A stretch of 64,000 bases of DNA, from positions 23,784-87,783 of the forward strand of contig NZ_JACIGI010000018.1 in assembly GCF_014197795.1 (NCBI RefSeq), given 5' to 3'. The position numbers and the translations under genes were made by a program. Origin of the DNA: Roseospira goensis. GTDB taxonomy: Bacteria; Pseudomonadota; Alphaproteobacteria; Rhodospirillales; Rhodospirillaceae. The notes beneath the pieces are model-generated. The model saw only the letters and a program-made list of their open reading frames with translations. It did no database searches and was not told where the DNA came from. Positions 1-64,000 of this stretch are shown here, one piece after another; the first letter of the stretch is position 1, and the number at the start of each line of letters is the position of its first letter.

Positions 1-332
1 ATCAGGGGCAGGTCGGCCAGGCGCGGATCCGCCTTGATCGCCGCCAGGGTGACGGGGACGGGCAGGGGCTTTACCGCCTCCACGTCCACCATCCCGAACC
101 GGCCCGAGGCATCGGAGGGGTCGGGATAGTACGCCTTCACCACGCGCACGAGTCCGACGATCCGCTTCTCGTTGACCGAGTGATAGAAGAACGCGGTGTC
201 GCCGACCCGCATGGCCTTCATGTTGTTGGCGGCCTGGTGGTTGCGCACCCCGTCCCAGGACTCGACGCCGGCGGTCACCTGATCGTCCCACGACCACGCC
301 CCGGGTTCCGACTTCATCAGCCAGTGCGCCAC
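1..332 (-). CDS. EVE-domain protein, 3' end cut by window edge
   Basis: The reading frame opens with MAHWLMKSEP, the typical N-terminus of EVE-domain (thymocyte nuclear protein 1-like) proteins, and continues with SWDGVRNHQAANNMKAMRVG and FFYHSVNEKRIVG, which are also characteristic. EVE domains belong to the PUA-like fold and are thought to bind modified bases, though the exact bacterial role is unsettled. The GTG at 332 is chosen as start because a purine-rich AGGAGG/GGAGG stretch lies just upstream and the MAHWLMKSEP start is family-typical. About 110 residues are present; the C-terminus lies beyond position 1. It follows the YciI gene by 13 bases and is probably co-transcribed with gpsA. 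Confidence 0.88.
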   Translation of the reverse strand, partial: MAHWLMKSEPGAWSWDDQVTAGVESWDGVRNHQAANNMKAMRVGDTAFFYHSVNEKRIVGLVRVVKAYYPDPSDASGRFGMVDVEAVKPLPVPVTLAAIKADPRLADLPL

Positions 333-345
333 GCCTCCGCGCCTC

Positions 346-633
346 CTACTCGTCGACCGGCAGGGTCCGCTTGAACGGACAGATGGTGACCGAGGCGAAC
401 ACGCCGGCCTTGTTGAAGGGATCCGACTGGGCGAACTGAACCGCCGAATCGCGGTCCGGGAAGTCCACCACCATCAGGCTGCCGACGCTGGCCGTGCGGG
501 CGTCGTTCTGCAACGGCCCGGCCATGACGAGATGGTCGGCATGGGTTTCCAGGTGGGTAAAGTGCGCGTCACGGTGCGTGGCGCGGATCGGCGCGCTGTT
601 GGGCACGTCCACGCAGTTGATCATCCACAGCAT
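346..633 (-). CDS. YciI-like protein (copy 2 of a tandem pair)
   Basis: This 95-residue protein begins MLWMINCVDVPNSAPIRATH and has the compact alpha/beta layout of the YciI (YCII-related) family, with the conserved His-rich region after the first strand (RDAHFTHL), a GPL turn and the C-terminal FKRTLP. YciI proteins are ferredoxin-like dimers of unclear biochemical role, sometimes linked to small-molecule enzymatic steps. It has the same length as the next gene upstream and aligns with it along its whole length, so the two look like a tandem duplication. It lies between that paralogue and the EVE gene in one minus-strand run. Confidence 0.85.
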   Translation of the reverse strand: MLWMINCVDVPNSAPIRATHRDAHFTHLETHADHLVMAGPLQNDARTASVGSLMVVDFPDRDSAVQFAQSDPFNKAGVFASVTICPFKRTLPVDE

Positions 634-680
634 GGGGCCGGTGCTCCGCTGGTCGAGGGCCGGACGGGTCGCTGGCGGCA

Positions 681-968
681 TCAGTCCGGCGCCGGCAGCA
701 CCTGCTTGAAGGGGCGGATCAGAACCGCCTCGAACAGCCCGGCCTGGTAGTACGGATCGTCGCGCACGAAGTCCTCGACCGCCGCCTTGTCCGGCATGTC
801 GACGATCAACAGGCTGCCCACCATGTCCTGGCCGTCGTCGGTCATCAGCGGGCCGCCGAGCCGGATCGAGTCGCCCTGCGCCTTGGCGTGGCTCAGGTGG
901 GCCGCGCGGGTCTCCAGCCGCAGGGTGCGGCTGTTCGGCTTGTCCAGACAGTAAATGGCAAACAGCAT
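681..968 (-). CDS. YciI-like protein (copy 1 of a tandem pair)
   Basis: This 95-residue YciI-family protein begins MLFAIYCLDKPNSRTLRLET. RAAHLSHAKA holds the conserved His region, LGGPLMTDDG the central turn, and the protein ends PFKQVLPAPD. In alphaproteobacteria a single YciI gene commonly sits between gpsA and an EVE gene; here there are two, 47 bases apart, in the same orientation. The family function is not established, so none is assigned. Transcription probably continues from gpsA, 45 bases upstream. Confidence 0.88.
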   Translation of the reverse strand: MLFAIYCLDKPNSRTLRLETRAAHLSHAKAQGDSIRLGGPLMTDDGQDMVGSLLIVDMPDKAAVEDFVRDDPYYQAGLFEAVLIRPFKQVLPAPD

Positions 969-1013
969 CGGTCGGGAAATCTCCGGTGCGACGGAACGAT
1001 GGCGACCGGCACC

Positions 1014-2093
1014 TTAGCAGGCGTCCGGCGGGGCGGCCACCCCGCGACCAGCCCCGACGGCGCTTTGATCGGGTTCCGCGCGGAACGGCCGCGACAGCAG
1101 GCCCTGGATCGTGCTGTCCAGATCGGCGCCGGCGTTCAGCACCGCGTCCACCGCCTCGCTGATCGGCAGGTCCACCCCCAGGCGCGCCCCCATCGCCGCC
1201 ACCGCGCGGGCGGTGTGCACGCCCTCCGCCACCGAGCGCCGCGCGCCCAGGATGTCGGTCAGCGTGCGTCCCTGGCCGAGCGCCACCCCAAGCGAGTAGT
1301 TGCGCGACTGCATGGACGTGGCGGTGAGCATCAGATCGCCCAGACCCGACAGGCCGCGCAGGGTATCCGGCCGTCCGCCCATCGCGACCGCGAGCCGCGA
1401 CAGTTCGGCCAGGCCGCGGGTGATGAGGGCGGCGCGGGCGTTGTCGCCCAGACCGCGCCCCTCCACGATGCCGCAGGCGATGGCCAGCACGTTCTTGACC
1501 GCACCGCCGACCTGCACGCCGATCACGTCGTCGGTCCAGTACGGCCGGAAGGTGGCGGTGCCCAGGCCGTGCACCAGGGCCTCGCCCAGGGCGCGATCCG
1601 CGCACGCCAGGGTCACGGCGGTGGGCAGGCCGCGCGCCACCTCGGTGGCGAAGGTGGGGCCGGACAGCACGGCGCACGGGGCCTGCGGCAGGGTCTCGGC
1701 CAGCACCTCGCCCATGGTGGCGCCGCTGGCGGTCTCCAGACCCTTGGCGCAGATCACGGCGGGCAGGCCGGCCGGCCAGCGCGCCGCCAGGCCGGCGCAA
1801 ACGGTGCGCACGTGCTGGGCCGGGGTGACGAGCAGCACCGCGTCGGCCGCGTCCAGTACGGCGCCGGGGTTGGTGGTCGCCGCCAGCCCCTCGGGCAGTA
1901 CGATGCCGGGCAGGAAGTCCGGATTGACATGATCGTGCGTGATGGCCGCGGCCACGTCGGGTTCGCGGGCCCACAGCGTGACGCCGCGCCCGGCGCGGCG
2001 GGCGGTGGCGGCCAGGGCCGTGCCCCAGGCGCCGGCCCCGAGAATGCCGATGCGGTCGAGGGGCGCACGGGGAGTCGTGTCGGACGTGGACAT
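1014..2093 (-). CDS. gpsA: Glycerol-3-phosphate dehydrogenase [NAD(P)+]
   Basis: GpsA reduces dihydroxyacetone phosphate to sn-glycerol-3-phosphate in the cytoplasm, supplying the backbone for phospholipids. The 359-residue protein has an N-terminal Rossmann motif GAGAWGTALA, the CAKGLE segment, the SGPTFATEVARG block and VGGAVKNVLAIACGI with the catalytic lysine, then the C-terminal helical domain. It is somewhat longer than the usual 330-340 residues because of an N-terminal leader of about 14 residues and a C-terminal tail. The ATG at 2093 follows a GAGG ribosome-binding site and lies 7 bases after the stop of the upstream membrane protein, suggesting co-transcription. Confidence 0.97.
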   Translation of the reverse strand: MSTSDTTPRAPLDRIGILGAGAWGTALAATARRAGRGVTLWAREPDVAAAITHDHVNPDFLPGIVLPEGLAATTNPGAVLDAADAVLLVTPAQHVRTVCAGLAARWPAGLPAVICAKGLETASGATMGEVLAETLPQAPCAVLSGPTFATEVARGLPTAVTLACADRALGEALVHGLGTATFRPYWTDDVIGVQVGGAVKNVLAIACGIVEGRGLGDNARAALITRGLAELSRLAVAMGGRPDTLRGLSGLGDLMLTATSMQSRNYSLGVALGQGRTLTDILGARRSVAEGVHTARAVAAMGARLGVDLPISEAVDAVLNAGADLDSTIQGLLSRPFRAEPDQSAVGAGRGVAAPPDAC

Positions 2094-2100
2094 GTCGGCC

Positions 2101-2667
2101 TCAGGCGAACCGGATCACGGTGGCCAGATCCGGCCGCACCAGCATCAGCACACCCAGCGCGCCGATGGCGATCACCGACAGCACCACCCAGGCGGCCGTC
2201 TGCGTGCGCCGGGAGATCGGCGTGAAGCCGCGCGAGCGCATCCAGCCGGCCAGTCCGGCGACCACCGGGATCAGCAGCGGGAACCCGACCAGGGCGAACG
2301 GGGCCACGGCGACGATCCACAGCACAACCAGCCCCAGCCCGCTCCAGCGCAGCGAGACCTTAGGCACACCGTCGATCAGATCGGTCAGGAAGGTGGAAAA
2401 CAGACCGACCAGGAAGCCGGCGATGGCGAACACCACGACCCCGGCGAGGCGCAAGGTCGGGGCGGCCGCAGCGGCATCGCCGCCGGTCGGGCCGCCGAAG
2501 CTGCCGGTGTACAACGCCAGCGCCCGCGTCTGCATCGGGCCGTCCAGCAGCACCAGCAGCGCCGCCGCCAGCGCCCCCAGCGCCCAGGCGGCCGTGGTCA
2601 GGATCACCGGGGCCAGCCGGGGCTGGGCCAGATAGCGTTCGTCATCGGTCGGTTCGTGCAGGACCAC
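2101..2667 (-). CDS. Small membrane protein of unknown function
   Basis: I do not recognise this family. The 188-residue protein is dominated by hydrophobic stretches at about residues 18-41, 70-96, 108-137 and 156-178, so four or five membrane segments are likely, with a short charged cytoplasmic N-terminus (HEPTDDERYL). The frame is open further upstream, but the GTG at 2667 is preferred because GGAGGGGG lies about 7 bases before it and the upstream residues are basic and proline-rich with no domain character. It precedes gpsA by 7 bases, so a link to membrane lipid or envelope functions is possible but only inferred from position. Confidence 0.7.
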   Translation of the reverse strand: MVLHEPTDDERYLAQPRLAPVILTTAAWALGALAAALLVLLDGPMQTRALALYTGSFGGPTGGDAAAAAPTLRLAGVVVFAIAGFLVGLFSTFLTDLIDGVPKVSLRWSGLGLVVLWIVAVAPFALVGFPLLIPVVAGLAGWMRSRGFTPISRRTQTAAWVVLSVIAIGALGVLMLVRPDLATVIRFA

Positions 2668-2880
2668 CGTTCCCCCTCCGTGTGTGGCGCGCATGGATCG
2701 CGCGGCGGGCCGGGCCGGTCTCGCGCGCCGCCCGGTCCCACGATTGGTGGGGATTTTCGACCGCCGGGGCGGGTGATGGCAAGGGTGCGGAAGAACGGGT
2801 CGGTCGGACGGCCGCACCCACGCGGGCGCGTGGGCGCGAGGCCGAACCCCTCGTCTCGGTCCCGCGCTCCCGTGCGGGAG

Positions 2881-2930
2881 TGCGGGGCGGGAGTGCGGGG
2901 CGGGAGTGCGGCGCGGGAGTGCGGGGCGGA
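2881..2930. repeat. 13-base tandem repeat, four copies
   Basis: Nearly four head-to-tail copies of a 13-base unit (TGCGGGGCGGGAG, with one C variant in copy 3) fill this stretch of the phoH to membrane-protein spacer. A related TGCGGGGCGGAGG block recurs near 3835 upstream of phoH. No coding frame or hairpin explains it; slippage in GC-rich DNA is the simplest origin. Confidence 0.8.
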
Positions 2931-2953
2931 GGACCGAAGCGTCCCGGCCGTCC

Positions 2954-3691
2954 TTACAGCACCGCCAGCATGCAGGAGACCAGGGGGTGGCGGACCACGT
3001 CGCGGTCGGTCAGGTGTACCACCGCGATGTCGTCCAGGGCGTCCAGGCGGCCGGCGATCTCGGCCAGGCCCGAGACCCCGGGCAGTAGGTCGGTCTGGTC
3101 CGGATCGCCCGTGATGACCATGCGCGAGTGCCAGCCCAGGCGGGTCAGCAGCATCTTGATCTGCCCGTAGGTGCAGTTCTGGGCCTCGTCGATGACCACG
3201 AAGCAGTTGTTGAGCGTGCGGCCGCGCATGTAGGCGATGGGGGCGATCTCGATGGTGCCGTCGGCCAGCAGGGCCTTCAGGCGCTTGGCGCCGGTGCGGT
3301 CCGACAGGGCATCGTACAGCGGCCGCAGGTAGGGCAGCAGCTTTTCCTCCATGGTGCCCGGGAGGTAGCCCAGGGCCTCGCCGGCCTCCACGGCCGGGCG
3401 CGACAGCACGATGCGGTCGACGCGGCCGTCGTCCAGGAGGCGCACGGCGGTGGCGATGGCGAGGTAGGTCTTGCCGGTGCCGGCGGGTCCGATCGCCAGG
3501 GTCAGCGGATGCGCCTCCATGGCCTCGATCAGGCGGCGCTGGTTCTCGTTATGGGGCCTTACGGTGCGCTTGTAGCTCTGGTCGCGGTGTCCGTCGATCG
3601 GGTCCCAGCCGACGCCGAGAGGATGAAGGGGCACCGGAGCATTCTCCTGCGGCGGGCGGGCGGCGGCGGATTTGGCGGAACGCTTGGCCAT
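2954..3691 (-). CDS. phoH: PhoH-family ATPase
   Basis: This 245-residue protein is a single PhoH domain: Walker A GPAGTGKT at about residues 68-75, the FVVIDEAQN Walker B region, and the family-typical LSRPAVEAGEALGYLPG and GDPDQTDLLPG segments. PhoH proteins are cytoplasmic P-loop ATPases related to the N-terminal helicase domain of superfamily 1. They are often coupled to RNA metabolism, but their exact role is uncertain. The start at MAKRSAKSAA is chosen because the 75 or more residues upstream have no domain character and an AAGGA site lies about 11 bases before the ATG. It is shorter than the 320-350-residue PhoL next to ybeY, so this is probably the compact paralogue. Confidence 0.92.
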   Translation of the reverse strand: MAKRSAKSAAARPPQENAPVPLHPLGVGWDPIDGHRDQSYKRTVRPHNENQRRLIEAMEAHPLTLAIGPAGTGKTYLAIATAVRLLDDGRVDRIVLSRPAVEAGEALGYLPGTMEEKLLPYLRPLYDALSDRTGAKRLKALLADGTIEIAPIAYMRGRTLNNCFVVIDEAQNCTYGQIKMLLTRLGWHSRMVITGDPDQTDLLPGVSGLAEIAGRLDALDDIAVVHLTDRDVVRHPLVSCMLAVL

Positions 3692-4412
3692 GGCGGTCAC
3701 GTCCTTTCCATCGGAGCGGTCGCGGGGACGGGAGACAGGCGCGGCGGGGCGGCGGCGCGGGCCGGACCGAGCCGCAACGAAACACGCCCCCGCGGGAGTT
3801 CGGGGGCGTGCAGCAGAGGGGGGCGGGATCTGGTGCGGGGCGGAGGTGCGGCGCTGGGCGCCGAACCCGGTGTCCGGGAGCGTCGGGACCCGGGCGGACG
3901 GCGGCGGCGGGGCCGATGCGGCGGCCCGGCGCCATGTGCCCTGAGTCTCCGTCCGATGGACCATGGTCGCCGGCTCCCGAGTCAAAACCATGCCAAAACG
4001 ATACGCTCGCTTGGGGGCGGCTGTCATCCTCGATTTGTATGACCCGATTGTGACGCTACCAGATGTTGGGTGTGCGGTCCTGCGGCCCGATCGCCCGGCC
4101 GGGACGGCGGCCCTATTACCCTTTTCGAAAATGTCGAATAGGCGGACCCGATCCGGGCTTCGCGAGACCCGGACCGGCATGCTAGTGTCCGCGACACGCC
4201 GCACCGGTTCGCACCGGCGCGCGGCGCCCCCCGAACGCGCCCTGTGGCGCCGCGCCCTGCGGCTCAGCCCCCTGGCCCCTGGGACCGCCATGCCGCCGAT
4301 CCCGCCGCCCCGCCCGGGGCTCGAGCATCTCCGGTTCCCCGGACAGGGACCCGCCATGCCGCCGGGGCCGCTGGACGCCCTGCGGCCACCGCCCCATCGC
4401 AAGGTCGGACTC
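3692..4412. other. Divergent intergenic region phoH / GH13
   Basis: This 720-base spacer separates the leftward phoH from the rightward glucan cluster and must hold both promoters. Its only clear structure is the hairpin at 3784-3811. The part from about 3985 to 4140 is less GC-rich than its surroundings, which suits promoter DNA, but I could not fix a convincing -35/-10 pair. The frame of the GH13 gene stays open back to 3963; that extension is rich in Arg and Pro and I do not take it as coding. Confidence 0.5.
3784..3811 (-). terminator. 10-bp perfect hairpin in the phoH leader
   Basis: CACGCCCCCG at 3784-3793 pairs perfectly with CGGGGGCGTG at 3802-3811, leaving an 8-base loop. Read leftward, the stem is followed by TTTCGTT, so it resembles an intrinsic terminator or attenuator about 90 bases before the phoH start. 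No gene ends there, which makes attenuation of phoH more likely than simple termination. Confidence 0.45.
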
Positions 4413-5750
4413 ATGCTGTTGCCGCTCGTCGCCGAACCGGCGCCCCGCATCTACAACCTGTTCCCGACGCTGGCCGGCCCGATGGCGCAGTGGCACGACC
4501 ACCTGGCGCGCATCCGGGCCATGCGCTTCGACTGGATCTATCTGAATCCGATCCACTATCCCGGCTTCTCGGGCAGCCTGTACGCGGTCAAGGACTACTA
4601 CGCGCTGCATCCGCTGCTCGACGACGGCAGCGGCCGTCCCGCCGACGACCAGATCCGCGCGCTCCTGGCCGCCGCGCACGACCACGGCCTGAAGGTCATG
4701 CTGGACCTGGTGGTCAATCACACGGCCAAGGATTCGCCCTGGGTCGACGCGGTGCCGGACTGGTACGTGCGCGAGGCCGATGGCGGCGTGCAGTCCCCGT
4801 TCGCCATCGACCCAGCCAACGCCGACAACAAGACCGTCTGGGGCGACCTGGCCGAGCTGGACTTTTCGCCGCGTCCGGCCCGCGCGCGCATGGTGGCCCA
4901 GTTCGCGGCCATCGTGCGGCACTACGTCGGGCTGGGCTTCGACGGTTTCCGCTGCGACGCCGCCTACAAGGTGCCGGCGGAGGTGTGGGCCGAGCTGATC
5001 GGCGCCGCCCGCTCGGTTCGGCCGGAGACGGTGTTCGTGGCCGAGACGCTGGGCTGCCGCCTGCCCGAGATCGAGGGTCTGCGCCCGGCCGGCTTCGACT
5101 ATCTCTTCAACAGCGCCAAGTGGTGGGACTTCCGCGAGGACTGGCTGCTGGAGCAGTACAACGCCTTCCGCTCGCTGGCGCCGTCGATCGCCTTTCCGGA
5201 GAGTCACGACACGCCACGCCTGCGCGCCGAGCTGCCGGACACGCTGGCGCCTGACCGGATCGAGGCGGCCTACCGGCGCGCCCTGCTGTTCTCGGCGGTG
5301 TTCTCCAGCGGGCTGATGATGCCGATGGGCTTTGAGTACGGCTTCGCCGCCAAACCGGACGTGGTGCAGACCCGGCCCGAGGACTGGGAGACCCCGGCCT
5401 TCGATCTGACGGCCTACGTCGGCGCGGTCAACGACATGAAGCAGCGCGTCCGGGTGCTGAACTGGGAGGGTCCGCAGACGTTCGTCGACCTGGGGTCGGA
5501 CGTGGCGATGCTGATCCGCCGCGCCGAACACGACCCGGACGTCGCGGTCACACTGATCAACCGCGACCCGGAGGCGGTGGGCCACGTTCCGGTCGGGCTG
5601 GTGCGTGCGGCGGTGCCCGACTTGGCCGAGCGCGCGCTGGGGGAGGTCACGCCGGGGCGCGCCAAGGGCCGCCTGGAGGGCACGGGCGGTGTGACGCTCG
5701 GCCCCGGCGAGCTGCGGGTTTTCGTTCACGATCCCAGGGACGCCAAGTAG
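4413..5750 (+). CDS. GH13 alpha-amylase-family enzyme
   Basis: The 445-residue protein carries the full GH13 catalytic set: DLVVNHT (region I), GFRCDAAYK with nucleophile D182, FVAETLGC with acid/base E211, and FPESHDTPR with D266. The N-terminus RIYNLFPTLAGP and the loop NPIHYPGFSGSLYAVKDYY resemble GlgE-associated GH13 proteins. It should act on alpha-1,4-glucans or maltooligosaccharides, but hydrolase versus transferase activity cannot be told from sequence. It starts the cluster, 9 bases before glgE. In-frame ATGs at 4290 and 4356 are alternative starts; 4413 has AAGG 8 bases upstream and opens just before the domain. There is no signal peptide with this start, so it is probably cytoplasmic. 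Confidence 0.88.
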   Translation: MLLPLVAEPAPRIYNLFPTLAGPMAQWHDHLARIRAMRFDWIYLNPIHYPGFSGSLYAVKDYYALHPLLDDGSGRPADDQIRALLAAAHDHGLKVMLDLVVNHTAKDSPWVDAVPDWYVREADGGVQSPFAIDPANADNKTVWGDLAELDFSPRPARARMVAQFAAIVRHYVGLGFDGFRCDAAYKVPAEVWAELIGAARSVRPETVFVAETLGCRLPEIEGLRPAGFDYLFNSAKWWDFREDWLLEQYNAFRSLAPSIAFPESHDTPRLRAELPDTLAPDRIEAAYRRALLFSAVFSSGLMMPMGFEYGFAAKPDVVQTRPEDWETPAFDLTAYVGAVNDMKQRVRVLNWEGPQTFVDLGSDVAMLIRRAEHDPDVAVTLINRDPEAVGHVPVGLVRAAVPDLAERALGEVTPGRAKGRLEGTGGVTLGPGELRVFVHDPRDAK

Positions 5751-5759
5751 GGAAGCATC

Positions 5760-7793
5760 ATGAGCAAGCGGAGCGCGGCCGCCGCCGAGGCGGCGCCGGC
5801 CATCGACCTGTCCACCCTGTCCAGCAAGCCCATCGTGATTGAGCAGGTGCGGCCGGAAATCGACCATGGCCGCTTTGCCGTCAAGCGGTGCGAGGGCGAC
5901 ACCCTGCGCGTCGGCGCGGCCATCTTCGCGGAGGGCCATGGGGCGCTGTCCGCGGCTCTGCTGCTGCGCCGCGCCGGCGAGGGCGCGTGGCAGGAGTACC
6001 CCATGCGGTCGGTGAACCACGGCCTCGCGCTGTGGGAAGGCAGCGCGCCGCTCACCGACATCGGCCGCTACGAATACACCCTGGAGGCGTGGCGCGATCT
6101 GTGGACCTCCTGGGTCGACGAGGTGCGCAAGAAGGTGGACGCGGGCCAGGACGTGGCGCTGGAGCGGCTGGAGGGGCGCGCCCTGATCGCCGCCGCGCAG
6201 CAGCGGGCCAGCGGGGACGACGCCACCTACCTCAAGACGGTGCTCAAGGGCCTTGATGCCGACGACTCGGCGGCCGCCCAGGTCCCGCTGATGCTGTCGG
6301 CGGACCTGGCGGCCGTGATGGCACGGTGGCCCGACCGGTCGGAGGCGGTGCGCTACGACCTGACGCTGCCGCTGGTGGTGGACCCGGTGCGCGCCCGCTT
6401 CGCGGCCTGGTACGAGATGTTCCCGCGCTCCCAGGGCACCGAGCCGGGCCGCTGGGCCACCTTCGACGACTGCATCCGCCGGTTGCCGGACATCCGGGCG
6501 CTGGGCTTCGACGTGCTCTACCTGGTGCCGATCCATCCCATCGGCACCAGCCACCGCAAGGGCAAGAACAACAGCCTGGTGGCCGGACCCGATGAGCCCG
6601 GCAGCCCGTACGCCATCGGGTCTGCGGAGGGCGGACACACGGCGATTCACCCCGCGTTGGGCACGATCGAGGACTTCGAACGGCTGGTGCGCTCGGCCAA
6701 CCACCTGGGCATGGAGGTGGCGCTGGACATCGCCATCCAATGCTCGCCGGACCACCCATGGGTCACTGAGCATCCGGAGTGGTTCAAGTTCCGCCCGGAC
6801 GGCACCATCAAGTATGCCGAAAACCCGCCCAAGAAGTACCAGGACATCGTCAACGTCGAGTTCTTCGGGCCGCATCAGTACGAGCTATGGGAGGAGCTGC
6901 GCCAGGTCTTCGATTTCTGGATCCGCCACGGCGTCACCATCTTCCGCGTCGACAACCCGCACACCAAGCCCGTGCCCTTCTGGGAGTGGGTCATCCGCGC
7001 CCTGAAGGAGGCCTATCCGCATGTGCAGTTCCTGTCGGAGGCGTTCACGCGGCCGCCGATGATGAAGATGCTGGCCAAGGTGGGGTTCACCCAGTCCTAC
7101 AGCTACTTCACCTGGCGTAACCGCAAGCAGGAGCTGGTCGAGTATCTGACCGAACTGACGCAGACCGAGTGCGTCGAGTACATGCAGCCGAACTTCTTCA
7201 CCAACACGCCGGACATCCTGCCCGAGTTCCTGCAGCGCGGCGGCCGCCCCGCCTTCATGATCCGCGCCGTGCTGGCCGCCACCCTGTCCAGCGCCTACGG
7301 CATCTACAACGGCTTCGAGTTGTGCGAGAACGACCCGGTTCCGGGCAAGGAAGAGTACAACAACAGCGAGAAGTACGAGTTCAAGGTGTGGGACTGGGAC
7401 CGGCCGGGCCACATCAAGCCCCTGATCGCGCGCCTGAACCATATCCGCCAGGACAACCCGGCGCTGTGGACGTTCGCCAACCTGCGCTTCCATCCCTGCG
7501 AAAACGACGACGTTCTGTTCTATGGGAAGATGACGGACGCGCGGGACAATATGGTTTTCGTCCTGTGCAGCACCAATCCCTTCGATGCGCAGCACGTCTG
7601 GATGGAGTTTCCGCTGGCCGACATGGACGTGCCGGCCGACCAGGCGTTCGAGGTCGAGGACCTGCTGACCGGCGACCGGCACCTGTGGACCGGCGCCTGG
7701 CACCACTACTACCTGGACCCGGCGGTGAATCCCGCGGCGGTGTTCCGGGTGACGCCGTGGCGCCCGGTTGACTACCGCGCGCCGAGCCTGTAA
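5760..7793 (+). CDS. glgE: Alpha-1,4-glucan:maltose-1-phosphate maltosyltransferase
   Basis: GlgE transfers maltosyl units from alpha-maltose-1-phosphate to the non-reducing end of alpha-1,4-glucan. The 677-residue protein has the N-terminal all-beta and helical domains (to about residue 220), then the GH13_3 barrel. Diagnostic segments are LVPIHPIGTSHRKGKNNSL, ALDIAIQCSPDHPW, FRVDNPHTKP with the nucleophile D398, FLSEAFTRP with E427, and GFELCENDPVPGKEEYNNSE. These distinguish GlgE from ordinary amylases. The ATG at 5760 follows AGGGAAG and lies 9 bases after the GH13 stop. Its donor would come from the maltokinase half of the next gene. Confidence 0.97.
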   Translation: MSKRSAAAAEAAPAIDLSTLSSKPIVIEQVRPEIDHGRFAVKRCEGDTLRVGAAIFAEGHGALSAALLLRRAGEGAWQEYPMRSVNHGLALWEGSAPLTDIGRYEYTLEAWRDLWTSWVDEVRKKVDAGQDVALERLEGRALIAAAQQRASGDDATYLKTVLKGLDADDSAAAQVPLMLSADLAAVMARWPDRSEAVRYDLTLPLVVDPVRARFAAWYEMFPRSQGTEPGRWATFDDCIRRLPDIRALGFDVLYLVPIHPIGTSHRKGKNNSLVAGPDEPGSPYAIGSAEGGHTAIHPALGTIEDFERLVRSANHLGMEVALDIAIQCSPDHPWVTEHPEWFKFRPDGTIKYAENPPKKYQDIVNVEFFGPHQYELWEELRQVFDFWIRHGVTIFRVDNPHTKPVPFWEWVIRALKEAYPHVQFLSEAFTRPPMMKMLAKVGFTQSYSYFTWRNRKQELVEYLTELTQTECVEYMQPNFFTNTPDILPEFLQRGGRPAFMIRAVLAATLSSAYGIYNGFELCENDPVPGKEEYNNSEKYEFKVWDWDRPGHIKPLIARLNHIRQDNPALWTFANLRFHPCENDDVLFYGKMTDARDNMVFVLCSTNPFDAQHVWMEFPLADMDVPADQAFEVEDLLTGDRHLWTGAWHHYYLDPAVNPAAVFRVTPWRPVDYRAPSL

Positions 7794-8029
7794 CGCCGCG
7801 CACCGGCCCCGTCGGGCGCCCTGGGCCGTCCCCGCGTCCGACAGAACCGCGTCATGACGAGGCGCTCGGCGCCGACGCACTCCAGAGCGGACACCGTGCC
7901 TCCTCCTCTCTGGCGTGCGTCGCCCTCATCCGCCGATGGGGGCTCGCACCGACAGCGCCGGCGGCGGGCCTCCGGGACCGCCGCCGATCCTGCATCCGAT
8001 CCCCCCGCCGGACCTTGAAAGGGCCGCCC

Positions 8030-11000
8030 ATGAGCCGTGATCCGCTCTGGTACAAGGACGCCATCATCTACCAGCTCCACGTCAAGGCCTTCGCCGACAC
8101 CGACGGCAATGGCATCGGCGACTTCAAGGGCCTGACGGACAAGCTGGACTACCTGACCGAACTGGGCGTGACGGCGGTCTGGTTGCTGCCGTTCTACCCG
8201 TCGCCGCTGCGCGACGACGGCTACGACATCGCCGAGTACCAGGCGGTCAACGCGTCCTACGGGTCGATGCAGGACTTCCGGCGCTTCGTGAAGGAGGCGC
8301 ACAAGCGTGGTCTGCGCGTCATCACCGAGTTGGTCATCAACCATACCTCGGACCAGCATCCGTGGTTTCAGCGGGCGCGCCGCGCCAAGCCGGGCAGCGT
8401 GGCGCGGAACTACTACGTCTGGTCCGACACCGACCAGAAGTATCAGGGCACGCGCATCATCTTCACCGACACCGAGACCTCGAACTGGGCCTGGGATCCC
8501 GTGGCCCAATCCTATTACTGGCACCGCTTCTTCAGCCATCAGCCGGACCTGAACTTCGACAATCCGCGCGTGTTCGACGCCATCGCCCGGGTCATGAAGT
8601 TCTGGCTTGAGACCGGTGTCGACGGGTTGCGCCTGGATGCCATCCCCTACCTGGTGGAGCGCGAAGGCACCAACAACGAGAACCTGCCCGAGACCCATGA
8701 CGTGGTGAAGCGCCTGCGGGCGTGGCTCGACCAGCATTTCGACGATCGCATGTTCCTGGGCGAGGCCAACCAGTGGCCGGAGGACGTGCGCCCCTACTTC
8801 GGTGACGGCGACGAATGCCACATGGCGTTTCACTTTCCGGTCATGCCGCGCATCTACATGGCGGTGGCCCAGGAGGACCGCCACCCCATCACCGACATCA
8901 TGCGCCAGACCCCGGAGATCCCGGAAAACTGTCAGTGGGCCATCTTCCTGCGCAATCATGACGAGCTGACGCTGGAGATGGTCACGGACCGGGAGCGGGA
9001 CTACCTGTACAGCACCTATGCCGCCGACAAGCGGGCGCGCATCAATGTCGGCATCCGCCGCCGCCTCGCGCCGCTGCTGAACAACGACCGGCGCAAGATC
9101 GAACTGCTCAACAGCCTGTTGATGAGCCTGCCCGGGACTCCCATCGTCTACTACGGGGACGAGATCGGCATGGGCGACAACATCTTCCTGGGCGACCGCG
9201 ACGCCGTGCGCACACCCATGCAGTGGTCGCCGGACCGTAACGGCGGCTTCTCGCGTGCCGATCCCGCCAACCTGTACCTGCCGCCGATCATGGATCCGGT
9301 CTATGGCTTCGGCGCGGTCAACGTGGAGGCGCAGGCGCGCAGCCCGCATTCGCTGCTCAACTGGATGCGCCGCCTCATCAACACGCGCAAGCGTCACCGG
9401 GCGTTCGGGCGTGGCACCCTGGAGTTCCTGTATCCCGGCAACCGCAAGATCCTGGCCTACCTGCGCCGCTATGAGGATGAGGTCATCCTGTGCGTCGCCA
9501 ACCTGTCGCGGGCCTCGCAGCCGGTCGAACTGGACCTGTCGGACTTCGAGGGCCGGGTGCCGGTGGAACTGCTGGGGCGCAGCGCCTTTCCGCCGATTGG
9601 TGAGCTGCCATACTTCATCACGCTGTCGGCCTACGGATTCTACTGGTTCCGGCTGACCGAGGAAGCGGAGGCCCCCATGTGGCACGAACCCTACGTGCAT
9701 CCGCTGCCGGACATGATGACGCTGGTGGTCCCGCAGGGGTGGGGCAGCCTGTTCACCGGCAAGACCGGCGCCACCCTGATCGACGAGATCCTGCCCTCGT
9801 TCCTGCGCAACCAGCGCTGGTTCGCTGGCAAGGAGCAAGGCATCGCCGCGGTCTCGGTGCGTGACCAGGCCACGCTGGGCGAGGGGGATGCCTCGTTCCT
9901 GATGACCCTGCTCGACGCAGACCTGGCGGATGGGGAGCAGCAGCGCTATTTGCTGCCGCTGGCGGTGACCTGGGAGGCCAAGGAGGATCCGGCGGCCGAA
10001 TTGCTGTCGTATGCGCTGGCGCGGGCGCGCCGGGTACACCGGGTCGGCGTGCTGCACGACGCGTTGGCCGATGCCCCCTTCACGGCGGCGGTGATCGAGG
10101 CCATGCGCGCCGATCGACGCGTGCCCACGGCCGGCGGTGGCACGGTGGCGTTCCGTCCCACCCACCTGCTGGCCGAGGAGCCGCCGGTGGGCGTCGACGA
10201 TATCGGCCGGCTGGGCCGCGAACAGTCCAACACGTCGATGTTCATCGGCGACCGCATGGTGCTGAAGGTCTACCGCCGGCTGAACGAGGGCGTTCATCCG
10301 GAGTTGGAGGTCGGCCGCTTCCTGACCGACGTGGCGGGCTACGCCAACACGCCACCGCTGCTGGGGTCGATCGAGATGACCTGGGCCGACGGCACGCCGA
10401 CCGCGTTGGCGGTGCTCCAGGGGTTCGTCCGCAACCAGGGCGATGGCTGGACCTACACCAAGGACTACCTGTCGCGCTATCTGGAGGACGCCGACCTGCG
10501 CGGCCACGCCGGGGGATCCGAGGACGACACCGAGGAGGCCGACCACTCGCTGTATCTGGCGCTGGCCCACACCATGGGGCGTCGGGTCGCGGAACTGCAT
10601 CGGGCGCTGGCCATCGACACCGACGACCCGGCCTTCCGCTCCGAACCGGTGGCGCTCGACGACCGCCGCCTGTGGCTCGGTCAGGTCAAGGAAGAGGCGG
10701 CCAAGGCGCGCCGCTCGCTGGAGCGGGCGCTGGAGGTGCTGGACGCCGAGACCCGGGCGGTGGCCGACGACCTGCTGGAGAACTGGGGCCAGGTCGACGG
10801 CCTGATCGAATCGGCGTTGCCGGAGGGCGTGGACCTGATGAAGACCCGCTTCCACGGCGACCTGCATTTGGGTCAGGTCGTGGTGGCGAAGGACGACATC
10901 TACATTCTCGACTTCGAGGGCGAGCCGGCACGGGCGGTCAATCAGCGCCGACTGAAACACATGCCGTTGAAGGACGTGGCCGGGATGGTGCGGTCGTTCA

Positions 11001-11320
11001 ACTACGCCGCCTGGGCGGCCCTGTTCGAGCGCCGCGACGTTCAGAGCGACGCGCTGGAAACCCTGGGTCCCGTGGCCGACGCGTGGGAGACGCAGGTTGT
11101 CGAAACGTTCCTGAGCGGGTATCACGACTCGATCGGAGATTGCCGGTCGGTGCCGGCCGACCCGGATCAGTTCGAAGCCTTGCTGGCCTTGTTCACCCTG
11201 GAGAAGGCCTTCTACGAAATCGGGTACGAGACGGCCAACCGGCCGGCCTGGGCACGGATCCCGATCCGTGGCGTGCACCGGCTGGTGCTCGGCGACGGGC
11301 TGCGGAACGCCGGAGAATAG
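8030..11320 (+). CDS. treS: Trehalose synthase - maltokinase fusion (TreS-Mak)
   Basis: This 1096-residue protein joins two consecutive enzymes of the GlgE pathway. Residues 1 to about 540 are trehalose synthase (GH13_16), which interconverts trehalose and maltose: ITELVINHTSDQHPWF, GLRLDAIPYL with D203, FLGEANQWP with E245 and FLRNHDELTLEM. From about residue 575 to the end is maltokinase, which phosphorylates maltose to maltose-1-phosphate: RNQRWFAGKEQGI, an LKVYRRLNEGVHPELEVG nucleotide-site segment, and the kinase core HGDLHLGQ (H942) with ILDFEGEPA. Fusion keeps maltose between the active sites. The ATG at 8030 is preferred over TTG at 8015, which overlaps the GAAAGGG binding site. A 236-base spacer with no evident feature precedes it. 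Confidence 0.97.
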   Translation: MSRDPLWYKDAIIYQLHVKAFADTDGNGIGDFKGLTDKLDYLTELGVTAVWLLPFYPSPLRDDGYDIAEYQAVNASYGSMQDFRRFVKEAHKRGLRVITELVINHTSDQHPWFQRARRAKPGSVARNYYVWSDTDQKYQGTRIIFTDTETSNWAWDPVAQSYYWHRFFSHQPDLNFDNPRVFDAIARVMKFWLETGVDGLRLDAIPYLVEREGTNNENLPETHDVVKRLRAWLDQHFDDRMFLGEANQWPEDVRPYFGDGDECHMAFHFPVMPRIYMAVAQEDRHPITDIMRQTPEIPENCQWAIFLRNHDELTLEMVTDRERDYLYSTYAADKRARINVGIRRRLAPLLNNDRRKIELLNSLLMSLPGTPIVYYGDEIGMGDNIFLGDRDAVRTPMQWSPDRNGGFSRADPANLYLPPIMDPVYGFGAVNVEAQARSPHSLLNWMRRLINTRKRHRAFGRGTLEFLYPGNRKILAYLRRYEDEVILCVANLSRASQPVELDLSDFEGRVPVELLGRSAFPPIGELPYFITLSAYGFYWFRLTEEAEAPMWHEPYVHPLPDMMTLVVPQGWGSLFTGKTGATLIDEILPSFLRNQRWFAGKEQGIAAVSVRDQATLGEGDASFLMTLLDADLADGEQQRYLLPLAVTWEAKEDPAAELLSYALARARRVHRVGVLHDALADAPFTAAVIEAMRADRRVPTAGGGTVAFRPTHLLAEEPPVGVDDIGRLGREQSNTSMFIGDRMVLKVYRRLNEGVHPELEVGRFLTDVAGYANTPPLLGSIEMTWADGTPTALAVLQGFVRNQGDGWTYTKDYLSRYLEDADLRGHAGGSEDDTEEADHSLYLALAHTMGRRVAELHRALAIDTDDPAFRSEPVALDDRRLWLGQVKEEAAKARRSLERALEVLDAETRAVADDLLENWGQVDGLIESALPEGVDLMKTRFHGDLHLGQVVVAKDDIYILDFEGEPARAVNQRRLKHMPLKDVAGMVRSFNYAAWAALFERRDVQSDALETLGPVADAWETQVVETFLSGYHDSIGDCRSVPADPDQFEALLALFTLEKAFYEIGYETANRPAWARIPIRGVHRLVLGDGLRNAGE

Positions 11321-11372
11321 AGGCGCGGGGGGCGTCGGGCGGCCGGGCCTGGGGCTGTCCGACGTGACCTTA

Positions 11373-11506
11373 GCGCCGATCGCTCGAAATCGGAACCACC
11401 GGGGTGGGGCCGATTTCGAGCGTGAATCGGCGCGATCTGTTGGTTTCAGAGCGGAACGCCCGAATTCGAAATCACCATGCGATTCCGTATTCGGGCGTTC
11501 CGCTCT
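11373..11506. repeat. Two-hairpin intergenic element, copy A
   Basis: The spacer between treS and glgX holds two large hairpins. In hairpin 1 (11373-11433) GCGCCGAT + CGCTCGAAATCGG pairs with CCGATTTCGAGCG + ATCGGCGC; a TGA bulge at 11423-11425 interrupts the right arm, and the apex CCACC/GGTGG is also paired. Hairpin 2 (11448-11506) has a perfect 18-bp outer stem starting AGAGCGGAACGCCCGAAT and an inner CGAAATC/GATTCCG stem. Related elements occur at 16037, 57509 and 63706. It splits the glucan cluster and could act on transcript processing or termination. Confidence 0.9.
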
Positions 11507-11529
11507 AAGGGGGAGGGCGCGGGCCGAGC

Positions 11530-13740
11530 ATGACCACGTCGGATGTGCGCGTATGGCCCGGGCATCCCCACCCGCTGGGTGCCACCTGGGATGGTCGCGG
11601 GGTCAACTTCGCGCTGTTCTCGGCCCATGCCGAAAGGGTGGAGCTGTGCCTATTCGATGCCCGCGGGCGTGAGACCCGGGTTGAACTGCCCGAGTACACC
11701 GACGAGGTTTGGCACGGCTACCTTCCCGAGGTCGGTCCGGGACAGGTCTACGGCTATCGGGTGCACGGACCGCATGCGCCCGACCGCGGCCACTGGTTCA
11801 ACCCGCACAAGCTGTTGCTGGACCCCTATGCGCGCGCGCTGACCGGTCGGCTGGACTGGAGCGGCCCCCACTTCTGCTTCCAGCTCGGCCACCCGCGCGC
11901 CGACCTGTCCTTCTGCACCCGCGACAACGCCGCCACCATGCTGAAGGCGGTGGTGGTGGACCCGGCCGCCGGTGGTCCGGACACCGGCACGCCGCCGCGC
12001 CATCCCTGGCACACCAGCGTGCTCTACGAGATGCATGTGCGCGGCTTCACCATGCGCCATCCGGACGTGCACGAAAGCTATCGCGGCACCTTCGCCGGCC
12101 TGTCGACCCGGGCGGTGGCCGACCACCTCAGGGCGCTGGGGATCACGGCGGTGGAGCTGCTGCCGGTGCACGCCTTCGTCCATGACCGTCATTTGGTGGT
12201 CAAGGGACTCAGCAACTATTGGGGGTACAACCCCATTTCGTTTTTTGCCCCGCACCCCGGCTATCTGGCGAGTGGTAGCCTCGACGAGGTGCGGACCTTC
12301 GTGCGCGGCATGCATGACGCCGGCATCGAGGTGATCCTGGACGTGGTCTACAACCACACCGGCGAGGGCAGCCAGATGGGGCCGATGCTGTCGTTCCGCG
12401 GCATCGACAATGCGAGTTACTACCGGCTCGTGCCCGGCAATCGGCGCTACTACATGGACTCGAGTGGGTGCGGCAACACGCTGAACTTCCGCCATCACCG
12501 CGTCATCCAGTTGGTGATGGATTCGCTGCGCTACTGGGTGCAGGAGATGGGGGTGGACGGCTTCCGCTTCGACCTCGCCGCCGCGATGGGCCGTGACGTC
12601 GGCCATTTCGACCGCGATGCCAGTTTTCTGGCGGCCGCCCGCCAGGACCCCGTTCTCTCGCGCGTCAAGATGATCGCCGAGCCCTGGGACGTGGGCGAGG
12701 GCGGCTATCAGCTCGGCCAGTTCCCGCCCGGATGGGCGGAGTGGAACGACCGCTATCGGGATACGGTGCGCGGCTTCTGGCGCGGCGACGGCGGTCAGGT
12801 GCCGGACCTCGCCACCCGCCTGACCGGGTCGTCGGACATCTTCGGGCGGCGCGGGCGCAAACCGTGGGCCAGCATCAACTTCGTCACCGCGCACGACGGC
12901 TTCACCCTGGCGGATCTGGTCTCCTATGACCGCAAGCACAACGACGCCAACGGTGAGGACAACCGAGACGGCACCGACGACAACCGGAGCTGGAATCACG
13001 GCGTCGAGGGTCCGACCACGGACCATGACATCACGACGCTGCGCCGGCGCCAGAGGGTGAATCTGCTGGCGACCCTGCTGCTGTCCCAGGGGGTGCCCAT
13101 GCTGTTGGCCGGGGACGAGTTCGGCCACAGCCAGGGCGGCAACAACAATCCCTACTGCCAGGACAACCGGACCACGTGGCTGGACTGGGATCGGATCACG
13201 CCGGAGGAGCGCCGACTCACGCGGCTGGTGAGCTGGTTGATCCGGTTGCGGCGCACTCACAGCGTGTTTCACCGCGATCGGTTCTTGCGCGGAAAGGTTG
13301 TTCCCGGGACCGAAATCATCGACTCAAAATGGGTCAACGCCGACGGCCGCGAACGCCAGGTGAGCGACTGGGAAAATGGCGACACCCGCTTCGTCGGTTT
13401 GCTGTTGCGCGGTGCTGCCGGATGCTACTACGTCACGGCCACGGGCGAGCCGCGCCCGGACGACAGCTTTCTCATTTGCATGAACGCCGGCGACGAGCCT
13501 CTCACCTGCCAGCTCCCCGCTCTCGATGACGGGGGGGCGTGGCTGCCGCTGCTGGACACGGCCGATGGTCCCGTGCTGGCGGGTGCGCCGGCATCGGAGG
13601 ACGGCGATGCCTACCCGATGGCGGGCCGGTCGCTGGTGCTGTTCCGCCGGCTGCCGGTCGGCGCGGACGGGCCCGAGGCGGTGGTTGGTCCGGCGGCCCG
13701 CGGCCGGCGACAATCCGGTGTGGCCGGCGACTCATCCTGA
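11530..13740 (+). CDS. glgX: Glycogen debranching enzyme (isoamylase type)
   Basis: GlgX hydrolyses alpha-1,6 branches of glycogen, preferring short limit-dextrin side chains. The 736-residue protein has an N-terminal CBM48-like beta domain (GATWDGRGVNFALFSAHAER and YGYRVHGP), then a GH13_11 barrel: VILDVVYNHTGEG, VDGFRFDLAAAMGRD with D348, KMIAEPWDVGEGGYQLG with E384, and INFVTAHDGFTLADLVSYD. Length is slightly above the E. coli enzyme (657). The ATG at 11530 follows a GGGGGAGGG purine stretch about 12 bases upstream. It ends 17 bases before malQ, so these two are probably co-transcribed, while element A separates them from treS. Confidence 0.95.
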   Translation: MTTSDVRVWPGHPHPLGATWDGRGVNFALFSAHAERVELCLFDARGRETRVELPEYTDEVWHGYLPEVGPGQVYGYRVHGPHAPDRGHWFNPHKLLLDPYARALTGRLDWSGPHFCFQLGHPRADLSFCTRDNAATMLKAVVVDPAAGGPDTGTPPRHPWHTSVLYEMHVRGFTMRHPDVHESYRGTFAGLSTRAVADHLRALGITAVELLPVHAFVHDRHLVVKGLSNYWGYNPISFFAPHPGYLASGSLDEVRTFVRGMHDAGIEVILDVVYNHTGEGSQMGPMLSFRGIDNASYYRLVPGNRRYYMDSSGCGNTLNFRHHRVIQLVMDSLRYWVQEMGVDGFRFDLAAAMGRDVGHFDRDASFLAAARQDPVLSRVKMIAEPWDVGEGGYQLGQFPPGWAEWNDRYRDTVRGFWRGDGGQVPDLATRLTGSSDIFGRRGRKPWASINFVTAHDGFTLADLVSYDRKHNDANGEDNRDGTDDNRSWNHGVEGPTTDHDITTLRRRQRVNLLATLLLSQGVPMLLAGDEFGHSQGGNNNPYCQDNRTTWLDWDRITPEERRLTRLVSWLIRLRRTHSVFHRDRFLRGKVVPGTEIIDSKWVNADGRERQVSDWENGDTRFVGLLLRGAAGCYYVTATGEPRPDDSFLICMNAGDEPLTCQLPALDDGGAWLPLLDTADGPVLAGAPASEDGDAYPMAGRSLVLFRRLPVGADGPEAVVGPAARGRRQSGVAGDSS

Positions 13741-13757
13741 TCGGCAGGGAGGCCGCG

Positions 13758-15980
13758 ATGAACAGACAGGACGAGCTGGAGGCGCTGGCGCGTCTGGCCG
13801 GCGTGTCCCCGGAATACTGGGACGCCTTCGGGACCCATGCGGTGGTGCCCGAGGGGACCAAGCGCGCCTTCCTGGCCGGCATGGGCATGGCCGCCGGCGA
13901 CGCCGAAGAGGCCGGGCGCACCCTGGCGGACCTGGAGGCGCGGACCGACGCCCGCTTGGCGCCGCCGTGCCTCGTGTTGCGCTGCGAGGCGCCGGGGCTG
14001 GAGCGGCTGCCGCTGGCCCTGTCGGTGCCGGAGTCGGCGCGCTCGGGCCGGCTGTCCTGGGCGCTGGCGGTGGAGGGGCAGACAGGCGACGCCCTGGCCG
14101 GGACACTGGACCTGTCCGGGGCGGTGTCGGAGGGACCGGTCGCGACCGTGGGGACGCGGTCGGTCCAGCGCCTGCACGTCGAGCTGCCGGCGGCGCTGCC
14201 CTGGGGCTATCACCGCTTGACGCTCTCGCTCGACGGGGGCGACGGGGGCGACGCGGCCGATCCCACGCCGGTCATGGTGATCGTGGCGCCCGCGCGGTGC
14301 TACCTGCCGCCGCGGCTGGCCGAGGGCGACCGGCTGTGGGGGCCGTCGGTGCAGGTCTATGCCCTGCGCGGCCGGGACGACTGGGGCATGGGCGACTTCG
14401 CCGACCTGCGCCGGCTGCTGACGGCGAGTGCCGGCGTCGGGGCCGGTGTGGTGGGCATCAACCCGCTGCATGCGCTGTTCCCGACCCGGCCGCGCCACGC
14501 CAGCCCGTATTCGCCGAGCAGCCGGTTGTTCCTCAATCCGCTCTACATCCACCTTCCGGACGTCCCCGAGGCGACCGAGGATGCCGCCCTGGCCGCGCGC
14601 CTCGCGGACCCGGACCTGCGCACCCGCCTGGAGGCGCTGGCCGCGGCGCCCCTGATCGACCACGCCGGGGTGCACGCGGTGAAATGGCCGCTGCTGGAGG
14701 CCCTGTACGAGAGTTTTGCGGCCCGTCACCAGGGGCAGGGCACGGACCGCGACACGGCGTTTCAGGCGTTCCGGGCGGCCCGCGGTCGGCCGCTGCGTCT
14801 GTTCGCGATTCATGAGGCGCTGGCCGAGACCTTTGCGCACATGGGGCACTCGTCGCGGGACTGGCCGGCCGACTACCGCGATCCGTCGGGGCCGGCGGTG
14901 GCCCGCTTCGCCGAGGACCATGCGGACCGCGTTGCCTTCCACGAATACCTTCAGTTCGAGGCTGACCGGCAGCTCGGGACCTGCGCGGCGGCCGCGTGCG
15001 ACGGCGGCATGCCCGTCGGTCTCTACCATGACCTGGCCCTGGGCGCCGACGCCACCGGGGCCGACATCTGGATGAACCAGGACATGGTGGTGCAGGGCGT
15101 CGCCGTCGGCGCCCCGCCGGACCCGCTCAACCTGAAGGGGCAGAACTGGGGCTTTCCGCCGCTGAACCCGGTGCGCCTGCGCGAGCGTGCCTACGATACC
15201 TTTGTGGAGGTGGTGCGGGCCGGGATGCGGCATGCCGGCGCATTGCGCATCGACCATGTCCTTGGTCTCATGCGGATGTTCTGGATCCCGCATGATACGG
15301 CGGCGCGGGACGGCGGCTACGTGCAGTATCCCTTCGACGAGATGCTGGCGGTTCTGGCGCTGGAGAGCCACCGCAACCAGTGCATCGTGATCGGCGAGGA
15401 TCTGGGCACGGTCCCGGACGGGTTTCGGGCGCGCATGTGGCAGGAGAACATCCTGTCCTACCGGCTGTTCTACTTCGAGCGCCACCCGGATCAGTCGCTC
15501 AAGGCCCCGGCGGACTACCCGGACAAGGCAGCGGTGGCGGTCGGCACCCACGACCTGCCGACCCTGCGCGGCTTCTGGACCGGGCATGACCTGCGGGTCA
15601 AGAACGACATCGACCTGTATCCGAGTGCCGAGGTCTACGCCCGTGAACAGGCCGACCGCGCCAGCGATCGGAGCCGCATCCTGCGGACGCTGGAGGCGGC
15701 CGGCTGCCCGGTGCACGACGATGGGTCCGGGGCGGCGCTGTCGGAGGATCTGATCGCGGCGGTCTACCGGTTCATCGCCCGCACGCCCAGCATGATCCTC
15801 TTGCTCCAGCTCGAGGATGCGCTTGACGAACTGGACCAGGCCAACGTTCCCGGCACCGTGGACGAACACCCGAACTGGCGCCGGCGCCTGGGGATCACGG
15901 TCGAGGACCTGGCGGCGTATCCCCGCTTCGCCCGCCTGGCCGCGCTGCTGCGCGCGGAGCGTCCGCCGGTCGACGCCTGA
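13758..15980 (+). CDS. malQ: 4-alpha-glucanotransferase (amylomaltase)
   Basis: MalQ (GH77) moves alpha-1,4-glucan segments between chains, releasing glucose and lengthening maltodextrins. In the 740-residue protein a roughly 170-residue N-terminal domain precedes the barrel, which begins near GPSVQVYALRGRDDWGMGDF. GINPLHALFP, LRIDHVLGLMRMFWIP (nucleophile D499), IGEDLGTVP (E547) and VGTHDLPTLRGFW complete the GH77 catalytic set. The ATG at 13758 is preceded by AGGGAGG; the frame is open further upstream, but that stretch overlaps glgX. It is the last gene of the cluster and would recycle short oligosaccharides released by debranching. Confidence 0.96.
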   Translation: MNRQDELEALARLAGVSPEYWDAFGTHAVVPEGTKRAFLAGMGMAAGDAEEAGRTLADLEARTDARLAPPCLVLRCEAPGLERLPLALSVPESARSGRLSWALAVEGQTGDALAGTLDLSGAVSEGPVATVGTRSVQRLHVELPAALPWGYHRLTLSLDGGDGGDAADPTPVMVIVAPARCYLPPRLAEGDRLWGPSVQVYALRGRDDWGMGDFADLRRLLTASAGVGAGVVGINPLHALFPTRPRHASPYSPSSRLFLNPLYIHLPDVPEATEDAALAARLADPDLRTRLEALAAAPLIDHAGVHAVKWPLLEALYESFAARHQGQGTDRDTAFQAFRAARGRPLRLFAIHEALAETFAHMGHSSRDWPADYRDPSGPAVARFAEDHADRVAFHEYLQFEADRQLGTCAAAACDGGMPVGLYHDLALGADATGADIWMNQDMVVQGVAVGAPPDPLNLKGQNWGFPPLNPVRLRERAYDTFVEVVRAGMRHAGALRIDHVLGLMRMFWIPHDTAARDGGYVQYPFDEMLAVLALESHRNQCIVIGEDLGTVPDGFRARMWQENILSYRLFYFERHPDQSLKAPADYPDKAAVAVGTHDLPTLRGFWTGHDLRVKNDIDLYPSAEVYAREQADRASDRSRILRTLEAAGCPVHDDGSGAALSEDLIAAVYRFIARTPSMILLLQLEDALDELDQANVPGTVDEHPNWRRRLGITVEDLAAYPRFARLAALLRAERPPVDA

Positions 15981-16036
15981 GCCGGACCGGGGTCGGTCCC
16001 TGGCCGGTCCCGCCGGTGTCGGGCGACCCCACGGTA

Positions 16037-16116
16037 CAGCCGATGGCGACACACCGGACTCGCGGCGCGATTTCGGATGGTCGCCATAGAGCCGATCCGC
16101 CCTCGGGGATGCGGCT
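16037..16116. repeat. Two-hairpin intergenic element, copy D (short form)
   Basis: Hairpin 1 has ATGGCGAC (16043-16050) paired with GTCGCCAT (16080-16087). Hairpin 2 (16090-16116) pairs AGCCG/CGGCT and ATCC/GGAT. Bases 16037-16076 match 63706-63745 at about 36 of 40 positions, including a 24-base block with one difference, so the two are copies of one element. It lies in the 586-base malQ-nuoA spacer (15981-16566), which otherwise shows only the nuoA promoter candidate. Confidence 0.8.
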
Positions 16117-16470
16117 GTGCCCGGCTCCGCCCGGCCGCGCGCGGCGCTCGGGGTCTCGGCGGTTGCGGTCTCGGTCGCTTCGGTCGCTGGACAGCGTCGC
16201 AAGACCGGTCGTTGCGTTTCATCAATGCACGGACCGCCCACCTTGGCGATCAAGTATAGGCGGCCCGGGGCCGAGACGCACCGCATGGGCGGCGCGGACG
16301 ACCCCGGACCGTCCCCCGGATTGCCCCTCTCGATCACCCTCTTGATCGCCCTGGGGGGGCTCCCACATGCAGCCGTGAACCGGGAGGGCAGGGCCCTTGG
16401 TGCAGGGACGGCCGGCCGGTGCCGCGACCGTTCGGTGGAGGACCCGCCCACTGCGGTGAGGCATGACGGC

Positions 16471-16499
16471 TTGACTTGCCGGGGGCCGTTGACTAAACG
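16471..16499 (+). promoter_or_regulatory. Candidate nuo operon promoter
   Basis: TTGACT at 16471-16476 and TAAACG at 16494-16499 are separated by 17 bases, matching a housekeeping-sigma layout. This is about 68 bases before the nuoA start and is the best match in the malQ-nuoA spacer. Confidence 0.5.
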
Positions 16500-16566
16500 C
16501 GGACAGGCGGGATCGGGCTTGCGGCCCCTCGCCCACCTTTTCTTCCGGCGGACGGAGCGACACGGT

Positions 16567-16932
16567 ATGGACGAGATGCTCCAAGAGTACCTGCCGATCC
16601 TGGTCTTTCTCGGGATTGCCATCGTGGTCGCCCTGGGGGCCGTCGTCGGGTCGTTGATCATCGTGCCGCAGCGGCCCGATCCGGAAAAGGATTCGGCGTA
16701 TGAATGCGGGTTCGAGGCGTTTGACGACGCCCGGTCCAAGTTCCAGGTGCGGTTCTACCTGGTCGCCATCCTGTTCATCATCTTCGATCTTGAAATTGCG
16801 TTCCTGTTCCCATGGGCCGTGAGCCTGGGCAACATCGGCCTGTTCGGGTTCTGGTCGATGATGGTGTTCCTGGCCGTCCTGACCATCGGGTTCGTTTACG
16901 AGTGGAAGAAAGGGGCACTGGAATGGGAGTGA
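16567..16932 (+). CDS. nuoA: NADH-quinone oxidoreductase subunit A
   Basis: NuoA is a small membrane subunit of complex I next to NuoH and NuoJ at the junction of the peripheral arm and the membrane arm. The 121-residue protein has three membrane segments (about 8-32, 63-87, 91-113) and the typical loop [20 protein letters not shown] with its conserved acidic residues. The ATG at 16567 begins [10 protein letters not shown]; the frame continues upstream, but only this start gives the family N-terminus, with a GGACGGAG element upstream. It overlaps nuoB by 10 bases, implying translational coupling. Confidence 0.97.
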
Positions 16933-17480
16933 GCGAAGGCACCCGGACGCCGTCGGGCGCGCAGCCGCTGCCGCCCGGTCCTGAGCAGGACGCCCTGTTG
17001 AAGGCGGTGGGCCAGGAGATCGACGACAAGGGCTTCGTGGTCTCCAGCGTCGACAAGCTGGTGAACTGGGCGCGCACCGGGTCGTTGTGGCCGATGACCT
17101 TCGGCCTGGCCTGCTGCGCCCTGGAGATGATACACGCCTACAACGCGCGCTACGACCTGGACCGCTTCGGCGTGGTGCCGCGCCCCAGTCCGCGCCAGTC
17201 GGACGTCATGATCGTGGCCGGGACGCTGTGCAACAAGATGGCGCCGGCGCTGCGCAAGGTCTATGACCAGATGGCGGAGCCGCGCTGGGTCATCTCGATG
17301 GGATCCTGCGCCAATGGCGGCGGATACTATCACTATTCGTATTCGGTGGTGCGGGGCTGCGACCGCATCGTGCCCGTGGACATCTATGTGCCCGGGTGTC
17401 CGCCCACGGCGGAGGCGCTGGTGTACGGCGTCCTTCAGCTTCAGAAGAAGATCAACCGCACCGGCTCCCTGTTTCGGTAA
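16923..17480 (+). CDS. nuoB: NADH-quinone oxidoreductase subunit B
   Basis: NuoB carries cluster N2, the last iron-sulfur centre before quinone. The 185-residue protein has the adjacent cysteines in [10 protein letters not shown] plus GSCANGGG and [11 protein letters not shown], which supply the remaining ligands. The N-terminal 25 residues are a variable proline-rich leader. The ATG at 16923 lies inside the end of nuoA. A 135-base spacer follows before nuoC; no gene or repeat was seen in it. Confidence 0.98.
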
Positions 17481-17615
17481 ACGGGAGGGGCGGAGAGTGG
17501 GGCGTCCGCCGCCGAGGGCGGGGGCGCGCCGGGTCGTGCTGTCGCCGCAGGGCGGGGCCGGCACGCGAAGGGCCACGTGGGTGGCCACACGAATGGCGTT
17601 GACGGGGTGACCACC

Positions 17616-18260
17616 ATGCTTCTGTCCTCAGAGCAGATCGAAGCCCTTCAGGACCTGGGCCAGCATATCGCGGCGGCGCTGCCCGACGAGGTGCGCGAGA
17701 CCCATTTGGCCCAGGGAGAGCTGGTGGTCAGCATCAACCGGCACGACGTGGTGCGGGTGCTGACCTTCCTGCGCGACGATCCAAACTGCCTGTTCGTGCA
17801 GCTCATCGACGTCTGCGGCGTGGACTACCCGGACCGAGACGAGCGCTTCGAGGTCGTCTACAACCTGCTCAGCCTGAAGCACAATCAGCGTGTGCGGGTG
17901 AAGCTGCCGGCCGCCGAGGACACGCCGGTGCCGTCCGTGGTCGACGTGTTCAAGGCCGCCAACTGGTTCGAGCGCGAGGTCTGGGACATGTACGGGGTGT
18001 TCTTCTCCGGTCATCCGGACCTGCGCCGGCTGCTGACCGACTACGGCTTCGAGGGCCACCCGTTGCGCAAGGACTTCCCGCTCACCGGGCTGGTGGAGAT
18101 GCGCTACGACGACGAACAGGCGCGTGTGGTCTACGAGCCGGTGCGGCTGACCCAGGACTTCCGCAATTTCGACTTCCTGAGCCCGTGGGAGGGCGCGCTG
18201 GATCCGAGCGTGGAGGCGGCCGCGCGGGCGCTGCCCGGCGACGAGAAGGCGACGGGCTGA
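17616..18260 (+). CDS. nuoC: NADH-quinone oxidoreductase subunit C
   Basis: NuoC is a peripheral-arm subunit of the 30-kDa family, packing against NuoD. The 214-residue protein shows the signature [39 protein letters not shown] in overlapping form, diagnostic for the family. The ATG at 17616 is chosen because GGGGTGA lies 5 bases upstream; an in-frame ATG at 17577 lacks this. C and D are separate genes, as in other alphaproteobacteria and mitochondria, not fused as in E. coli. Confidence 0.97.
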
Positions 18261-18308
18261 CGATCCGGACCGGGTGACGGCACGGGAACCGACAAGGCGG
18301 GCGAGACC

Positions 18309-19490
18309 ATGGCGCAGACCGAAATCAAGAGCTACAACCTCAACTTCGGACCCCAGCATCCGGCCGCCCACGGCGTGCTGCGGCTGATCCTGGAGCTGTC
18401 CGGCGAGGTGGTGGAGCGCGCCGATCCGCATGTGGGCCTGCTGCACCGGGGCACCGAAAAGCTGATCGAATACAAGACCTATCTCCAGGCGCTGCCGTAC
18501 TTCGACCGGCTGGACTACGCCTGCCCGCTGAACATGGAGCATGCCTATGTGCTCGGCGTGGAGAAGCTGCTGGGCATCGATGTGCCGCCGCGCGCCAAGT
18601 ACATCCGCACGCTGTATTCCGAGATCACGCGCATCATCAACCACATCATGAACACGACGTCGTTCGCGCTCGATATCGGCGCGATGACGCCGATGCTGTG
18701 GGGCTGGGAGGAGCGCGAACATCTGCTGGAGTTCTGCGAGCGGGTCTCGGGCGCGCGCATGCACATGGCCTACTATCGGCCGGGCGGTGTCGCGAAGGAC
18801 CTGCCGGACGACGGGCTGCTGGACGACATCTACAAGTGGTGCGACCGGTTCGAAGCGTTCATGGTCGACATGGAATCCCTGCTCGACGAGAACCGGATCT
18901 TCAAGCAGCGCTGCGTCGATATCGGCATCGTCTCGCAGGAGGACGCGCTCAACTGGGGCTTTACCGGCCCGGTGCTGCGCGCCACCGGGATCCCCTGGGA
19001 CCTGCGCAAGGCCCAACCCTACGATGCCTTCGAGGACATGGAATTCGACGTGCCCGTGGGGACGACCGGCGACGTCTATGCGCGCTACCTGGTGCGCATG
19101 GAGGAGATGCGCCAGTCCATGCGGATCATGCGCCAGTGCATCGAGAAGATGCCCGACGGTCCGGTCAAGGTGGACGACAACAAGATCGTGGCGCCGTCGC
19201 GTCCGGAGATGAAGCGCTCGATGGAGGCGCTGATCCACCACTTCAAGCTCTACACCGAGGGCTTCAAGGTGCCGCCGGGCGAGACCTATACGGCGGTCGA
19301 GGCGGCCACCGGGGAGTTCGGCGTCTACCTTGTGTCGGACGGCAGCAATCGCCCGTACCGCTGCAAGATCCGCTCGCCGGGGTACGTGCACCTTCAGGGC
19401 CTCGACCTGATCTCTCGGGGCCACATGCTGGCCGACATCCCGGCCAATATTGGCTCCATTGACGTTGTGTTTGGCGAGATCGACCGATGA
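18309..19490 (+). CDS. nuoD: NADH-quinone oxidoreductase subunit D
   Basis: NuoD (49-kDa subunit) forms most of the quinone pocket. The 393-residue protein starts with the family motif [18 protein letters not shown], and has [16 protein letters not shown] and the C-terminal DVVFGEIDR. It is related to the large subunit of NiFe hydrogenases but lacks their metal ligands. The ATG at 18309 follows AAGGCGGG. Its stop overlaps the nuoE start (ATGA), indicating coupling. Confidence 0.98.
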
Positions 19491-20155
19491 CCGCTGCGAA
19501 GACCATTCCGGACCGCGCCGAAACCCCGTTCGCCTTCAGCGATGCCAACCAGGCCGAGGTGGCGCGCATCCTGGCGAAATATCCGGCTGGGCGGGAGCGC
19601 AGCGCCATTCTGCCGCTGCTCGACCTGGCGCAGCGCCAGCAGGGCTGGATTTCGCGGTCGGTCGTGGAGGCGGTGACGGCGGTCACGGGCTGTCCGCCGA
19701 TCCACGTCTGGGAGGTCGCGACCTTCTACACCATGTACAACCTGGCGCCGATCGGCGCCCACCACGTCCAGATCTGCACCAACCTGTCGTGCTGGCTGCG
19801 CGGTTCGGACGAGGTGCTGCGCGCCGCCCGCGACGTGTTCGGGGTCGGCTTCGGCCAGACCAGCGCCGACGGCACGGTGACGGTGTCGCAGGTCGAATGC
19901 CTGGGGGCGTGCGTGAACGCCCCGATGATGCAGATCGGCGACGACTACTTCGAGGACCTGGACTACGACAGTGCCAAAGCCCTGTTCCAGGCCATCAAGG
20001 ACGGACGGCCGCTGACCGCCGGTTCGCAGGTGGGGCGCCAGTGTTCGGCCCCGCAGGACCGCATGACCACCCTGACCACCGATCCGACCACGGCCGAGGG
20101 GGGGCGCTGGACGGCGCCCGACAGCCCGGCCGCCGGCGGGAGCGGCGCCGATTAG
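19487..20155 (+). CDS. nuoE: NADH-quinone oxidoreductase subunit E
   Basis: NuoE (24-kDa, thioredoxin-like) carries the [2Fe-2S] cluster N1a in the NADH-input module. The 222-residue protein has the ligand pairs in [12 protein letters not shown] and CLGACVNAP. The last 60 residues are a low-complexity Ala/Thr/Gly-rich tail, as is common for alphaproteobacterial NuoE. The start overlaps the nuoD stop. The spacer to nuoF holds a 14-base tandem repeat. Confidence 0.97.
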
Positions 20156-20224
20156 GGGCGCGCCGGGGGCCAGGGACCGTTGACCGGCGGCCGGACCGGA
20201 GGCCGCGCATCCCGACGAGACCAG

Positions 20225-20276
20225 GGAGTCGAGACCGGGGAGTCGAGACCGGGGAACCGAGACCGGGGAACCGAGG
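20225..20276. repeat. 14-base tandem repeat between nuoE and nuoF
   Basis: About 3.7 copies of a 14-base unit, GGAGTCGAGACCGG twice and GGAACCGAGACCGG for the later copies, end 21 bases before the nuoF start. Each unit contains a GGAG or GGA element that could resemble a ribosome-binding site, but the true one (AGAGGA) lies after the repeat. Confidence 0.9.
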
Positions 20277-20296
20277 GCAGACAGAGGACGCCCGCC

Positions 20297-21592
20297 ATGC
20301 TGCTGAGCGACAAGGACCGCATCTTCACCAACCTCTACGGGCACCATGACTGGTCCCTGAAGGGGGCGAGGGCACGCGGCGACTGGGACGGCACCAAGGC
20401 CCTCCTGGCCATGGGCCACGACTGGATCGTGGAGCAGGTGAAGGCGTCGGGCCTGCGCGGGCGCGGCGGCGCCGGCTTCCCCACCGGCCTGAAGTGGTCG
20501 TTCATGCCCAAGACCGTGGGCGAGCGGCCGCACTACCTGGTGGTCAACGCCGACGAGGGCGAGCCCGGCACCTGCAAGGACCGGGACATGATGCGCAACG
20601 ATCCGCACAAGCTGATCGAGGGCTGCCTGATCGCCGGCTTCGCCATGCGCGCCCATGCGGCCTACATCTATGTGCGCGGCGAGTTCTACCGCGAGGCCGA
20701 GCGCCTGGAGCACGCCATCGCCGAGGCCGAAGAGGCCGGCCTGCTGGGCGACGACGCCTGCGGCTCCGGCTGGCCGTTCCGGGTCTACGTGCACAAGGGG
20801 GCGGGCGCCTACATCTGCGGCGAGGAGACCGCGCTCATCCAGTCGCTGGAGGGCAAGAAGGGCCAGCCGCGCCTGAAGCCGCCGTTCCCGGCCGGCGTGG
20901 GCCTGTACGGCTGCCCCACCACGGTGAACAACGTGGAGAGCATCGCGGTGGTGCCGACCATCCTGCGGCGCGGCGCGTCGTGGTTCGCTGGCATCGGGCG
21001 CGAGAACAACACCGGGACCAAGGTGTTCTGCATCTCCGGGCATGTGAACAGACCGTGCAACGTCGAGGAGGCCATGGGCATCCCGCTGCGCACGCTGATC
21101 GAGAAGCACGCCGGCGGGGTGCGTGGCGGCTGGGACAACCTCCTGGCGGTGATCCCGGGCGGCGCCTCGGTGCCGGTGATCCCCAAGGAGATCTGCGACG
21201 ACGTGCTGATGGACTTCGATGCCCTCAAGGACGTCAAGTCCGGCCTCGGCACCGCGGCGGTGATGGTGATGGACAAGTCGACGGACATCGTCGCGGCCAT
21301 CGCCCGCCTGTCGGCCTTCTACATGCACGAGAGCTGCGGCCAGTGCACGCCGTGCCGCGAGGGTGCGGGCTGGATGTCGCGGGTGATGGACCGCATGGTC
21401 GCCGGCGACGCGGAGATCGACGAGATCGACGTGCTGGAAGAGGTGACACGACAGGTCGAGGGCCATACCATCTGCGCGCTCGGCGATGCCGCGGCCTGGC
21501 CGATCCAGGGCTTGATCCGGCATTTTCGGCCGGAGATGGAACGCCGTATTCGGGAGCGCCGCGGTGCCGGCACCCCGGCGGCCGCGGAATAG
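20297..21592 (+). CDS. nuoF: NADH-quinone oxidoreductase subunit F
   Basis: NuoF binds NADH and FMN and carries [4Fe-4S] cluster N3, the electron entry point of complex I. The 431-residue protein has the glycine-rich [16 protein letters not shown] (FMN/NADH site), [13 protein letters not shown], the [19 protein letters not shown] segment, and the cluster motif [12 protein letters not shown] with a distal cysteine in [10 protein letters not shown]. The ATG at 20297 has AGAGGA 8 bases upstream; the frame is open to 20180 but that stretch covers the tandem repeat. Confidence 0.98.
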
Positions 21593-21655
21593 GCGGCCCG
21601 GACGATGACGGCGCAGTGATCCGGGCGCGGGAACAGGAAGAGAGGAACGGCGTCC

Positions 21656-23785
21656 ATGCCCAAGCTGACGATTGACGGCATCGAGGTCGAGGCCGAAGCC
21701 GGGATGACGGTCATCCAGGCCGCCGACCTGGTGGGCATCGAGATCCCGCGCTTCTGCTATCACGAGCGGCTGTCCATTGCCGGCAACTGCCGCATGTGTC
21801 TGGTCGAGGTCAAACCGGGACCGCCCAAGCCGGCCGCCGCCTGCGCGCTGCCCGTGGCCGAGGGCATGCAGGTGTGGACCCAGTCCGACCTGGCGAAGAA
21901 GGCGCGCAAGGGGGTGATGGAGTTCCTTCTCATCAACCACCCGCTGGACTGCCCGATCTGCGACCAGGGCGGCGAGTGCGACCTGCAGGATCAGGCCATG
22001 GCCTTCGGCTCCGACCGCTCGCGCTATCACGAGCACAAGCGGGCGGTGACGGAGAAATACCTGGGGCCGCTGGTCAAGACGGCCATGACCCGGTGCATCC
22101 ATTGCACCCGCTGCGTGCGTTTCATCGAAGAGGTGGCGGGCGTGCCGGAACTGGGCATGATCGGGCGCGGCGAACACTCGGAGATCACATCCTACGTCGA
22201 ACAGGCGCTGACCAGCGAGCTGTCCGGCAACATCGTGGACCTGTGCCCGGTGGGCGCCCTGACCAGCGCGCCCTACGCCTTCCACGCCCGGCCGTGGGAG
22301 CTGCACAAGGTGCAGTCCATCGACGTCCTGGATGCGGTGGGCTCGGCCATTCGGGTGGACGCGCGTGGCAACGCGGTGATGCGGGTGCTGCCGCGCCTGA
22401 ACGAGGAGATCAACGAGGAGTGGCTGGCCGACAAGTCGCGCCACGCCATCGACGGGCTGCGCTACCAGCGACTGGACCGTCCCTATGTGCGCGAGGACGG
22501 CACGCTGCGCCCGGCGTCGTGGGAGGAGGCCCTGCGGGCCGTGGCCGGACGCCTGCTGGCGACCGAGCCCGACCGGATCGCGGCCCTAGCCGGCGATCTG
22601 GCCGACGCCGAGGCGATGGTGCTGCTGAAGGACCTGATGGGGGTGGTCGGCAGCCCGCACCTGGATTGCCGCCAGGACGGCGCGGCGTTGGACCCGGCCG
22701 ACCGCGCCGGCTACCTGTTCAACCCCACCATCGCCGGCATCGAAGACGCCGATGCGCTGCTGATCGTGGGTTCGGACCCGCGCTGGGAGGCGCCGATCCT
22801 CAACGCCCGCATCCGCAAGCGCTATCTGATGGGCGGCTTCCCCATCGCGGTGCTGGGGCCGCGCACGGACCTGACCTATGCCGTGGAGGATCTGGGCAAC
22901 GACCCGGCGACCCTGGAGGCGCTGGCGACCGGGCGCCACCCGTTCGCGGAGACGCTGGCGCAGGCGAGCCGGCCGCTGATCCTGGTGGGGCAGGGCGCCC
23001 TGGCGCGGCCGGACGGCGCGGCGGTGATGGGCTATGTGCGCCGCCTGGCCGAGGCGGTGGGAGCCGTCGGGGCCGACGACTGGACGGGCCTGGCCGTGCT
23101 GCACACCGCGGCGGCGCGCGTGGGCGGGCTGGAGCTGGGCTTTGTGCCCGGCGCGGGCGGACGCGACACCGCGGGCATTCTGGCCGGCGCCGAGGCCGGC
23201 GACATCCAGGTCGTCTACCTGCTGGGGGCCGACGAGATCGACACGGCCCGCCTGGGCGACGCCTTCGTCATCTATCAGGGTCACCACGGCGATGCCGGCG
23301 CCAACCGGGCCGACGTGATCCTGCCCGGGGCGGCCTACACCGAGAAGAACGCGACCTACGTCAACACCGAAGGCCGCATGCAACAGACCTGGCTGGCGGT
23401 GCATCCGCCCGGCGAGGCGCGCGAGGACTGGAAGATCCTCCGCGCGCTCTCGGCCGCCATGGGCAAGCCGCTGGCGCAGAACACGATCCGCGACGTGCGC
23501 GCCCGCCTGGCCGAGGTCTCGCCGACGTTCGCGCCCGGCAACGACGGGGGCATCGTGCCGGCGACCTCCACGCCGGGCTTCGCGGCCTTCACGGGCCGGC
23601 TGGAGGCGACGCCGTTCGCCTCGCCGGTGCGCAATTACTACATGACCGACCCGATCAGCCGCGCCTCGCGCACCATGGCCGAGTGCACGGACGTGTTCAT
23701 TCACGGCAAGACCCACGGCACAACCGGGGGCGACGGTGGTCTGACCGCCGCCGCCGACAGCAAGCGGACGGGGACCGATGGCTGA
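21656..23785 (+). CDS. nuoG: NADH-quinone oxidoreductase subunit G
   Basis: NuoG (75-kDa) holds several iron-sulfur clusters of the peripheral arm. In the 709-residue protein the N-terminal ferredoxin domain has [20 protein letters not shown] ligands, then the [15 protein letters not shown] and [10 protein letters not shown] motifs for 4Fe-4S clusters. The C-terminal part is a molybdopterin-oxidoreductase-like fold without catalytic function. The length fits the short, mitochondrial-like form. The ATG at 21656 follows AGAGGA and the gene overlaps nuoH by 8 bases. Confidence 0.97.
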
Positions 23786-24791
23786 CTTCTGGAGCGGCAT
23801 CGCCTGGCCGCTGATCATCATCGTCGCGCAGATCCTGCTGATCGTGCTGCCCCTGCTGGGCGCGGTGGCCTACCTGACCTATGCCGAGCGCAAGGTCATC
23901 GGGGCCATCCAGTTGCGCAAGGGACCGAACGTGGTCGGCCCCTTCGGCCTGCTGCAACCGATCGCCGACGGCGTGAAGCTGCTGCTGAAGGAAACGGTCA
24001 TCCCGACCGGGGCCGATCGGGCGGTGTTCGTGCTGGCGCCCCTGCTGACCTTCATCCTGGCGATGATCGGGTGGGCGGTCATCCCGTTCGACGAGGGCTG
24101 GGTCCTGGCCGATATCAATGTCGGGGTGCTGTATCTTCTGGCGATCTCGGGCCTGGGCGTCTACGGCATCATCATGGCCGGGTGGGCGTCGAACTCGCGC
24201 TACGCGTTGCTGGGGGGCTTGCGCTCGGCGGCGCAGATGGTGTCCTACGAGATCAGCATGGGCCTCATCATCATCTCGGTGCTGATGACGGCCGGAACGC
24301 TGAACCTGTCGGAGATCGTGCGCGCCCAGGGCGAGGGGGTGTGGTATGTCATTCCGCACCTGCCGATGTTCGTCATCTTCGTCGTGTCGATCCTGGCGGA
24401 GACCAACCGGGCGCCGTTCGACCTGCCGGAGGCCGAAGCCGAGCTGGTTTCGGGCTACAACGTCGAATACTCGGCGATGACCTTCGCCCTCTTCTTCCTG
24501 GGCGAATACGCCAACATGATCCTGATGTCGGCCATCGCGGTGGTGTTGTTCCTGGGCGGCTGGCTGCCGCCGTTGGATATCGCCCCGTTCACCTGGGTGC
24601 CCGGCATCATCTGGTTCGCGCTCAAGATCTGCCTGATCCTGTTCGTGTTCCTGTGGGTGCGGGCGACGTTCCCGCGCTTCCGGTATGACCAGCTCATGCG
24701 TCTGGGCTGGAAGGTGTTCCTGCCGCTGTCGCTGATCTGGGTGGTGTTGACCGCCGGCGTGCTGGTGACCTTCGACCTGCTGCCGGCCTGA
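23778..24791 (+). CDS. nuoH: NADH-quinone oxidoreductase subunit H
   Basis: NuoH (ND1 homologue) anchors the peripheral arm and lines the quinone channel. The 337-residue protein has eight predicted membrane segments and the conserved [20 protein letters not shown] loop, [20 protein letters not shown], and [20 protein letters not shown] with its conserved acidic residues. It begins inside the 3' end of nuoG. Confidence 0.98.
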
Positions 24792-24830
24792 GGGCCGTTG
24801 CGACCGCCGACCGAGGACGGGAGTTCGACC

Positions 24831-25319
24831 ATGTCATTCCTTGACCGCACCGCCCGGAGCTTCCTGTTGTCCGAGCTGCTTTCGGGCATGGTCCTGACCT
24901 TCAAGTACATGTTCAGGCCCAAATACACGATCAACTATCCGTACCAGAAGGGCTACCTGAGCCCGCGCTTTCGTGGCGAGCACGCGTTGCGGCGCTATCC
25001 CAACGGCGAGGAACGCTGCATCGCCTGCAAGCTGTGCGAGGCCATCTGCCCGGCACAGGCCATCACCATTGAGGCCGAGGAGCGCAGCGACGGCAGTCGG
25101 CGGACCACCCGCTATGATATCGACATGACCAAGTGCATCTACTGCGGCTTCTGCGAGGAGGCCTGCCCGGTCGATGCCATCGTCGAGGGACCGAACTTCG
25201 AGTTCGCCACCGAAACCCGCGAGGAACTGTTGTACGACAAGGAAAAGCTCCTGGCGAACGGGGATCGCTGGGAGGCTGAACTGGCCGCACGCCTGGAACT
25301 GGACGCACCCTATCGGTGA
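24831..25319 (+). CDS. nuoI: NADH-quinone oxidoreductase subunit I
   Basis: NuoI (TYKY) is an 8Fe ferredoxin-like subunit carrying clusters N6a and N6b. The 162-residue protein has two CxxCxxCxxxCP motifs, [12 protein letters not shown] and [12 protein letters not shown]. The ATG at 24831 gives [10 protein letters not shown]; the open frame before it is excluded because GAGG and GGGAG lie just upstream of this ATG. A 186-base spacer to nuoJ holds a short upstream ORF. Confidence 0.97.
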
Positions 25320-25446
25320 GGGGGCGCCGGCCGGGCACCCGCCCGGGCTGGACCTGTCCGCCCGAACAGACTAGACAGAACGCGCCCCGGACGCCGTGCG
25401 TCCGGCGGTGCGCCCGTCCGACGGGACCGCGCCGAGGGGACATTAC

Positions 25447-25509
25447 ATGATGCAGCTGCCGCACAAGACGCCGGTCCGACACTGGCCGGCGAAGGGGGTT
25501 CGCGGATGA
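25447..25509 (+). CDS. Short ORF coupled to nuoJ (candidate leader peptide)
   Basis: A 20-codon ORF starts ATGATG at 25447 with GAGGGG 8 bases upstream and encodes [20 protein letters not shown]. Its TGA (25507-25509) overlaps the nuoJ ATG (25506-25508) as ATGA, the arrangement typical of translational coupling. The peptide is basic and has no recognisable domain. It may simply deliver ribosomes to nuoJ. A chance ORF is possible; conservation was not testable. Confidence 0.4.
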   Translation: MMQLPHKTPVRHWPAKGVRG

Positions 25510-26117
25510 TCCACGCCCTGACTTTTTACCTGTTCGCCGCGATCGCCGTGGTGTCCGCGTTCATGGTCGTCCTCAACCGCAACCCGGTGCACAGCGTGTT
25601 GTGGCTGATCCTCACGTTCTTCAACGGCGCCGGCCTGTTCGTGCTCATGGGGGCCGAGTTCGTCGCCATGCTCGTCGTCGTGGTCTACGTCGGGGCGGTG
25701 GCGGTGCTGTTCCTGTTCGTGGTCATGATGCTCGACATCAACATGCTGAGCCTGCGCGAGGGCATGCTGCAGTACGTGCCGGTCGGGGCGGCGATCGCGA
25801 TCATCCTCGCGGTCGAGGTCGGCTTGCTGTTCCTGGACTGGAGCTTCGCCGGCGAGGCCATGAGCCTGCGCGCGGCGCCGACGCCCGACGCGGGCGAGGT
25901 GACCAACACCGAGGCGCTGGGCAACCTGATCTACACCCAGTACGTCTACCTGTTCCAGGTCGCCGGCTTGGTGCTGCTGGTGGCCATGATCGGGGCCATC
26001 GTGCTGACGCTGCGGATCAACCCGAACGTGCGGCGCCAGGACATCGGACGCCAGATCAGCCGCCCCAAGAGTCAGGTTCTGGCGGTGCGCAAGGTCCGCA
26101 GCCGGGGGGGCATCTGA
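25506..26117 (+). CDS. nuoJ: NADH-quinone oxidoreductase subunit J
   Basis: NuoJ (ND6 homologue) is a five-helix membrane subunit between NuoA, NuoH and NuoK. The 203-residue protein has the conserved [20 protein letters not shown] and [20 protein letters not shown] segments; the latter is the pi-bulge helix linked to coupling. The ATG follows AAGGGGG. nuoK begins one base after its stop. Confidence 0.97.
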
Positions 26118-26118
26118 T

Positions 26119-26427
26119 ATGGAGATCGGCCTGTCGCACTACCTGACCGTGGCGGCGATCCTGTTCACGATCGGCGTGTTCGGCATCTTCGCGAACAAGA
26201 AGAACGTCGTCGTCATCATGATGTCGATCGAGTTGATGCTGCTTGCCGTCACGATCAATCTGGTCGCCTTCTCCACCTACCTCCAGGACATGGTGGGCCA
26301 GATCTTCACCATGTTCGTCCTGACCGTGGCCGCCGCCGAGGCCGGCATCGGCCTGGCCATCGTGGTGGTGTTCTTCCGCAACCGCGGCTCCATCGAGGTC
26401 GAGGACATCAACAGCCTGAAGGGGTAA
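26119..26427 (+). CDS. nuoK: NADH-quinone oxidoreductase subunit K
   Basis: NuoK (ND4L homologue) is a three-helix membrane subunit. The 102-residue protein has [18 protein letters not shown] and [18 protein letters not shown], containing the two conserved buried glutamates of the proton path. Length matches the family closely. nuoL follows after 9 bases. Confidence 0.97.
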
Positions 26428-26436
26428 GGCCGCGCC

Positions 26437-28500
26437 ATGTACGTTTCCGCCATCTTCCTGCCGCTTCTGGGCGCGGTTCTCGTCGGGCTGTTCGGGCGCC
26501 GGCTGGGCGACAGCGTGTCGCAGTTCCTGACCTGTCTGGCGATGGGGGCCAGCGCCCTGCTGTCCATCCCGATCTTCATCGAGGTGGCGCTGAACGGCAA
26601 CGCGCAGACCGTCACGCTGGTCACCTTCATCGCCTCCGGGGATCTGGTGGTCGACTGGGCGCTGAAGTTCGACACCCTGTCGGCGGTCATGGTGCTGACG
26701 GTGAGTTGGGTGTCGTTCCTGGTGCACGTCTACTCCATCGGCTACATGCACCATGACCCGGGCATCCCGCGCTTCATGGCCTACCTGTCGCTGTTCACCT
26801 TCTTCATGTTCATGCTGGTGACGGCCGACAACCTGGTGCAGATGTTCTTCGGCTGGGAGGGCGTCGGTCTCGCCTCCTACCTGCTGATCGGCTACTGGTA
26901 CGAACGGCCGACGGCCAATGCCGCCGCCATCAAGGCGTTCGTCGTCAACCGGGTGGGTGACTTCGGGTTCGCGCTCGGCATCTTCGGCTGCTTCGTGCTG
27001 TTCGGCACCATCAACCTGGATCAGATGTTCGCCGCCGCGCCGCAGATGGCCGACGCCACGGTGTCGTTCTTCGGCGTCGAATGGCACGCGCTGACCATCA
27101 TCGGGGTGCTGCTGTTCATCGGCGCCATGGGCAAGTCGGCGCAAATCGGGCTGCACACCTGGCTGCCGGACGCCATGGAGGGCCCGACGCCGGTCTCGGC
27201 CCTGATCCACGCCGCGACCATGGTGACCGCGGGCGTGTTCATGGTGGCGCGCATGTCGCCGCTGTTCGAGTACGCACCGGCGGCGTTGGCCCTCGTGGTC
27301 GTGGTGGGGGCGGCGACGGCGTTCTTCGCCGCGACCATCGGCTGCGTGCAGAACGACATCAAGCGGGTGATCGCCTACTCGACCTGCTCGCAGCTCGGCT
27401 ACATGTTCTTCGCGCTCGGGGTCGGGGCCTATCAGGCGGCCATCTTCCACCTGATGACGCATGCCTTCTTCAAGGCGCTGCTGTTCCTGTCGGCCGGCTC
27501 GGTGATCCATGCCATGTCCGACGAGCAGGACATGCGCAACATGGGGGGGCTGTGGAAGCACATCCCGTTGACCTATGCGATGATGTGGATCGGCTCGCTG
27601 GCGCTGGCCGGGGTGCCGGTGTTCGCCGGGTACTACTCCAAGGACATGATCCTGGAATCGGCGTTCGCCGCCGGCACCGGGCTGGGCATGCTGGCCTTCG
27701 TGCTGGGCATTGCCGCCGCCTTCATGACCGCGTTCTACTCCTGGCGGCTGTTGTTCATGACCTTCCATGGCACCCCGCGGGCCAACGAGACGGTGATGGC
27801 GCATGTCCACGAAAGCCCGCCGATCATGACCGTGCCGCTGGCGGCGCTGGCGGTGGGCGCGGTGTTCTCCGGCATGGTGGCCTACGACCACTTCGTCGGC
27901 GACAAGCATCCGGCCTTCTGGGGCGACAGCATCGCCTACAATGTCCAGGGCGAGGCCGTGGCCGGGGCGCCGGCCGCGCACGGCGCCGATGCGCTGGCCG
28001 AGGGCGTGGTGGCGGTGGACGACCCGGTGGACGACCCGGTGGACGACCACGGCGCGGCGGCCGAGGAGGCCCATGGCGCCGCGGCCCAGGGCGTGCTGGA
28101 GCGCGCGCACCACGTCCCGCTGGCGATCAAGCTGCTGCCTCTGGTGGTCTCGGCCGCCGGAATCGCACTGGCCTGGCTGTTCTATATCCGCCGGCCGCGC
28201 TACCCGATGCTGGTGGCGACGGCGTTCCCGGATACCTATCGGTTCCTGCTCAACAAGTGGTATTTCGACGAGCTGTACGACCGGGTGTTCGTGCGACCGG
28301 CGTTCGCGCTCGGCCGGGCGCTGTGGCGCGGCGGCGACGGGGCGCTGATCGACGGCCTGGGGCCGGACGGCATGGCGGCGGCGGCGAGCCGCATTGCGGC
28401 CCGGCTGCGCCGGTTCCAGACCGGCTATCTCTACCACTACGCCTTCCTGATGATCATCGGCGTGGCGGTGTTCGTGTCCTGGCGGCTGTTGCAGGCCTGA
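26437..28500 (+). CDS. nuoL: NADH-quinone oxidoreductase subunit L
   Basis: NuoL is the distal antiporter-like proton-pumping subunit of complex I with a long lateral helix. The 687-residue protein shows FFGWEGVGLASYLLIGYWYE with the key glutamate, GKSAQIGLHTWLPDAMEGPT with the conserved lysine and TMVTAGVFMVARM. Residues near 508-545 form a hydrophilic Ala/Asp/Glu/His-rich insert containing a VDDPVDDPVDDHG repeat encoded by a 12-base tandem repeat (28015-28048). Confidence 0.97.
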   Translation: MYVSAIFLPLLGAVLVGLFGRRLGDSVSQFLTCLAMGASALLSIPIFIEVALNGNAQTVTLVTFIASGDLVVDWALKFDTLSAVMVLTVSWVSFLVHVYSIGYMHHDPGIPRFMAYLSLFTFFMFMLVTADNLVQMFFGWEGVGLASYLLIGYWYERPTANAAAIKAFVVNRVGDFGFALGIFGCFVLFGTINLDQMFAAAPQMADATVSFFGVEWHALTIIGVLLFIGAMGKSAQIGLHTWLPDAMEGPTPVSALIHAATMVTAGVFMVARMSPLFEYAPAALALVVVVGAATAFFAATIGCVQNDIKRVIAYSTCSQLGYMFFALGVGAYQAAIFHLMTHAFFKALLFLSAGSVIHAMSDEQDMRNMGGLWKHIPLTYAMMWIGSLALAGVPVFAGYYSKDMILESAFAAGTGLGMLAFVLGIAAAFMTAFYSWRLLFMTFHGTPRANETVMAHVHESPPIMTVPLAALAVGAVFSGMVAYDHFVGDKHPAFWGDSIAYNVQGEAVAGAPAAHGADALAEGVVAVDDPVDDPVDDHGAAAEEAHGAAAQGVLERAHHVPLAIKLLPLVVSAAGIALAWLFYIRRPRYPMLVATAFPDTYRFLLNKWYFDELYDRVFVRPAFALGRALWRGGDGALIDGLGPDGMAAAASRIAARLRRFQTGYLYHYAFLMIIGVAVFVSWRLLQA
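28015..28048 (+). repeat. 12-base in-frame tandem repeat in nuoL
   Basis: Nearly three copies of GTGGACGACCCG encode Val-Asp-Asp-Pro repeats in the hydrophilic loop before the last NuoL helices. The length is a multiple of three, so copy-number change keeps the frame. Confidence 0.9.
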
Positions 28501-28612
28501 GGGGTGAGGGGACGGGCGCGCGTGCGGCGGCCCGCAAAACGAGACGGGCCGCAGCGACGGCCCCGTGCATGACCGGCCGGATCTCCGGCCCGGGCGAGAG
28601 GTCTATGCGGCG

Positions 28613-30136
28613 ATGATCGAAGACATGTCCCTGCTCAGCATCATCACCTTCCTGCCCCTGTTCGGCGCGGCCTGCATTCTGCTGCTGGTGCGCGGAACCG
28701 AGGCCGAGGTGGCCGCCAACAGCCGGTGGGTGGCGTTGTGGACGTCCGGTGTCACCTTCGCGCTGTCGCTGCTGGTGTGGGCGGGCTTCGACCCGGCGCG
28801 GGCCGACTTCCAGTTCGTCGAGCGCTTCGAGTGGGTGCCCGGCTACAACATCGCCTATCACATGGGCATCGACGGCATCTCGCTGTTCTTCGTGCTGCTG
28901 TCGACCTTCCTGACGCCGCTGTGCGTGCTGGCGAGTTGGGAGGCGATCAAGACACGGGTGCGGGAGTACATGGTGGCCTTCCTGGTGCTCGAAACCATGA
29001 TGGTCGGCATGTTCTGCGCCCTGGACTACGTGCTCTTCTACGTGTTCTTCGAGGGTGTGCTGATCCCCATGTTCCTCATCATTGGGGTCTGGGGCGGGCC
29101 GCGCCGAATCTACGCCGCCTTCAAGTTCTTCCTTTACACCCTCCTGGGCTCGGTGCTGATGCTGCTGGCGCTGCTGGCGATGTACCTGCACGCCGGCACC
29201 ACCGATGTCCCGACGCTGATGGTCACGACCTTCCCCGAGTCCATGCAGATTTGGCTGTTCCTGGCCCTGCTGGCGAGTTTCGCGGTCAAGGTGCCGATGT
29301 GGCCGGTCCACACCTGGCTGCCCGATGCCCACGTGGAGGCGCCGACTGCCGGCTCCGTGATCCTGGCCGGGGTGCTGCTGAAGATGGGGGCCTACGGGTT
29401 CCTGCGCTTCTCGGTGCCGATGCTGCCGCAGGCCACGGCCGACATGGCGGGGGTCATCTTCGTCCTGTCGATCATCGCGGTGATCTACACCTCGCTGGTG
29501 GCGCTGGCGCAACAGGACATGAAGAAGCTGATCGCCTATTCGTCGGTGGCGCACATGGGGTTCGTCACCGCCGGCATCTTCGCCATGACCCAACAGGCGG
29601 TGGAGGGGGCGATCTTCCAGATGCTCAGCCATGGCATCGTCTCGGCCGCCCTGTTCCTGTGCGTCGGCGTGGTCTACGACCGGCTGCACACCCGCGACAT
29701 CGACCGCTACGGAGGGCTTGCCACCAACATGCCGAAGTACGCCCTCGTGTTCATGCTGTTCATGATGGCCTCGGTGGGCCTGCCGGGCACCAGCGGCTTC
29801 GTCGGCGAGTTCCTGGTCATGGTCGGGGTGTTCCAGGTCAACACGGTGGTCACACTGTTCATCGCCACCGGCGTGATCCTGGGCGCGGTCTACATGCTGT
29901 TCCTGTACCGGCGGGTGGTCTTCGGCAAGCTGGAGAAGGCCGACGTCAAGGCGATGCTGGACCTGAGCCCGCGCGAGATGGCGATCTTCGCCCCGCTGGT
30001 GCTGGTGGTGCTGTGGATGGGCCTCTACCCGTCCACGTTCCTGGAGCCGATGCACGCCAGCGTCGACAACCTTATCACCTCCTATCAGGCCGCATTGGCG
30101 GCCGGCGCCGACGGCGTCGCGGTCGCGGCCCGCTGA
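28613..30136 (+). CDS. nuoM: NADH-quinone oxidoreductase subunit M
   Basis: NuoM (ND4 homologue) is an antiporter-like proton-pumping subunit. The 507-residue protein has [20 protein letters not shown] with the conserved glutamate, [24 protein letters not shown] split by the lysine-bearing helix, and [19 protein letters not shown] at 28613 (MIEDMSLLS) is preferred; ATG 28625 is a possible alternative, and the earlier ATG at 28569 gives a non-hydrophobic leader. A 112-base spacer without notable structure precedes it. Confidence 0.96.
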
Positions 30137-30207
30137 GCCGGGCGCGCCGAAGCGATGCGACCCTATGAGACCCGATGCGATCCGTTCCGGCCGGAGACCC
30201 TGACGCG

Positions 30208-31650
30208 ATGACCGAGTTGCCCTCGATCCTGCCGGCGCTGCCGGAACTCGTGCTGGCCCTGTTGGCCATAGCCCTGCTGATGTATGGCGTGTTTGCGCGC
30301 ACCGATCGCACGACCGCGTGCACGTGGGCGGCGGTCTACGGTCTCGGTCTGGCCGGCATCCTGCTGTTCCTGGAGGCCGGCAGCCGCGTCGAGGGCTTCT
30401 ACGGCCAGTTCGTGGCCGACGACTTCACCCGGTTCGCCAAGCTGCTGATCGTGGCCGCCGCCGCGGTCGTCCTGCTGATGGCCCGGCGCTGGATGGAGAC
30501 CGAGGGCATCCAGCGCTTCGAGTTCCCGGTGCTCATGCTGCTGTCGGTGATCGGCATGATGCTGATGGTCTCGGCCAACGACCTGATCGGCATGTACCTG
30601 GGCCTGGAATTGCAGTCGCTGGCGCTTTACGTCATGGCGACCATCCAGCGCGACAACGTGCGCGCCACCGAGGCGGGCCTGAAGTACTTCGTGCTGGGCG
30701 CGCTGGCCTCCGGGATTCTGCTGTACGGCGCCTCTCTGGTCTACGGCTTCGCCGGCACCACCAGCTTCACCGGCATCCAGACCGCCGTCGCTGACGGCGA
30801 AGCCCCGATGGGTGTCGTGATCGGCCTTGTGTTCGTGGTCTGCGGGCTGGCCTTCAAGGTCTCGGCGGCGCCGTTCCACATGTGGACGCCGGACGTCTAC
30901 GAGGGCGCGCCAACCCCGGTAACGGCGCTGTTCGCCGTCGCCCCCAAGGTGGCCGCGCTGGCGCTGTTCCTGCGGGTCGCCATGGAGCCCTTCGGCGCCC
31001 TGACGGCGGAGTGGCAGCAGGTGGTGGCGATCATCGCCGTGCTGTCGATGATCGTCGGCGGGTTCGCGGCGATCGCGCAGGAGAACATCAAGCGGCTGAT
31101 GGCCTACAGTTCGATCGGGCACATGGGCTACGCCCTGGTGGGACTGGCCGCGGGCTCGGCCGAGGGCGTGCGCGGGGTCCTGATCTACCTGGCCATCTAC
31201 CTGTTCATGAACCTGGGCACCTTCGCCATCATCCTGGCCATGCGCCAGCAGAACCGCCCGGTCGAGGGCATCAAGGATCTGGCCGGACTCGGCCGCACGC
31301 GGCCCGTGATGGCGCTGTCGATGGGCGTGTTCATGTTCTCCATGGCCGGCATCCCACCGCTGGCGGGCTTCTTCGCCAAGTTCTACGTCTTCATGGCGGC
31401 GGTCGAGGCCGGCCTGGTGTGGCTGGCGGTGATCGGCGTTCTGACCAGTGTGGTGTCGGCCTTCTACTACCTGCGCATCGTCAAGGTGATGTACTTCGAC
31501 GAGCCGCTGGAAAGCCTGGACCCGATCGCCTCGCCGACCCTGCGCGTGGTGATGGGGGCCAGTGCCCTGGTGGTGACCTTCTTCTTCATGGCGCCCGGTT
31601 GGCTGGTCGGCGGCGCGGAGATCGCGGCGGCCGCGCTGGTCGCAGGATGA
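30208..31650 (+). CDS. nuoN: NADH-quinone oxidoreductase subunit N
   Basis: NuoN (ND2 homologue) is the proximal antiporter-like subunit and ends the complex I set. The 480-residue protein has [20 protein letters not shown] with the conserved glutamate, [20 protein letters not shown] with the lysine, and [16 protein letters not shown]. The ATG at 30208 follows GGAGA. Its stop overlaps the birA start (ATGA), so the biotin ligase is probably translated from the same message. Confidence 0.97.
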
Positions 31651-32507
31651 CCGCCCCCGCGGATGACCGCGCCGCCCTCCTGGCGGGCGCCGCAACGATG
31701 GCGATGCCGGAGGGCTGGCGCCTGGAGGCCCGGGTGGTGGTGGACAGCACCCAGGCGGTGGCGCGGGCTGAACTGGAGGCCGGCCGGGCCGCGGATCTGT
31801 GGTCCGACCGCGCTCTCGTGGTGTGGGGCGGCGAGCAGACCGGTGGACGCGGTCGCCAGGGCCGCCCGTGGGCCAGCCCGCCCGGCAATCTCTATGTCAC
31901 CGTGGCGCTGCCGTGCCCGGACGGTCCGCGCCGCGGCGTGGAGATCGGCTTTCTAGGCGGCGTGGCGCTGGCGCGGGCGCTGGGCGATCTCGGGTTCGGG
32001 GCCGTCGGCGGCCTGCCCGAGCCGCGTCTGAAATGGCCCAACGACGTCCTGCTGGACGGCGCCAAGGTTGCCGGGCTGCTGCCGGAGTCGGCGAGTGACG
32101 CGGCGGGGCGCTGCTGGGTCCTGCTGGGGATGGGCGTCAACGTCGCGACCGCGCCGCCCATGGGGGAGACCCTGTATCCCGCCACCAAGCTGGCCGCACA
32201 CGCGCCCGGCGGGCTGCCCGGCGCACCGGTGCCGACCCCGGCCGATCTGCTGATGCCGCTGCTGGCGCGGCTGGCGGCCCTGGTGGCACAGTGGCGCGCC
32301 GCGGGGTTCGCGCCGGTGCGGGCGGCCTGGTTGCGCCACGGCCATGGCCTGGGCGAGGCGGTGCGGGTGCGACTCGGTGCGGAGACGGTGACCGGCGTGT
32401 TCGAGGGCCTGAGTGCCGCGGGCGCCCTGATGCTGCGTGAGGACGGGGGCGCACGGCGCACCATCCTGGCGGGCGACGTGTTTTTTGCGGCGCGGGAGGA
32501 CGGCTAG
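31647..32507 (+). CDS. birA: Biotin--[acetyl-CoA-carboxylase] ligase
   Basis: BirA activates biotin to biotinyl-AMP and attaches it to the carrier subunit of acetyl-CoA carboxylase. In the 286-residue protein [20 protein letters not shown] is the biotinyl-AMP loop, followed by [18 protein letters not shown] and the C-terminal SH3-like domain ([18 protein letters not shown]). There is no N-terminal DNA-binding domain, so it is a group I ligase and should not repress biotin genes. It overlaps nuoN by four bases; birA after nuoN is a common alphaproteobacterial arrangement. Confidence 0.94.
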
Positions 32508-32510
32508 GCC

Positions 32511-33296
32511 ATGCTGCTGGCCATTGATTGCGGCAACACCAACACCGTCTTTGCCGTCTACGACGGCGATGACAAGCGGTGCGAGTGGCGCGCCGCCAGC
32601 AAATCCGGCCGCACCGCCGACGAAATGGGTGTGTGGCTGAACCAGCTCATGGCGATGAAGCACCTGGAGCCGGAGGCCATCACCGAGGCCATCATCGCGT
32701 CCGTGGTTCCGGCGGCGGTGTATGACCTTCGCCTGTTGTGCCATCAGTACTTCGGGGCGCCGCCGCTGGTGGTGGGCGAGCCCGACGTGGACCTGGGCCT
32801 TCAGGTGCTGATCGACCGGCCCGAGGAGGTCGGCGCCGACCGACTCGTGAACGCCGTCGCGGCGCATCGGACGTATCGGGGGCCGCTGATCGTGCTGGAC
32901 TTCGGCACCGCGACAACATTTGATGTGGTGGATGCCGACGGCAACTACCGCGGCGGCGTGATCGCCCCCGGGGTCAACCTCTCGCTTGAGGCGTTGCACA
33001 TGGCGGCGGCGCAGCTTCCGCGGGTGGCGATCGGGCGACCCAAGACGGTGATCGGCAAGGCGACCGTGCCGGCGATGCGCTCCGGCATCTATCTCGGCTA
33101 TGTTTCGATGATCGAGGGCCTGACGCGCCGCATCCAGGATGAGTTCGGCGCGCCGATGACGGTGGTGGCGACGGGGGGACTGGCATCCCTCTTTACCGAG
33201 GCCACCGATGTCATCCATCATCTCGACAACGACCTGACCCTGCGGGGTCTTCTGGAGATTCACCGCCGCAACGCGGCGCACCGCATGCACCCATAG
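32511..33296 (+). CDS. coaX: Type III pantothenate kinase
   Basis: CoaX phosphorylates pantothenate, the first step of coenzyme A synthesis. The 261-residue protein has the ASKHA-fold markers [33 protein letters not shown] and [19 protein letters not shown], plus [15 protein letters not shown]. Type III enzymes are not feedback-inhibited by CoA and have low ATP affinity. It begins three bases after birA, and its stop codon lies in the first unit of the 17-base repeat. Confidence 0.96.
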
Positions 33297-33347
33297 CGAC
33301 ACACAACCCATAGGGACACACGACACATAGCGACGCATGTAGGGACC
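33291..33347. repeat. 17-base degenerate tandem repeat between coaX and rnj
   Basis: Roughly 3.5 copies of a CCATAGSGACACACRAC-type unit (S is C or G, R is A or G) run from the last sense codon and TAG stop of coaX into the leader of the ribonuclease J gene. Copies alternate between TAGCGAC and TAGGGAC. It ends before the GAGAGGAG ribosome-binding site of rnj. Confidence 0.8.
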
Positions 33348-33367
33348 GAGACACGAGAGGAGACATC

Positions 33368-35044
33368 ATGACAGACTCGCCCGGCACGGCCGTGCCGGAG
33401 GGTGTCGTGTTCGTCCCCTTGGGCGGGACCGGGGAAATCGGCATGAACCTGAACCTGTATGGGTGTCAGGGGCGATGGCTGATGGTCGACCTCGGGATCA
33501 CCTTCGGGAACGAGACGACGCCGGGCATCGACGTGTTGATGCCCGACCCCGCGTTCATCGAGGACAGGCTGGACGCCCTCGATGGCATCGTCATCACGCA
33601 TGCCCACGAAGACCACATCGGGGCCGTCACCTACCTTTGGCCGTGGCTCCGCAAGCCGATCTACGCCTCGCCGTTCGCCGCCGCCTTCCTGCGCGTCAAG
33701 CTGGAGGAGGAGGGGATGCTCGGCGAGGTGCCGGTGCACGAGGTGCCGCTGGGATCGCGCTTCCAGGTCGGCGCCTTCGACGTCGAGTTCATCGGCACCA
33801 CGCATTCGATCCCCGAGCCGAACGCCCTGGCCATCCGCACGCCCGCCGGGACCATCCTGCACACGGCGGACTGGAAGTTCGATCCGGACCCGCTGATCGG
33901 CGGCGCCGCGGACTATGACGCCCTGCGCCGGCTCGGCGACGAGGGCGTGCTGGCGATGATCGGCGACAGCACGAACATCTTCAATCCGGGGCACTCCGGG
34001 TCGGAGGCGGACGTGCGCAAGGCGTTGATCGAGGTGATCGGGCGCAACACCACCGGACAGGTGGCGGTGGCCTGCTTCGCCTCCAACGTGGCGCGGCTGG
34101 AGAGCATCGCCGTGGCCGCGCGCGAGAACGGCCGTCACGCCGTGCTGGTCGGCCGCTCGCTGCTGCGCATGAACGAGACCGCGCGCCGCTGCGGCTACCT
34201 GGCCGACATTCCGCCGTTCCTGAGCGAGGACGACGCCGCCGATCTGCCCCGTGACAAGGTTCTGTACCTGTGCACGGGCAGCCAGGGCGAGCCGCGCGCC
34301 GCCCTGCCGCGCATCGCCGGCGGCAGCCACCGCAGCGTCAGCCTGAGCGAGGGCGACACGGTCATCTTCTCGTCGCGCGTCATCCCGGGCAACGAACGCG
34401 CCATTTTCGCCATGCAGAACCGGCTGGTGGAAAGCGGGGTGGAGATCATCACCGCGCGCGACGCGCCGGTGCACGTCTCCGGCCATCCGGCCCGCGAGGA
34501 GGTCGAGGAGATGTACCGCCTGGTGCGGCCGACGGTGGCCGTGCCGGTGCACGGCGAGGCCCTGCACCTGCGCGAGCACGGCCGCATCGCCAAGGCCTGC
34601 GGGGTGGAGCATGTGGTGCTGATCCATGATGGCGACATCCTGCGCCTGGACAGCGTGCCGCCGCGCGTCGTGGATCAGGCGCCGACCGGTCTGCTGGCCC
34701 TGGACGGCGACCGTCTCGTCCCCATGTCCAGTCAGATGCTGCGCGACCGGCGCCGCATGATGAACAACGGGGCCGCGACGGTGACCCTGGTGCTGAACGG
34801 CAAGGGCGGGCTGGTGGCCGCGCCCCTGGTCAGCGCACGCGGTCTGCTGGACCCGGAGGAGGATGCCGAGGACCTTGAGTCGCTGGTGCGTCAGATCCGC
34901 TCCGCCGTCGACGGGCTGGACCGCCGGGCGCTGGACGACGACACCCAGGTCATGGACCGCGCCCGGCGCACGGTGGGCCGCTTCTTCCGGACCAGCCAGA
35001 ACCGGCGGCCGGTGACCGATATTCACGTGGTGCGGGTGGGGTGA
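33368..35044 (+). CDS. rnj: Ribonuclease J
   Basis: Ribonuclease J is a beta-CASP metallo-beta-lactamase nuclease with endonuclease and 5'-3' exonuclease activity on RNA; in alphaproteobacteria it trims rRNA and mRNA ends. The 558-residue protein begins with VFVPLGGTGEIGMNLNLYG, has the zinc motif THAHEDHIGAV (H78, H80, D82, H83), GDSTNIF, the beta-CASP segment CFASNVARLESI and CTGSQGEPRAALPRIA, and VPVHGEALHLREH. ATG at 33368 follows GAGAGGAG. Its place after birA-coaX is typical of the group. Confidence 0.95.
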   Translation: MTDSPGTAVPEGVVFVPLGGTGEIGMNLNLYGCQGRWLMVDLGITFGNETTPGIDVLMPDPAFIEDRLDALDGIVITHAHEDHIGAVTYLWPWLRKPIYASPFAAAFLRVKLEEEGMLGEVPVHEVPLGSRFQVGAFDVEFIGTTHSIPEPNALAIRTPAGTILHTADWKFDPDPLIGGAADYDALRRLGDEGVLAMIGDSTNIFNPGHSGSEADVRKALIEVIGRNTTGQVAVACFASNVARLESIAVAARENGRHAVLVGRSLLRMNETARRCGYLADIPPFLSEDDAADLPRDKVLYLCTGSQGEPRAALPRIAGGSHRSVSLSEGDTVIFSSRVIPGNERAIFAMQNRLVESGVEIITARDAPVHVSGHPAREEVEEMYRLVRPTVAVPVHGEALHLREHGRIAKACGVEHVVLIHDGDILRLDSVPPRVVDQAPTGLLALDGDRLVPMSSQMLRDRRRMMNNGAATVTLVLNGKGGLVAAPLVSARGLLDPEEDAEDLESLVRQIRSAVDGLDRRALDDDTQVMDRARRTVGRFFRTSQNRRPVTDIHVVRVG

Positions 35045-35109
35045 CGGGTCCCCGCGCCCGAAGCCGTTCCGTCGCAACCCAGGTCATGAGCAGAAAAGGA
35101 CCCTGAGTG

Positions 35110-35514
35110 ATGATCGGACAGTTGAATCACGTTGCCATCGCGGTCCCCGACCTGGAGGCCGCCGCCGCCAACTATCGTGAAACCCTGGGCGCCAAGGTCT
35201 CCGATCCGGTGCCCCAGCCTGATCACGGTGTGACCGTGGTGTTCATCGAACTGCCGAACACCAAGATCGAACTGTTGCATCCGCTTGGCGAGAAGTCCCC
35301 GATCCAGGCGTTCCTGGACAAGAACCCGTCGGGCGGCATCCACCATGTCTGCTACGAGGTGGAGGACATCCTGACGGCGCGCGACACCCTGAAGGCGCAG
35401 GGCAAGCGCGTGCTCGGCGACGGCGAGCCGAAGATCGGCGCCCACGGCAAGCCGGTGCTGTTCCTGCATCCGAAGGACTTCACCGGTACGCTGGTGGAGC
35501 TGGAGCAGGCCTGA
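35110..35514 (+). CDS. mce: Methylmalonyl-CoA epimerase
   Basis: This enzyme epimerises (2R)/(2S)-methylmalonyl-CoA, linking propionyl-CoA to succinyl-CoA. The 134-residue vicinal-oxygen-chelate protein has two beta-alpha-beta-beta-beta units: GQLNHVAIAVPDLEAAAANY with a metal-binding His, TKIELLHPLGEKSPI, GGIHHVCYEVEDI with another His and the final TLVELEQA with the Glu ligand. The start is either ATG 35110 or GTG 35107; AAAAGGA lies upstream of both. Confidence 0.95.
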   Translation: MIGQLNHVAIAVPDLEAAAANYRETLGAKVSDPVPQPDHGVTVVFIELPNTKIELLHPLGEKSPIQAFLDKNPSGGIHHVCYEVEDILTARDTLKAQGKRVLGDGEPKIGAHGKPVLFLHPKDFTGTLVELEQA

Positions 35515-35550
35515 CCCGGCGAGGTATGAGGAAGTCCGGGAGGCCGCGCC

Positions 35551-36096
35551 ATGAACTGGTACTGCGACGTGGCCCCCGGGCATCCGCTGCATGGCCCCTA
35601 CCATGACACCGAGTACGGCGTCCCGGTCACGGACGAGACCGTGCTGTTCGAACGGCTGTGCCTGGAGGTCTTCCAGGCCGGCCTGTCGTGGCTGCTGGTG
35701 CTCAAGAAGCGCCCGGCGCTCAACGCCGCCTTCGACGGCTTCGTCGTGGACCGGGTGGCGGCCTTCGACGACGCCGACCGCGCCCGCCTGCTGGCCGACG
35801 CCGGCATCATCCGCAACCGCCGCAAGATCGACGCCGTGATCGAGAACGCGCGCCGGGTCCAGGCCCTGCGCGACAGCCATGGCGGCTTCGCGGCCTGGAT
35901 CGCGGCCCATCATCCGCGAGACCTGGCGGCGTGGGTCAAGCTGTTCCGGGCCACCTTTCGGTTCGCGGGACCGGAGGTGGTCAACGAGTTCCTGATGAGC
36001 ATCGGGATCCTGCCCGGGGCGCACCGCGACGACTGTCCGGTGCAGGGCCGCATCCTGGCGCAGGCGCCGCCGTGGTCGCGCGTTGGATCCGGATGA
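35551..36096 (+). CDS. tag: DNA-3-methyladenine glycosylase I
   Basis: Tag excises 3-methyladenine from alkylated DNA. The 181-residue protein starts MNWYCDVAPGHPLHGPYHDTEYG with zinc ligands Cys5 and a nearby His, has FQAGLSWLLVLKKRPALNAAF and the C-terminal HRDDCP pair that completes the zinc site. VVNEFLMSIGILPGAH fits the family. Length is near the usual 185-190. It follows mce by 36 bases and may be the last gene of the transcript. Confidence 0.93.
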   Translation: MNWYCDVAPGHPLHGPYHDTEYGVPVTDETVLFERLCLEVFQAGLSWLLVLKKRPALNAAFDGFVVDRVAAFDDADRARLLADAGIIRNRRKIDAVIENARRVQALRDSHGGFAAWIAAHHPRDLAAWVKLFRATFRFAGPEVVNEFLMSIGILPGAHRDDCPVQGRILAQAPPWSRVGSG

Positions 36097-36156
36097 CGGT
36101 CGGTCGAACCAAAGGAAAGCGTCGGCGCCGCGCAGACGCGGCCCCGTTGTCGCGTA

Positions 36157-36185
36157 TTGACCCATAGAAGACCGCAAAAATAGAG
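36157..36185 (+). promoter_or_regulatory. Candidate promoter for the MBL-GGDEF gene
   Basis: TTGACC at 36157-36162 and ATAGAG at 36180-36185 have a 17-base spacer in a locally AT-richer stretch after tag. If used, the transcript would have a leader of about 205 bases (36192-36398) that contains the hairpin at 36203-36243. The 302-base spacer holds no other recognisable feature. Confidence 0.4.
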
Positions 36186-36202
36186 CGGGCCGGCGAGTTG
36201 GT

Positions 36203-36243
36203 TTGGCGATGAAGAGGGGCCGTTCTCGCCTCCCAGTCGCCAA
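36203..36243 (+). other. Hairpin in the leader of the MBL-GGDEF gene
   Basis: TTGGCGA (36203-36209) pairs perfectly with TCGCCAA (36237-36243), and inside it GAGG (36214-36217) pairs with CCTC (36229-36232). There is no T-tract, so it is not a simple terminator. It does not match a riboswitch consensus I know. Confidence 0.45.
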
Positions 36244-36398
36244 TCCTACTCCGTTCGATACGGGAAACGGCACTTTCGGATCGTCCCGACCCTTGGCACT
36301 ATGCCGAATGAACCCGCCCCATGCCGTGGCGAGCGGGCTTGGCTGCGTGGTATCCTCTGAGAAAGATTGGGGGGGTCAGTCGGCGTGGGAGCGGATGG

Positions 36399-38195
36399 AT
36401 GGATGCCGTGTTCGCAGAGACGGACGTGCTGGATCCGACAGGACCCATCGAGATCGCGCCGCGCATCTGGTGGGTGGGCCACTATCTTGAGGGCGATCCG
36501 TTCCAGTGTCATGTCTACCTGATCGAACACGGCGATCAGTCGGTCTTGTTCGATCCGGGCTCCGCGCTGACCTTCCGGCACACGCTGCGCAAGATCGAGG
36601 CGGTCACCCCGCTGTCCAACATCCGCTACTTCGTCTGCCACCACCAGGACCCCGACATCACCGGGGCGTTGCCGCTGATCGACCAGATCGTGTGCCGGCC
36701 GGACGCGGTGCTGGTGTGCCACTGGCGGGCCAAGGCGCTGATCCGGCATTACGGGCTGGAGCTGCCGTTCTGGCTCATCGAGGACCATGAGTGGACGCTG
36801 GACCTGGGCGGGCGCCGGCTGCGCTTCATCTTCACCCCCTATGCGCATTTCCCGGGCGCCTTCGTCACCTTCGACGAGGCCAGCGGCATCCTGTTCTCCA
36901 GCGACCTGTTCGGCGGCTTCACCAAGGGGTTTTCGCTGTTTGCCAAGGACCGCGGCTATTTCGAGAACCTGCGGCCGTTCCATGAGCACTACATGCCCAG
37001 CCGGGACGTGCTGCAGTACGCGCTGACGGCCATCAATGCCTGGCCGGTGCGGATGATCGCGCCCCAGCACGGCTCCATCATCCCGGAGTCCCTGGTCGCG
37101 TTCATGATCGAGCAGCTCATGAACCTGGACTGCGGCCTGTTCCTGATGTCGCGGCAGAACACGGATCTTAAGCGCCTGATGACCCTGAACCAGGCGCTGA
37201 AGAGCATTACCCAGACCATGATCCTGTACCGGGACTTCCAGGACATCGCCCACAATCTCCTGGGCATCGTACAGGAGCTGCTGCCGGCCTTGTCGCTGGA
37301 GTTCTACGCCCGCACGCAGGAGGGCCGGTGGCTGCACCTGTCCCCGGACAACCGCTATCGCGGCCGCCTGTCGGACACGCTGCCCCGGAGCATCGCGGAT
37401 GCCTTTACGCGGGCCGAACGGGCCGACGCCGCTGGTGAGCATCCCGCGTTCCTGACGCTGTCGGAGGCCGAACGCGACCGCCCGACCATCGCGGTGCCGA
37501 TGGCATCGCCGGGGACCGGCGCCCTCGAATCCATGGCCGTGGTCACCCTGGCGGAGGCGGTCGGGCACACCGACGACACGGAAGACGTGATCGCCCAGAT
37601 GGTGACGCCGTTGCAGGTAGCGGTCGAGCGCGAGACCATCTACCGCACCCTCGACATGGAGCGGCAGCGCTTCTACGAAACCTCGATCCGCGATCCCCTG
37701 ACCAACCTGTTCACCCGCTTCTACATGCAGGAGACCGTGGCCCGCCTGATGGGGATCCACGACCGCAATCCCGATGCGGCCATCGGTCTTGTCATGCTGG
37801 ACGTCGACCACTTCAAGCAGGTCAACGACACCTACGGGCATGCCCAGGGCGACGTGGTCCTGAAGGCGGTTGCGGACTGCCTGATGCACGATGTGCGGCC
37901 CGGGGATCTGCCGGTGCGGCTGGGCGGGGAGGAGTTCGCGGTGTTCGTGGTGGGCACCACCCTGGCGCGGGTCGGGGATGTGGCGGAGCGGCTGCGCCGG
38001 CGTGTCGCCGCCCTGCAGTTCGACGGACCGATGGCCAATAGGACGGTGACCGCAAGCTTCGGCGTGGCCCTCAGGCATCAGGGCGAACGCCTGGAAAGCC
38101 TGATCGAGCGCGCCGACCGGGCACTGTACGACGCCAAGGACGGCGGACGCAACCGCGTCTGCTTCGATCAGGCGGAGATGGCCGCGGTCGGCTGA
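36399..38195 (+). CDS. Flavodiiron-type MBL sensor fused to GGDEF diguanylate cyclase
   Basis: The 598-residue protein has three parts. Residues 15-240 are a metallo-beta-lactamase fold of the flavodiiron/ODP type: H82, D84 and D86 in CHHQDPDITG, H150 in PYAHFPG, D169 in FSSDLFGG and H224 in APQHGS match the six di-iron ligands of flavodiiron proteins. There is no flavodoxin domain. Residues 255-415 look GAF-like. From about 428 a GGDEF domain follows: LDVDHFKQVNDTYGH, RLGGEEF and an RPGD inhibitory-site motif five residues before GGEEF, so it should make c-di-GMP and be product-inhibited. It is probably an oxygen or redox sensor. ATG 36399 has GGAG 7 bases upstream. Confidence 0.88.
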   Translation: MDAVFAETDVLDPTGPIEIAPRIWWVGHYLEGDPFQCHVYLIEHGDQSVLFDPGSALTFRHTLRKIEAVTPLSNIRYFVCHHQDPDITGALPLIDQIVCRPDAVLVCHWRAKALIRHYGLELPFWLIEDHEWTLDLGGRRLRFIFTPYAHFPGAFVTFDEASGILFSSDLFGGFTKGFSLFAKDRGYFENLRPFHEHYMPSRDVLQYALTAINAWPVRMIAPQHGSIIPESLVAFMIEQLMNLDCGLFLMSRQNTDLKRLMTLNQALKSITQTMILYRDFQDIAHNLLGIVQELLPALSLEFYARTQEGRWLHLSPDNRYRGRLSDTLPRSIADAFTRAERADAAGEHPAFLTLSEAERDRPTIAVPMASPGTGALESMAVVTLAEAVGHTDDTEDVIAQMVTPLQVAVERETIYRTLDMERQRFYETSIRDPLTNLFTRFYMQETVARLMGIHDRNPDAAIGLVMLDVDHFKQVNDTYGHAQGDVVLKAVADCLMHDVRPGDLPVRLGGEEFAVFVVGTTLARVGDVAERLRRRVAALQFDGPMANRTVTASFGVALRHQGERLESLIERADRALYDAKDGGRNRVCFDQAEMAAVG

Positions 38196-38213
38196 CGGTG
38201 GCTTCGGTTGGTG

Positions 38214-38238
38214 GGCGCCGCCCTGCGGGCGCGGCGCC
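38214..38238. terminator. GC-rich hairpin between convergent genes
   Basis: GGCGCCGC (38214-38221) and GCGGCGCC (38231-38238) form a perfect 8-bp stem in the 54-base gap between the rightward MBL-GGDEF gene and the leftward feoB. There is no T-tract on either side, so a bidirectional terminator is only a guess from position. Confidence 0.35.
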
Positions 38239-38249
38239 GCCTCGTCCGT

Positions 38250-40826
38250 TCAGTCCGCCGTGCTGCCGGAGCGCGCCCGATAGCCCGGACGCGGCAGGCT
38301 GCGCCCCACCGGCCGCCGCAACAGCCCGGCGGCCACCAACGCCCCCAGCGCCAGCAGATAGACCCCCGTCATCGTCTCCAGTCCGGTGAGGTCCAGGGCC
38401 GCGCCGGTCGAATAGGCCGCGCTGGCGACCGCGAACGCCAGCAGGGTCGGGAACAGCACCGAGAACACCGTCCACGCGGTCGAGCCGGTCTGGGTGCGGA
38501 TCACGATCACCGTGGCCATGCACGGCGGGTACAGCGCGAAGAACAGCAGCACCGCCATGCCGGTCAGGGCGGTGAACCCCGCCGCCGCCTGCTCGGCGGC
38601 CATGCGCGCCTCCAGGGTGCGGTTCTCGCCCTCGTTCTGGTCGAACAGCACGCCCAGGGTGGCGACGCTGTTCTCGCGCGCCGTGAACGAACTGAGCAGG
38701 GCCACATTGATCTTCCAGTCGAAACCGGCGTACTGCGTGACCGGCTCCAGCGCGGCACCGAGCTGGCCGAGCACGCTGTTCAGCAGGCGCGCGTTGCGCA
38801 TGTCCTCGCGCAGGTCCTCCCGCGTCGCCGCCAGGCGGTCGAGCGCGGCCGCCGCCGTCCGTGCTGTCGGGTCGTCGCCCGGCACCAGGAACGGCGCCAG
38901 GTCGGGGTGGCGGGCCCGCACCCGGGCGTCCAGCCGGGCCAGGGCGGCGGGGTCGCCGGCGGCGGCGGCGCGGTCGGCTTGCACGTCGACATGCAGGGTC
39001 ACCAGGCGGGTCAGGCTGTCCTGGTCGGCCACCGTCCGGGCCAGCGCCGTGTCGGCGAGGCCGGCGCGGAAGGCGGCGATGGCGGCCTCGCCGCGGGCGT
39101 GATAGTCCGCCTGACGCTCCGGCGGCAGCCCGGGGAACTGCAACAGCACATAGACTACGGTGGCGACCGCGATCACCACCGTGCCCACCTTCTTGATGTA
39201 CAGCCAGGTGCGGTCCAGCGCGCGGCGCAGCACGCCGGTCACGGTCGGCAAGTGATAGTGCGGCAGCTCCATCACGAAGGGCGCCGTCTCCATGTTGCGC
39301 AGCACCGACACCGACAGCAGCTTGGCCACCAGCAGGGCGAAGATCACCGTGATGGTGGCCAGGTAGAACAGCACCAGACCCTTGGTCTCGGCGAAGTAGA
39401 TGTTCACGAACAGCGTATAGAGCGGCACCTTGGCCAGGCAGTTCATGAACGGCACGGTCAGGATGGTCGCCATGCGTGCGCGCTGGTCCGGGATGCCCTT
39501 GGTCGCCATCACCCCCGGCACGGCACAGCCGCCGGCGAAGACGCCGGCCAGGATGTAGGGCAGCGTCGACTGTCCGTGCAGCCCGAAGCGGTGCAGGATG
39601 CGGTCCAGGATGAAGGCGATGCGGGCCATGTAGCCGCTGTCTTCCAGGATCGCGATGAGCGCGAACAGGATCAGGAAGATCGGCACGTAGTTCAGCAGGG
39701 CGTTGGCGGAGTCGAGCAGCCATAGGCCCATCGAGCGTGGCAACGGATCATGCAGGAAGCCGGCCGCCGGCAACCAGTCGGCGGCCAGGTCGCGCACCCC
39801 GGCCAGCACCGGCCAGGTGACGTCGGCCAAGCGCATGCCCTGGACGATCGACAGTTCGTAGATGATCCAGATGGTCAGGACCAGGAAGGCCGGCGCCAGC
39901 CACCGGTTGAGCAGGAAGCGGTCGATCCGTTCGGTGATCGGAACCCGGCCGGTGTCTGCGCGCTGCACCGCCGTCGCCAGGATGTCGCCGGCCAGGTCGT
40001 CGCGGCAGGCGGCGGCCTGGTCCGACGGCGACAGACCCTTGCGGGCCTGGAACGCCGCGGCGGCACGCTCGGCGCTGTCCAGAAGCCCGTGGGGGTGGGC
40101 GACATGCGCGGTCAGGAAGCGTTCGGCCTCGCTGTCGCCCTCCAGCAGCTTGACCGCCAGCCAGCGGGCGGACACGCGCGCGTGCAACGCCGGCTCGGCG
40201 GCGAGACTGGCCTGGAGCGTGACCACGGCCTCTTCCAGCTCACCGTAGTTCAGGCTCGCCGGGACCGGCGCGCCGCTCGCGGCGGTCTCGCGGATGGCGG
40301 CACGCAGGGCCTCGCGGCCGGTGCCCTTGTGCCCGACCACCGGCACGACGCGGGCGTTGAGCCGCGCCGACAGGGTCTCCAGGTCGAAGGAGAGGCCGTG
40401 GCTGCGCGCCACGTCCATCATGTTGAGCGCGACCACGACCGGAAAGCCCATCTCGATGAGCTGGAAGGTCAGGTAAAGGCCGCGCCGCAGGTTGGACGCG
40501 TCGACGACGTTGACGACGACATCAGGGCGCGACTCCAGCAGGAAGGCACGCGCCACGCGCTCTTCCAGCGAGAACGAGGTCAGGCTGTAGGTGCCCGGCA
40601 GATCGACCGTCTCGACCGTCAGGGCGCCGTCTCGGTAGACGCCGCTCTTCTTGTCGACGGTGACGCCGGGGTAGTTGGCGATATGCTGATGCACCCCGGT
40701 CAGGGCATTGAACAGGGTGGACTTGCCGCAGTTCGGCTGTCCCGTCAGGGCGACCAGGATGCGATCCCGCGCCGGCGGCACGGGGCCGGCGCCGCGCCGG
40801 CCGGAGCCGGCGTCGGCCTCAGCCAT
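38250..40826 (-). CDS. feoB: Ferrous iron transporter FeoB
   Basis: FeoB imports Fe(II) across the inner membrane using an N-terminal G-protein domain. The 858-residue protein shows GQPNCGKST (G1, about residues 30-38), NYPGVTVDKKSG, DLPGTYSLTSFSLEERVA (G3), NMMD (G4), then the membrane core with GGCAVPGVMATKGI and FMNCLAKVPLYTLF gates and CMATVIVIRTQTGS near the end. It is longer than E. coli FeoB (773) because of a hydrophilic segment of about 130 residues (near 555-685) rich in Ala, Arg and Asp between membrane gates. It overlaps feoA by 8 bases. No feoC is seen. Confidence 0.97.
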   Translation of the reverse strand: MAEADAGSGRRGAGPVPPARDRILVALTGQPNCGKSTLFNALTGVHQHIANYPGVTVDKKSGVYRDGALTVETVDLPGTYSLTSFSLEERVARAFLLESRPDVVVNVVDASNLRRGLYLTFQLIEMGFPVVVALNMMDVARSHGLSFDLETLSARLNARVVPVVGHKGTGREALRAAIRETAASGAPVPASLNYGELEEAVVTLQASLAAEPALHARVSARWLAVKLLEGDSEAERFLTAHVAHPHGLLDSAERAAAAFQARKGLSPSDQAAACRDDLAGDILATAVQRADTGRVPITERIDRFLLNRWLAPAFLVLTIWIIYELSIVQGMRLADVTWPVLAGVRDLAADWLPAAGFLHDPLPRSMGLWLLDSANALLNYVPIFLILFALIAILEDSGYMARIAFILDRILHRFGLHGQSTLPYILAGVFAGGCAVPGVMATKGIPDQRARMATILTVPFMNCLAKVPLYTLFVNIYFAETKGLVLFYLATITVIFALLVAKLLSVSVLRNMETAPFVMELPHYHLPTVTGVLRRALDRTWLYIKKVGTVVIAVATVVYVLLQFPGLPPERQADYHARGEAAIAAFRAGLADTALARTVADQDSLTRLVTLHVDVQADRAAAAGDPAALARLDARVRARHPDLAPFLVPGDDPTARTAAAALDRLAATREDLREDMRNARLLNSVLGQLGAALEPVTQYAGFDWKINVALLSSFTARENSVATLGVLFDQNEGENRTLEARMAAEQAAAGFTALTGMAVLLFFALYPPCMATVIVIRTQTGSTAWTVFSVLFPTLLAFAVASAAYSTGAALDLTGLETMTGVYLLALGALVAAGLLRRPVGRSLPRPGYRARSGSTAD

Positions 40827-41409
40827 GCACGACCTCGATACGGGCCGCCTCGGCGCGCCGCAGGGTGACGAAGGTGTCGGCGACGCGCACCTCGATCGGG
40901 TCGGCCAGGGGCGCGCGGCGCACCACCTCGACGGTGGCGTTGGGCACCAGGCCGAGATCCATCAGGCGATGACGGATGGCACCGCGGCCGTGCAGGGCGA
41001 AGATGCGGCAGCGGTCCCCGGGCGCGAGGTCGTTCAGGGAGCGGCCCTCGAACGCTGGTTGGCCTTGGCCGTGGCCGTGGCCTTGGCCGTGTCGAGGACC
41101 ATGACCGTGCCCGCGTCCGCCGCTGTGTCCGCCCCGCCGGCCGCGTCCCGGCCGGTCCGGGCCGGGGACGTCGGGCCGTGCCTCGCCGTGCCGTGGGTCG
41201 ACGGGTGCGCGGTCCGGGAGGGCGCTGGCGTCGGGCGCGGCCAGGGCGGGGGCATCAAGAGGGGGCGCCTCCGGCCGCGGTCCGCCGCCGTGGTGCCGCC
41301 GGCCCCAGCCGCGGCGCGCGCGACCCGGGCCAGCACCGTTGCAGGACTCGCCGTTCCGGTGGCGCCGACCGGCGCCGCCCCATCGTCTCAGGCCGTCGAA
41401 CATGGGCAT
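40819..41409 (-). CDS. feoA: FeoA-domain protein with His-rich extension
   Basis: The C-terminal 76 residues (about 121-196) are a FeoA SH3-like domain: SLNDLAPGDRCRIFALHG, IRHRLMDLGLVPNATVEVV and the final ARIEVVHG. FeoA assists FeoB. The remaining 120 residues are an unusual Gly/Arg/Pro-rich N-terminus with a His-Gly cluster (about 95-114: HSGGRGHGHGPRHGQGHGHG) that could bind metal. The normal FeoA length is 75-85. ATG 41409 is chosen because AAGGATGA lies 5 bases upstream; ATG 41403 is also possible. The reading frame shows no break, so the extension is taken as real. Confidence 0.85.
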   Translation of the reverse strand: MPMFDGLRRWGGAGRRHRNGESCNGAGPGRARRGWGRRHHGGGPRPEAPPLDAPALAAPDASALPDRAPVDPRHGEARPDVPGPDRPGRGRRGGHSGGRGHGHGPRHGQGHGHGQGQPAFEGRSLNDLAPGDRCRIFALHGRGAIRHRLMDLGLVPNATVEVVRRAPLADPIEVRVADTFVTLRRAEAARIEVVHG

Positions 41410-41489
41410 TCATCCTTGCCTGCCTGCGCCCGCCGCCGCCGCGGCGCCGGGTCCGCCCCCGAGAGGACGTCATCTGTGCCCAAGGTAAG

Positions 41490-41504
41490 TGCGAATAATT
41501 CTCA
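41490..41504. promoter_or_regulatory. Fur-box-like 7-1-7 palindrome
   Basis: TGCGAAT-A-ATTCTCA is a 7-1-7 inverted repeat with a single mismatched pair and shares TG..AAT/ATT..CA with the classical TGATAAT-N-ATTATCA Fur consensus. It is 81-95 bases upstream of feoA, in one of the most AT-rich patches nearby, so iron-responsive repression of feoAB is likely. It also lies about 180 bases before oxyR. Confidence 0.6.
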
Positions 41505-41573
41505 TGTCCAGGCAAAAATTAGGGAGATTGTTGGGAGGGCCTTGGTTATGCGGGAATTTTCTGGATCAATAGC

Positions 41574-41603
41574 GTGACATTGAGTGGTAGCGCCGCATAA
41601 TAT
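41574..41603 (+). promoter_or_regulatory. Candidate oxyR promoter within an inverted repeat
   Basis: GTGACA (41574-41579) and TAATAT (41598-41603) are 18 bases apart. The -10 is flanked by the inverted repeat GCCGCA (41592-41597) and TGCGGC (41604-41609), so a dimeric regulator bound there, possibly OxyR itself, would cover the -10 element. The start codon is 78 bases downstream. Confidence 0.5.
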
Positions 41604-41680
41604 TGCGGCTCCGCTTTGTCCTTCTGCGCCCGCGTGCCGCCCGCCCGGCCCGGGTCCCGCCGCCTTCGGAGACCCGCCTC

Positions 41681-42640
41681 ATGCGTGCCCTGCCCACGCC
41701 GCGCCAACTCCGCTATCTGGTCACCGTGGCCGAGACGCTGCACTTCGGGCAGGCGGCGGACCGGTGCAACGTCACCCAGTCCACCCTCTCGGCGGGCATC
41801 CGCGAACTGGAGACGCTGCTCGGCGTCACGCTGATCGAGCGCCAGACGCGGCGGCGGGTCGTGGTCACCCCCGTGGGCCAGGAGATCGTGGCCCGCGCGG
41901 CGCGCCTGCTGGCCGATACCGAGGCGCTGCTGGACGTGGCCGCGGCCCAGTCGCGGCCGCTCAGCGGCCTGCTGCGCCTGGGTGTGATCCCGACCATCGG
42001 GCCGTACCTGCTGCCCGGCGTTCTGCCCGTGCTGCGCCGGCGCTATCCGGCGCTGCGCCTGTACCTGCGCGAGGATCTCACGGACGGCCTGCTGGAGTCG
42101 CTCGCCGCCGGACGGCTCGACGCCGCGCTGCTGGCGACGCCGTTCGATCTGCGCGGGATGGTGTCGGAGACACTGGGCGAGGAGGAGGTCGTGGTGGCGT
42201 TGCCGGCGGATCATCCGCTGGCCGCGCGTGAGGCGGTGCGCGAAGGTGACCTGACCGACGAGACGCTGTTGATGCTGGAGGACGGGCACTGCCTGCGGGA
42301 CCATGCCCTGGCCGCCTGCCACCTGTCGCGCGGTCGCGGCAACGAACGCTTCCAGGCCACCAGCCTGACCATGCTGACGCAGATGGTGGCGGCCGGGCTG
42401 GGCCTGACGCTGCTGCCGCGCATGGCGGTGGCGCGCGAGGTGCTGCCCGGCGGCGGCGTCGTGGTGCGCGACCTGGCGGACAGCCGGCCGGCCCGCACCC
42501 TGGTGCTGGTGTGGCGACCGGGGGCGGCGCGGGCGGCGGACTTCCACCTGCTGGCCGAGGCGCTGGCGGCGGCGCACGCGGCCCGGGGCGGTCCCGCCGC
42601 CGGTGCCGGGGCCGACGCCAAGGCCGGGGCTGGCGGTTGA
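41681..42640 (+). CDS. oxyR: Peroxide-responsive LysR-type regulator OxyR
   Basis: OxyR senses hydrogen peroxide through a disulfide and activates antioxidant genes. The 319-residue protein has an N-terminal winged helix-turn-helix (FGQAADRCNVTQSTLSAGIRELE split over residues 22-45) and an effector domain containing LEDGHCLRDHALAAC. C204 and C213 match the spacing of the E. coli Cys199/Cys208 redox pair, and TSLTMLTQMVAAGLGLTLLP also matches OxyR. The ATG at 41681 gives MRALPTPRQLRYLV. It is divergent from feoAB, which makes sense because peroxide and Fe(II) react. No catalase or peroxidase gene is adjacent. Confidence 0.92.
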   Translation: MRALPTPRQLRYLVTVAETLHFGQAADRCNVTQSTLSAGIRELETLLGVTLIERQTRRRVVVTPVGQEIVARAARLLADTEALLDVAAAQSRPLSGLLRLGVIPTIGPYLLPGVLPVLRRRYPALRLYLREDLTDGLLESLAAGRLDAALLATPFDLRGMVSETLGEEEVVVALPADHPLAAREAVREGDLTDETLLMLEDGHCLRDHALAACHLSRGRGNERFQATSLTMLTQMVAAGLGLTLLPRMAVAREVLPGGGVVVRDLADSRPARTLVLVWRPGAARAADFHLLAEALAAAHAARGGPAAGAGADAKAGAGG

Positions 42641-42706
42641 CGCCGCGCCCGCGGCGACCTAGGTCGAGGTCTCGCGAGGCTGGCGACGCACCCCGCGCGC
42701 CGACCG

Positions 42707-42734
42707 TTGACGGGCGCCGGCGTTGGCGTGTACA
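42707..42734 (+). promoter_or_regulatory. Candidate tRNA-Ser promoter
   Basis: TTGACG at 42707-42712 and TGTACA at 42729-42734 are 16 bases apart (an alternative -10, TACAAC at 42731, gives 18). It lies about 50 bases before the mature tRNA 5' end in the oxyR-tRNA spacer. Confidence 0.5.
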
Positions 42735-42784
42735 ACGCCGATCTCGCGTCGGGGCGGCCGTCACCGCCTCGGCCTCGCCCTTGC

Positions 42785-42874
42785 GGAGGGCGGGCAGGAC
42801 GGTAATGCAGCGGATTGCTAATCCGTACACCTGGGAAACCGGGTGACAGGGTTCGACTCCCTGGCCCTCCGCCA
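42785..42874 (+). tRNA. tRNA-Ser (anticodon GCT)
   Basis: The acceptor stem GGAGGGC (42785-42791) pairs with GCCCTCC before discriminator G42871, and CCA is encoded at 42872-42874. The D arm is GCA/TGC, the anticodon arm GCGGA-TTGCTAA-TCCGT presents GCT, a long variable arm (ACCTGGGAAACCGGGT region) marks a class II tRNA, and the T arm is CAGGG-TTCGACT-CCCTG. It decodes AGC/AGU serine codons. Confidence 0.97.
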
Positions 42875-42885
42875 CTTCACGACTC

Positions 42886-42922
42886 AGGCCCGTGCGCAGT
42901 GATGCGTACGGGCCTTGTTTTT
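42886..42922 (+). terminator. Rho-independent terminator of tRNA-Ser
   Basis: AGGCCCGT (42886-42893) pairs with ACGGGCCT (42908-42915), extended by GCGCA/TGCGT, and is followed by TTGTTTTT. It lies 12 bases after the tRNA 3' end. Confidence 0.85.
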
Positions 42923-43068
42923 GCTGGATTTTCCCTCCCCCTCAGTCCATACCTGTCCGCGTGAATGCAGGGTGATCCGCGTCCGCGCGATGGACAGGAC
43001 GATGGGCAGGCGATGTGTGGGCAGGCGTCGGGCTATGATCCTGACGGGTCAGGACCAAGGCCGGCCAG

Positions 43069-43284
43069 TTATCCGTTGTCCAGGGTCAGAACGTCGCCCG
43101 CCCCGGGTGGCCGGTCGTACGGGATGCACAGCTCTGCCGCGCCGACGGCGTGCGTGGCCTGTTCGGCGGGCCAGCAATACACGTCCCCGGTGCGCGGATC
43201 GGTGAGTCGGCGGACGGCGCCGTGGGCCGAGTCCCGGATCATGGCGCGGATCTGGTCGGGCGTGGAGTTGCGGATGGCGTCCAT
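43069..43284 (-). CDS. Small hypothetical protein
   Basis: I do not recognise this family. The 71-residue protein begins MDAIRNSTPDQIRAMIRDSA and contains LTDPRTGDVYCWPAEQATHA; it looks soluble with a helical N-terminus. The ATG at 43284 follows GGGAGG and lies two bases after the stop of the next gene upstream, so the two form an operon. Its location beside a tRNA gene could reflect horizontally acquired DNA, but no integrase or repeat of the tRNA end was seen. Confidence 0.6.
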   Translation of the reverse strand: MDAIRNSTPDQIRAMIRDSAHGAVRRLTDPRTGDVYCWPAEQATHAVGAAELCIPYDRPPGAGDVLTLDNG

Positions 43285-43286
43285 GG

Positions 43287-43850
43287 TCAGGCCTCCCGCC
43301 ACCGGACCGTCCGCAGCGTGTCGGCATATTCGGCCGGCTCCAGCGTGAGGTGGGTTGCCAGGCCGAACGTGGCGTCGGTCTCGTGGAATCCGCGTTTGAG
43401 GCATTCGACAGCGCACACAGCCGGATCGGCGCCGGACGCCCAGAGAGCGGCAAAGTACCTGCTCTGGACACTGTAGGTTCGCTTTTCCTCCTCCCGGGTG
43501 ACATCGCCCGTGGTGAGGGTGAGGTCGAACACCGGGACAACGGACCCGGAAGACAGCGCCGCGTGTTCCTCCCAGAACGCGGCGGCGGGCAGCGGCCCCC
43601 GGCGGCACAGGCGGACCATGGCCTCAACGGGCACAGGGCGAGCGGCCAGATCATGAGCGATGGACCACGCCAAATCCCGGCGCGCGTCATCCGAAAGGCC
43701 CTCAACGTCGGACAGGCAACGCCAGAAGAACCCCGCAGTAAGGCTCGGCGACGGCCTTCGGACTGGTCTTTGCGCGATCGCCGGCACAGGCAGGGCCGTG
43801 ACAAGTCCGGCGGCGGGCAGGGTCGCCGCAAGGGTACGACGTGACAGCAT
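43287..43850 (-). CDS. Hypothetical exported protein
   Basis: I do not recognise this family. The 187-residue protein starts MLSRRTLAATLPAAGLVTAL followed by PVPAIAQ: an SRR-type n-region, hydrophobic core and AIAQ cleavage site, resembling a Tat or Sec signal peptide. The mature part, of about 160 residues, has two cysteines (in PAVCAVECLKRG) and no recognisable catalytic motif. The ATG at 43850 has GAGGGG about 8 bases upstream; an earlier in-frame ATG at 43883 lacks one. The spacer 43851-44146 downstream to the transporter genes contains nothing I could assign. Confidence 0.6.
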   Translation of the reverse strand: MLSRRTLAATLPAAGLVTALPVPAIAQRPVRRPSPSLTAGFFWRCLSDVEGLSDDARRDLAWSIAHDLAARPVPVEAMVRLCRRGPLPAAAFWEEHAALSSGSVVPVFDLTLTTGDVTREEEKRTYSVQSRYFAALWASGADPAVCAVECLKRGFHETDATFGLATHLTLEPAEYADTLRTVRWREA

Positions 43851-44146
43851 GGCCAAACCCCTCTTCGTCTGGGAGGGGGTCATTTTACCATGCTGCCTGG
43901 CGAGGGCCTAAAGCAACAATATTTGCAGCCGGCGCCAGAGACTATCTGGGTTGCTTCTTTGGCTTTGCACTGGTCTCGGGTCGATATTGCCAATATTTGG
44001 GCACTGTCGGTGCCCTGCTTGCGGCGTCTGGAGAGGCGCATGTGGGCGCGAGATCGCGCAGGGCTCGGACATCAGCCGGATGACGGCGACGATCGGCGCG
44101 GTGTCCCGCGCCGCCACCCCGATTTCACGGGGCCGGCCGCCGCCGG

Positions 44147-45163
44147 CTACCCCGACGCCGACGCCAGCACCTCGGGTGCGCGGTGGCAGGCGGCGACGCG
44201 GTCGGGCGCGACCGGCGCCAGGGCGGGCGCCTCGGTGCGGCAGCGCGCCACCGCCCAGGGACAGCGCGCTCGGTAGACGCAGCCGCCACCGGCCTCGGCC
44301 GGCATCCCGGCTGGCGACGGCGGGGCGGCGGCGTGGTGACGCCGGGTGCGTCCTTCCCACGCCGCGGCGAGGCGCGGCACCGCCGCCTTCAACGCCGTGG
44401 TGTGCGGATGCGCCGGCCGCGCCAGCACATCGACCGTCGGCCCGGTCTCCACCGCATGGCCCTGCACCATCACCAGCACCCGCTCGGTGACGTGGCGCAC
44501 CACGTCGAGGTCGTGGCTGATGAACAGCAGCGCCAGCCCCCGCCGGGTCCGCAGGTCCAGGAACAGGTTCAGGACCTGAGCCTGCACCGACACGTCGAGG
44601 GCGGAGACCGGCTCGTCCGCGACCACCAGGTCCGGATCGGTGACCAGGGCGCGGGCGATGGCGATACGCTGGCGCTGACCGCCGGAGAACTGGTGCGGAT
44701 AGCGGTCGAGCGCGTCCGCCCCCAGCCCGACCGCCGCCAGCGCCGCCGTCACCCGTCGGCGACGGTCGGTGCGGGCCACCTCGGGGGCCAGGCCGGCCAG
44801 CGGCTCCGCCACCACCCGCGCCACCGGCCAGCGTGGATCGAGCGAGCCCATCGGGTCCTGGAACACCATCTGCACCCGACGCCGCAGCCGGCGCAGGTCC
44901 GCCTTGCCCAGCGCGTGCGGATCGACGCCGGCGATCCGCACCCGGCCGGCCTCGGGCCGTTCCAGGGCCGTCACCAGGCGGGCCAGGGTGGACTTGCCGC
45001 AGCCGCTTTCGCCCACGACGCCAAGGCTCTCCCCCGCGGCCAGGCTCAGCGAGACCCCGGCCACCGCCTGCCGCCGTGGGCGCGGCGCCAGGGGGTGCGG
45101 GCGGGGCAGGGGATAGGCGCGCGTGACCGCGTCCACCGCCAGCAGCGGCGCCGGCATCGTCAT
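44147..45163 (-). CDS. Peptide ABC transporter ATP-binding protein (DppF/OppF type)
   Basis: This 338-residue ATPase energises peptide import. It has Walker A GESGCGKST, MVFQDPMGSLDPRWPV at the Q-loop, signature SGGQRQRIAIARAL, Walker B LVVADEPVSALDVSVQ and the H-loop FISHDLDVVRHV. The C-terminal oligopeptide/dipeptide extension has cysteines in GGCVYRARCPWAVARCR, probably the [4Fe-4S]-type motif of this subfamily. ATG 45163 overlaps the upstream ATPase gene by four bases. It is last in a five-gene minus-strand operon. Confidence 0.95.
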   Translation of the reverse strand: MTMPAPLLAVDAVTRAYPLPRPHPLAPRPRRQAVAGVSLSLAAGESLGVVGESGCGKSTLARLVTALERPEAGRVRIAGVDPHALGKADLRRLRRRVQMVFQDPMGSLDPRWPVARVVAEPLAGLAPEVARTDRRRRVTAALAAVGLGADALDRYPHQFSGGQRQRIAIARALVTDPDLVVADEPVSALDVSVQAQVLNLFLDLRTRRGLALLFISHDLDVVRHVTERVLVMVQGHAVETGPTVDVLARPAHPHTTALKAAVPRLAAAWEGRTRRHHAAAPPSPAGMPAEAGGGCVYRARCPWAVARCRTEAPALAPVAPDRVAACHRAPEVLASASG

Positions 45164-46149
45164 GGCTGGCGCTCCGCCGGGGTGTCGTGCGGGTGGTGAC
45201 AGGCCACGCCATGGCCGTCCGTGTCGGCCGTGAGCGGCGGCCGCGTGGCGCACAGCCCATCGGCGCGCGGGCAGCGATCGGCGAAGGCGCAGCCCGGCGG
45301 CCGGGCGCCCGGGGGCGGCACGACGCCCGGGATGGCGGCGAGCGGATCGCCCGGCCGGCCGGCGCCGCGTGGCAGGGCGCCCATCAGGCCGCGGGTGTAC
45401 GGATGGCGGGGCCACGCCAGCACCCGCGCGGTGGGGCCGGTCTCCACCACCCGGCCGGCGTACATCACGGCCATCCGCTCGGCGGTCTCGGCGACCACCG
45501 CCAGGTCGTGGGCGATCATCAGCAGGGCCATGTCCGCGTCGGCCACCAGATCGGTGATCAGGTCCAGGATGCGGGCCTGCGTCGCCACGTCCAGGGCGGT
45601 GGTGGGCTCGTCGGCGATCAGCAGCGCCGGTCCGCAGGCCACGGCGATGGCGATGCCGACGCGCTGGCGCTGGCCGCCGGACAGTTCGTGCGGATACTGG
45701 TCGGGCGACACCCGCGACGGGTCGAGGCCGACCCGGTGCAGCACGGCGCGGGCATGGTCGCGGGCGGCCCGGCGCGACAGGCCCAGATGGCGGCGCGGCC
45801 CCTCGGCCACCTGGGCGCCGATGGTCTTGACCGGGTTGAGGGCGGTCATCGGTTCCTGGAACACCATGGCCAGACGCCGGCCGCGCAGCCGGCACAGGGT
45901 GCGTTCCGCGGTCGTCAGCAGATCCAGGCCGTCCAGGCGCACCCGGCCGTCGGCCCGCAGCCCCGCCGGCAGCAGCCCCATGACCGCCAGCGCGGTCAGC
46001 GACTTGCCGCAGCCGCTCTCGCCCACCAGCCCAAGGGATCCGCCCGCCGGCAGGGTCAGCGAGACGTCCTCCAGCAGCGCCACCGGCGCGGTGTTGCCCG
46101 GGCCGGCCGGCCGCTGCACCGACAGATCCTCGATCTCCAACAGCGCCAT
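45160..46149 (-). CDS. Peptide ABC transporter ATP-binding protein (DppD/OppD type)
   Basis: This 329-residue protein is the partner ATPase: GESGCGKSLTALAVMG Walker A, MVFQEPMTALNPVKTIG, SGGQRQRVGIAIAVA signature, LLIADEPTTALDVATQ Walker B and MIAHDLAVVAE. The C-terminal extension contains the cysteine pattern PPGCAFADRCPRADGLCAT of the oligopeptide ATPase family. It begins 3 bases after the permease stop and overlaps the next ATPase by 4 bases. The two ATPases probably act as a heterodimer. Confidence 0.95.
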   Translation of the reverse strand: MALLEIEDLSVQRPAGPGNTAPVALLEDVSLTLPAGGSLGLVGESGCGKSLTALAVMGLLPAGLRADGRVRLDGLDLLTTAERTLCRLRGRRLAMVFQEPMTALNPVKTIGAQVAEGPRRHLGLSRRAARDHARAVLHRVGLDPSRVSPDQYPHELSGGQRQRVGIAIAVACGPALLIADEPTTALDVATQARILDLITDLVADADMALLMIAHDLAVVAETAERMAVMYAGRVVETGPTARVLAWPRHPYTRGLMGALPRGAGRPGDPLAAIPGVVPPPGARPPGCAFADRCPRADGLCATRPPLTADTDGHGVACHHPHDTPAERQP

Positions 46150-46152
46150 GGC

Positions 46153-47019
46153 TCAGCCCCTGCGCGCGCCGGCCGGGCGGCGGTCGACACCCTGGGGGTC
46201 CAGGCGCGGATCCAGCCGGTCGCGCAGCCCGTCGCCCAGCAGGTTCAGGCCCAGCACGGTGACCACGATGGCCAGCCCGGGCAGGATCGCCAGGCGCGGC
46301 TCCAGGAACAGGAAGGTCTGGGCCTCGTTGAGCATCCGTCCCCAACTGACCTCCGGCGGCTGACTGCCGAGCCCGAGATAGCTCAGGCCGGCTTCGGCCA
46401 GGATGGCGAGGGCGAACTGGATGGTGGCCTGCACGATCAGCGTGCCGGCGATGTTGGGCAGCACGTGGTCGAGCGAGATACGGGCGCGGCCGCGCCCGGC
46501 CAGACGGGCGGCCAGGACGAAGGGGCGCTTCCAGACCGCCAGGGCGGCGCCGCGGGTGACGCGGGCGAAGACGGGGACGTTGAACAGGCCGATGGCGAGG
46601 ATGGCGTTGATCGCGCCGGGGCCGAGCAGGGCGGTGATGAGGACGGCGGTCAGCAGGGCCGGGAAGGCGAAGGCCAGGTCGTTCAGGCGCATCACCGCCT
46701 CGTCCAGCCAACCGCGCCGCGCGGCGGCCAGCAGGCCCAGGGGCACCCCCAGGCCGGCGCCCAGGCCGACCGCGACCAGCGAGACGGCGATGGAGACCCG
46801 CGCCCCGGCCATGAGCTGCGACAGGGTGTCGCGGCCGAAGTGGTCGGTGCCCAGGGGATGCGCAAGGGACGGTCCGGCCAGCTTGTTCGCCACGTCCATG
46901 GCGGCCGGGTCGTGCGGGGTCCAGACCAGGGAGACCAGGGCCACCACGACGACCGCGCCGGTGGTCGCGGCACCCACACGGCCGGCGGTGCCCAGGGTGC
47001 GGACGCGCCGCTCAGCCAT
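46153..47019 (-). CDS. Peptide ABC transporter permease (DppC type)
   Basis: The 288-residue inner-membrane permease has about six membrane helices, the N-terminal DppC-type domain with LAHPLGTDHFGRDTLSQLMAG split, and the EAA-type loop near EAGLSYLGLGSQPPEVSWG, characteristic of DppC/OppC. It overlaps dppB-like by 8 bases. Confidence 0.94.
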   Translation of the reverse strand: MAERRVRTLGTAGRVGAATTGAVVVVALVSLVWTPHDPAAMDVANKLAGPSLAHPLGTDHFGRDTLSQLMAGARVSIAVSLVAVGLGAGLGVPLGLLAAARRGWLDEAVMRLNDLAFAFPALLTAVLITALLGPGAINAILAIGLFNVPVFARVTRGAALAVWKRPFVLAARLAGRGRARISLDHVLPNIAGTLIVQATIQFALAILAEAGLSYLGLGSQPPEVSWGRMLNEAQTFLFLEPRLAILPGLAIVVTVLGLNLLGDGLRDRLDPRLDPQGVDRRPAGARRG

Positions 47020-47977
47020 CGGTGGCGCTCCCGCCGCGCAGCCGCAGGCGCGGATCCAGGGCGGCGTAGGACAGGTCGACCAGGAAGTTGACCACCCCCA
47101 CCGTGGCCGCCAGCAGCACCACCAGGTCGCGCACCACCACCAGGTCGCGCTGGCTGACGGCCTGGAAGATCAGGCGGCCGACCCCGGGCAGGTTGAAGAC
47201 GTTCTCGATGATGATGGTGCCCGCCAGCAGGAAGGAGAACTGTAGCCCCAGGATGGTGACCACCGGGATCAGGGCGTTGCGGAGGCCGTGCGCCCACAGC
47301 GCCTCGGTCTTGCTCAGGCCCTTGGCGCGGGCGGTCCGCATATAGTCCTCGCCCAGGACCTCCAGCACCGCCGAGCGTGTCACCCGCGCCAGGATCGCCG
47401 CCTGCGGCAGCGCCAGCGCCAGCGCCGGCAGCAGCAGCGCCGCCAGCGCCGGCCCGGGACCGGCCTCCCAGCCCGGGAAGCCGCCGGCCGGCAGCCAGCG
47501 CAGGGTGACCGCGAACAGCAGCACCAGCAGGATCCCGAGCCAGAAGTTGGGCACCGCGACCCCGAGTTGACTGACCCCCATCACGGCCGCGTCGGTGGGG
47601 CGGCCGCGGCGGGCCGCCGCGACCACGCCCAGCGGGATGCCGAGGGCCACGGCAAGCCCCAGCGACAGCACCGCCAGCGGGCCGCTGACCAGCAGCCGCG
47701 GCGCCAGCAACGTGTCCACCGGCACGCCGTAGGTCAGGCTGGTGGCGAACTCGCCGCGCAGCAGGCCACCGACCCAGGTCAGGTAGCGCCAGGCCACCGG
47801 TTCGGTCAGGCCCATGCTCTCGCGCAGCGCCGCCAGGGTATCGGGGCGCGCGTTGACCCCCAGCACCAGCAGCGCCGGGTCGCCGGGCAGCACCTCCAGC
47901 ACCGCGAACACCAGCAGCGATGCCGCCACCAGCGTCAGGGCCAGGGCCACCATCCGCTTGGCGAGGACCCACGCCAT
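47012..47977 (-). CDS. Peptide ABC transporter permease (DppB type)
   Basis: The 321-residue permease begins with a first membrane helix (LALTLVAASLLVFAVLEVLP) and has the DppB/OppB family segments DYMRTARAKGLSKTEALW (EAA loop contacting the ATPase) and FLLAGTIIIENVFNLPGVGR. It forms the membrane channel with the DppC-type partner and lies 32 bases after the binding-protein gene. Confidence 0.94.
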   Translation of the reverse strand: MAWVLAKRMVALALTLVAASLLVFAVLEVLPGDPALLVLGVNARPDTLAALRESMGLTEPVAWRYLTWVGGLLRGEFATSLTYGVPVDTLLAPRLLVSGPLAVLSLGLAVALGIPLGVVAAARRGRPTDAAVMGVSQLGVAVPNFWLGILLVLLFAVTLRWLPAGGFPGWEAGPGPALAALLLPALALALPQAAILARVTRSAVLEVLGEDYMRTARAKGLSKTEALWAHGLRNALIPVVTILGLQFSFLLAGTIIIENVFNLPGVGRLIFQAVSQRDLVVVRDLVVLLAATVGVVNFLVDLSYAALDPRLRLRGGSATDG

Positions 47978-48009
47978 GGACCCGGCCGGTCAGGTTGCCG
48001 CGCCGGCCG

Positions 48010-49527
48010 TCACGGCTGCCACGAGACACCGGTGAGGTCGTTGGCCTGCACCGGGCTGTCGCGCCACAGGCCGGACAGGCGGGCATCCCAGACCCCAAGC
48101 TTGGCGAGCTGGAACAGGAAGCCGTTCACGGCGTCCTCGGCCAGGATGGTCTGGGCCTGGCGGTACAGGTCGGCCCGCGCGGCGGTGTCCCGGGTGCTTT
48201 GAAGGGTTGCCATGAGGGCGTCGAAGGCGGGATTGTCGTAGCCGAAGTAGTAGTCGTCGCGCGCGTAGATGTCGATGTCGAGCGGCTCGGTATGGGCCAC
48301 GATGGTCATGTCGAAGTCGTGGCCCCGGAACGCCTGGTCCAACCACTGCGCCCACTCCACCGGGATGATCTCGACCGCGACACCGACCGCGCCGAGCTGG
48401 GCCGCGATCAGCTCGCCGCTCCGGCGGGCATACGACGGCGGCGGCAGATGCAGCGTCAGCCGGAGGTCGCCCGGGGCGATCCCGGCCTCCGCCAGCAGGG
48501 CGCGGGCGCGCTCGGGATCGTGGGGCGACCGGTCCGTGAGGTCGACGTACGCCGGGTGGTGGGGGGCGAAGTGGCTGCCGATGGGCGTGCCGTAGCCGAA
48601 CATGGCGCCGTCGATCAGGGTGTTCCGGTCGATGGCGTGACCGATGGCGCGCCGCACCCGGGGGTCGTCCAGGGGCGGGCGGCGGTGGTTCAGCGCCAGG
48701 ATGGTCTCGCCCTCGGTGGTGCCGACCACGACGGCGAAGCGCGCGTCCTCTTCCAGGATCGCCAGCCCTTCCGGGGCAGGGAAGTTCGCGTAGGCATCCA
48801 CGTCCCCGGCCAACATGGCGGCCAGCGCCGCCGCCGGATCGGGAATGAACCGGAAGGTGGCGGCGCTCAGCGCCGGGGCCGGCCCCCAGAAGTCCGGGAA
48901 GGCTTCCAGCTCGACACGGTCGCCCTGGACCCAGCGCACGAAGCGGAACGGCCCGGTGCCGATGGGCCGGGTCTTGTTGGTGTCGGCGGACTCCAGCCCG
49001 ACCATGACGGCATCGCCCCAGCCGAGGTTATAGAGCAGACGCCCCTCAGGCCGGGACAGGCCCACGACCAGGGTATAGCCGTCGAGGGCGGCCACGCTGT
49101 CGATGGCCGCGAACAGGCCCTTTTGCGCATTGACACTGTCGTCGGCCAGGGCGCGTTGCAGGCTGAACACGGCATCGTCGGCGGTGAACGCGGTGCCGTC
49201 GTGGAAGGTGACGTCGCGGCGCAGGTGGAAGGTGTAGGTCAGGCCGTCGTCGCTGATCTCCCAGCGCTCGGCGAGTGCCGGCTGCACGCTGCCGTCGGGC
49301 CCGATGCGCGTCAGCCCCTCGAACACGTTGGCGTAGACGACCTCGTCGATGGCGGCGGCGGCACCGGCGGTGGGATCCAGGTGCGGCGGCTCCAGCACCA
49401 TGCCCATGACCAGCGTGTCCGGAGGACCTGCGGTCGCGGGTCCCGGCAGCGCGGTGAGGGCGGCGACGGCCAGGGCCGCCAGCGCGGTGGCGGCACGCCG
49501 GCGGGCGCGCGGCAACGGCAGGACCAT
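48010..49527 (-). CDS. Peptide-binding protein of ABC transporter (SBP family 5)
   Basis: The 505-residue periplasmic binding protein has a signal peptide (RARRRAATALAALAVAALTA, cleavage after GPATA) and the family 5 segments VMGMVLEPPHLDPTAGA, RWEISDDGLTYTFHLRRDV and FHDGTAFTADDAVFSL. It captures di- or oligopeptides, or possibly another family 5 ligand such as nickel or glutathione; the neighbouring aminopeptidase supports peptides. It starts the five-gene operon with GGGAGGAG before the ATG. No lipobox cysteine is seen, so it is probably soluble. Confidence 0.94.
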   Translation of the reverse strand: MVLPLPRARRRAATALAALAVAALTALPGPATAGPPDTLVMGMVLEPPHLDPTAGAAAAIDEVVYANVFEGLTRIGPDGSVQPALAERWEISDDGLTYTFHLRRDVTFHDGTAFTADDAVFSLQRALADDSVNAQKGLFAAIDSVAALDGYTLVVGLSRPEGRLLYNLGWGDAVMVGLESADTNKTRPIGTGPFRFVRWVQGDRVELEAFPDFWGPAPALSAATFRFIPDPAAALAAMLAGDVDAYANFPAPEGLAILEEDARFAVVVGTTEGETILALNHRRPPLDDPRVRRAIGHAIDRNTLIDGAMFGYGTPIGSHFAPHHPAYVDLTDRSPHDPERARALLAEAGIAPGDLRLTLHLPPPSYARRSGELIAAQLGAVGVAVEIIPVEWAQWLDQAFRGHDFDMTIVAHTEPLDIDIYARDDYYFGYDNPAFDALMATLQSTRDTAARADLYRQAQTILAEDAVNGFLFQLAKLGVWDARLSGLWRDSPVQANDLTGVSWQP

Positions 49528-49606
49528 GGGACTCCTCCCTGGGGCGATCTATATCTATGGGGTGCGGGGCGGGGCCGCGCGGCGCGACTCTAGGGGGGGC
49601 GTGGCG

Positions 49607-50707
49607 CTACGGCAAGCCAAAGCGGGTACGGTAGTCGAGGGTGTCGCCGGTCGCGCGGGCCTCGTAGACACCGCGTGCGACGGCCCGGGCCACACAGTCG
49701 GCGGCGACCATCCCGCAGCGGGCCACGGTGCCGAGTGGATCGGCACCGAGCGCGACCCGACCCGTGGCCAGGGCGAACACCGTGTCACCGTCGAGCGGTG
49801 AATGCACCGGCCGCAGGGCGCGCGCAAGGCCGTCCTGGGCCATGATCGCGACCCGGCCCGCCTGCGCCTTGGTCAGGGCAAGGTCGGTTGCGACGGCGAC
49901 CAAGGTCGTGTTGGCCCGCGGCGGCACCGCGAACGACCAGTCCGTCGGGCCGGGCGGCGGGGCGTCCGGGGCCGGACGGGCCAGGGGCCCCAGTTCGTCG
50001 TCCACCGCCCAGGGCCAGGCCCAGAACGCCGGAGTCTCGCCGATGGTGGCGCTGCCGAGGCTGTTGACGGCCGCCAGGGCGCCCACGGTAAAGAACGCGT
50101 CGTCCGTGCCGGGGGTGGTGCCGGGAGTGGCCGGCACCCTCAGCGACGCGCTGCCGAGCCCACCCTTGAGCGATCCGGCTCGGGCGCCGGTGCCGGCGCC
50201 GACCGTGCCGAGGGCCGGCGCCAGCCCCCCGTCAGCGGCCGCCGCGGCGGCGGCGGCACGGCCGAGGGCACGGTAGGGCGGGGCCTCGCCCCAGGCCTTG
50301 TCCCCGCCATTGAGGAGGTCGAACAGGACGGCCGCCGGGACGATGGGAACCACGGCATCGCCGACCGGGAAGCCGATGCCACGGGCGGCCAGCCACCCGA
50401 CCACGCCGGCCGCGCTGTCCAGGCCGAAGGCGGAGCCGCCCGACAACACCAGGGCATGAATCGTCTCGACCGTGTTGACCGGGTCCAACAGGTCGGTCTC
50501 GCGGGTGCCGGGACCGCCGCCGCGCTGGTCGACCGCGGCCACCGCCGGGGCGTCCGGCAGCAGGACGGTGACGCCGGTGCGGGCCGCGGCGTCGTGGGCG
50601 TGTCCGACCCGCAGGCCGGGCACGTCGGTGATCAGGTTGCGCGGTCCGGGCCGCACGGTCCGGAGGCCGCGGTGTGAGCCGTCGCTGTGGGAGCGGGACG
50701 TGAGCAT
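49607..50707 (-). CDS. P1-family (S58/DmpA-NylC type) aminopeptidase
   Basis: The 366-residue protein belongs to the self-cleaving N-terminal nucleophile group that includes DmpA L-aminopeptidase/D-esterase and NylC. The diagnostic segments are NLITDVPGLRVGHA, LSGGSAFGLDSAAGV, the GAGTGARAGSLKGG loop and NTTLVAVATDLALTK; the break between N266 and T267 would expose Thr as nucleophile, matching the NylC position. It lies 79 bases upstream of the peptide importer on the same strand, so it may release amino acids from imported peptides. The substrate is not known. No signal peptide. Confidence 0.9.
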   Translation of the reverse strand: MLTSRSHSDGSHRGLRTVRPGPRNLITDVPGLRVGHAHDAAARTGVTVLLPDAPAVAAVDQRGGGPGTRETDLLDPVNTVETIHALVLSGGSAFGLDSAAGVVGWLAARGIGFPVGDAVVPIVPAAVLFDLLNGGDKAWGEAPPYRALGRAAAAAAAADGGLAPALGTVGAGTGARAGSLKGGLGSASLRVPATPGTTPGTDDAFFTVGALAAVNSLGSATIGETPAFWAWPWAVDDELGPLARPAPDAPPPGPTDWSFAVPPRANTTLVAVATDLALTKAQAGRVAIMAQDGLARALRPVHSPLDGDTVFALATGRVALGADPLGTVARCGMVAADCVARAVARGVYEARATGDTLDYRTRFGLP

Positions 50708-51651
50708 GGGGCGGGATCTCTTCTGGGGTAGCGGGAGCGGGCGCCGTCAAGGCCATCTGACATGGCACCCGGACATGGCACCAATGTCCGCGGGTCTCGG
50801 ATGGTGGCAAGCGCCGGTGCGGTGGCGGCGGCGGGACCCGGACAAGGCCCGCCCGCTTGGCCTTCCTAAAAGTGTCGCGGCCGCGCGGCAAAGCCATGAG
50901 TGACTTCGGCTCAACAATGGTGTACTTTTTTGCTGTTATAACCCTGAATAAGGGTTTTCGCCGACATGGGCTGTCGGGCATCGGTGGCCTGCCCCCGGCA
51001 TGGGGGCGATCCCAGGGGGCATGCGGCGAAGTGTAGGCGCGATGACGGTCGGAATGACACGCGGAATGCGTCGATTGTGGCTGGGGGCCATGGAAAGGCC
51101 GGACAGGCGGCACGCCTGCCATGCGCGTCGGGTGCGCCCGCTGTTCGGGCAGACCGCGCCGGATCCGAAGCGAAAGGCGCGGCCCCTGGGGGGTTGCTGG
51201 GGGTGCGCGGCTTCCGGAGAGGGATGCCGCAGCACGCGCAGGGCGGAGCCCGCCCTGTTCGCGGGTGCGATGAAAAGTTGGCATGCGGTGTGCTGCTCAG
51301 GCAGTCAGGACGGGGCCACCGCCGGCCCAACGACCGGATCGCCCGGCCGTCCAGCCGCGAGAGCGGGTCGCTCCGCGGATCGGCAATACCGGTTCGGCGT
51401 TCAGAAGTGGAGCGCCATGAAATGCAAGGAGATGCGGAACAACCGGCTGACTATCCGATCCGAGCCATCGAGGGCTAAACCGCAGGTGTTGCCAATGCGC
51501 CCTCAAATCAAATGTTACGGTGTCTCGGGACATCGTGGTGAATTTTTGCCTTGCGACCGTGGGTCGTAATCGGCTTTAAATGGTGGCGGGTATCCAGACC
51601 ACGATTGGTATGGCATGCCACCGGAACCCCAAGAAAAGGGACTGACAAGTC
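50708..51651. other. Long intergenic region, peptidase / XRE regulator
   Basis: No convincing gene was found in these 944 bases; open frames on both strands lack family features or ribosome-binding sites. There is an AT-rich patch at 50920-50960 with a short hairpin AACCCT-GAATA-AGGGTT (50940-50956). A promoter candidate TTGCGA (51551) - 18 bases - TTTAAA (51575) precedes the XRE gene. The rest shows no clear repeat or palindrome. Confidence 0.5.
51551..51580 (+). promoter_or_regulatory. Candidate promoter of the XRE regulator gene
   Basis: TTGCGA at 51551-51556 and TTTAAA at 51575-51580 with an 18-base spacer lie about 70 bases before the ATG at 51652. Confidence 0.35.
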
Positions 51652-52125
51652 ATGATGGTTTCCGAAGAGGTGCGCGAGGGTCGTCGGCGTCGTGCGGCGT
51701 CGATTGATGGACCCGATCCGATTGACATCCATGTCGGACAGCGCATGCGCCTGCGTCGCACGATGCTGGGCAAGAGCCAGGACCAGATGGCCCGCGCCCT
51801 GGGCGTCAGCTTTCAGCAGGTCCAGAAGTACGAGCGCGGCACCAACCGCATCAGCGCCAGCCGTCTGTTCGACGTCTCGCGGTTCCTGAACGTTCCGGTC
51901 AGCTACTTCTTCGAGGACCTGACCAAGGACGCGGTCGCCGCCCGTGACGAAGAGGTGAAGGTCCACTTCACCGAGGACGACCTGGACATCGGTGACGACG
52001 ACGATCCGATGAAGCGGACGGAATCGCTGGAGCTGGTCCAGACCTACTGGCGGCTGCCGACCGAGGTGGTGCGGGCCCGGGTCCTGGAGATGCTCAAGAG
52101 CCTCGTGCGCAGCACGCCCGAGTGA
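51652..52125 (+). CDS. XRE-family helix-turn-helix transcriptional regulator
   Basis: The 157-residue protein has a lambda-repressor-type DNA-binding domain: IDIHVGQRMRLRRTMLGKSQ, then MARALGVSFQQVQKYERG as helix-turn-helix, and NRISASRLFDVSRFLNVPVS. This N-terminus is very widely conserved in alphaproteobacteria, often as a stand-alone regulator. The C-terminal half is acidic (DDLDIGDDDDPMKR) and ends with a helical LVQTYWRLPTEVVRARVLEM segment that may dimerise. The target is unknown. The start is MMVSEEVREG; either of two adjacent ATGs could be used. Confidence 0.88.
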   Translation: MMVSEEVREGRRRRAASIDGPDPIDIHVGQRMRLRRTMLGKSQDQMARALGVSFQQVQKYERGTNRISASRLFDVSRFLNVPVSYFFEDLTKDAVAARDEEVKVHFTEDDLDIGDDDDPMKRTESLELVQTYWRLPTEVVRARVLEMLKSLVRSTPE

Positions 52126-52434
52126 CCGGGGTTCGGCATGTCTCGTCAGGGATGTGCCGGCGCACCCGCGCGGGCGGCCCGGCGCGGCCCTGGACGGCCC
52201 CAGGATCGGACGACCTGAGGGCGACAGTGGGCACCGTCTCCGGGATGGCATGAGCGGCCTGCCCCGAACGCCGATCGCGCCCGGTAACGATCCGTTGGCG
52301 CGAGTCGGTGTGGCGCGATCCGCGGGTGCGGTGTGGCGCCCGGGGCCGGCAGGCCGCCCGCCGGAGTGCGGTGCGCGCGACCACGGCCGGCCACATCCCG
52401 CGCCGGCATGGCGGGGGTGCCGCGGGGTGCAGCG

Positions 52435-52463
52435 TTGACACGCCCTGAGGGCGCCAGTATACA
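52435..52463 (+). promoter_or_regulatory. rpmH operon promoter
   Basis: A perfect TTGACA (52435-52440), a 17-base spacer and TATACA (52458-52463) form the best housekeeping-type promoter in the window, 46 bases before the rpmH GTG. The remaining spacer from 52126 has no other feature. Confidence 0.85.
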
Positions 52464-52508
52464 CCCCGCTCTCATGCCAAACCCGCCTTTGCAGCCGGAG
52501 TCGTGACC

Positions 52509-52643
52509 GTGAAACGTCCCTATCAGCCCAGCAAACTCGTCCGCAAGCGCCGCCACGGCTTCCGCAGCCGCAGCGCCACCGTGGGGGGGCGCCGCGTGCT
52601 CGCCAACCGCCGGTCCAAGGGCCGCAAGCGCCTGTCGGCGTAG
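52509..52643 (+). CDS. rpmH: 50S ribosomal protein L34
   Basis: L34 is a very small, highly basic protein of the large ribosomal subunit. The 44-residue sequence begins [20 protein letters not shown] and ends [11 protein letters not shown], essentially the family consensus. The GTG at 52509 is chosen because it gives the canonical MKR start; a GTG at 52503 would add Met-Thr, and GGAG lies 8 bases before 52509. It starts the conserved rpmH-rnpA-yidD-yidC block. Confidence 0.97.
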
Positions 52644-52709
52644 GCCGACCGCGTTCCGGGGGCCGCCACCGTCGCCTATCCGGGGGCGGGCCGCCGTGGA
52701 CCGCGCGCC

Positions 52710-53186
52710 ATGACCGCAGCCGAGCGTCCAGACCTCCCGAGCCCCGAGACGGCGCCGCCGCCTCCCGTCGAGCGCCTGAAGCGCCGCGGCGACTTCCTTC
52801 GCGTGGCCGGCGCCCGGATCAAGTGGGTGACGCCCGGCTTCATCCTCCAGGCCGCCCCCAATCCGTCCGCCCGTCGCGTTCCCGGTGGGGCGGGCGCGCT
52901 GCGGCCACGCCTGGGTTTCACCGTCAGCCGTAAGGTCGGCAATGCCGTGGTGCGGAACCGCGCCCGCCGGCGCCTGCGCGCCGCGGCCGATCAGGTGTTC
53001 CCGCTGGCCGCCCGGCCGGGTTGGGACTACGTCCTGATCGGACGCCAGGAGACCAACGCGCAGGCGTTCTCAACCCTTCTCGACGACATGCGAAAGGCGC
53101 TCGGCCGGCTGCCGACGTCGCCCGCGCGCAAGGGCGGGGGGGGCGATCGCGCGGGCCGGGGCCGGCGAGGCCGCGGCCGGTCATGA
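52710..53186 (+). CDS. rnpA: Ribonuclease P protein component
   Basis: RnpA is the basic protein subunit of RNase P, which trims tRNA 5' leaders together with the catalytic RNA. The 158-residue protein has [33 protein letters not shown] with the RNR motif, and a long Gly/Arg-rich C-terminal tail. Both ends are extended relative to the 115-120-residue norm; the start could be later, but ATG 52710 is the only nearby good codon before VERLKRR. It overlaps yidD by four bases. Confidence 0.95.
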
Positions 53187-53542
53187 GCGGGCTCGGCCGC
53201 AGGCTCCGGCATCTGCCGCGTCATCTCGTGCGGGGCCTGATTCGCCTCTATCAGTTGGTCCTGTCGCCCCTTCTGGGGCCGAGTTGTCGGTTCACCCCGA
53301 CGTGCTCGGCCTATGCCATGGAGGCGGTGCAGCACCACGGCGTGCTGGCCGGTGGCTGGCTCGCCGTGAAACGGATTCTTCGTTGCCATCCGTGGGGCGG
53401 CATGGGATACGATCCCGTCCCTCCGCCACGGACCGCCGGCCCTCGGCCCGACTCCGGGCACGGGGCCGAGGCCGCGTCGTCTGCGCGCTCGGCCGACGCG
53501 GGCGGGCACCGGGACGCCGGTCCGGATCCGGGGTCCCGTTGA
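53183..53542 (+). CDS. yidD: Membrane protein insertion efficiency factor YidD
   Basis: YidD is a small membrane-associated protein that helps YidC-dependent insertion. The 119-residue protein has the family core [35 protein letters not shown] and [16 protein letters not shown] with three conserved cysteines. About 40 additional C-terminal residues are low-complexity Ala/Gly/Asp-rich. The start at ATGA 53183 overlaps the rnpA stop. Confidence 0.95.
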
Positions 53543-53636
53543 GCGCCCGATCTCCCTGGCCGAGGCTGCTGTCGCAGACGCTTTTTCGCCCCGGCCGCCG
53601 GATGGCGGGCCGGGTTCCCTGACGGACAAAGGACTC

Positions 53637-55418
53637 ATGGTCGAACAGCGCAATCTGATCCTGGCGGTCGTGCTTTCCATCGCGGTTCTGCTCGGGTTCG
53701 AGCTGGTCTGGCGCACCATTGCGCCGCCGCCGCCGACACCGGTCGAGCAGACCGCGGAGACACCGCAGACGCCGGCCGTGCAGGGAGCAGAGAGCGGTGC
53801 GGTGCCGGGCGCCCCCACGGCCGGGCGGCAGGCCGAGGTCCCGCAGGCCCCGGGCATGCCCGGGGTGACGAGCGCCGCCGATATCGCCGCCAGCCGCGAC
53901 GACGCGCTCACCGGGCCGCGCGTGGCGATTGAGACGCCGGCCGTGCGCGGCTCGATCCGCTTGACGGGGGCGCGACTGGACGACCTGACGCTGCCGGAGT
54001 ACCGCGAGACACTGGAGCCCGACTCCCCGCCGATCCACATCTTCTCGCCCACCGGGGCGCCGGACCCGTACTACGCCGAGTTCGGCTGGGTGGCCGGGAC
54101 GACGGCGGATGGCGCGCCGGTCGCGGTGCCGGGACCGCAGACGGAGTGGGAGGCCACCGGCGGTCCGCTGCGGATCGACAGTCCGGTGACCCTGACCTGG
54201 GACAATGGCCAGGGCCTGCGGTTCGTGCGCACGCTTGCCGTGGACGAGCACTACATGTTCACGGTCACCCAGCGGGTCGAGAACAGCGGCACGGCGCCGG
54301 TCACGCTGTTTCCGTATGGATTGGTCTCGCGCACCGACCGGCCGGCCACCACGGGCATCTGGATTCTGCACGAAGGTCCGCTCGGCGTGTTCGACGGCAC
54401 GCTGAAGGAGGTGAACTACGGCGACCTGGAAGACGAGCAGACCCAGCAGCAGACCACCACGGGCGGCTGGATCGGCATCACCGACAAGTATTGGCTGGCG
54501 GCGCTGGCCTTCGACCAGGAGGTCCAGGCCGCCACCCGCTTCAGCCGCCGCGAGGTGGACGGACGCGAACGCTTCCAGGTGGACTACCGGCTGCCGGGAC
54601 AGACGGTGGCGCCGGGGGGCAGCATCGAGACCACCAACCACCTGTTCGCCGGCGCGAAGGAGGTGGAACTGCTCGACGGGTACGAGGAAACCCTCGGCAT
54701 CACCAACTTCGATCTGGCCATCGACTTCGGCTGGTTCTACTTCCTGACCAAGCCCTTCTTCTATTCGCTGCTGTGGCTGGAGGACCTGCTCGGCAACTTC
54801 GGTCTCGCCATCATCGCCTTCACGGTGCTTCTGAAGATCGCCTTCTATCCGCTTGCGAACAAGTCTTACGTCTCTATGACGAAGCTGAAGAAGATGCAGC
54901 CGGAGATGAAGAAGCTGCAGGAGCGATTCAAGGACGATCGCCAGCGTCTGAGTCAGGAAATGATGGCGCTGTACAAGCGCGAGAAGGCCAGTCCGGTATC
55001 GGGCTGTCTGCCGATCCTGATCCAGATTCCCGTGTTCTTCGCCCTCTACAAGGTGTTGTTCGTCTCGATCGAGATGCGCCATGCCCCGTTCTACGGATGG
55101 ATCCAGGATCTGTCGGCGCCGGATCCGACCAACGTGTTCGAGCTGTTCGGCTTGCTGCCCTGGGGGGCGCCGCAGTTCCTCAGCATCGGCATCTGGCCGC
55201 TCATCATGGGCACCACGATGTACATCCAGCAGAAGCTGAACCCGACCCCGCCGGACCCGACGCAGGCGCGGATCATGATGATGCTGCCGGTCCTGTTCAC
55301 CTTCCTGCTGGCCCAGTTCCCCGCCGGGCTGGTCATCTACTGGACGATCAACAACGCCCTGTCGATGTTGCAGCAGTGGGTCATCATGCGGCGCATGGGG
55401 GTGTCGGTCAGTTCCTGA
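53637..55418 (+). CDS. yidC: Membrane protein insertase YidC
   Basis: YidC inserts and folds inner-membrane proteins alone or with Sec. The 593-residue protein has an N-terminal anchor helix (NLILAVVLSIAVLLGFELVW), a Pro/Ala/Glu-rich linker to about 105, the large periplasmic P1 beta domain (about 105-350) and the conserved five-helix C-terminal region with a coiled cytoplasmic hairpin (KKMQPEMKKLQERFKDDRQR) and VSGCLPILIQIPVFFALYKV. ATG 53637 follows AAAGGA. Confidence 0.97.
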   Translation: MVEQRNLILAVVLSIAVLLGFELVWRTIAPPPPTPVEQTAETPQTPAVQGAESGAVPGAPTAGRQAEVPQAPGMPGVTSAADIAASRDDALTGPRVAIETPAVRGSIRLTGARLDDLTLPEYRETLEPDSPPIHIFSPTGAPDPYYAEFGWVAGTTADGAPVAVPGPQTEWEATGGPLRIDSPVTLTWDNGQGLRFVRTLAVDEHYMFTVTQRVENSGTAPVTLFPYGLVSRTDRPATTGIWILHEGPLGVFDGTLKEVNYGDLEDEQTQQQTTTGGWIGITDKYWLAALAFDQEVQAATRFSRREVDGRERFQVDYRLPGQTVAPGGSIETTNHLFAGAKEVELLDGYEETLGITNFDLAIDFGWFYFLTKPFFYSLLWLEDLLGNFGLAIIAFTVLLKIAFYPLANKSYVSMTKLKKMQPEMKKLQERFKDDRQRLSQEMMALYKREKASPVSGCLPILIQIPVFFALYKVLFVSIEMRHAPFYGWIQDLSAPDPTNVFELFGLLPWGAPQFLSIGIWPLIMGTTMYIQQKLNPTPPDPTQARIMMMLPVLFTFLLAQFPAGLVIYWTINNALSMLQQWVIMRRMGVSVSS

Positions 55419-55458
55419 CGACGGACGGACCGGACGATCGGCGGCACGGGAGAGGGCC

Positions 55459-56145
55459 ATGGCGGACGGTACGGCGCCCGAGGTGGAGGGCGCCGCCGCG
55501 CAGGCGGCACGGATCGAGGCCGGGCGGGTGCTGTTCGCGCAGCCCTGCACCTTCCTGCGCGGCGTCGTCGACCTGGCCGGGCTGCCCGCCTCCGGCTTGC
55601 CGGAGGTCGCCTTCAGTGGTCGCTCCAACGTGGGCAAGTCCAGCCTCGTCAACGCGCTCACCGGACGCAACACCCTGGCGCGCACCTCCAACACGCCCGG
55701 GCGGACCCAGGAAATCAACCTGTTCGCGCTTGGCCCCGACGGGCGGCCGCGGCTGATGCTGGCCGATCTGCCGGGGCACGGCTTCGCGCGGGCGCCGAAG
55801 GCGAAGGTGGACGCCTGGACCCGGCTGGTGAACGCCTACCTGAAGGGCCGGCCGCCGCTGCGTCGGGTGCTGCTGCTGGTCGACGCGCGGCATGGGCTGA
55901 AGAGCGTCGACCGGACCGTGATGGGCCTGTTGGATGGCGCCGCGGTGAACTATCAGGTGGTGTTGACCAAGGCCGACAAGCTGGGCATCAAGGCGGTCGC
56001 CGAACAACAGGCGGCCACGGTGGCGGCGCTGCGCGAGCATGTCGCCGCGCACCCGCAGGTGCTGGTGACATCGGCCCAAACGGGAGCCGGTATCCCGGAG
56101 TTGCGGGCGGCCCTGGCGGAGATCGCGCAGCCGCCGGCGCCATGA
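55459..56145 (+). CDS. engB: Ribosome biogenesis GTPase EngB (YihA/YsxC)
   Basis: EngB is a small essential GTPase needed for 50S assembly and cell division. The 228-residue protein shows [14 protein letters not shown] (G1), [12 protein letters not shown] (G2), [14 protein letters not shown] (G3), TKADKLG (G4) and [13 protein letters not shown] (G5). The ATG follows GGGAGAGGG. It is typically found just after yidC in alphaproteobacteria. Confidence 0.96.
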
Positions 56146-56219
56146 GGCGGTCGCGCGCCGCGACGGCGCGACGCCGGGCGCGGGATGCCGGGCGCGGGAC
56201 GCAGGGAAGGAGAGGGGGG

Positions 56220-57146
56220 ATGACGGGCTACGACGGCACCACGCAGGACAAGGAGGCTCTGCGCGAGGTCTGGCTGGAGAAGGCCAAGACCCTGTCCGAG
56301 GCGCTGCCGTACATGCGCCGGTTTTCCGGCGAAACCGTGGTCATCAAGTACGGCGGCCATGCCATGGGCGACAGTCACCTGGCCAGCCTGTTCGCGCAGG
56401 ACGTGGTGTTGCTCAAGCAGGTCGGGATCAACCCGGTCATCGTCCACGGCGGTGGTCCGCAGATTCAGAAGATGCTGGAGCGCCTGAAGATCCAGTCCGA
56501 GTTCGTCGATGGCCTGCGGGTGACCGACCGCGCCACGGTGGATATCGTCGAGATGGTGCTGTCGGGGTCGATCAACAAGGAGATCGTCACCGCCATCACC
56601 CAGGCGGGCGGCTTCGCCGTCGGCCTGTCGGGGAAGGACGGCCACCTGATCCGCGCCACCAAGCTGCGCCGCAGTCGCAAGGATCCCGACAGCAACATCG
56701 AGAAGCTGCTGGACCTGGGGTTCGTCGGCGAGCCGACGGAGATCACGCCGCACGTGCTGAACTTCTTCCAGGGCTCCGACGTGATCCCGGTGATCGCCCC
56801 CATCGGTCAGGGGGCGGACGGCGAGACCTTCAACATCAACGCCGACACCGCCGCCGGCGCGGTGGCGGCGGCGGTTGGGGCCAAGCGGCTGTTGATGCTG
56901 ACCGACGTCAAGGGCGTGCTGGACCGTGACGGGGCGTTGATCGAGGAGATGTCGGCCGGCGAGGCCCACGCGGGCATCGCCGGCGGCACCATCACCGGCG
57001 GCATGATCCCGAAGGTCGAAACCTGCCTGAAGGCGGTCGAGACCGCCGTGGAGGCGGCCGTCATCCTGGACGGACGCGTGCCGCACGCGGTGCTTCTGGA
57101 GCTGTTCACCCCGCACGGGGCGGGCACCCTGATACGCGCCCGCTGA
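56220..57146 (+). CDS. argB: Acetylglutamate kinase
   Basis: ArgB phosphorylates N-acetylglutamate, the second and often arginine-controlled step of arginine synthesis. The 308-residue protein has [11 protein letters not shown] (phosphate loop), [45 protein letters not shown] and [16 protein letters not shown]. The N-terminal helix before the kinase core (about residues 1-30, with [20 protein letters not shown]) is the form linked to arginine-inhibited hexamers. ATG 56220 follows GGAGAGGGG; the frame runs on upstream into engB. Confidence 0.97.
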
Positions 57147-57193
57147 GAGACGCCGTGGTTGAATAGCCTTGCGTCAATTTCATGAAAAATGCT

Positions 57194-57322
57194 TCATCCG
57201 GGGGAAAGGCTCGCGTCACGGAGCGTGGGGTAGTCTCCATACCTGAAGAGAGCGTCCCCTTCGCATCTTCTGTCCCCCGAGCCGGCGGCGCGTTTCCCCC
57301 AACGCGCCGCCGGTCTTTTTTT
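57194..57322 (+). ncRNA. Candidate small RNA with strong terminator
   Basis: After argB a promoter-like TTGAAT (57159) - 17 bases - ATGAAA (57182), or TTGCGT (57169) - 17 bases - CTTCAT (57192), would start a transcript near 57194-57204. GGGGGA (57200-57205) can pair with TCCCCC (57273-57278), enclosing an inner GGGG/CCCC plus TCTC/GAGA stem, and a perfect 11-bp terminator follows. The size is about 120-130 bases. It could instead be the structured 3' end of argB mRNA. It is not the SRP RNA, since the GGAAG-loop motif is absent; I do not recognise the family. Confidence 0.45.
57282..57322 (+). terminator. Rho-independent terminator after argB / small RNA
   Basis: CCGGCGGCGCG (57282-57292) pairs without a mismatch with CGCGCCGCCGG (57303-57313), and is followed after TC by seven T residues (57316-57322). 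This is the strongest intrinsic terminator in the window. Confidence 0.92.
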
Positions 57323-57508
57323 GGGCAACAGGCATGTTTTGTGCGACGGGCATGTTTGTGCGACGGGCAGGGCGCGGCGTGCCCCCGCAGGCGCCGTTCG
57401 GGCCGTCATGGGGACGGCCAGGATGACTCGGAGAACTCTTCCTTGGACTCCCTGCGTGCCGGGTCCCACATTGGGAAGACGGCCGGGCGCGGCGCGCGCG
57501 GGCCGTTG

Positions 57509-57646
57509 AGAGCCGATCGTTCGAAATCGAAACCGCAGATGCGCTCCGATTTCGAACGTGAGTCGGCTCTACATTATTGATTTTAGAGCAGAGTCACGCG
57601 CCAGAATGGGGCCGAGGCGCGATTCCATTTTGGCGCGATCTGCTCT
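57509..57646. repeat. Two-hairpin intergenic element, copy B
   Basis: Hairpin 1 (57509-57570): AGAGCCGA and CGTTCGAAATCG pair with CGATTTCGAACG and TCGGCTCT, with a T opposite a TGAG bulge. Hairpin 2 (57585-57646): AGAGCAGA + CGCGCCAGAATGG pairs with CCATTTTGGCGCG + TCTGCTCT around a GTCA bulge in the left arm. Hairpin 1 matches copy A hairpin 1 closely, with paired changes such as C-G replaced by T-A. Hairpin 2 shares AGTCACGCG with copy C. It lies in the 539-base argB-eipB spacer. Confidence 0.9.
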
Positions 57647-57685
57647 ATGAATTGGTTGGGCCGCCGAGCACAGGAGAGATCCGGC

Positions 57686-58603
57686 ATGATGAGTTCCGCT
57701 TCACGTGCGCCGTCGGACACGAGCCGACCCTGGTGGTCGGGGGCGGGTCGAGGCTGCCGCCCGTCACGGTGGGGCGCGGGCCTGGGCCTGGTTCTCGCGG
57801 CCGGCGCCGTGGGGCTGGTGGCCGCGATGCTCCCGGGCGCGGTCGCCGCGCAGGGCGCGTCCGGCGCCGCGCCGACCCTGATGCCGCACGAGGCCGTCTA
57901 CGAACTGCGCCTCATCAGCCGCGCGCCCGGGACCCCGGTGGTGAGCGCCAATGGCTCGATGCGCTACCGGATCGCGGATACCTGCGACGGATGGGCGATG
58001 GAGAGCCGAACCAAGCTGGACCTGTTCTACAACCGCGGCGATCCGATCGAAACGGACTGGTCGTTCATCTCCTGGGAGAGCAAGGACGGCACGAAGTACC
58101 GCTTCCGGATCCGCTCCGAACGGAACGGCAGCGTTGATGAGATCATCGACGGTCGGGCCGCGCGCGAGCCGGATGGCGGCGGCGTGGCAACGTTCACGCA
58201 GCCGGAGGAGAAGCGGATGACGCTCGATCCCGCCGTGATGCTGCCGGCCGAGCATACCTTCGCCGTGCTCAAGGCGGCGCGGGCCGGCGACCGCCTGTTC
58301 ACGGCGCAGATGTTCGACGGCTCCGAGCCCGCCGGTCCGATGCAGGCGACCGCCGTTGTCACCGAGGAGGTGCCGGCCGGTGAGGCGACGGAGCTGCCCG
58401 ACCATCCCCTGCTGGCGGGGCCGTCGTGGCGCATGGTCATCAGCTTCTTCGCGCCCGAGGGCGACACCAGCCTGCCGGAGTACGAGGTGCGGCTGCGCTA
58501 CCACGAGAACGGGGTGGCCGAAGAGGTGATTCAGGACTTCGGCACCATGGCCCTGCGGGCGTCGCTGCGGTCCTTGACCAAGCTCGACGACGACGGGTGC
58601 TGA
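57686..58603 (+). CDS. EipB-like periplasmic protein (DUF1849)
   Basis: This 305-residue protein matches the DUF1849 family, whose Brucella member EipB is a periplasmic beta-spiral protein needed for envelope integrity. Markers are MPHEAVYELRLISRAPGTPV, ADTCDGWAMESRTKLDLF, SWESKDGTKYRFRIRSERNG and LPAEHTFAVLKAARAGDR. C100 and the final C305 correspond to the conserved disulfide pair. A basic N-terminus and hydrophobic segment (GLGLVLAAGAVGLVAAMLPG, with AVAAQ cleavage site) form the signal. ATG 57686 has AGGAGAG upstream. It may respond to cell-wall stress. Confidence 0.88.
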   Translation: MMSSASRAPSDTSRPWWSGAGRGCRPSRWGAGLGLVLAAGAVGLVAAMLPGAVAAQGASGAAPTLMPHEAVYELRLISRAPGTPVVSANGSMRYRIADTCDGWAMESRTKLDLFYNRGDPIETDWSFISWESKDGTKYRFRIRSERNGSVDEIIDGRAAREPDGGGVATFTQPEEKRMTLDPAVMLPAEHTFAVLKAARAGDRLFTAQMFDGSEPAGPMQATAVVTEEVPAGEATELPDHPLLAGPSWRMVISFFAPEGDTSLPEYEVRLRYHENGVAEEVIQDFGTMALRASLRSLTKLDDDGC

Positions 58604-58655
58604 GCGGCGCGATCCCTTGATTGTACCTGGATGGCGGGCCACATCCCGGACGTTC

Positions 58656-58762
58656 GATCCACCGGCGGTCGCCCAAGCCGGCGCTCCGCCGGCGGTCACC
58701 CAAGCCGGCGATCCACCGGCGGTCGCCCAAGCCGGCGCTCCGCCGGCGGTTCCCAAAGCCGG
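58656..58762. repeat. 27-base tandem repeat, four units as two 54-base pairs
   Basis: Four contiguous units alternate between a GATCCACCGGCGGTCGCCCA type and a GCTCCGCCGGCGGTCACCCA type, each ending AGCCGGC (the last copy is truncated), so the second pair copies the first. Because 27 is a multiple of three, all frames stay open through it; the rightward frame joins in-frame to the DUF1289 gene (9-residue repeats such as RRSPKPALR). Confidence 0.95.
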
Positions 58763-58797
58763 TCCTCGCCCCGCCGTTCCATCATAGGTCCGACCCC

Positions 58798-58989
58798 ATG
58801 GCTGCCCCCGATCTGGACGACCCCGTGCCCTCGCCCTGTGTCTCGGTGTGCAAGCTGGACATGGCGACACGGCTGTGTCTTGGCTGCCGTCGCCACATCG
58901 ACGAAATCCGGCTGTGGACGAAGATGACGGCGGCCGAGAAGCGCGCCGTGTGGGCGCGCCTGGAGGAGAGGGCCGCCGCGGATCCCTGA
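58798..58989 (+). CDS. DUF1289 small Cys-rich protein
   Basis: The 63-residue protein has SPCVSVCKLDMATRLCLGC, the four-cysteine pattern of DUF1289, followed by the helix EIRLWTKMTAAEKRAVWARL. The family is thought to bind a metal or iron-sulfur centre; its function is unknown. ATG 58798 has AGG 9 bases upstream and gives the family-typical length. The frame is open back to TTG 58621 through the 27-base repeats, so a longer, repeat-bearing form of about 122 residues cannot be excluded. Confidence 0.8.
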   Translation: MAAPDLDDPVPSPCVSVCKLDMATRLCLGCRRHIDEIRLWTKMTAAEKRAVWARLEERAAADP

Positions 58990-59054
58990 CGGCACGGTCG
59001 GACCCGGTCGTGGCGCCGCCGTGCCGAGCGAACACGCGAAGGACCAAGGCCACC

Positions 59055-59930
59055 ATGCCCGTTCCGCCGCTGTCGGTTCCCTTGTCCACCCGCCTGCGCT
59101 ATCTGGCGATGGGCCTGCGGACGGTGGTCGGTGGGCGACCGGGCGGGTTCTTCATTCCCTATCGCCACGCCGACAGCGTCGGGCACGCGGCGCCGGCCGA
59201 ATACCCCGCCGCGGCGGCGGCTTTCGAGCGCGCGGCCGACGGCTTCCGGGAGGTTCTGGCCGCGATCGACGACCACGCCGAGGCTCTGCTGACCATCCCC
59301 GACTCCGCGCCGCCCCCGTCGCCGCGCTGGGGCCAGCTCTGGTTCCCGGGGCTCGACGCCGCGGCTGCCTACGCCCTGGTGCGGCGCCATCGCCCCGCCC
59401 GTATCGTCGAGGTCGGCGCCGGGCATTCCACCCGGTTTTTAGCGCGGGCGCGCCTGGACGGGGACATCGCGGCCGACCACCGTTGTATCGACCCCCGGCC
59501 GCGGGCGGCGCTGGACGGCCTGCCGGTCCGTTGGGTGCGCGAGGTGTTGGCGGTGGACCACCTGCCGCTGTTTACGGCGCTGGAGGCGGGCGACATCGCC
59601 TTCTTCGATGCCAGCCATATCCTGATGCCCGGGACCGACGTGGACATCATCCTCAACCGGATCCTGCCCAGCCTGCGACCCGGAGTCCTGGTCCATTTCC
59701 ACGACATCTTTCTGCCCGACCCCTATCCCGCGAGTTGGGCCTGGCGCGGCTACAACGAACAGGCCGCTGTGGCCGCCCTGGTCGCCAACCGTGCGCTCGA
59801 CCCCGTGTTCGCCAGCCGCTACGCGTTGACCCGCATGCAGGCTCGCCAACGCAGCGCGGCCCTGGCGGCGATTCCGGTCCCGTGTCCCGACCGGGAGAGC
59901 AGCCTGTGGGTTCGGGTGCCGCGGGCGTGA
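59055..59930 (+). CDS. SAM-dependent methyltransferase-like protein
   Basis: The 291-residue protein has a class I methyltransferase-type motif I, IVEVGAGHSTRFLARARL, with acidic residues after strands 2 and 4 (CIDPRPRAAL, IAFFDASHILMPGTDVDI) and LVHFHDIFLPDPYPASWAWR. This layout resembles the methyltransferase 24-like group acting on sugar or small-molecule substrates, but the substrate is not predictable. The N-terminal 100 residues are a helical cap. ATG 59055 follows AAGG. It has no obvious operon partner. Confidence 0.75.
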   Translation: MPVPPLSVPLSTRLRYLAMGLRTVVGGRPGGFFIPYRHADSVGHAAPAEYPAAAAAFERAADGFREVLAAIDDHAEALLTIPDSAPPPSPRWGQLWFPGLDAAAAYALVRRHRPARIVEVGAGHSTRFLARARLDGDIAADHRCIDPRPRAALDGLPVRWVREVLAVDHLPLFTALEAGDIAFFDASHILMPGTDVDIILNRILPSLRPGVLVHFHDIFLPDPYPASWAWRGYNEQAAVAALVANRALDPVFASRYALTRMQARQRSAALAAIPVPCPDRESSLWVRVPRA

Positions 59931-60237
59931 TGGGGGTCGCCACCGCCACACCGAAGGGTGGGACGGAAACCGTATAACGGGAGACCTGTCGCCGACCCCA
60001 GAACATCGGGCGAGGCGAGGGGAGTGTTTTTTAACCATTGCCGGATACACTATTCAAATGAGATGAGGGGCGGGATTACCTAAAATAGAGCGCGTTTCGC
60101 TTCAGAACTCCGTTTTTGGACACGTTTTCTCGTGGTTTGGTCTCGGGTTGCCCTGGTTCTTGATGAATTCAGGGTTGTGACCGAGAGGGTGACGGCGCCG
60201 GTCCGGGGGGGCAGCGCGTCGCCGAGGGGGAATCGGC

Positions 60238-63200
60238 GTGAGCATCCTCAGGATCCGCCAGCAAGACGGAAGTGGTGGCGCCCTGCGGCGGTCCGGTGGA
60301 GACGACGCCAACGGCACGCGAGCACCGCGGCCTCTGTGGCGCCGGCTTCTGCCGTCCATCGCGGTTCTTTTGGGGGGGCTGGTGGCCTTGCTGGCCTATG
60401 GCCTGGTCACCACCCAACTGCGGGCGCTCGACGGCGAAAGCCAGCGGCTGCTGGCCGACGCCCGCGACGATCTGACCGCGACCATAGACCATCAGGCCGA
60501 GAGCCTGCTCATGGTGGCCGAGGTTCTCGGCGAGTCGGCCGCGATGAAGCGGGGCTTGCAGACCGGCAACCGCAGCGGCCTGCAAGCGGTGTTCGCCCCG
60601 GTCTACCGCTATCTGCGTGAAACCCACGCGGTTACCCATGTCTACTTTCATCGCCCGGACCGGGTCGTGCTGTTGCGCTTGCACGCCCCCGACCGACATG
60701 GCGACGCGATCGACCGATTCACGCTCCGGCGGGCCAGCGAAACGGGTCAGTCGGCCAGCGGCGTCGAGTTGGGGCCGCTGGGGACCCTGACGCTGCGGGT
60801 GGTCTGGCCGGTGGTCGGCGGCGTGGACGGGCAGACGGTCGGCTACCTCGAACTGGGACGGAGCGTGCAGGACGCCCTGTCCCGGACCCATGTCATGGAC
60901 GACCTGGCGACGGCGATCTGGGTGGACAAGACGCGCCTGCGCCGGGAGGACTGGGAGGCCGGTCGGTCGGTGCTGGACCGGCCAGCCGGGGCCGCCTGGG
61001 AGCGGTACGAGAGTCACGTGGCCGCCTACGAATCGAGCGCCGACGCCGGCGCGCTTTGGTCCCGCCTGTTGGCGGACGTCGGGGCTCCAGGCGACGCGCG
61101 GCTGCGCCAGATCGCGGCCGGACGGCGGCATTGGCACGCCGAGGTCACGCCGTTCTTCGATGCCAGCGGCGGCGCCATCGGCGTTCTCATGCTGGCGCGT
61201 GACGTCACCGCCGCCGTGACGGCGCTGCGCTGGCAGGTGGCCGGCATCGTGGCCAGCACGGCGGTGGTTCTGGTGGGCTTGGTCGCGTTCTTCGCCATCA
61301 TGCTGCGCCGGGCCGATCGGGACATCCAGTCCCATGCGGCCGATCTGGCGGCCAGCGATGAGCGCCTGCGGGCCACCCTGCGGTCGATCGGCGAGGCGGT
61401 GATCGGGACCGACGCCGAGGGGCGGATCATGGACATGAATCCGGTGGCCGAGGCCCTGACCGGCTGGCCGGACTCCGAGGCGCGGGGACGGCCGTTCGAC
61501 GCCATCGTCCGCACGCAGGCCGGTGTCTCGGGCGGACCCGCCGGCTCGCCCGTGGCGCGAGTCCTGGCGAGCGGCACGGGCGTGACGTTCAGCGACACCA
61601 CGGTTCTTGTTGATCGGGCCGGCACCGTCCGTCAGGTGTCCGACAGTGCGGCGCCGATTCGCGACCGCAACGGGGCCATTCTCGGCGTCGTGCTGGTGTT
61701 CCGGGACATGACCGAAAGCGCCCGCGCGCGCGCCGAGATCGAGCGTCTGAGCGAGCGTCTGGCCGTGGCCGTGCAGTCGGCCGGCATCGGGGTGTGGGAT
61801 CTGGACCTGGCCAGCCGCACCCTGGTCTGGGATGCGCGCATGTTCAGTCTGTACGGGATCGACCCGGCGGATTTCTCGGCGCGGTTGGAAGACTGGGCGC
61901 AGTGGGTCCACCCCGACGATCTGCCGCGGGTCCAGGGGGAGGTTCGCGCCGCGATCGCCGGCGATGCGCCGTTCGATACCACCTTCCGTGTGGTGCGCCC
62001 GGACGGACAGACGCGCCACATGCGGGCGTTCGCGCATATGATGCGGGACCCCGCGGGGCGGGCCACGCGACTGGTCGGGGTGAACTACGACGTCACCGAT
62101 GTACAGCGCCTGGAGGAAGATCTGCGGACCTCCGAGCGGCGCTTCCGCGACTTCGTCGAGTCGACCTCGGACTGGGTCTGGGAACTCGATACCGACGGGC
62201 GGGTCACCTACATCTCCGACAACTGCGAGGTCAATCTCGGCTATACGCCGGCGGAGATGCTCGGGCGCACCCCGGCCGACTTCATCGTTGGGGAAGAGGG
62301 CGCGCTGTTCGAGCGCGGTCTGCGGGCCGCGGCGCGCGACCGCACGGCGATCAAGGCCGTCGAGGCGGTCAACCGCACCAAGGACGGCCGCTTCGTACGC
62401 CTGCTGTCGAACGTGCTGCCCATCTTTGACGACAGCGGGACACTGGTCGGATTCCGCGGCACCAGCACCGACGTGACCGAGAAACGCCGGATCGAGGACG
62501 TGTTGCGGTTGCGCACCCGGGCCCTCGCGGCCGCCGCCAATGGCATCATGATCACGCGCGCCGAAGACGACCAGCCGATCGTCGACTGCAACCCGGCGTT
62601 CGAACGCATGACCGGGTATGCGGCGTCAGAGGTGCTCGGGCGCACCCTCGGGTTCCTTCTGGGCGATGAGCCGCATGGCCAGTCCCTCGAAGAGAGGTCC
62701 CGGCGCCTGCTTGAGGCATCGAACGGAGAGTGGTTCCCGGCTCCGGTGCGCCTTCTCCGCAAAGATGGTGTGCAGTTCTGGGCGCAGCTCAGTATCGCGC
62801 CCGTCGCGGATGAGACCGGCGCCGTCACCCATTGCGTCGGCGTTCTGGAGGACATCACCGACCGTATCGAACGCGAGGCCGATCTGCGCGAGGCGCATCA
62901 TCAGGCCCAAGCCGCCAACCGCGCCAAGTCCGAGTTCCTGGCCCGCATGAGTCACGAGCTGCGGACCCCCCTCAACGCGGTGATCGGGTTCTCGGAGATG
63001 ATGCGGCACGAGATTTTCGGACCGTTGGGCGACGCCCGCTATGCCGACTATGCCCGGGACATTCACGTCAGCGGCGAATACCTCCTCAGCCTCATCAGCG
63101 ACATCCTGGACATGGCCAAGGTGGAGTCCGGGCGCATGATGCCGGAGGAAGGCCGCGTCAGTGTACAGGGGACCCTGGACTCCGTGCTGGCGATGGTGCG

Positions 63201-63639
63201 CAGCCGGGCCCTGGTCCGGGACCTGCATGTTGTCATGGCGGTCGACGCCGACATGCCCGACCTCTGGATGGACGGTCGCATGCTCATGCAGATGGTCATG
63301 AACCTGGTGTCGAACGCCATCAAGTTCACGCCGATCGGGGGCCGCATCACGCTGGGGGCCAGGCTTTCCCCCGATGGCATGCGGATCCTGGTCACGGATA
63401 CCGGGATCGGGATCCCCTCCGACGAACTGGAGACCGTTCTGGAGCCGTTCCGCCAGTCCAGCCTGACACGCAGCAGCACCGAACCGGGCACCGGTCTCGG
63501 CCTGGCGCTGGTCAAGTCTCTGATCGAGCTGCACGGCGGCACGCTGCATCTGGACAGTCGCCCCGGCGTGGGCACGACCGCGACCCTGATGATCCCGGTC
63601 GAGCGCGTCTTGCGCGAGGAGACGTCCCAGACCGCCTGA
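60238..63639 (+). CDS. Sensor histidine kinase, Cache-PAS x4-HisKA-HATPase
   Basis: The 1133-residue inner-membrane kinase has a membrane helix at about 36-58, a periplasmic double-Cache domain to about 330 (VTHVYFHRPDRVVLLRLHAP is typical of dCache_3), a second helix at about 334-357, then four PAS domains (about 372-500, 506-625, 635-755, 760-880), HisKA with FLARMSHELRTPLNAVIGFS (H906) and an HATPase with NLVSNAIKFTP, DTGIGIP and GTGLGLALVKSL. It has no receiver domain, so it must signal to a separate regulator, none of which is in the window. GTG 60238 is chosen because GAGGGGG lies 7 bases upstream. The 307-base spacer before it shows no other clear feature. Confidence 0.94.
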   Translation: MSILRIRQQDGSGGALRRSGGDDANGTRAPRPLWRRLLPSIAVLLGGLVALLAYGLVTTQLRALDGESQRLLADARDDLTATIDHQAESLLMVAEVLGESAAMKRGLQTGNRSGLQAVFAPVYRYLRETHAVTHVYFHRPDRVVLLRLHAPDRHGDAIDRFTLRRASETGQSASGVELGPLGTLTLRVVWPVVGGVDGQTVGYLELGRSVQDALSRTHVMDDLATAIWVDKTRLRREDWEAGRSVLDRPAGAAWERYESHVAAYESSADAGALWSRLLADVGAPGDARLRQIAAGRRHWHAEVTPFFDASGGAIGVLMLARDVTAAVTALRWQVAGIVASTAVVLVGLVAFFAIMLRRADRDIQSHAADLAASDERLRATLRSIGEAVIGTDAEGRIMDMNPVAEALTGWPDSEARGRPFDAIVRTQAGVSGGPAGSPVARVLASGTGVTFSDTTVLVDRAGTVRQVSDSAAPIRDRNGAILGVVLVFRDMTESARARAEIERLSERLAVAVQSAGIGVWDLDLASRTLVWDARMFSLYGIDPADFSARLEDWAQWVHPDDLPRVQGEVRAAIAGDAPFDTTFRVVRPDGQTRHMRAFAHMMRDPAGRATRLVGVNYDVTDVQRLEEDLRTSERRFRDFVESTSDWVWELDTDGRVTYISDNCEVNLGYTPAEMLGRTPADFIVGEEGALFERGLRAAARDRTAIKAVEAVNRTKDGRFVRLLSNVLPIFDDSGTLVGFRGTSTDVTEKRRIEDVLRLRTRALAAAANGIMITRAEDDQPIVDCNPAFERMTGYAASEVLGRTLGFLLGDEPHGQSLEERSRRLLEASNGEWFPAPVRLLRKDGVQFWAQLSIAPVADETGAVTHCVGVLEDITDRIEREADLREAHHQAQAANRAKSEFLARMSHELRTPLNAVIGFSEMMRHEIFGPLGDARYADYARDIHVSGEYLLSLISDILDMAKVESGRMMPEEGRVSVQGTLDSVLAMVRSRALVRDLHVVMAVDADMPDLWMDGRMLMQMVMNLVSNAIKFTPIGGRITLGARLSPDGMRILVTDTGIGIPSDELETVLEPFRQSSLTRSSTEPGTGLGLALVKSLIELHGGTLHLDSRPGVGTTATLMIPVERVLREETSQTA

Positions 63640-63705
63640 CGGGTCGCCGGTCCGGTGACGCCGGGCGGCATGCCGACCAGCCTCCAACAAACCCGGGGCG
63701 GTTTA

Positions 63706-63840
63706 CAGCCGAGTGCGACAAACCGGACTCGCGGCACGATTTCGGTTTGTCGGAAAAATCGGCTGAAAATCATATAGGTCGCGCGGAGTCACGCGATCAA
63801 TCCGAACCACATCGTGGTTCCGATTGATCGCGATCCGCGC
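63706..63840. repeat. Two-hairpin intergenic element, copy C
   Basis: Hairpin 1 (63706-63765): CAGCCGA and CGACAAACCG pair with CGGTTTGTCG and TCGGCTG around an internal loop; the apex is the 24-base block shared with copy D. Hairpin 2 (63781-63840): GCGCGGA + CGCGATCAATC pairs with GATTGATCGCG + TCCGCGC with a GTCA bulge, plus an inner GAACCAC/GTGGTTC stem. It follows the histidine kinase gene. After it, 63841-64000 has no gene I can support; GGGAGG at about 63990 may serve a gene starting just past the window. Confidence 0.9.
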
Positions 63841-64000
63841 TCGGTATCACATCGCCAGGGCGATGGTATGAGAAAGTGCTGCGGGATGGGATCGACGCAA
63901 AAAAGAGGTTCATGACGGAAAATCGGGGAGGGGCGGACAACGGGACGGTCTGACACACTGGTAGTTGCGACACGACACAGACTGCCAGGGAGGCCCCGTT

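Follow-up and report, generated by a model that had tools for sequence, protein, structure and literature searches.

The window analysed here, a 64,000-nt stretch of the Roseospira goensis genome, carries four copies of a palindromic intergenic element. The first (11371..11507, + strand) is a complete two-hairpin element in which a type A-like hairpin (11371-11435) is followed by a linker and a mirrored type D hairpin (11447-11507), with TA at both ends. The second (16035..16098, +) is degenerate: it consists of a single type C hairpin, and the first bases of a second hairpin are left (CATAGAGCCGAT). The third (57508..57647, +) is complete and comprises a type A hairpin (57508-57571), an AT-rich linker of 12 nt (57572..57583, +) that is constant among the A-B and A-C types, and a mirrored type B hairpin (57584-57647); its left TA is mutated to GA. 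The fourth (63704..63842, +), also complete, carries a type C hairpin (63704-63767), a linker and a mirrored type E hairpin (63780-63841), its right TA being mutated to TC. Folded as single strands, the 11371, 57508 and 63704 elements gave z scores of -10.6, -7.9 and -7.9 (reached by 0/200 dinucleotide shuffles each), and the segment 16035-16125 gave a z score of -3.1 (2/200 dinucleotide shuffles).

The original prediction was of four loci with two hairpins each, sharing the same asymmetric bulge in five stems and lying directly after the 3' end of a gene. All four loci are present and three are complete pairs, the 16035 locus being one intact hairpin plus a stub. The GTGA/TCAC bulge was found in 4 of the 7 hairpins (those starting at 11371, 57508, 57584 and 63780), whereas both type C hairpins carry other letters and the 11447 hairpin has no bulge. 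Three of the four copies do lie shortly after a gene, at 50, 54 and 64 nt past a predicted stop codon, but the 57508 copy is located 361 nt past one gene and directly before the next, for which the gene finder set the start at ATG 57647 and ATG 57686, behind AGGAGA, looks likelier. Gene starts are approximate throughout, and the glgX-like region 11530-13530 is without a gene call.

The elements follow a single plan, in which a hairpin of roughly 64 nt and its mirrored counterpart are joined by a short AT-rich linker and each hairpin is bordered by TA on both sides. In the commonest type the linker is 12 nt long and reads CATTATTGATTT. Each hairpin consists of an outer arm and, after it, the inverted copy of that arm; the linker-facing arm is longer by 3 bases, and the resulting one-sided 3-nt bulge faces the linker. 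Among 92 element calls there were 63 pairs, mirrored with the bulged arm adjoining the linker in 58/63 and arranged in tandem in 5/63, and the length was 137, 139 or 140 bp in 30 of the 33 intact mirrored pairs (range 136-141). Hairpin types A, B and C are common and types D and E also occur; A pairs with B or C, in either overall orientation. With truncated copies counted, TA was present at the left end of 58 and at the right end of 63 of the 92 calls. The proposal of one family with a two-palindrome build and a conserved one-sided bulge is supported. Solo hairpins of 61-64 nt were also seen (L110, L111 and L089 429-492); they correspond to the outer halves of two different types and are apparently deletion derivatives of pairs.

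A search of this genome and its relatives with a covariance model (R1, built from 58 hairpins) returned far more than four copies. The R. goensis genome gave 153 matches, of which the 150 listed fall in 145 distinct places. The copy at 57509 recurs at 39 other places in the same genome at E <= 1.1e-25, and 17 other copies are 95-99% identical to 11371-11507 over at least 130 nt. Matches to R1 were also present in 12 of 79 relatives and in 21 of the 385 class genomes, R. goensis itself being in both counts, which amounts to 31 other alphaproteobacterial genomes; the loci there are built alike but differ greatly in their stem letters. The spread is patchy, with dozens of copies in several R1-positive genomes and none in most genera. 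These copy counts are lower bounds, since R1 misses a pair with the same linker in the Rhodospirillales MAG TGS_PRO24 (L061). PLSDB plasmids gave no match to a full-length element. Rfam 15 gave 0 matches in the window at gathering thresholds, and a literature search of open-licence papers returned no earlier work on these repeats. The outcomes that would have refuted the original prediction thus did not occur.

Several observations indicate that the elements have moved. The gap orthologous to that of 11371-11507 contained no R1 copy in 6/6 genus relatives and this absence, combined with the near-identical copies, points to recent movement. An empty-site alignment of the 11371 locus with the six genus relatives revealed no TA junction, the intergenic DNA being too diverged. 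Two nested insertions (L080 and L093) are both into a type C hairpin, the uninterrupted letters of which are available from other copies, and in both exactly TA was doubled. Among 42 clean elements, the pre-insertion target was YTAR in 29. The comparison set was 672 free non-coding TA sites, 83 of them YTAR, taken from the same 307 kb, which had been picked around elements. Clean elements are those with TA at both computed ends; the 50 other calls among the 92 are truncated, mutated or nested and were left out. When only intact mirrored (+/-) pairs were considered, a stricter selection, 26/33 targets were YTAR.

The ends of the elements often coincide with stop codons. In the common types the element starts with TAG on either strand, with TAC at type C ends. 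The TAG of the element is the first in-frame stop of a neighbouring predicted gene in 28 of the 92 calls, and the stop codon of the neighbouring gene in 16 of the 33 intact pairs. Stop codons at YTAR were found at 14 of 26 occupied sites and at 9 of 83 free sites (Fisher p 1.5e-5). Of 72 ends tested in the 31 other genomes, 18 provide the stop of a long ORF in frame, compared with 0/72 and 1/72 in the shifted frames, a low estimate as inner ends are among those tested. A gene whose TAG or TAA stop codon is hit regains a stop from the element and is spared. Such insertions are enriched, presumably owing to their harmlessness; the data do not distinguish purging of insertions elsewhere from a preference for the target. 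One instance is a CcrM-type methylase gene (L089 3438-4658, G000:C15), whose frame ends at the TAG of a GANTC-bearing element; in genus relatives the same gene stops at a TAG without an element (G002, G004) or at TGA (G001, G003, G006).

The genes surrounding the elements were also informative. Both neighbouring genes were called for 76 elements, which lay between convergent genes in 34 cases, tandem genes in 40 and divergent genes in 2, compared with 14, 77 and 19 for 110 element-free gaps in the same regions; only 2/92 elements were inside a predicted gene. These counts support the predicted association with gene 3' ends, a bias that follows from the YTAR/stop-codon target plus purging. TAG ends combined with landing in stop codons provide a mobile element with a simple route to harmlessness, and account for the position of the repeats along gene ends with no need for an RNA role.

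An RNA role would mean that the copies act as transcribed gene-end hairpins terminating, processing or stabilising mRNA, with their structure under selection. The folds are very stable, and the rarity of intact or degenerate elements between divergent genes (2/76 versus 19/110 element-free gaps) fits such a role, as does the covariation between hairpin types. Between types, 91.3% of cells were paired compared with 78.5% after shuffling, double-change cells numbered 165 compared with 61, and the covariation score was 0.361 compared with 0.142 in shuffled and at most 0.082 in slid controls; counted by pairs, double changes were less striking (14 pairs versus 11.0, reached by 15/500 shuffles). 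The compensating changes noticed in the outer stems are thus real, and the covariation between stem types exceeds controls. Within types A, B and C, by contrast, changes mostly break pairs and few are compensated: 142 changed cells were broken, 49 were G-U, 9 were compensated and 3 were uncompensated double changes. The 9 compensated changes compare with 3.4 expected from shuffles, an excess that is clear only in type A (4/300). As covariation is strong between types and weak within them, resident copies mainly decay and an RNA function is not needed; we attribute the covariation between types to mobile source elements, whose arms would be constrained or copied from one another, and not to resident copies. 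Furthermore, copies occur in both orientations, the absence at orthologous sites and the near-identical copies indicate recent insertion, and the gene-end bias already follows from target and purging. Selection for an RNA-level role is therefore very unlikely, and the data can be explained without copies that stop or protect transcripts.

Combined, these results make it highly probable that the repeats are non-autonomous mini-transposons (MITEs) of the IS630/Tc1-mariner type and that a transposase of the IS630 family mobilises them in trans. The outer arms have TAGAGC-like ends and GANYC (GAAYC) at position 23 in 127 of 150 cases here, and GANYC is found at position 23 in 41 of the 65 hairpins from other genomes that are 60-66 nt long. 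IS630 elements bounded by TAGAGC, including ISRm2011-2 of S. meliloti, carry GAATC at position 23 of one end in 7/7 cases and of the other end in 0/7. These seven elements were picked for their TAGAGC bounds, one per genome or plasmid, and are related, so that their agreement reflects homology and not seven independent events. The transposase pieces of two TAGAGC-bounded elements score as IS630 (NF033545, best 1.1e-35 and 2.6e-44). In an IS630 element of G003 (L138 972-2028), the transposase is split over two overlapping frames, possibly through frameshifting or decay.

RIME, ABC and Bru-RS are alphaproteobacterial intergenic palindromic repeats, and kinship with RIME had been considered in the original prediction. 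The comparison with these families was indirect, made via S. meliloti pSymB (1.68 Mb) only, on which R1 gave four weak matches at E<=1. The best two of the four (E 0.23, 16.9 bits) fall on copies of one terminus, which is annotated at another place as IS630-like ISRm2011-2, and are in exact register with the terminal TA. Kinship with RIME was not supported in this indirect comparison, the best matches being ends of the IS630 family, and the repeats are better seen as IS630-type MITEs of the CIR kind.

We infer the mover from relatives, as the R. goensis genome gave no match to the DDE_3 (PF13358) transposase of IS630. PF13358 was likewise without a match in 4 of the 11 other positive relatives and in 10 of the 20 positive class genomes; it was present in 17 of 32 repeat-bearing genomes (limits 1e-5 and 1e-10). 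Of the 52 DDE_3 loci, 11 were recognised as TAGAGC-bounded IS630 elements with ends 1052-1059 bp apart; they came from 6 of the 32 positive genomes. MITE arms and IS630 ends diverge considerably outside TAGAGC and the GAATC box, and no single genome yielded an IS and a MITE with nearly identical ends. Since a MITE may persist after its partner has been lost, a missing autonomous IS630 weakens the case for membership without excluding it. In the mechanism that we propose, both outer ends of the MITE would have been copied from the end of an ISRm2011-2-like IS630 element that is proximal to the transposase. A transposase encoded by an autonomous element located elsewhere in the cell, or formerly present in the lineage, would bind the outer arms, cut at the outer TA and insert the unit into a new YTAR site. 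The 3-base asymmetry may let it tell the outer ends, which are cut, from the inner ends, and the resident copies would mostly decay after insertion.

TA or YTAR targets are also used by other families, and the MITE could be moved by one of these, for instance by an IS whose end, TAGCAGGCTGCGG, adjoins the hairpins. This end lies directly at the hairpin-flanking TAs in L002, L092 and L111, and no IS630 transposase was found in the R. goensis genome though some copies are 99% identical. However, the TAGCAGGCTGCGG end is unlike the hairpin arms, whereas IS630 ends resemble them at fixed spacing, and a mover outside IS630 is very unlikely. At the same three loci (G000 C4, C33 and C21, respectively), a repeated IS end, TAGCAGGCTGCGGAAAAAGGC, adjoins the hairpins exactly at the flanking TA.

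Another IS, ISL3-like with AGGTTCATGACGG ends, interrupts the linkers of L091 and L105. It was considered as the autonomous partner and rejected because its ends do not match the hairpins; it is a passenger in AT-rich linkers only. A terminus of this high-copy IS also occupies the contig end of the window (63907-64000), the same 93-101 bp being present at 19 other listed places of the genome, mostly contig ends. A 28-aa C-terminus of the IS was found 23 times and has a weak match to PF01610 DDE_Tnp_ISL3 (E 0.013, below cut-off).

Imperfect palindromes in alternating orientation around a linker also resemble BIMEs, which would make the family REP/BIME-like and moved by a RAYT (Y1) transposase. 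PF01797, looked for as the RAYT domain, was without a match in 9 of 12 repeat-bearing relatives; it gave one weak match (8.6e-6) in R. goensis and one each in G050 and G055. The TA duplication and hairpins of 64 nt do not fit this class either, REPs being given as 20-40 bp in the accessible part of PMC3733652, and movement by a RAYT is extremely improbable.

The hairpins are rich in GANTC sites. At least one GANTC was present in 127 of 137 hairpins here and in 67 of 73 elsewhere, and the density was 17.3 per kb in elements compared with 1.54 outside (183 sites versus 41 in shuffled elements). In types B, C and D, the position-23 GANTC is near the loop, and the other site is in the basal bulge. 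The transposase-proximal ends of the IS630 elements carry two or three GANTC within 60 bp, with 19 sites in 7 ends and 0 in the 7 opposite ends. It could be argued from the GANTC content of the hairpins, and from the presence of RAMA (a CcrM-type domain) in 18 of 22 repeat-bearing genomes, that the repeats are domesticated CcrM sites that spread by seeding methylation sites serving the cell cycle. However, RAMA was not found in G112, G133, G173 and G414 and their copies still carry GANTC, which speaks against a need for CcrM. In addition, the position-23 GANTC is common to the IS630 end and may simply be a transposase site, and the hairpins belong to few types and are not independent. A domesticated role is thus highly improbable.

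Among repeats of other bacteria, RUP of Streptococcus pneumoniae is also a MITE of about 100 bp with TA targets and a proposed IS630 mover; it differs by its one-stem build and its sequence, and landing in stop codons is not mentioned in the accessible part of PMC2229807. According to the same partial text, ERIC and Correia/NEMIS are likewise small TA-ended palindromic mobile elements with many intergenic copies, but they form one stem by end-to-end pairing and have other sequences and hosts (PMC2229807). The ISRm2011-2-like IS630 elements share with the present family the TAGAGC termini, the TA ends, GAATC at position 23 and, in the transposase-proximal end, further GANTC at 36-42 and/or 55-60; they differ in being 1052-1059 bp long and in having a transposase gene.

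The CIR repeats (Caulobacter CcrM-associated intergenic repeats) were reportedly described by Chen and Shapiro in 2003. They are the closest described kind, compared here by description only, from the accessible parts of PMC2229807 and PMC10969869. The CIR of Caulobacter and Brucella have in common with our elements two long inverted-repeat arms with a linker, TA termini, GANTC sites, an intergenic location and alphaproteobacterial hosts. The elements described here are longer, at about 137-140 bp compared with about 110 for CIR. Their GANTC sites are at position 23 and within the basal bulge; those of CIR are described at or near one terminal loop (PMC2229807). It is conceivable, though doubtful, that the two-arm repeats of the CIR type found across alphaproteobacteria descend from IS630 as a single MITE superfamily and that CcrM gates their transposition; activity would then belong to ends that have just been replicated and are hemimethylated. 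This reading builds on the GANTC sites of the transposase-proximal IS630 ends and on their retention in the MITE hairpins, and the copy at the end of the CcrM gene is in keeping with it. Dam acts in this way on Tn10 and Tn5, according to the part of PMC5390034 that was available. If GANTC gates transposition, the cell cycle would be linked to mobile DNA in alphaproteobacteria as it is by Dam in enterobacteria. The target duplication and the mover of CIR are given as unknown in the accessible part of the review (PMC2229807), and for such two-arm repeats a TA duplication together with an IS630 transposase constitutes a testable answer.
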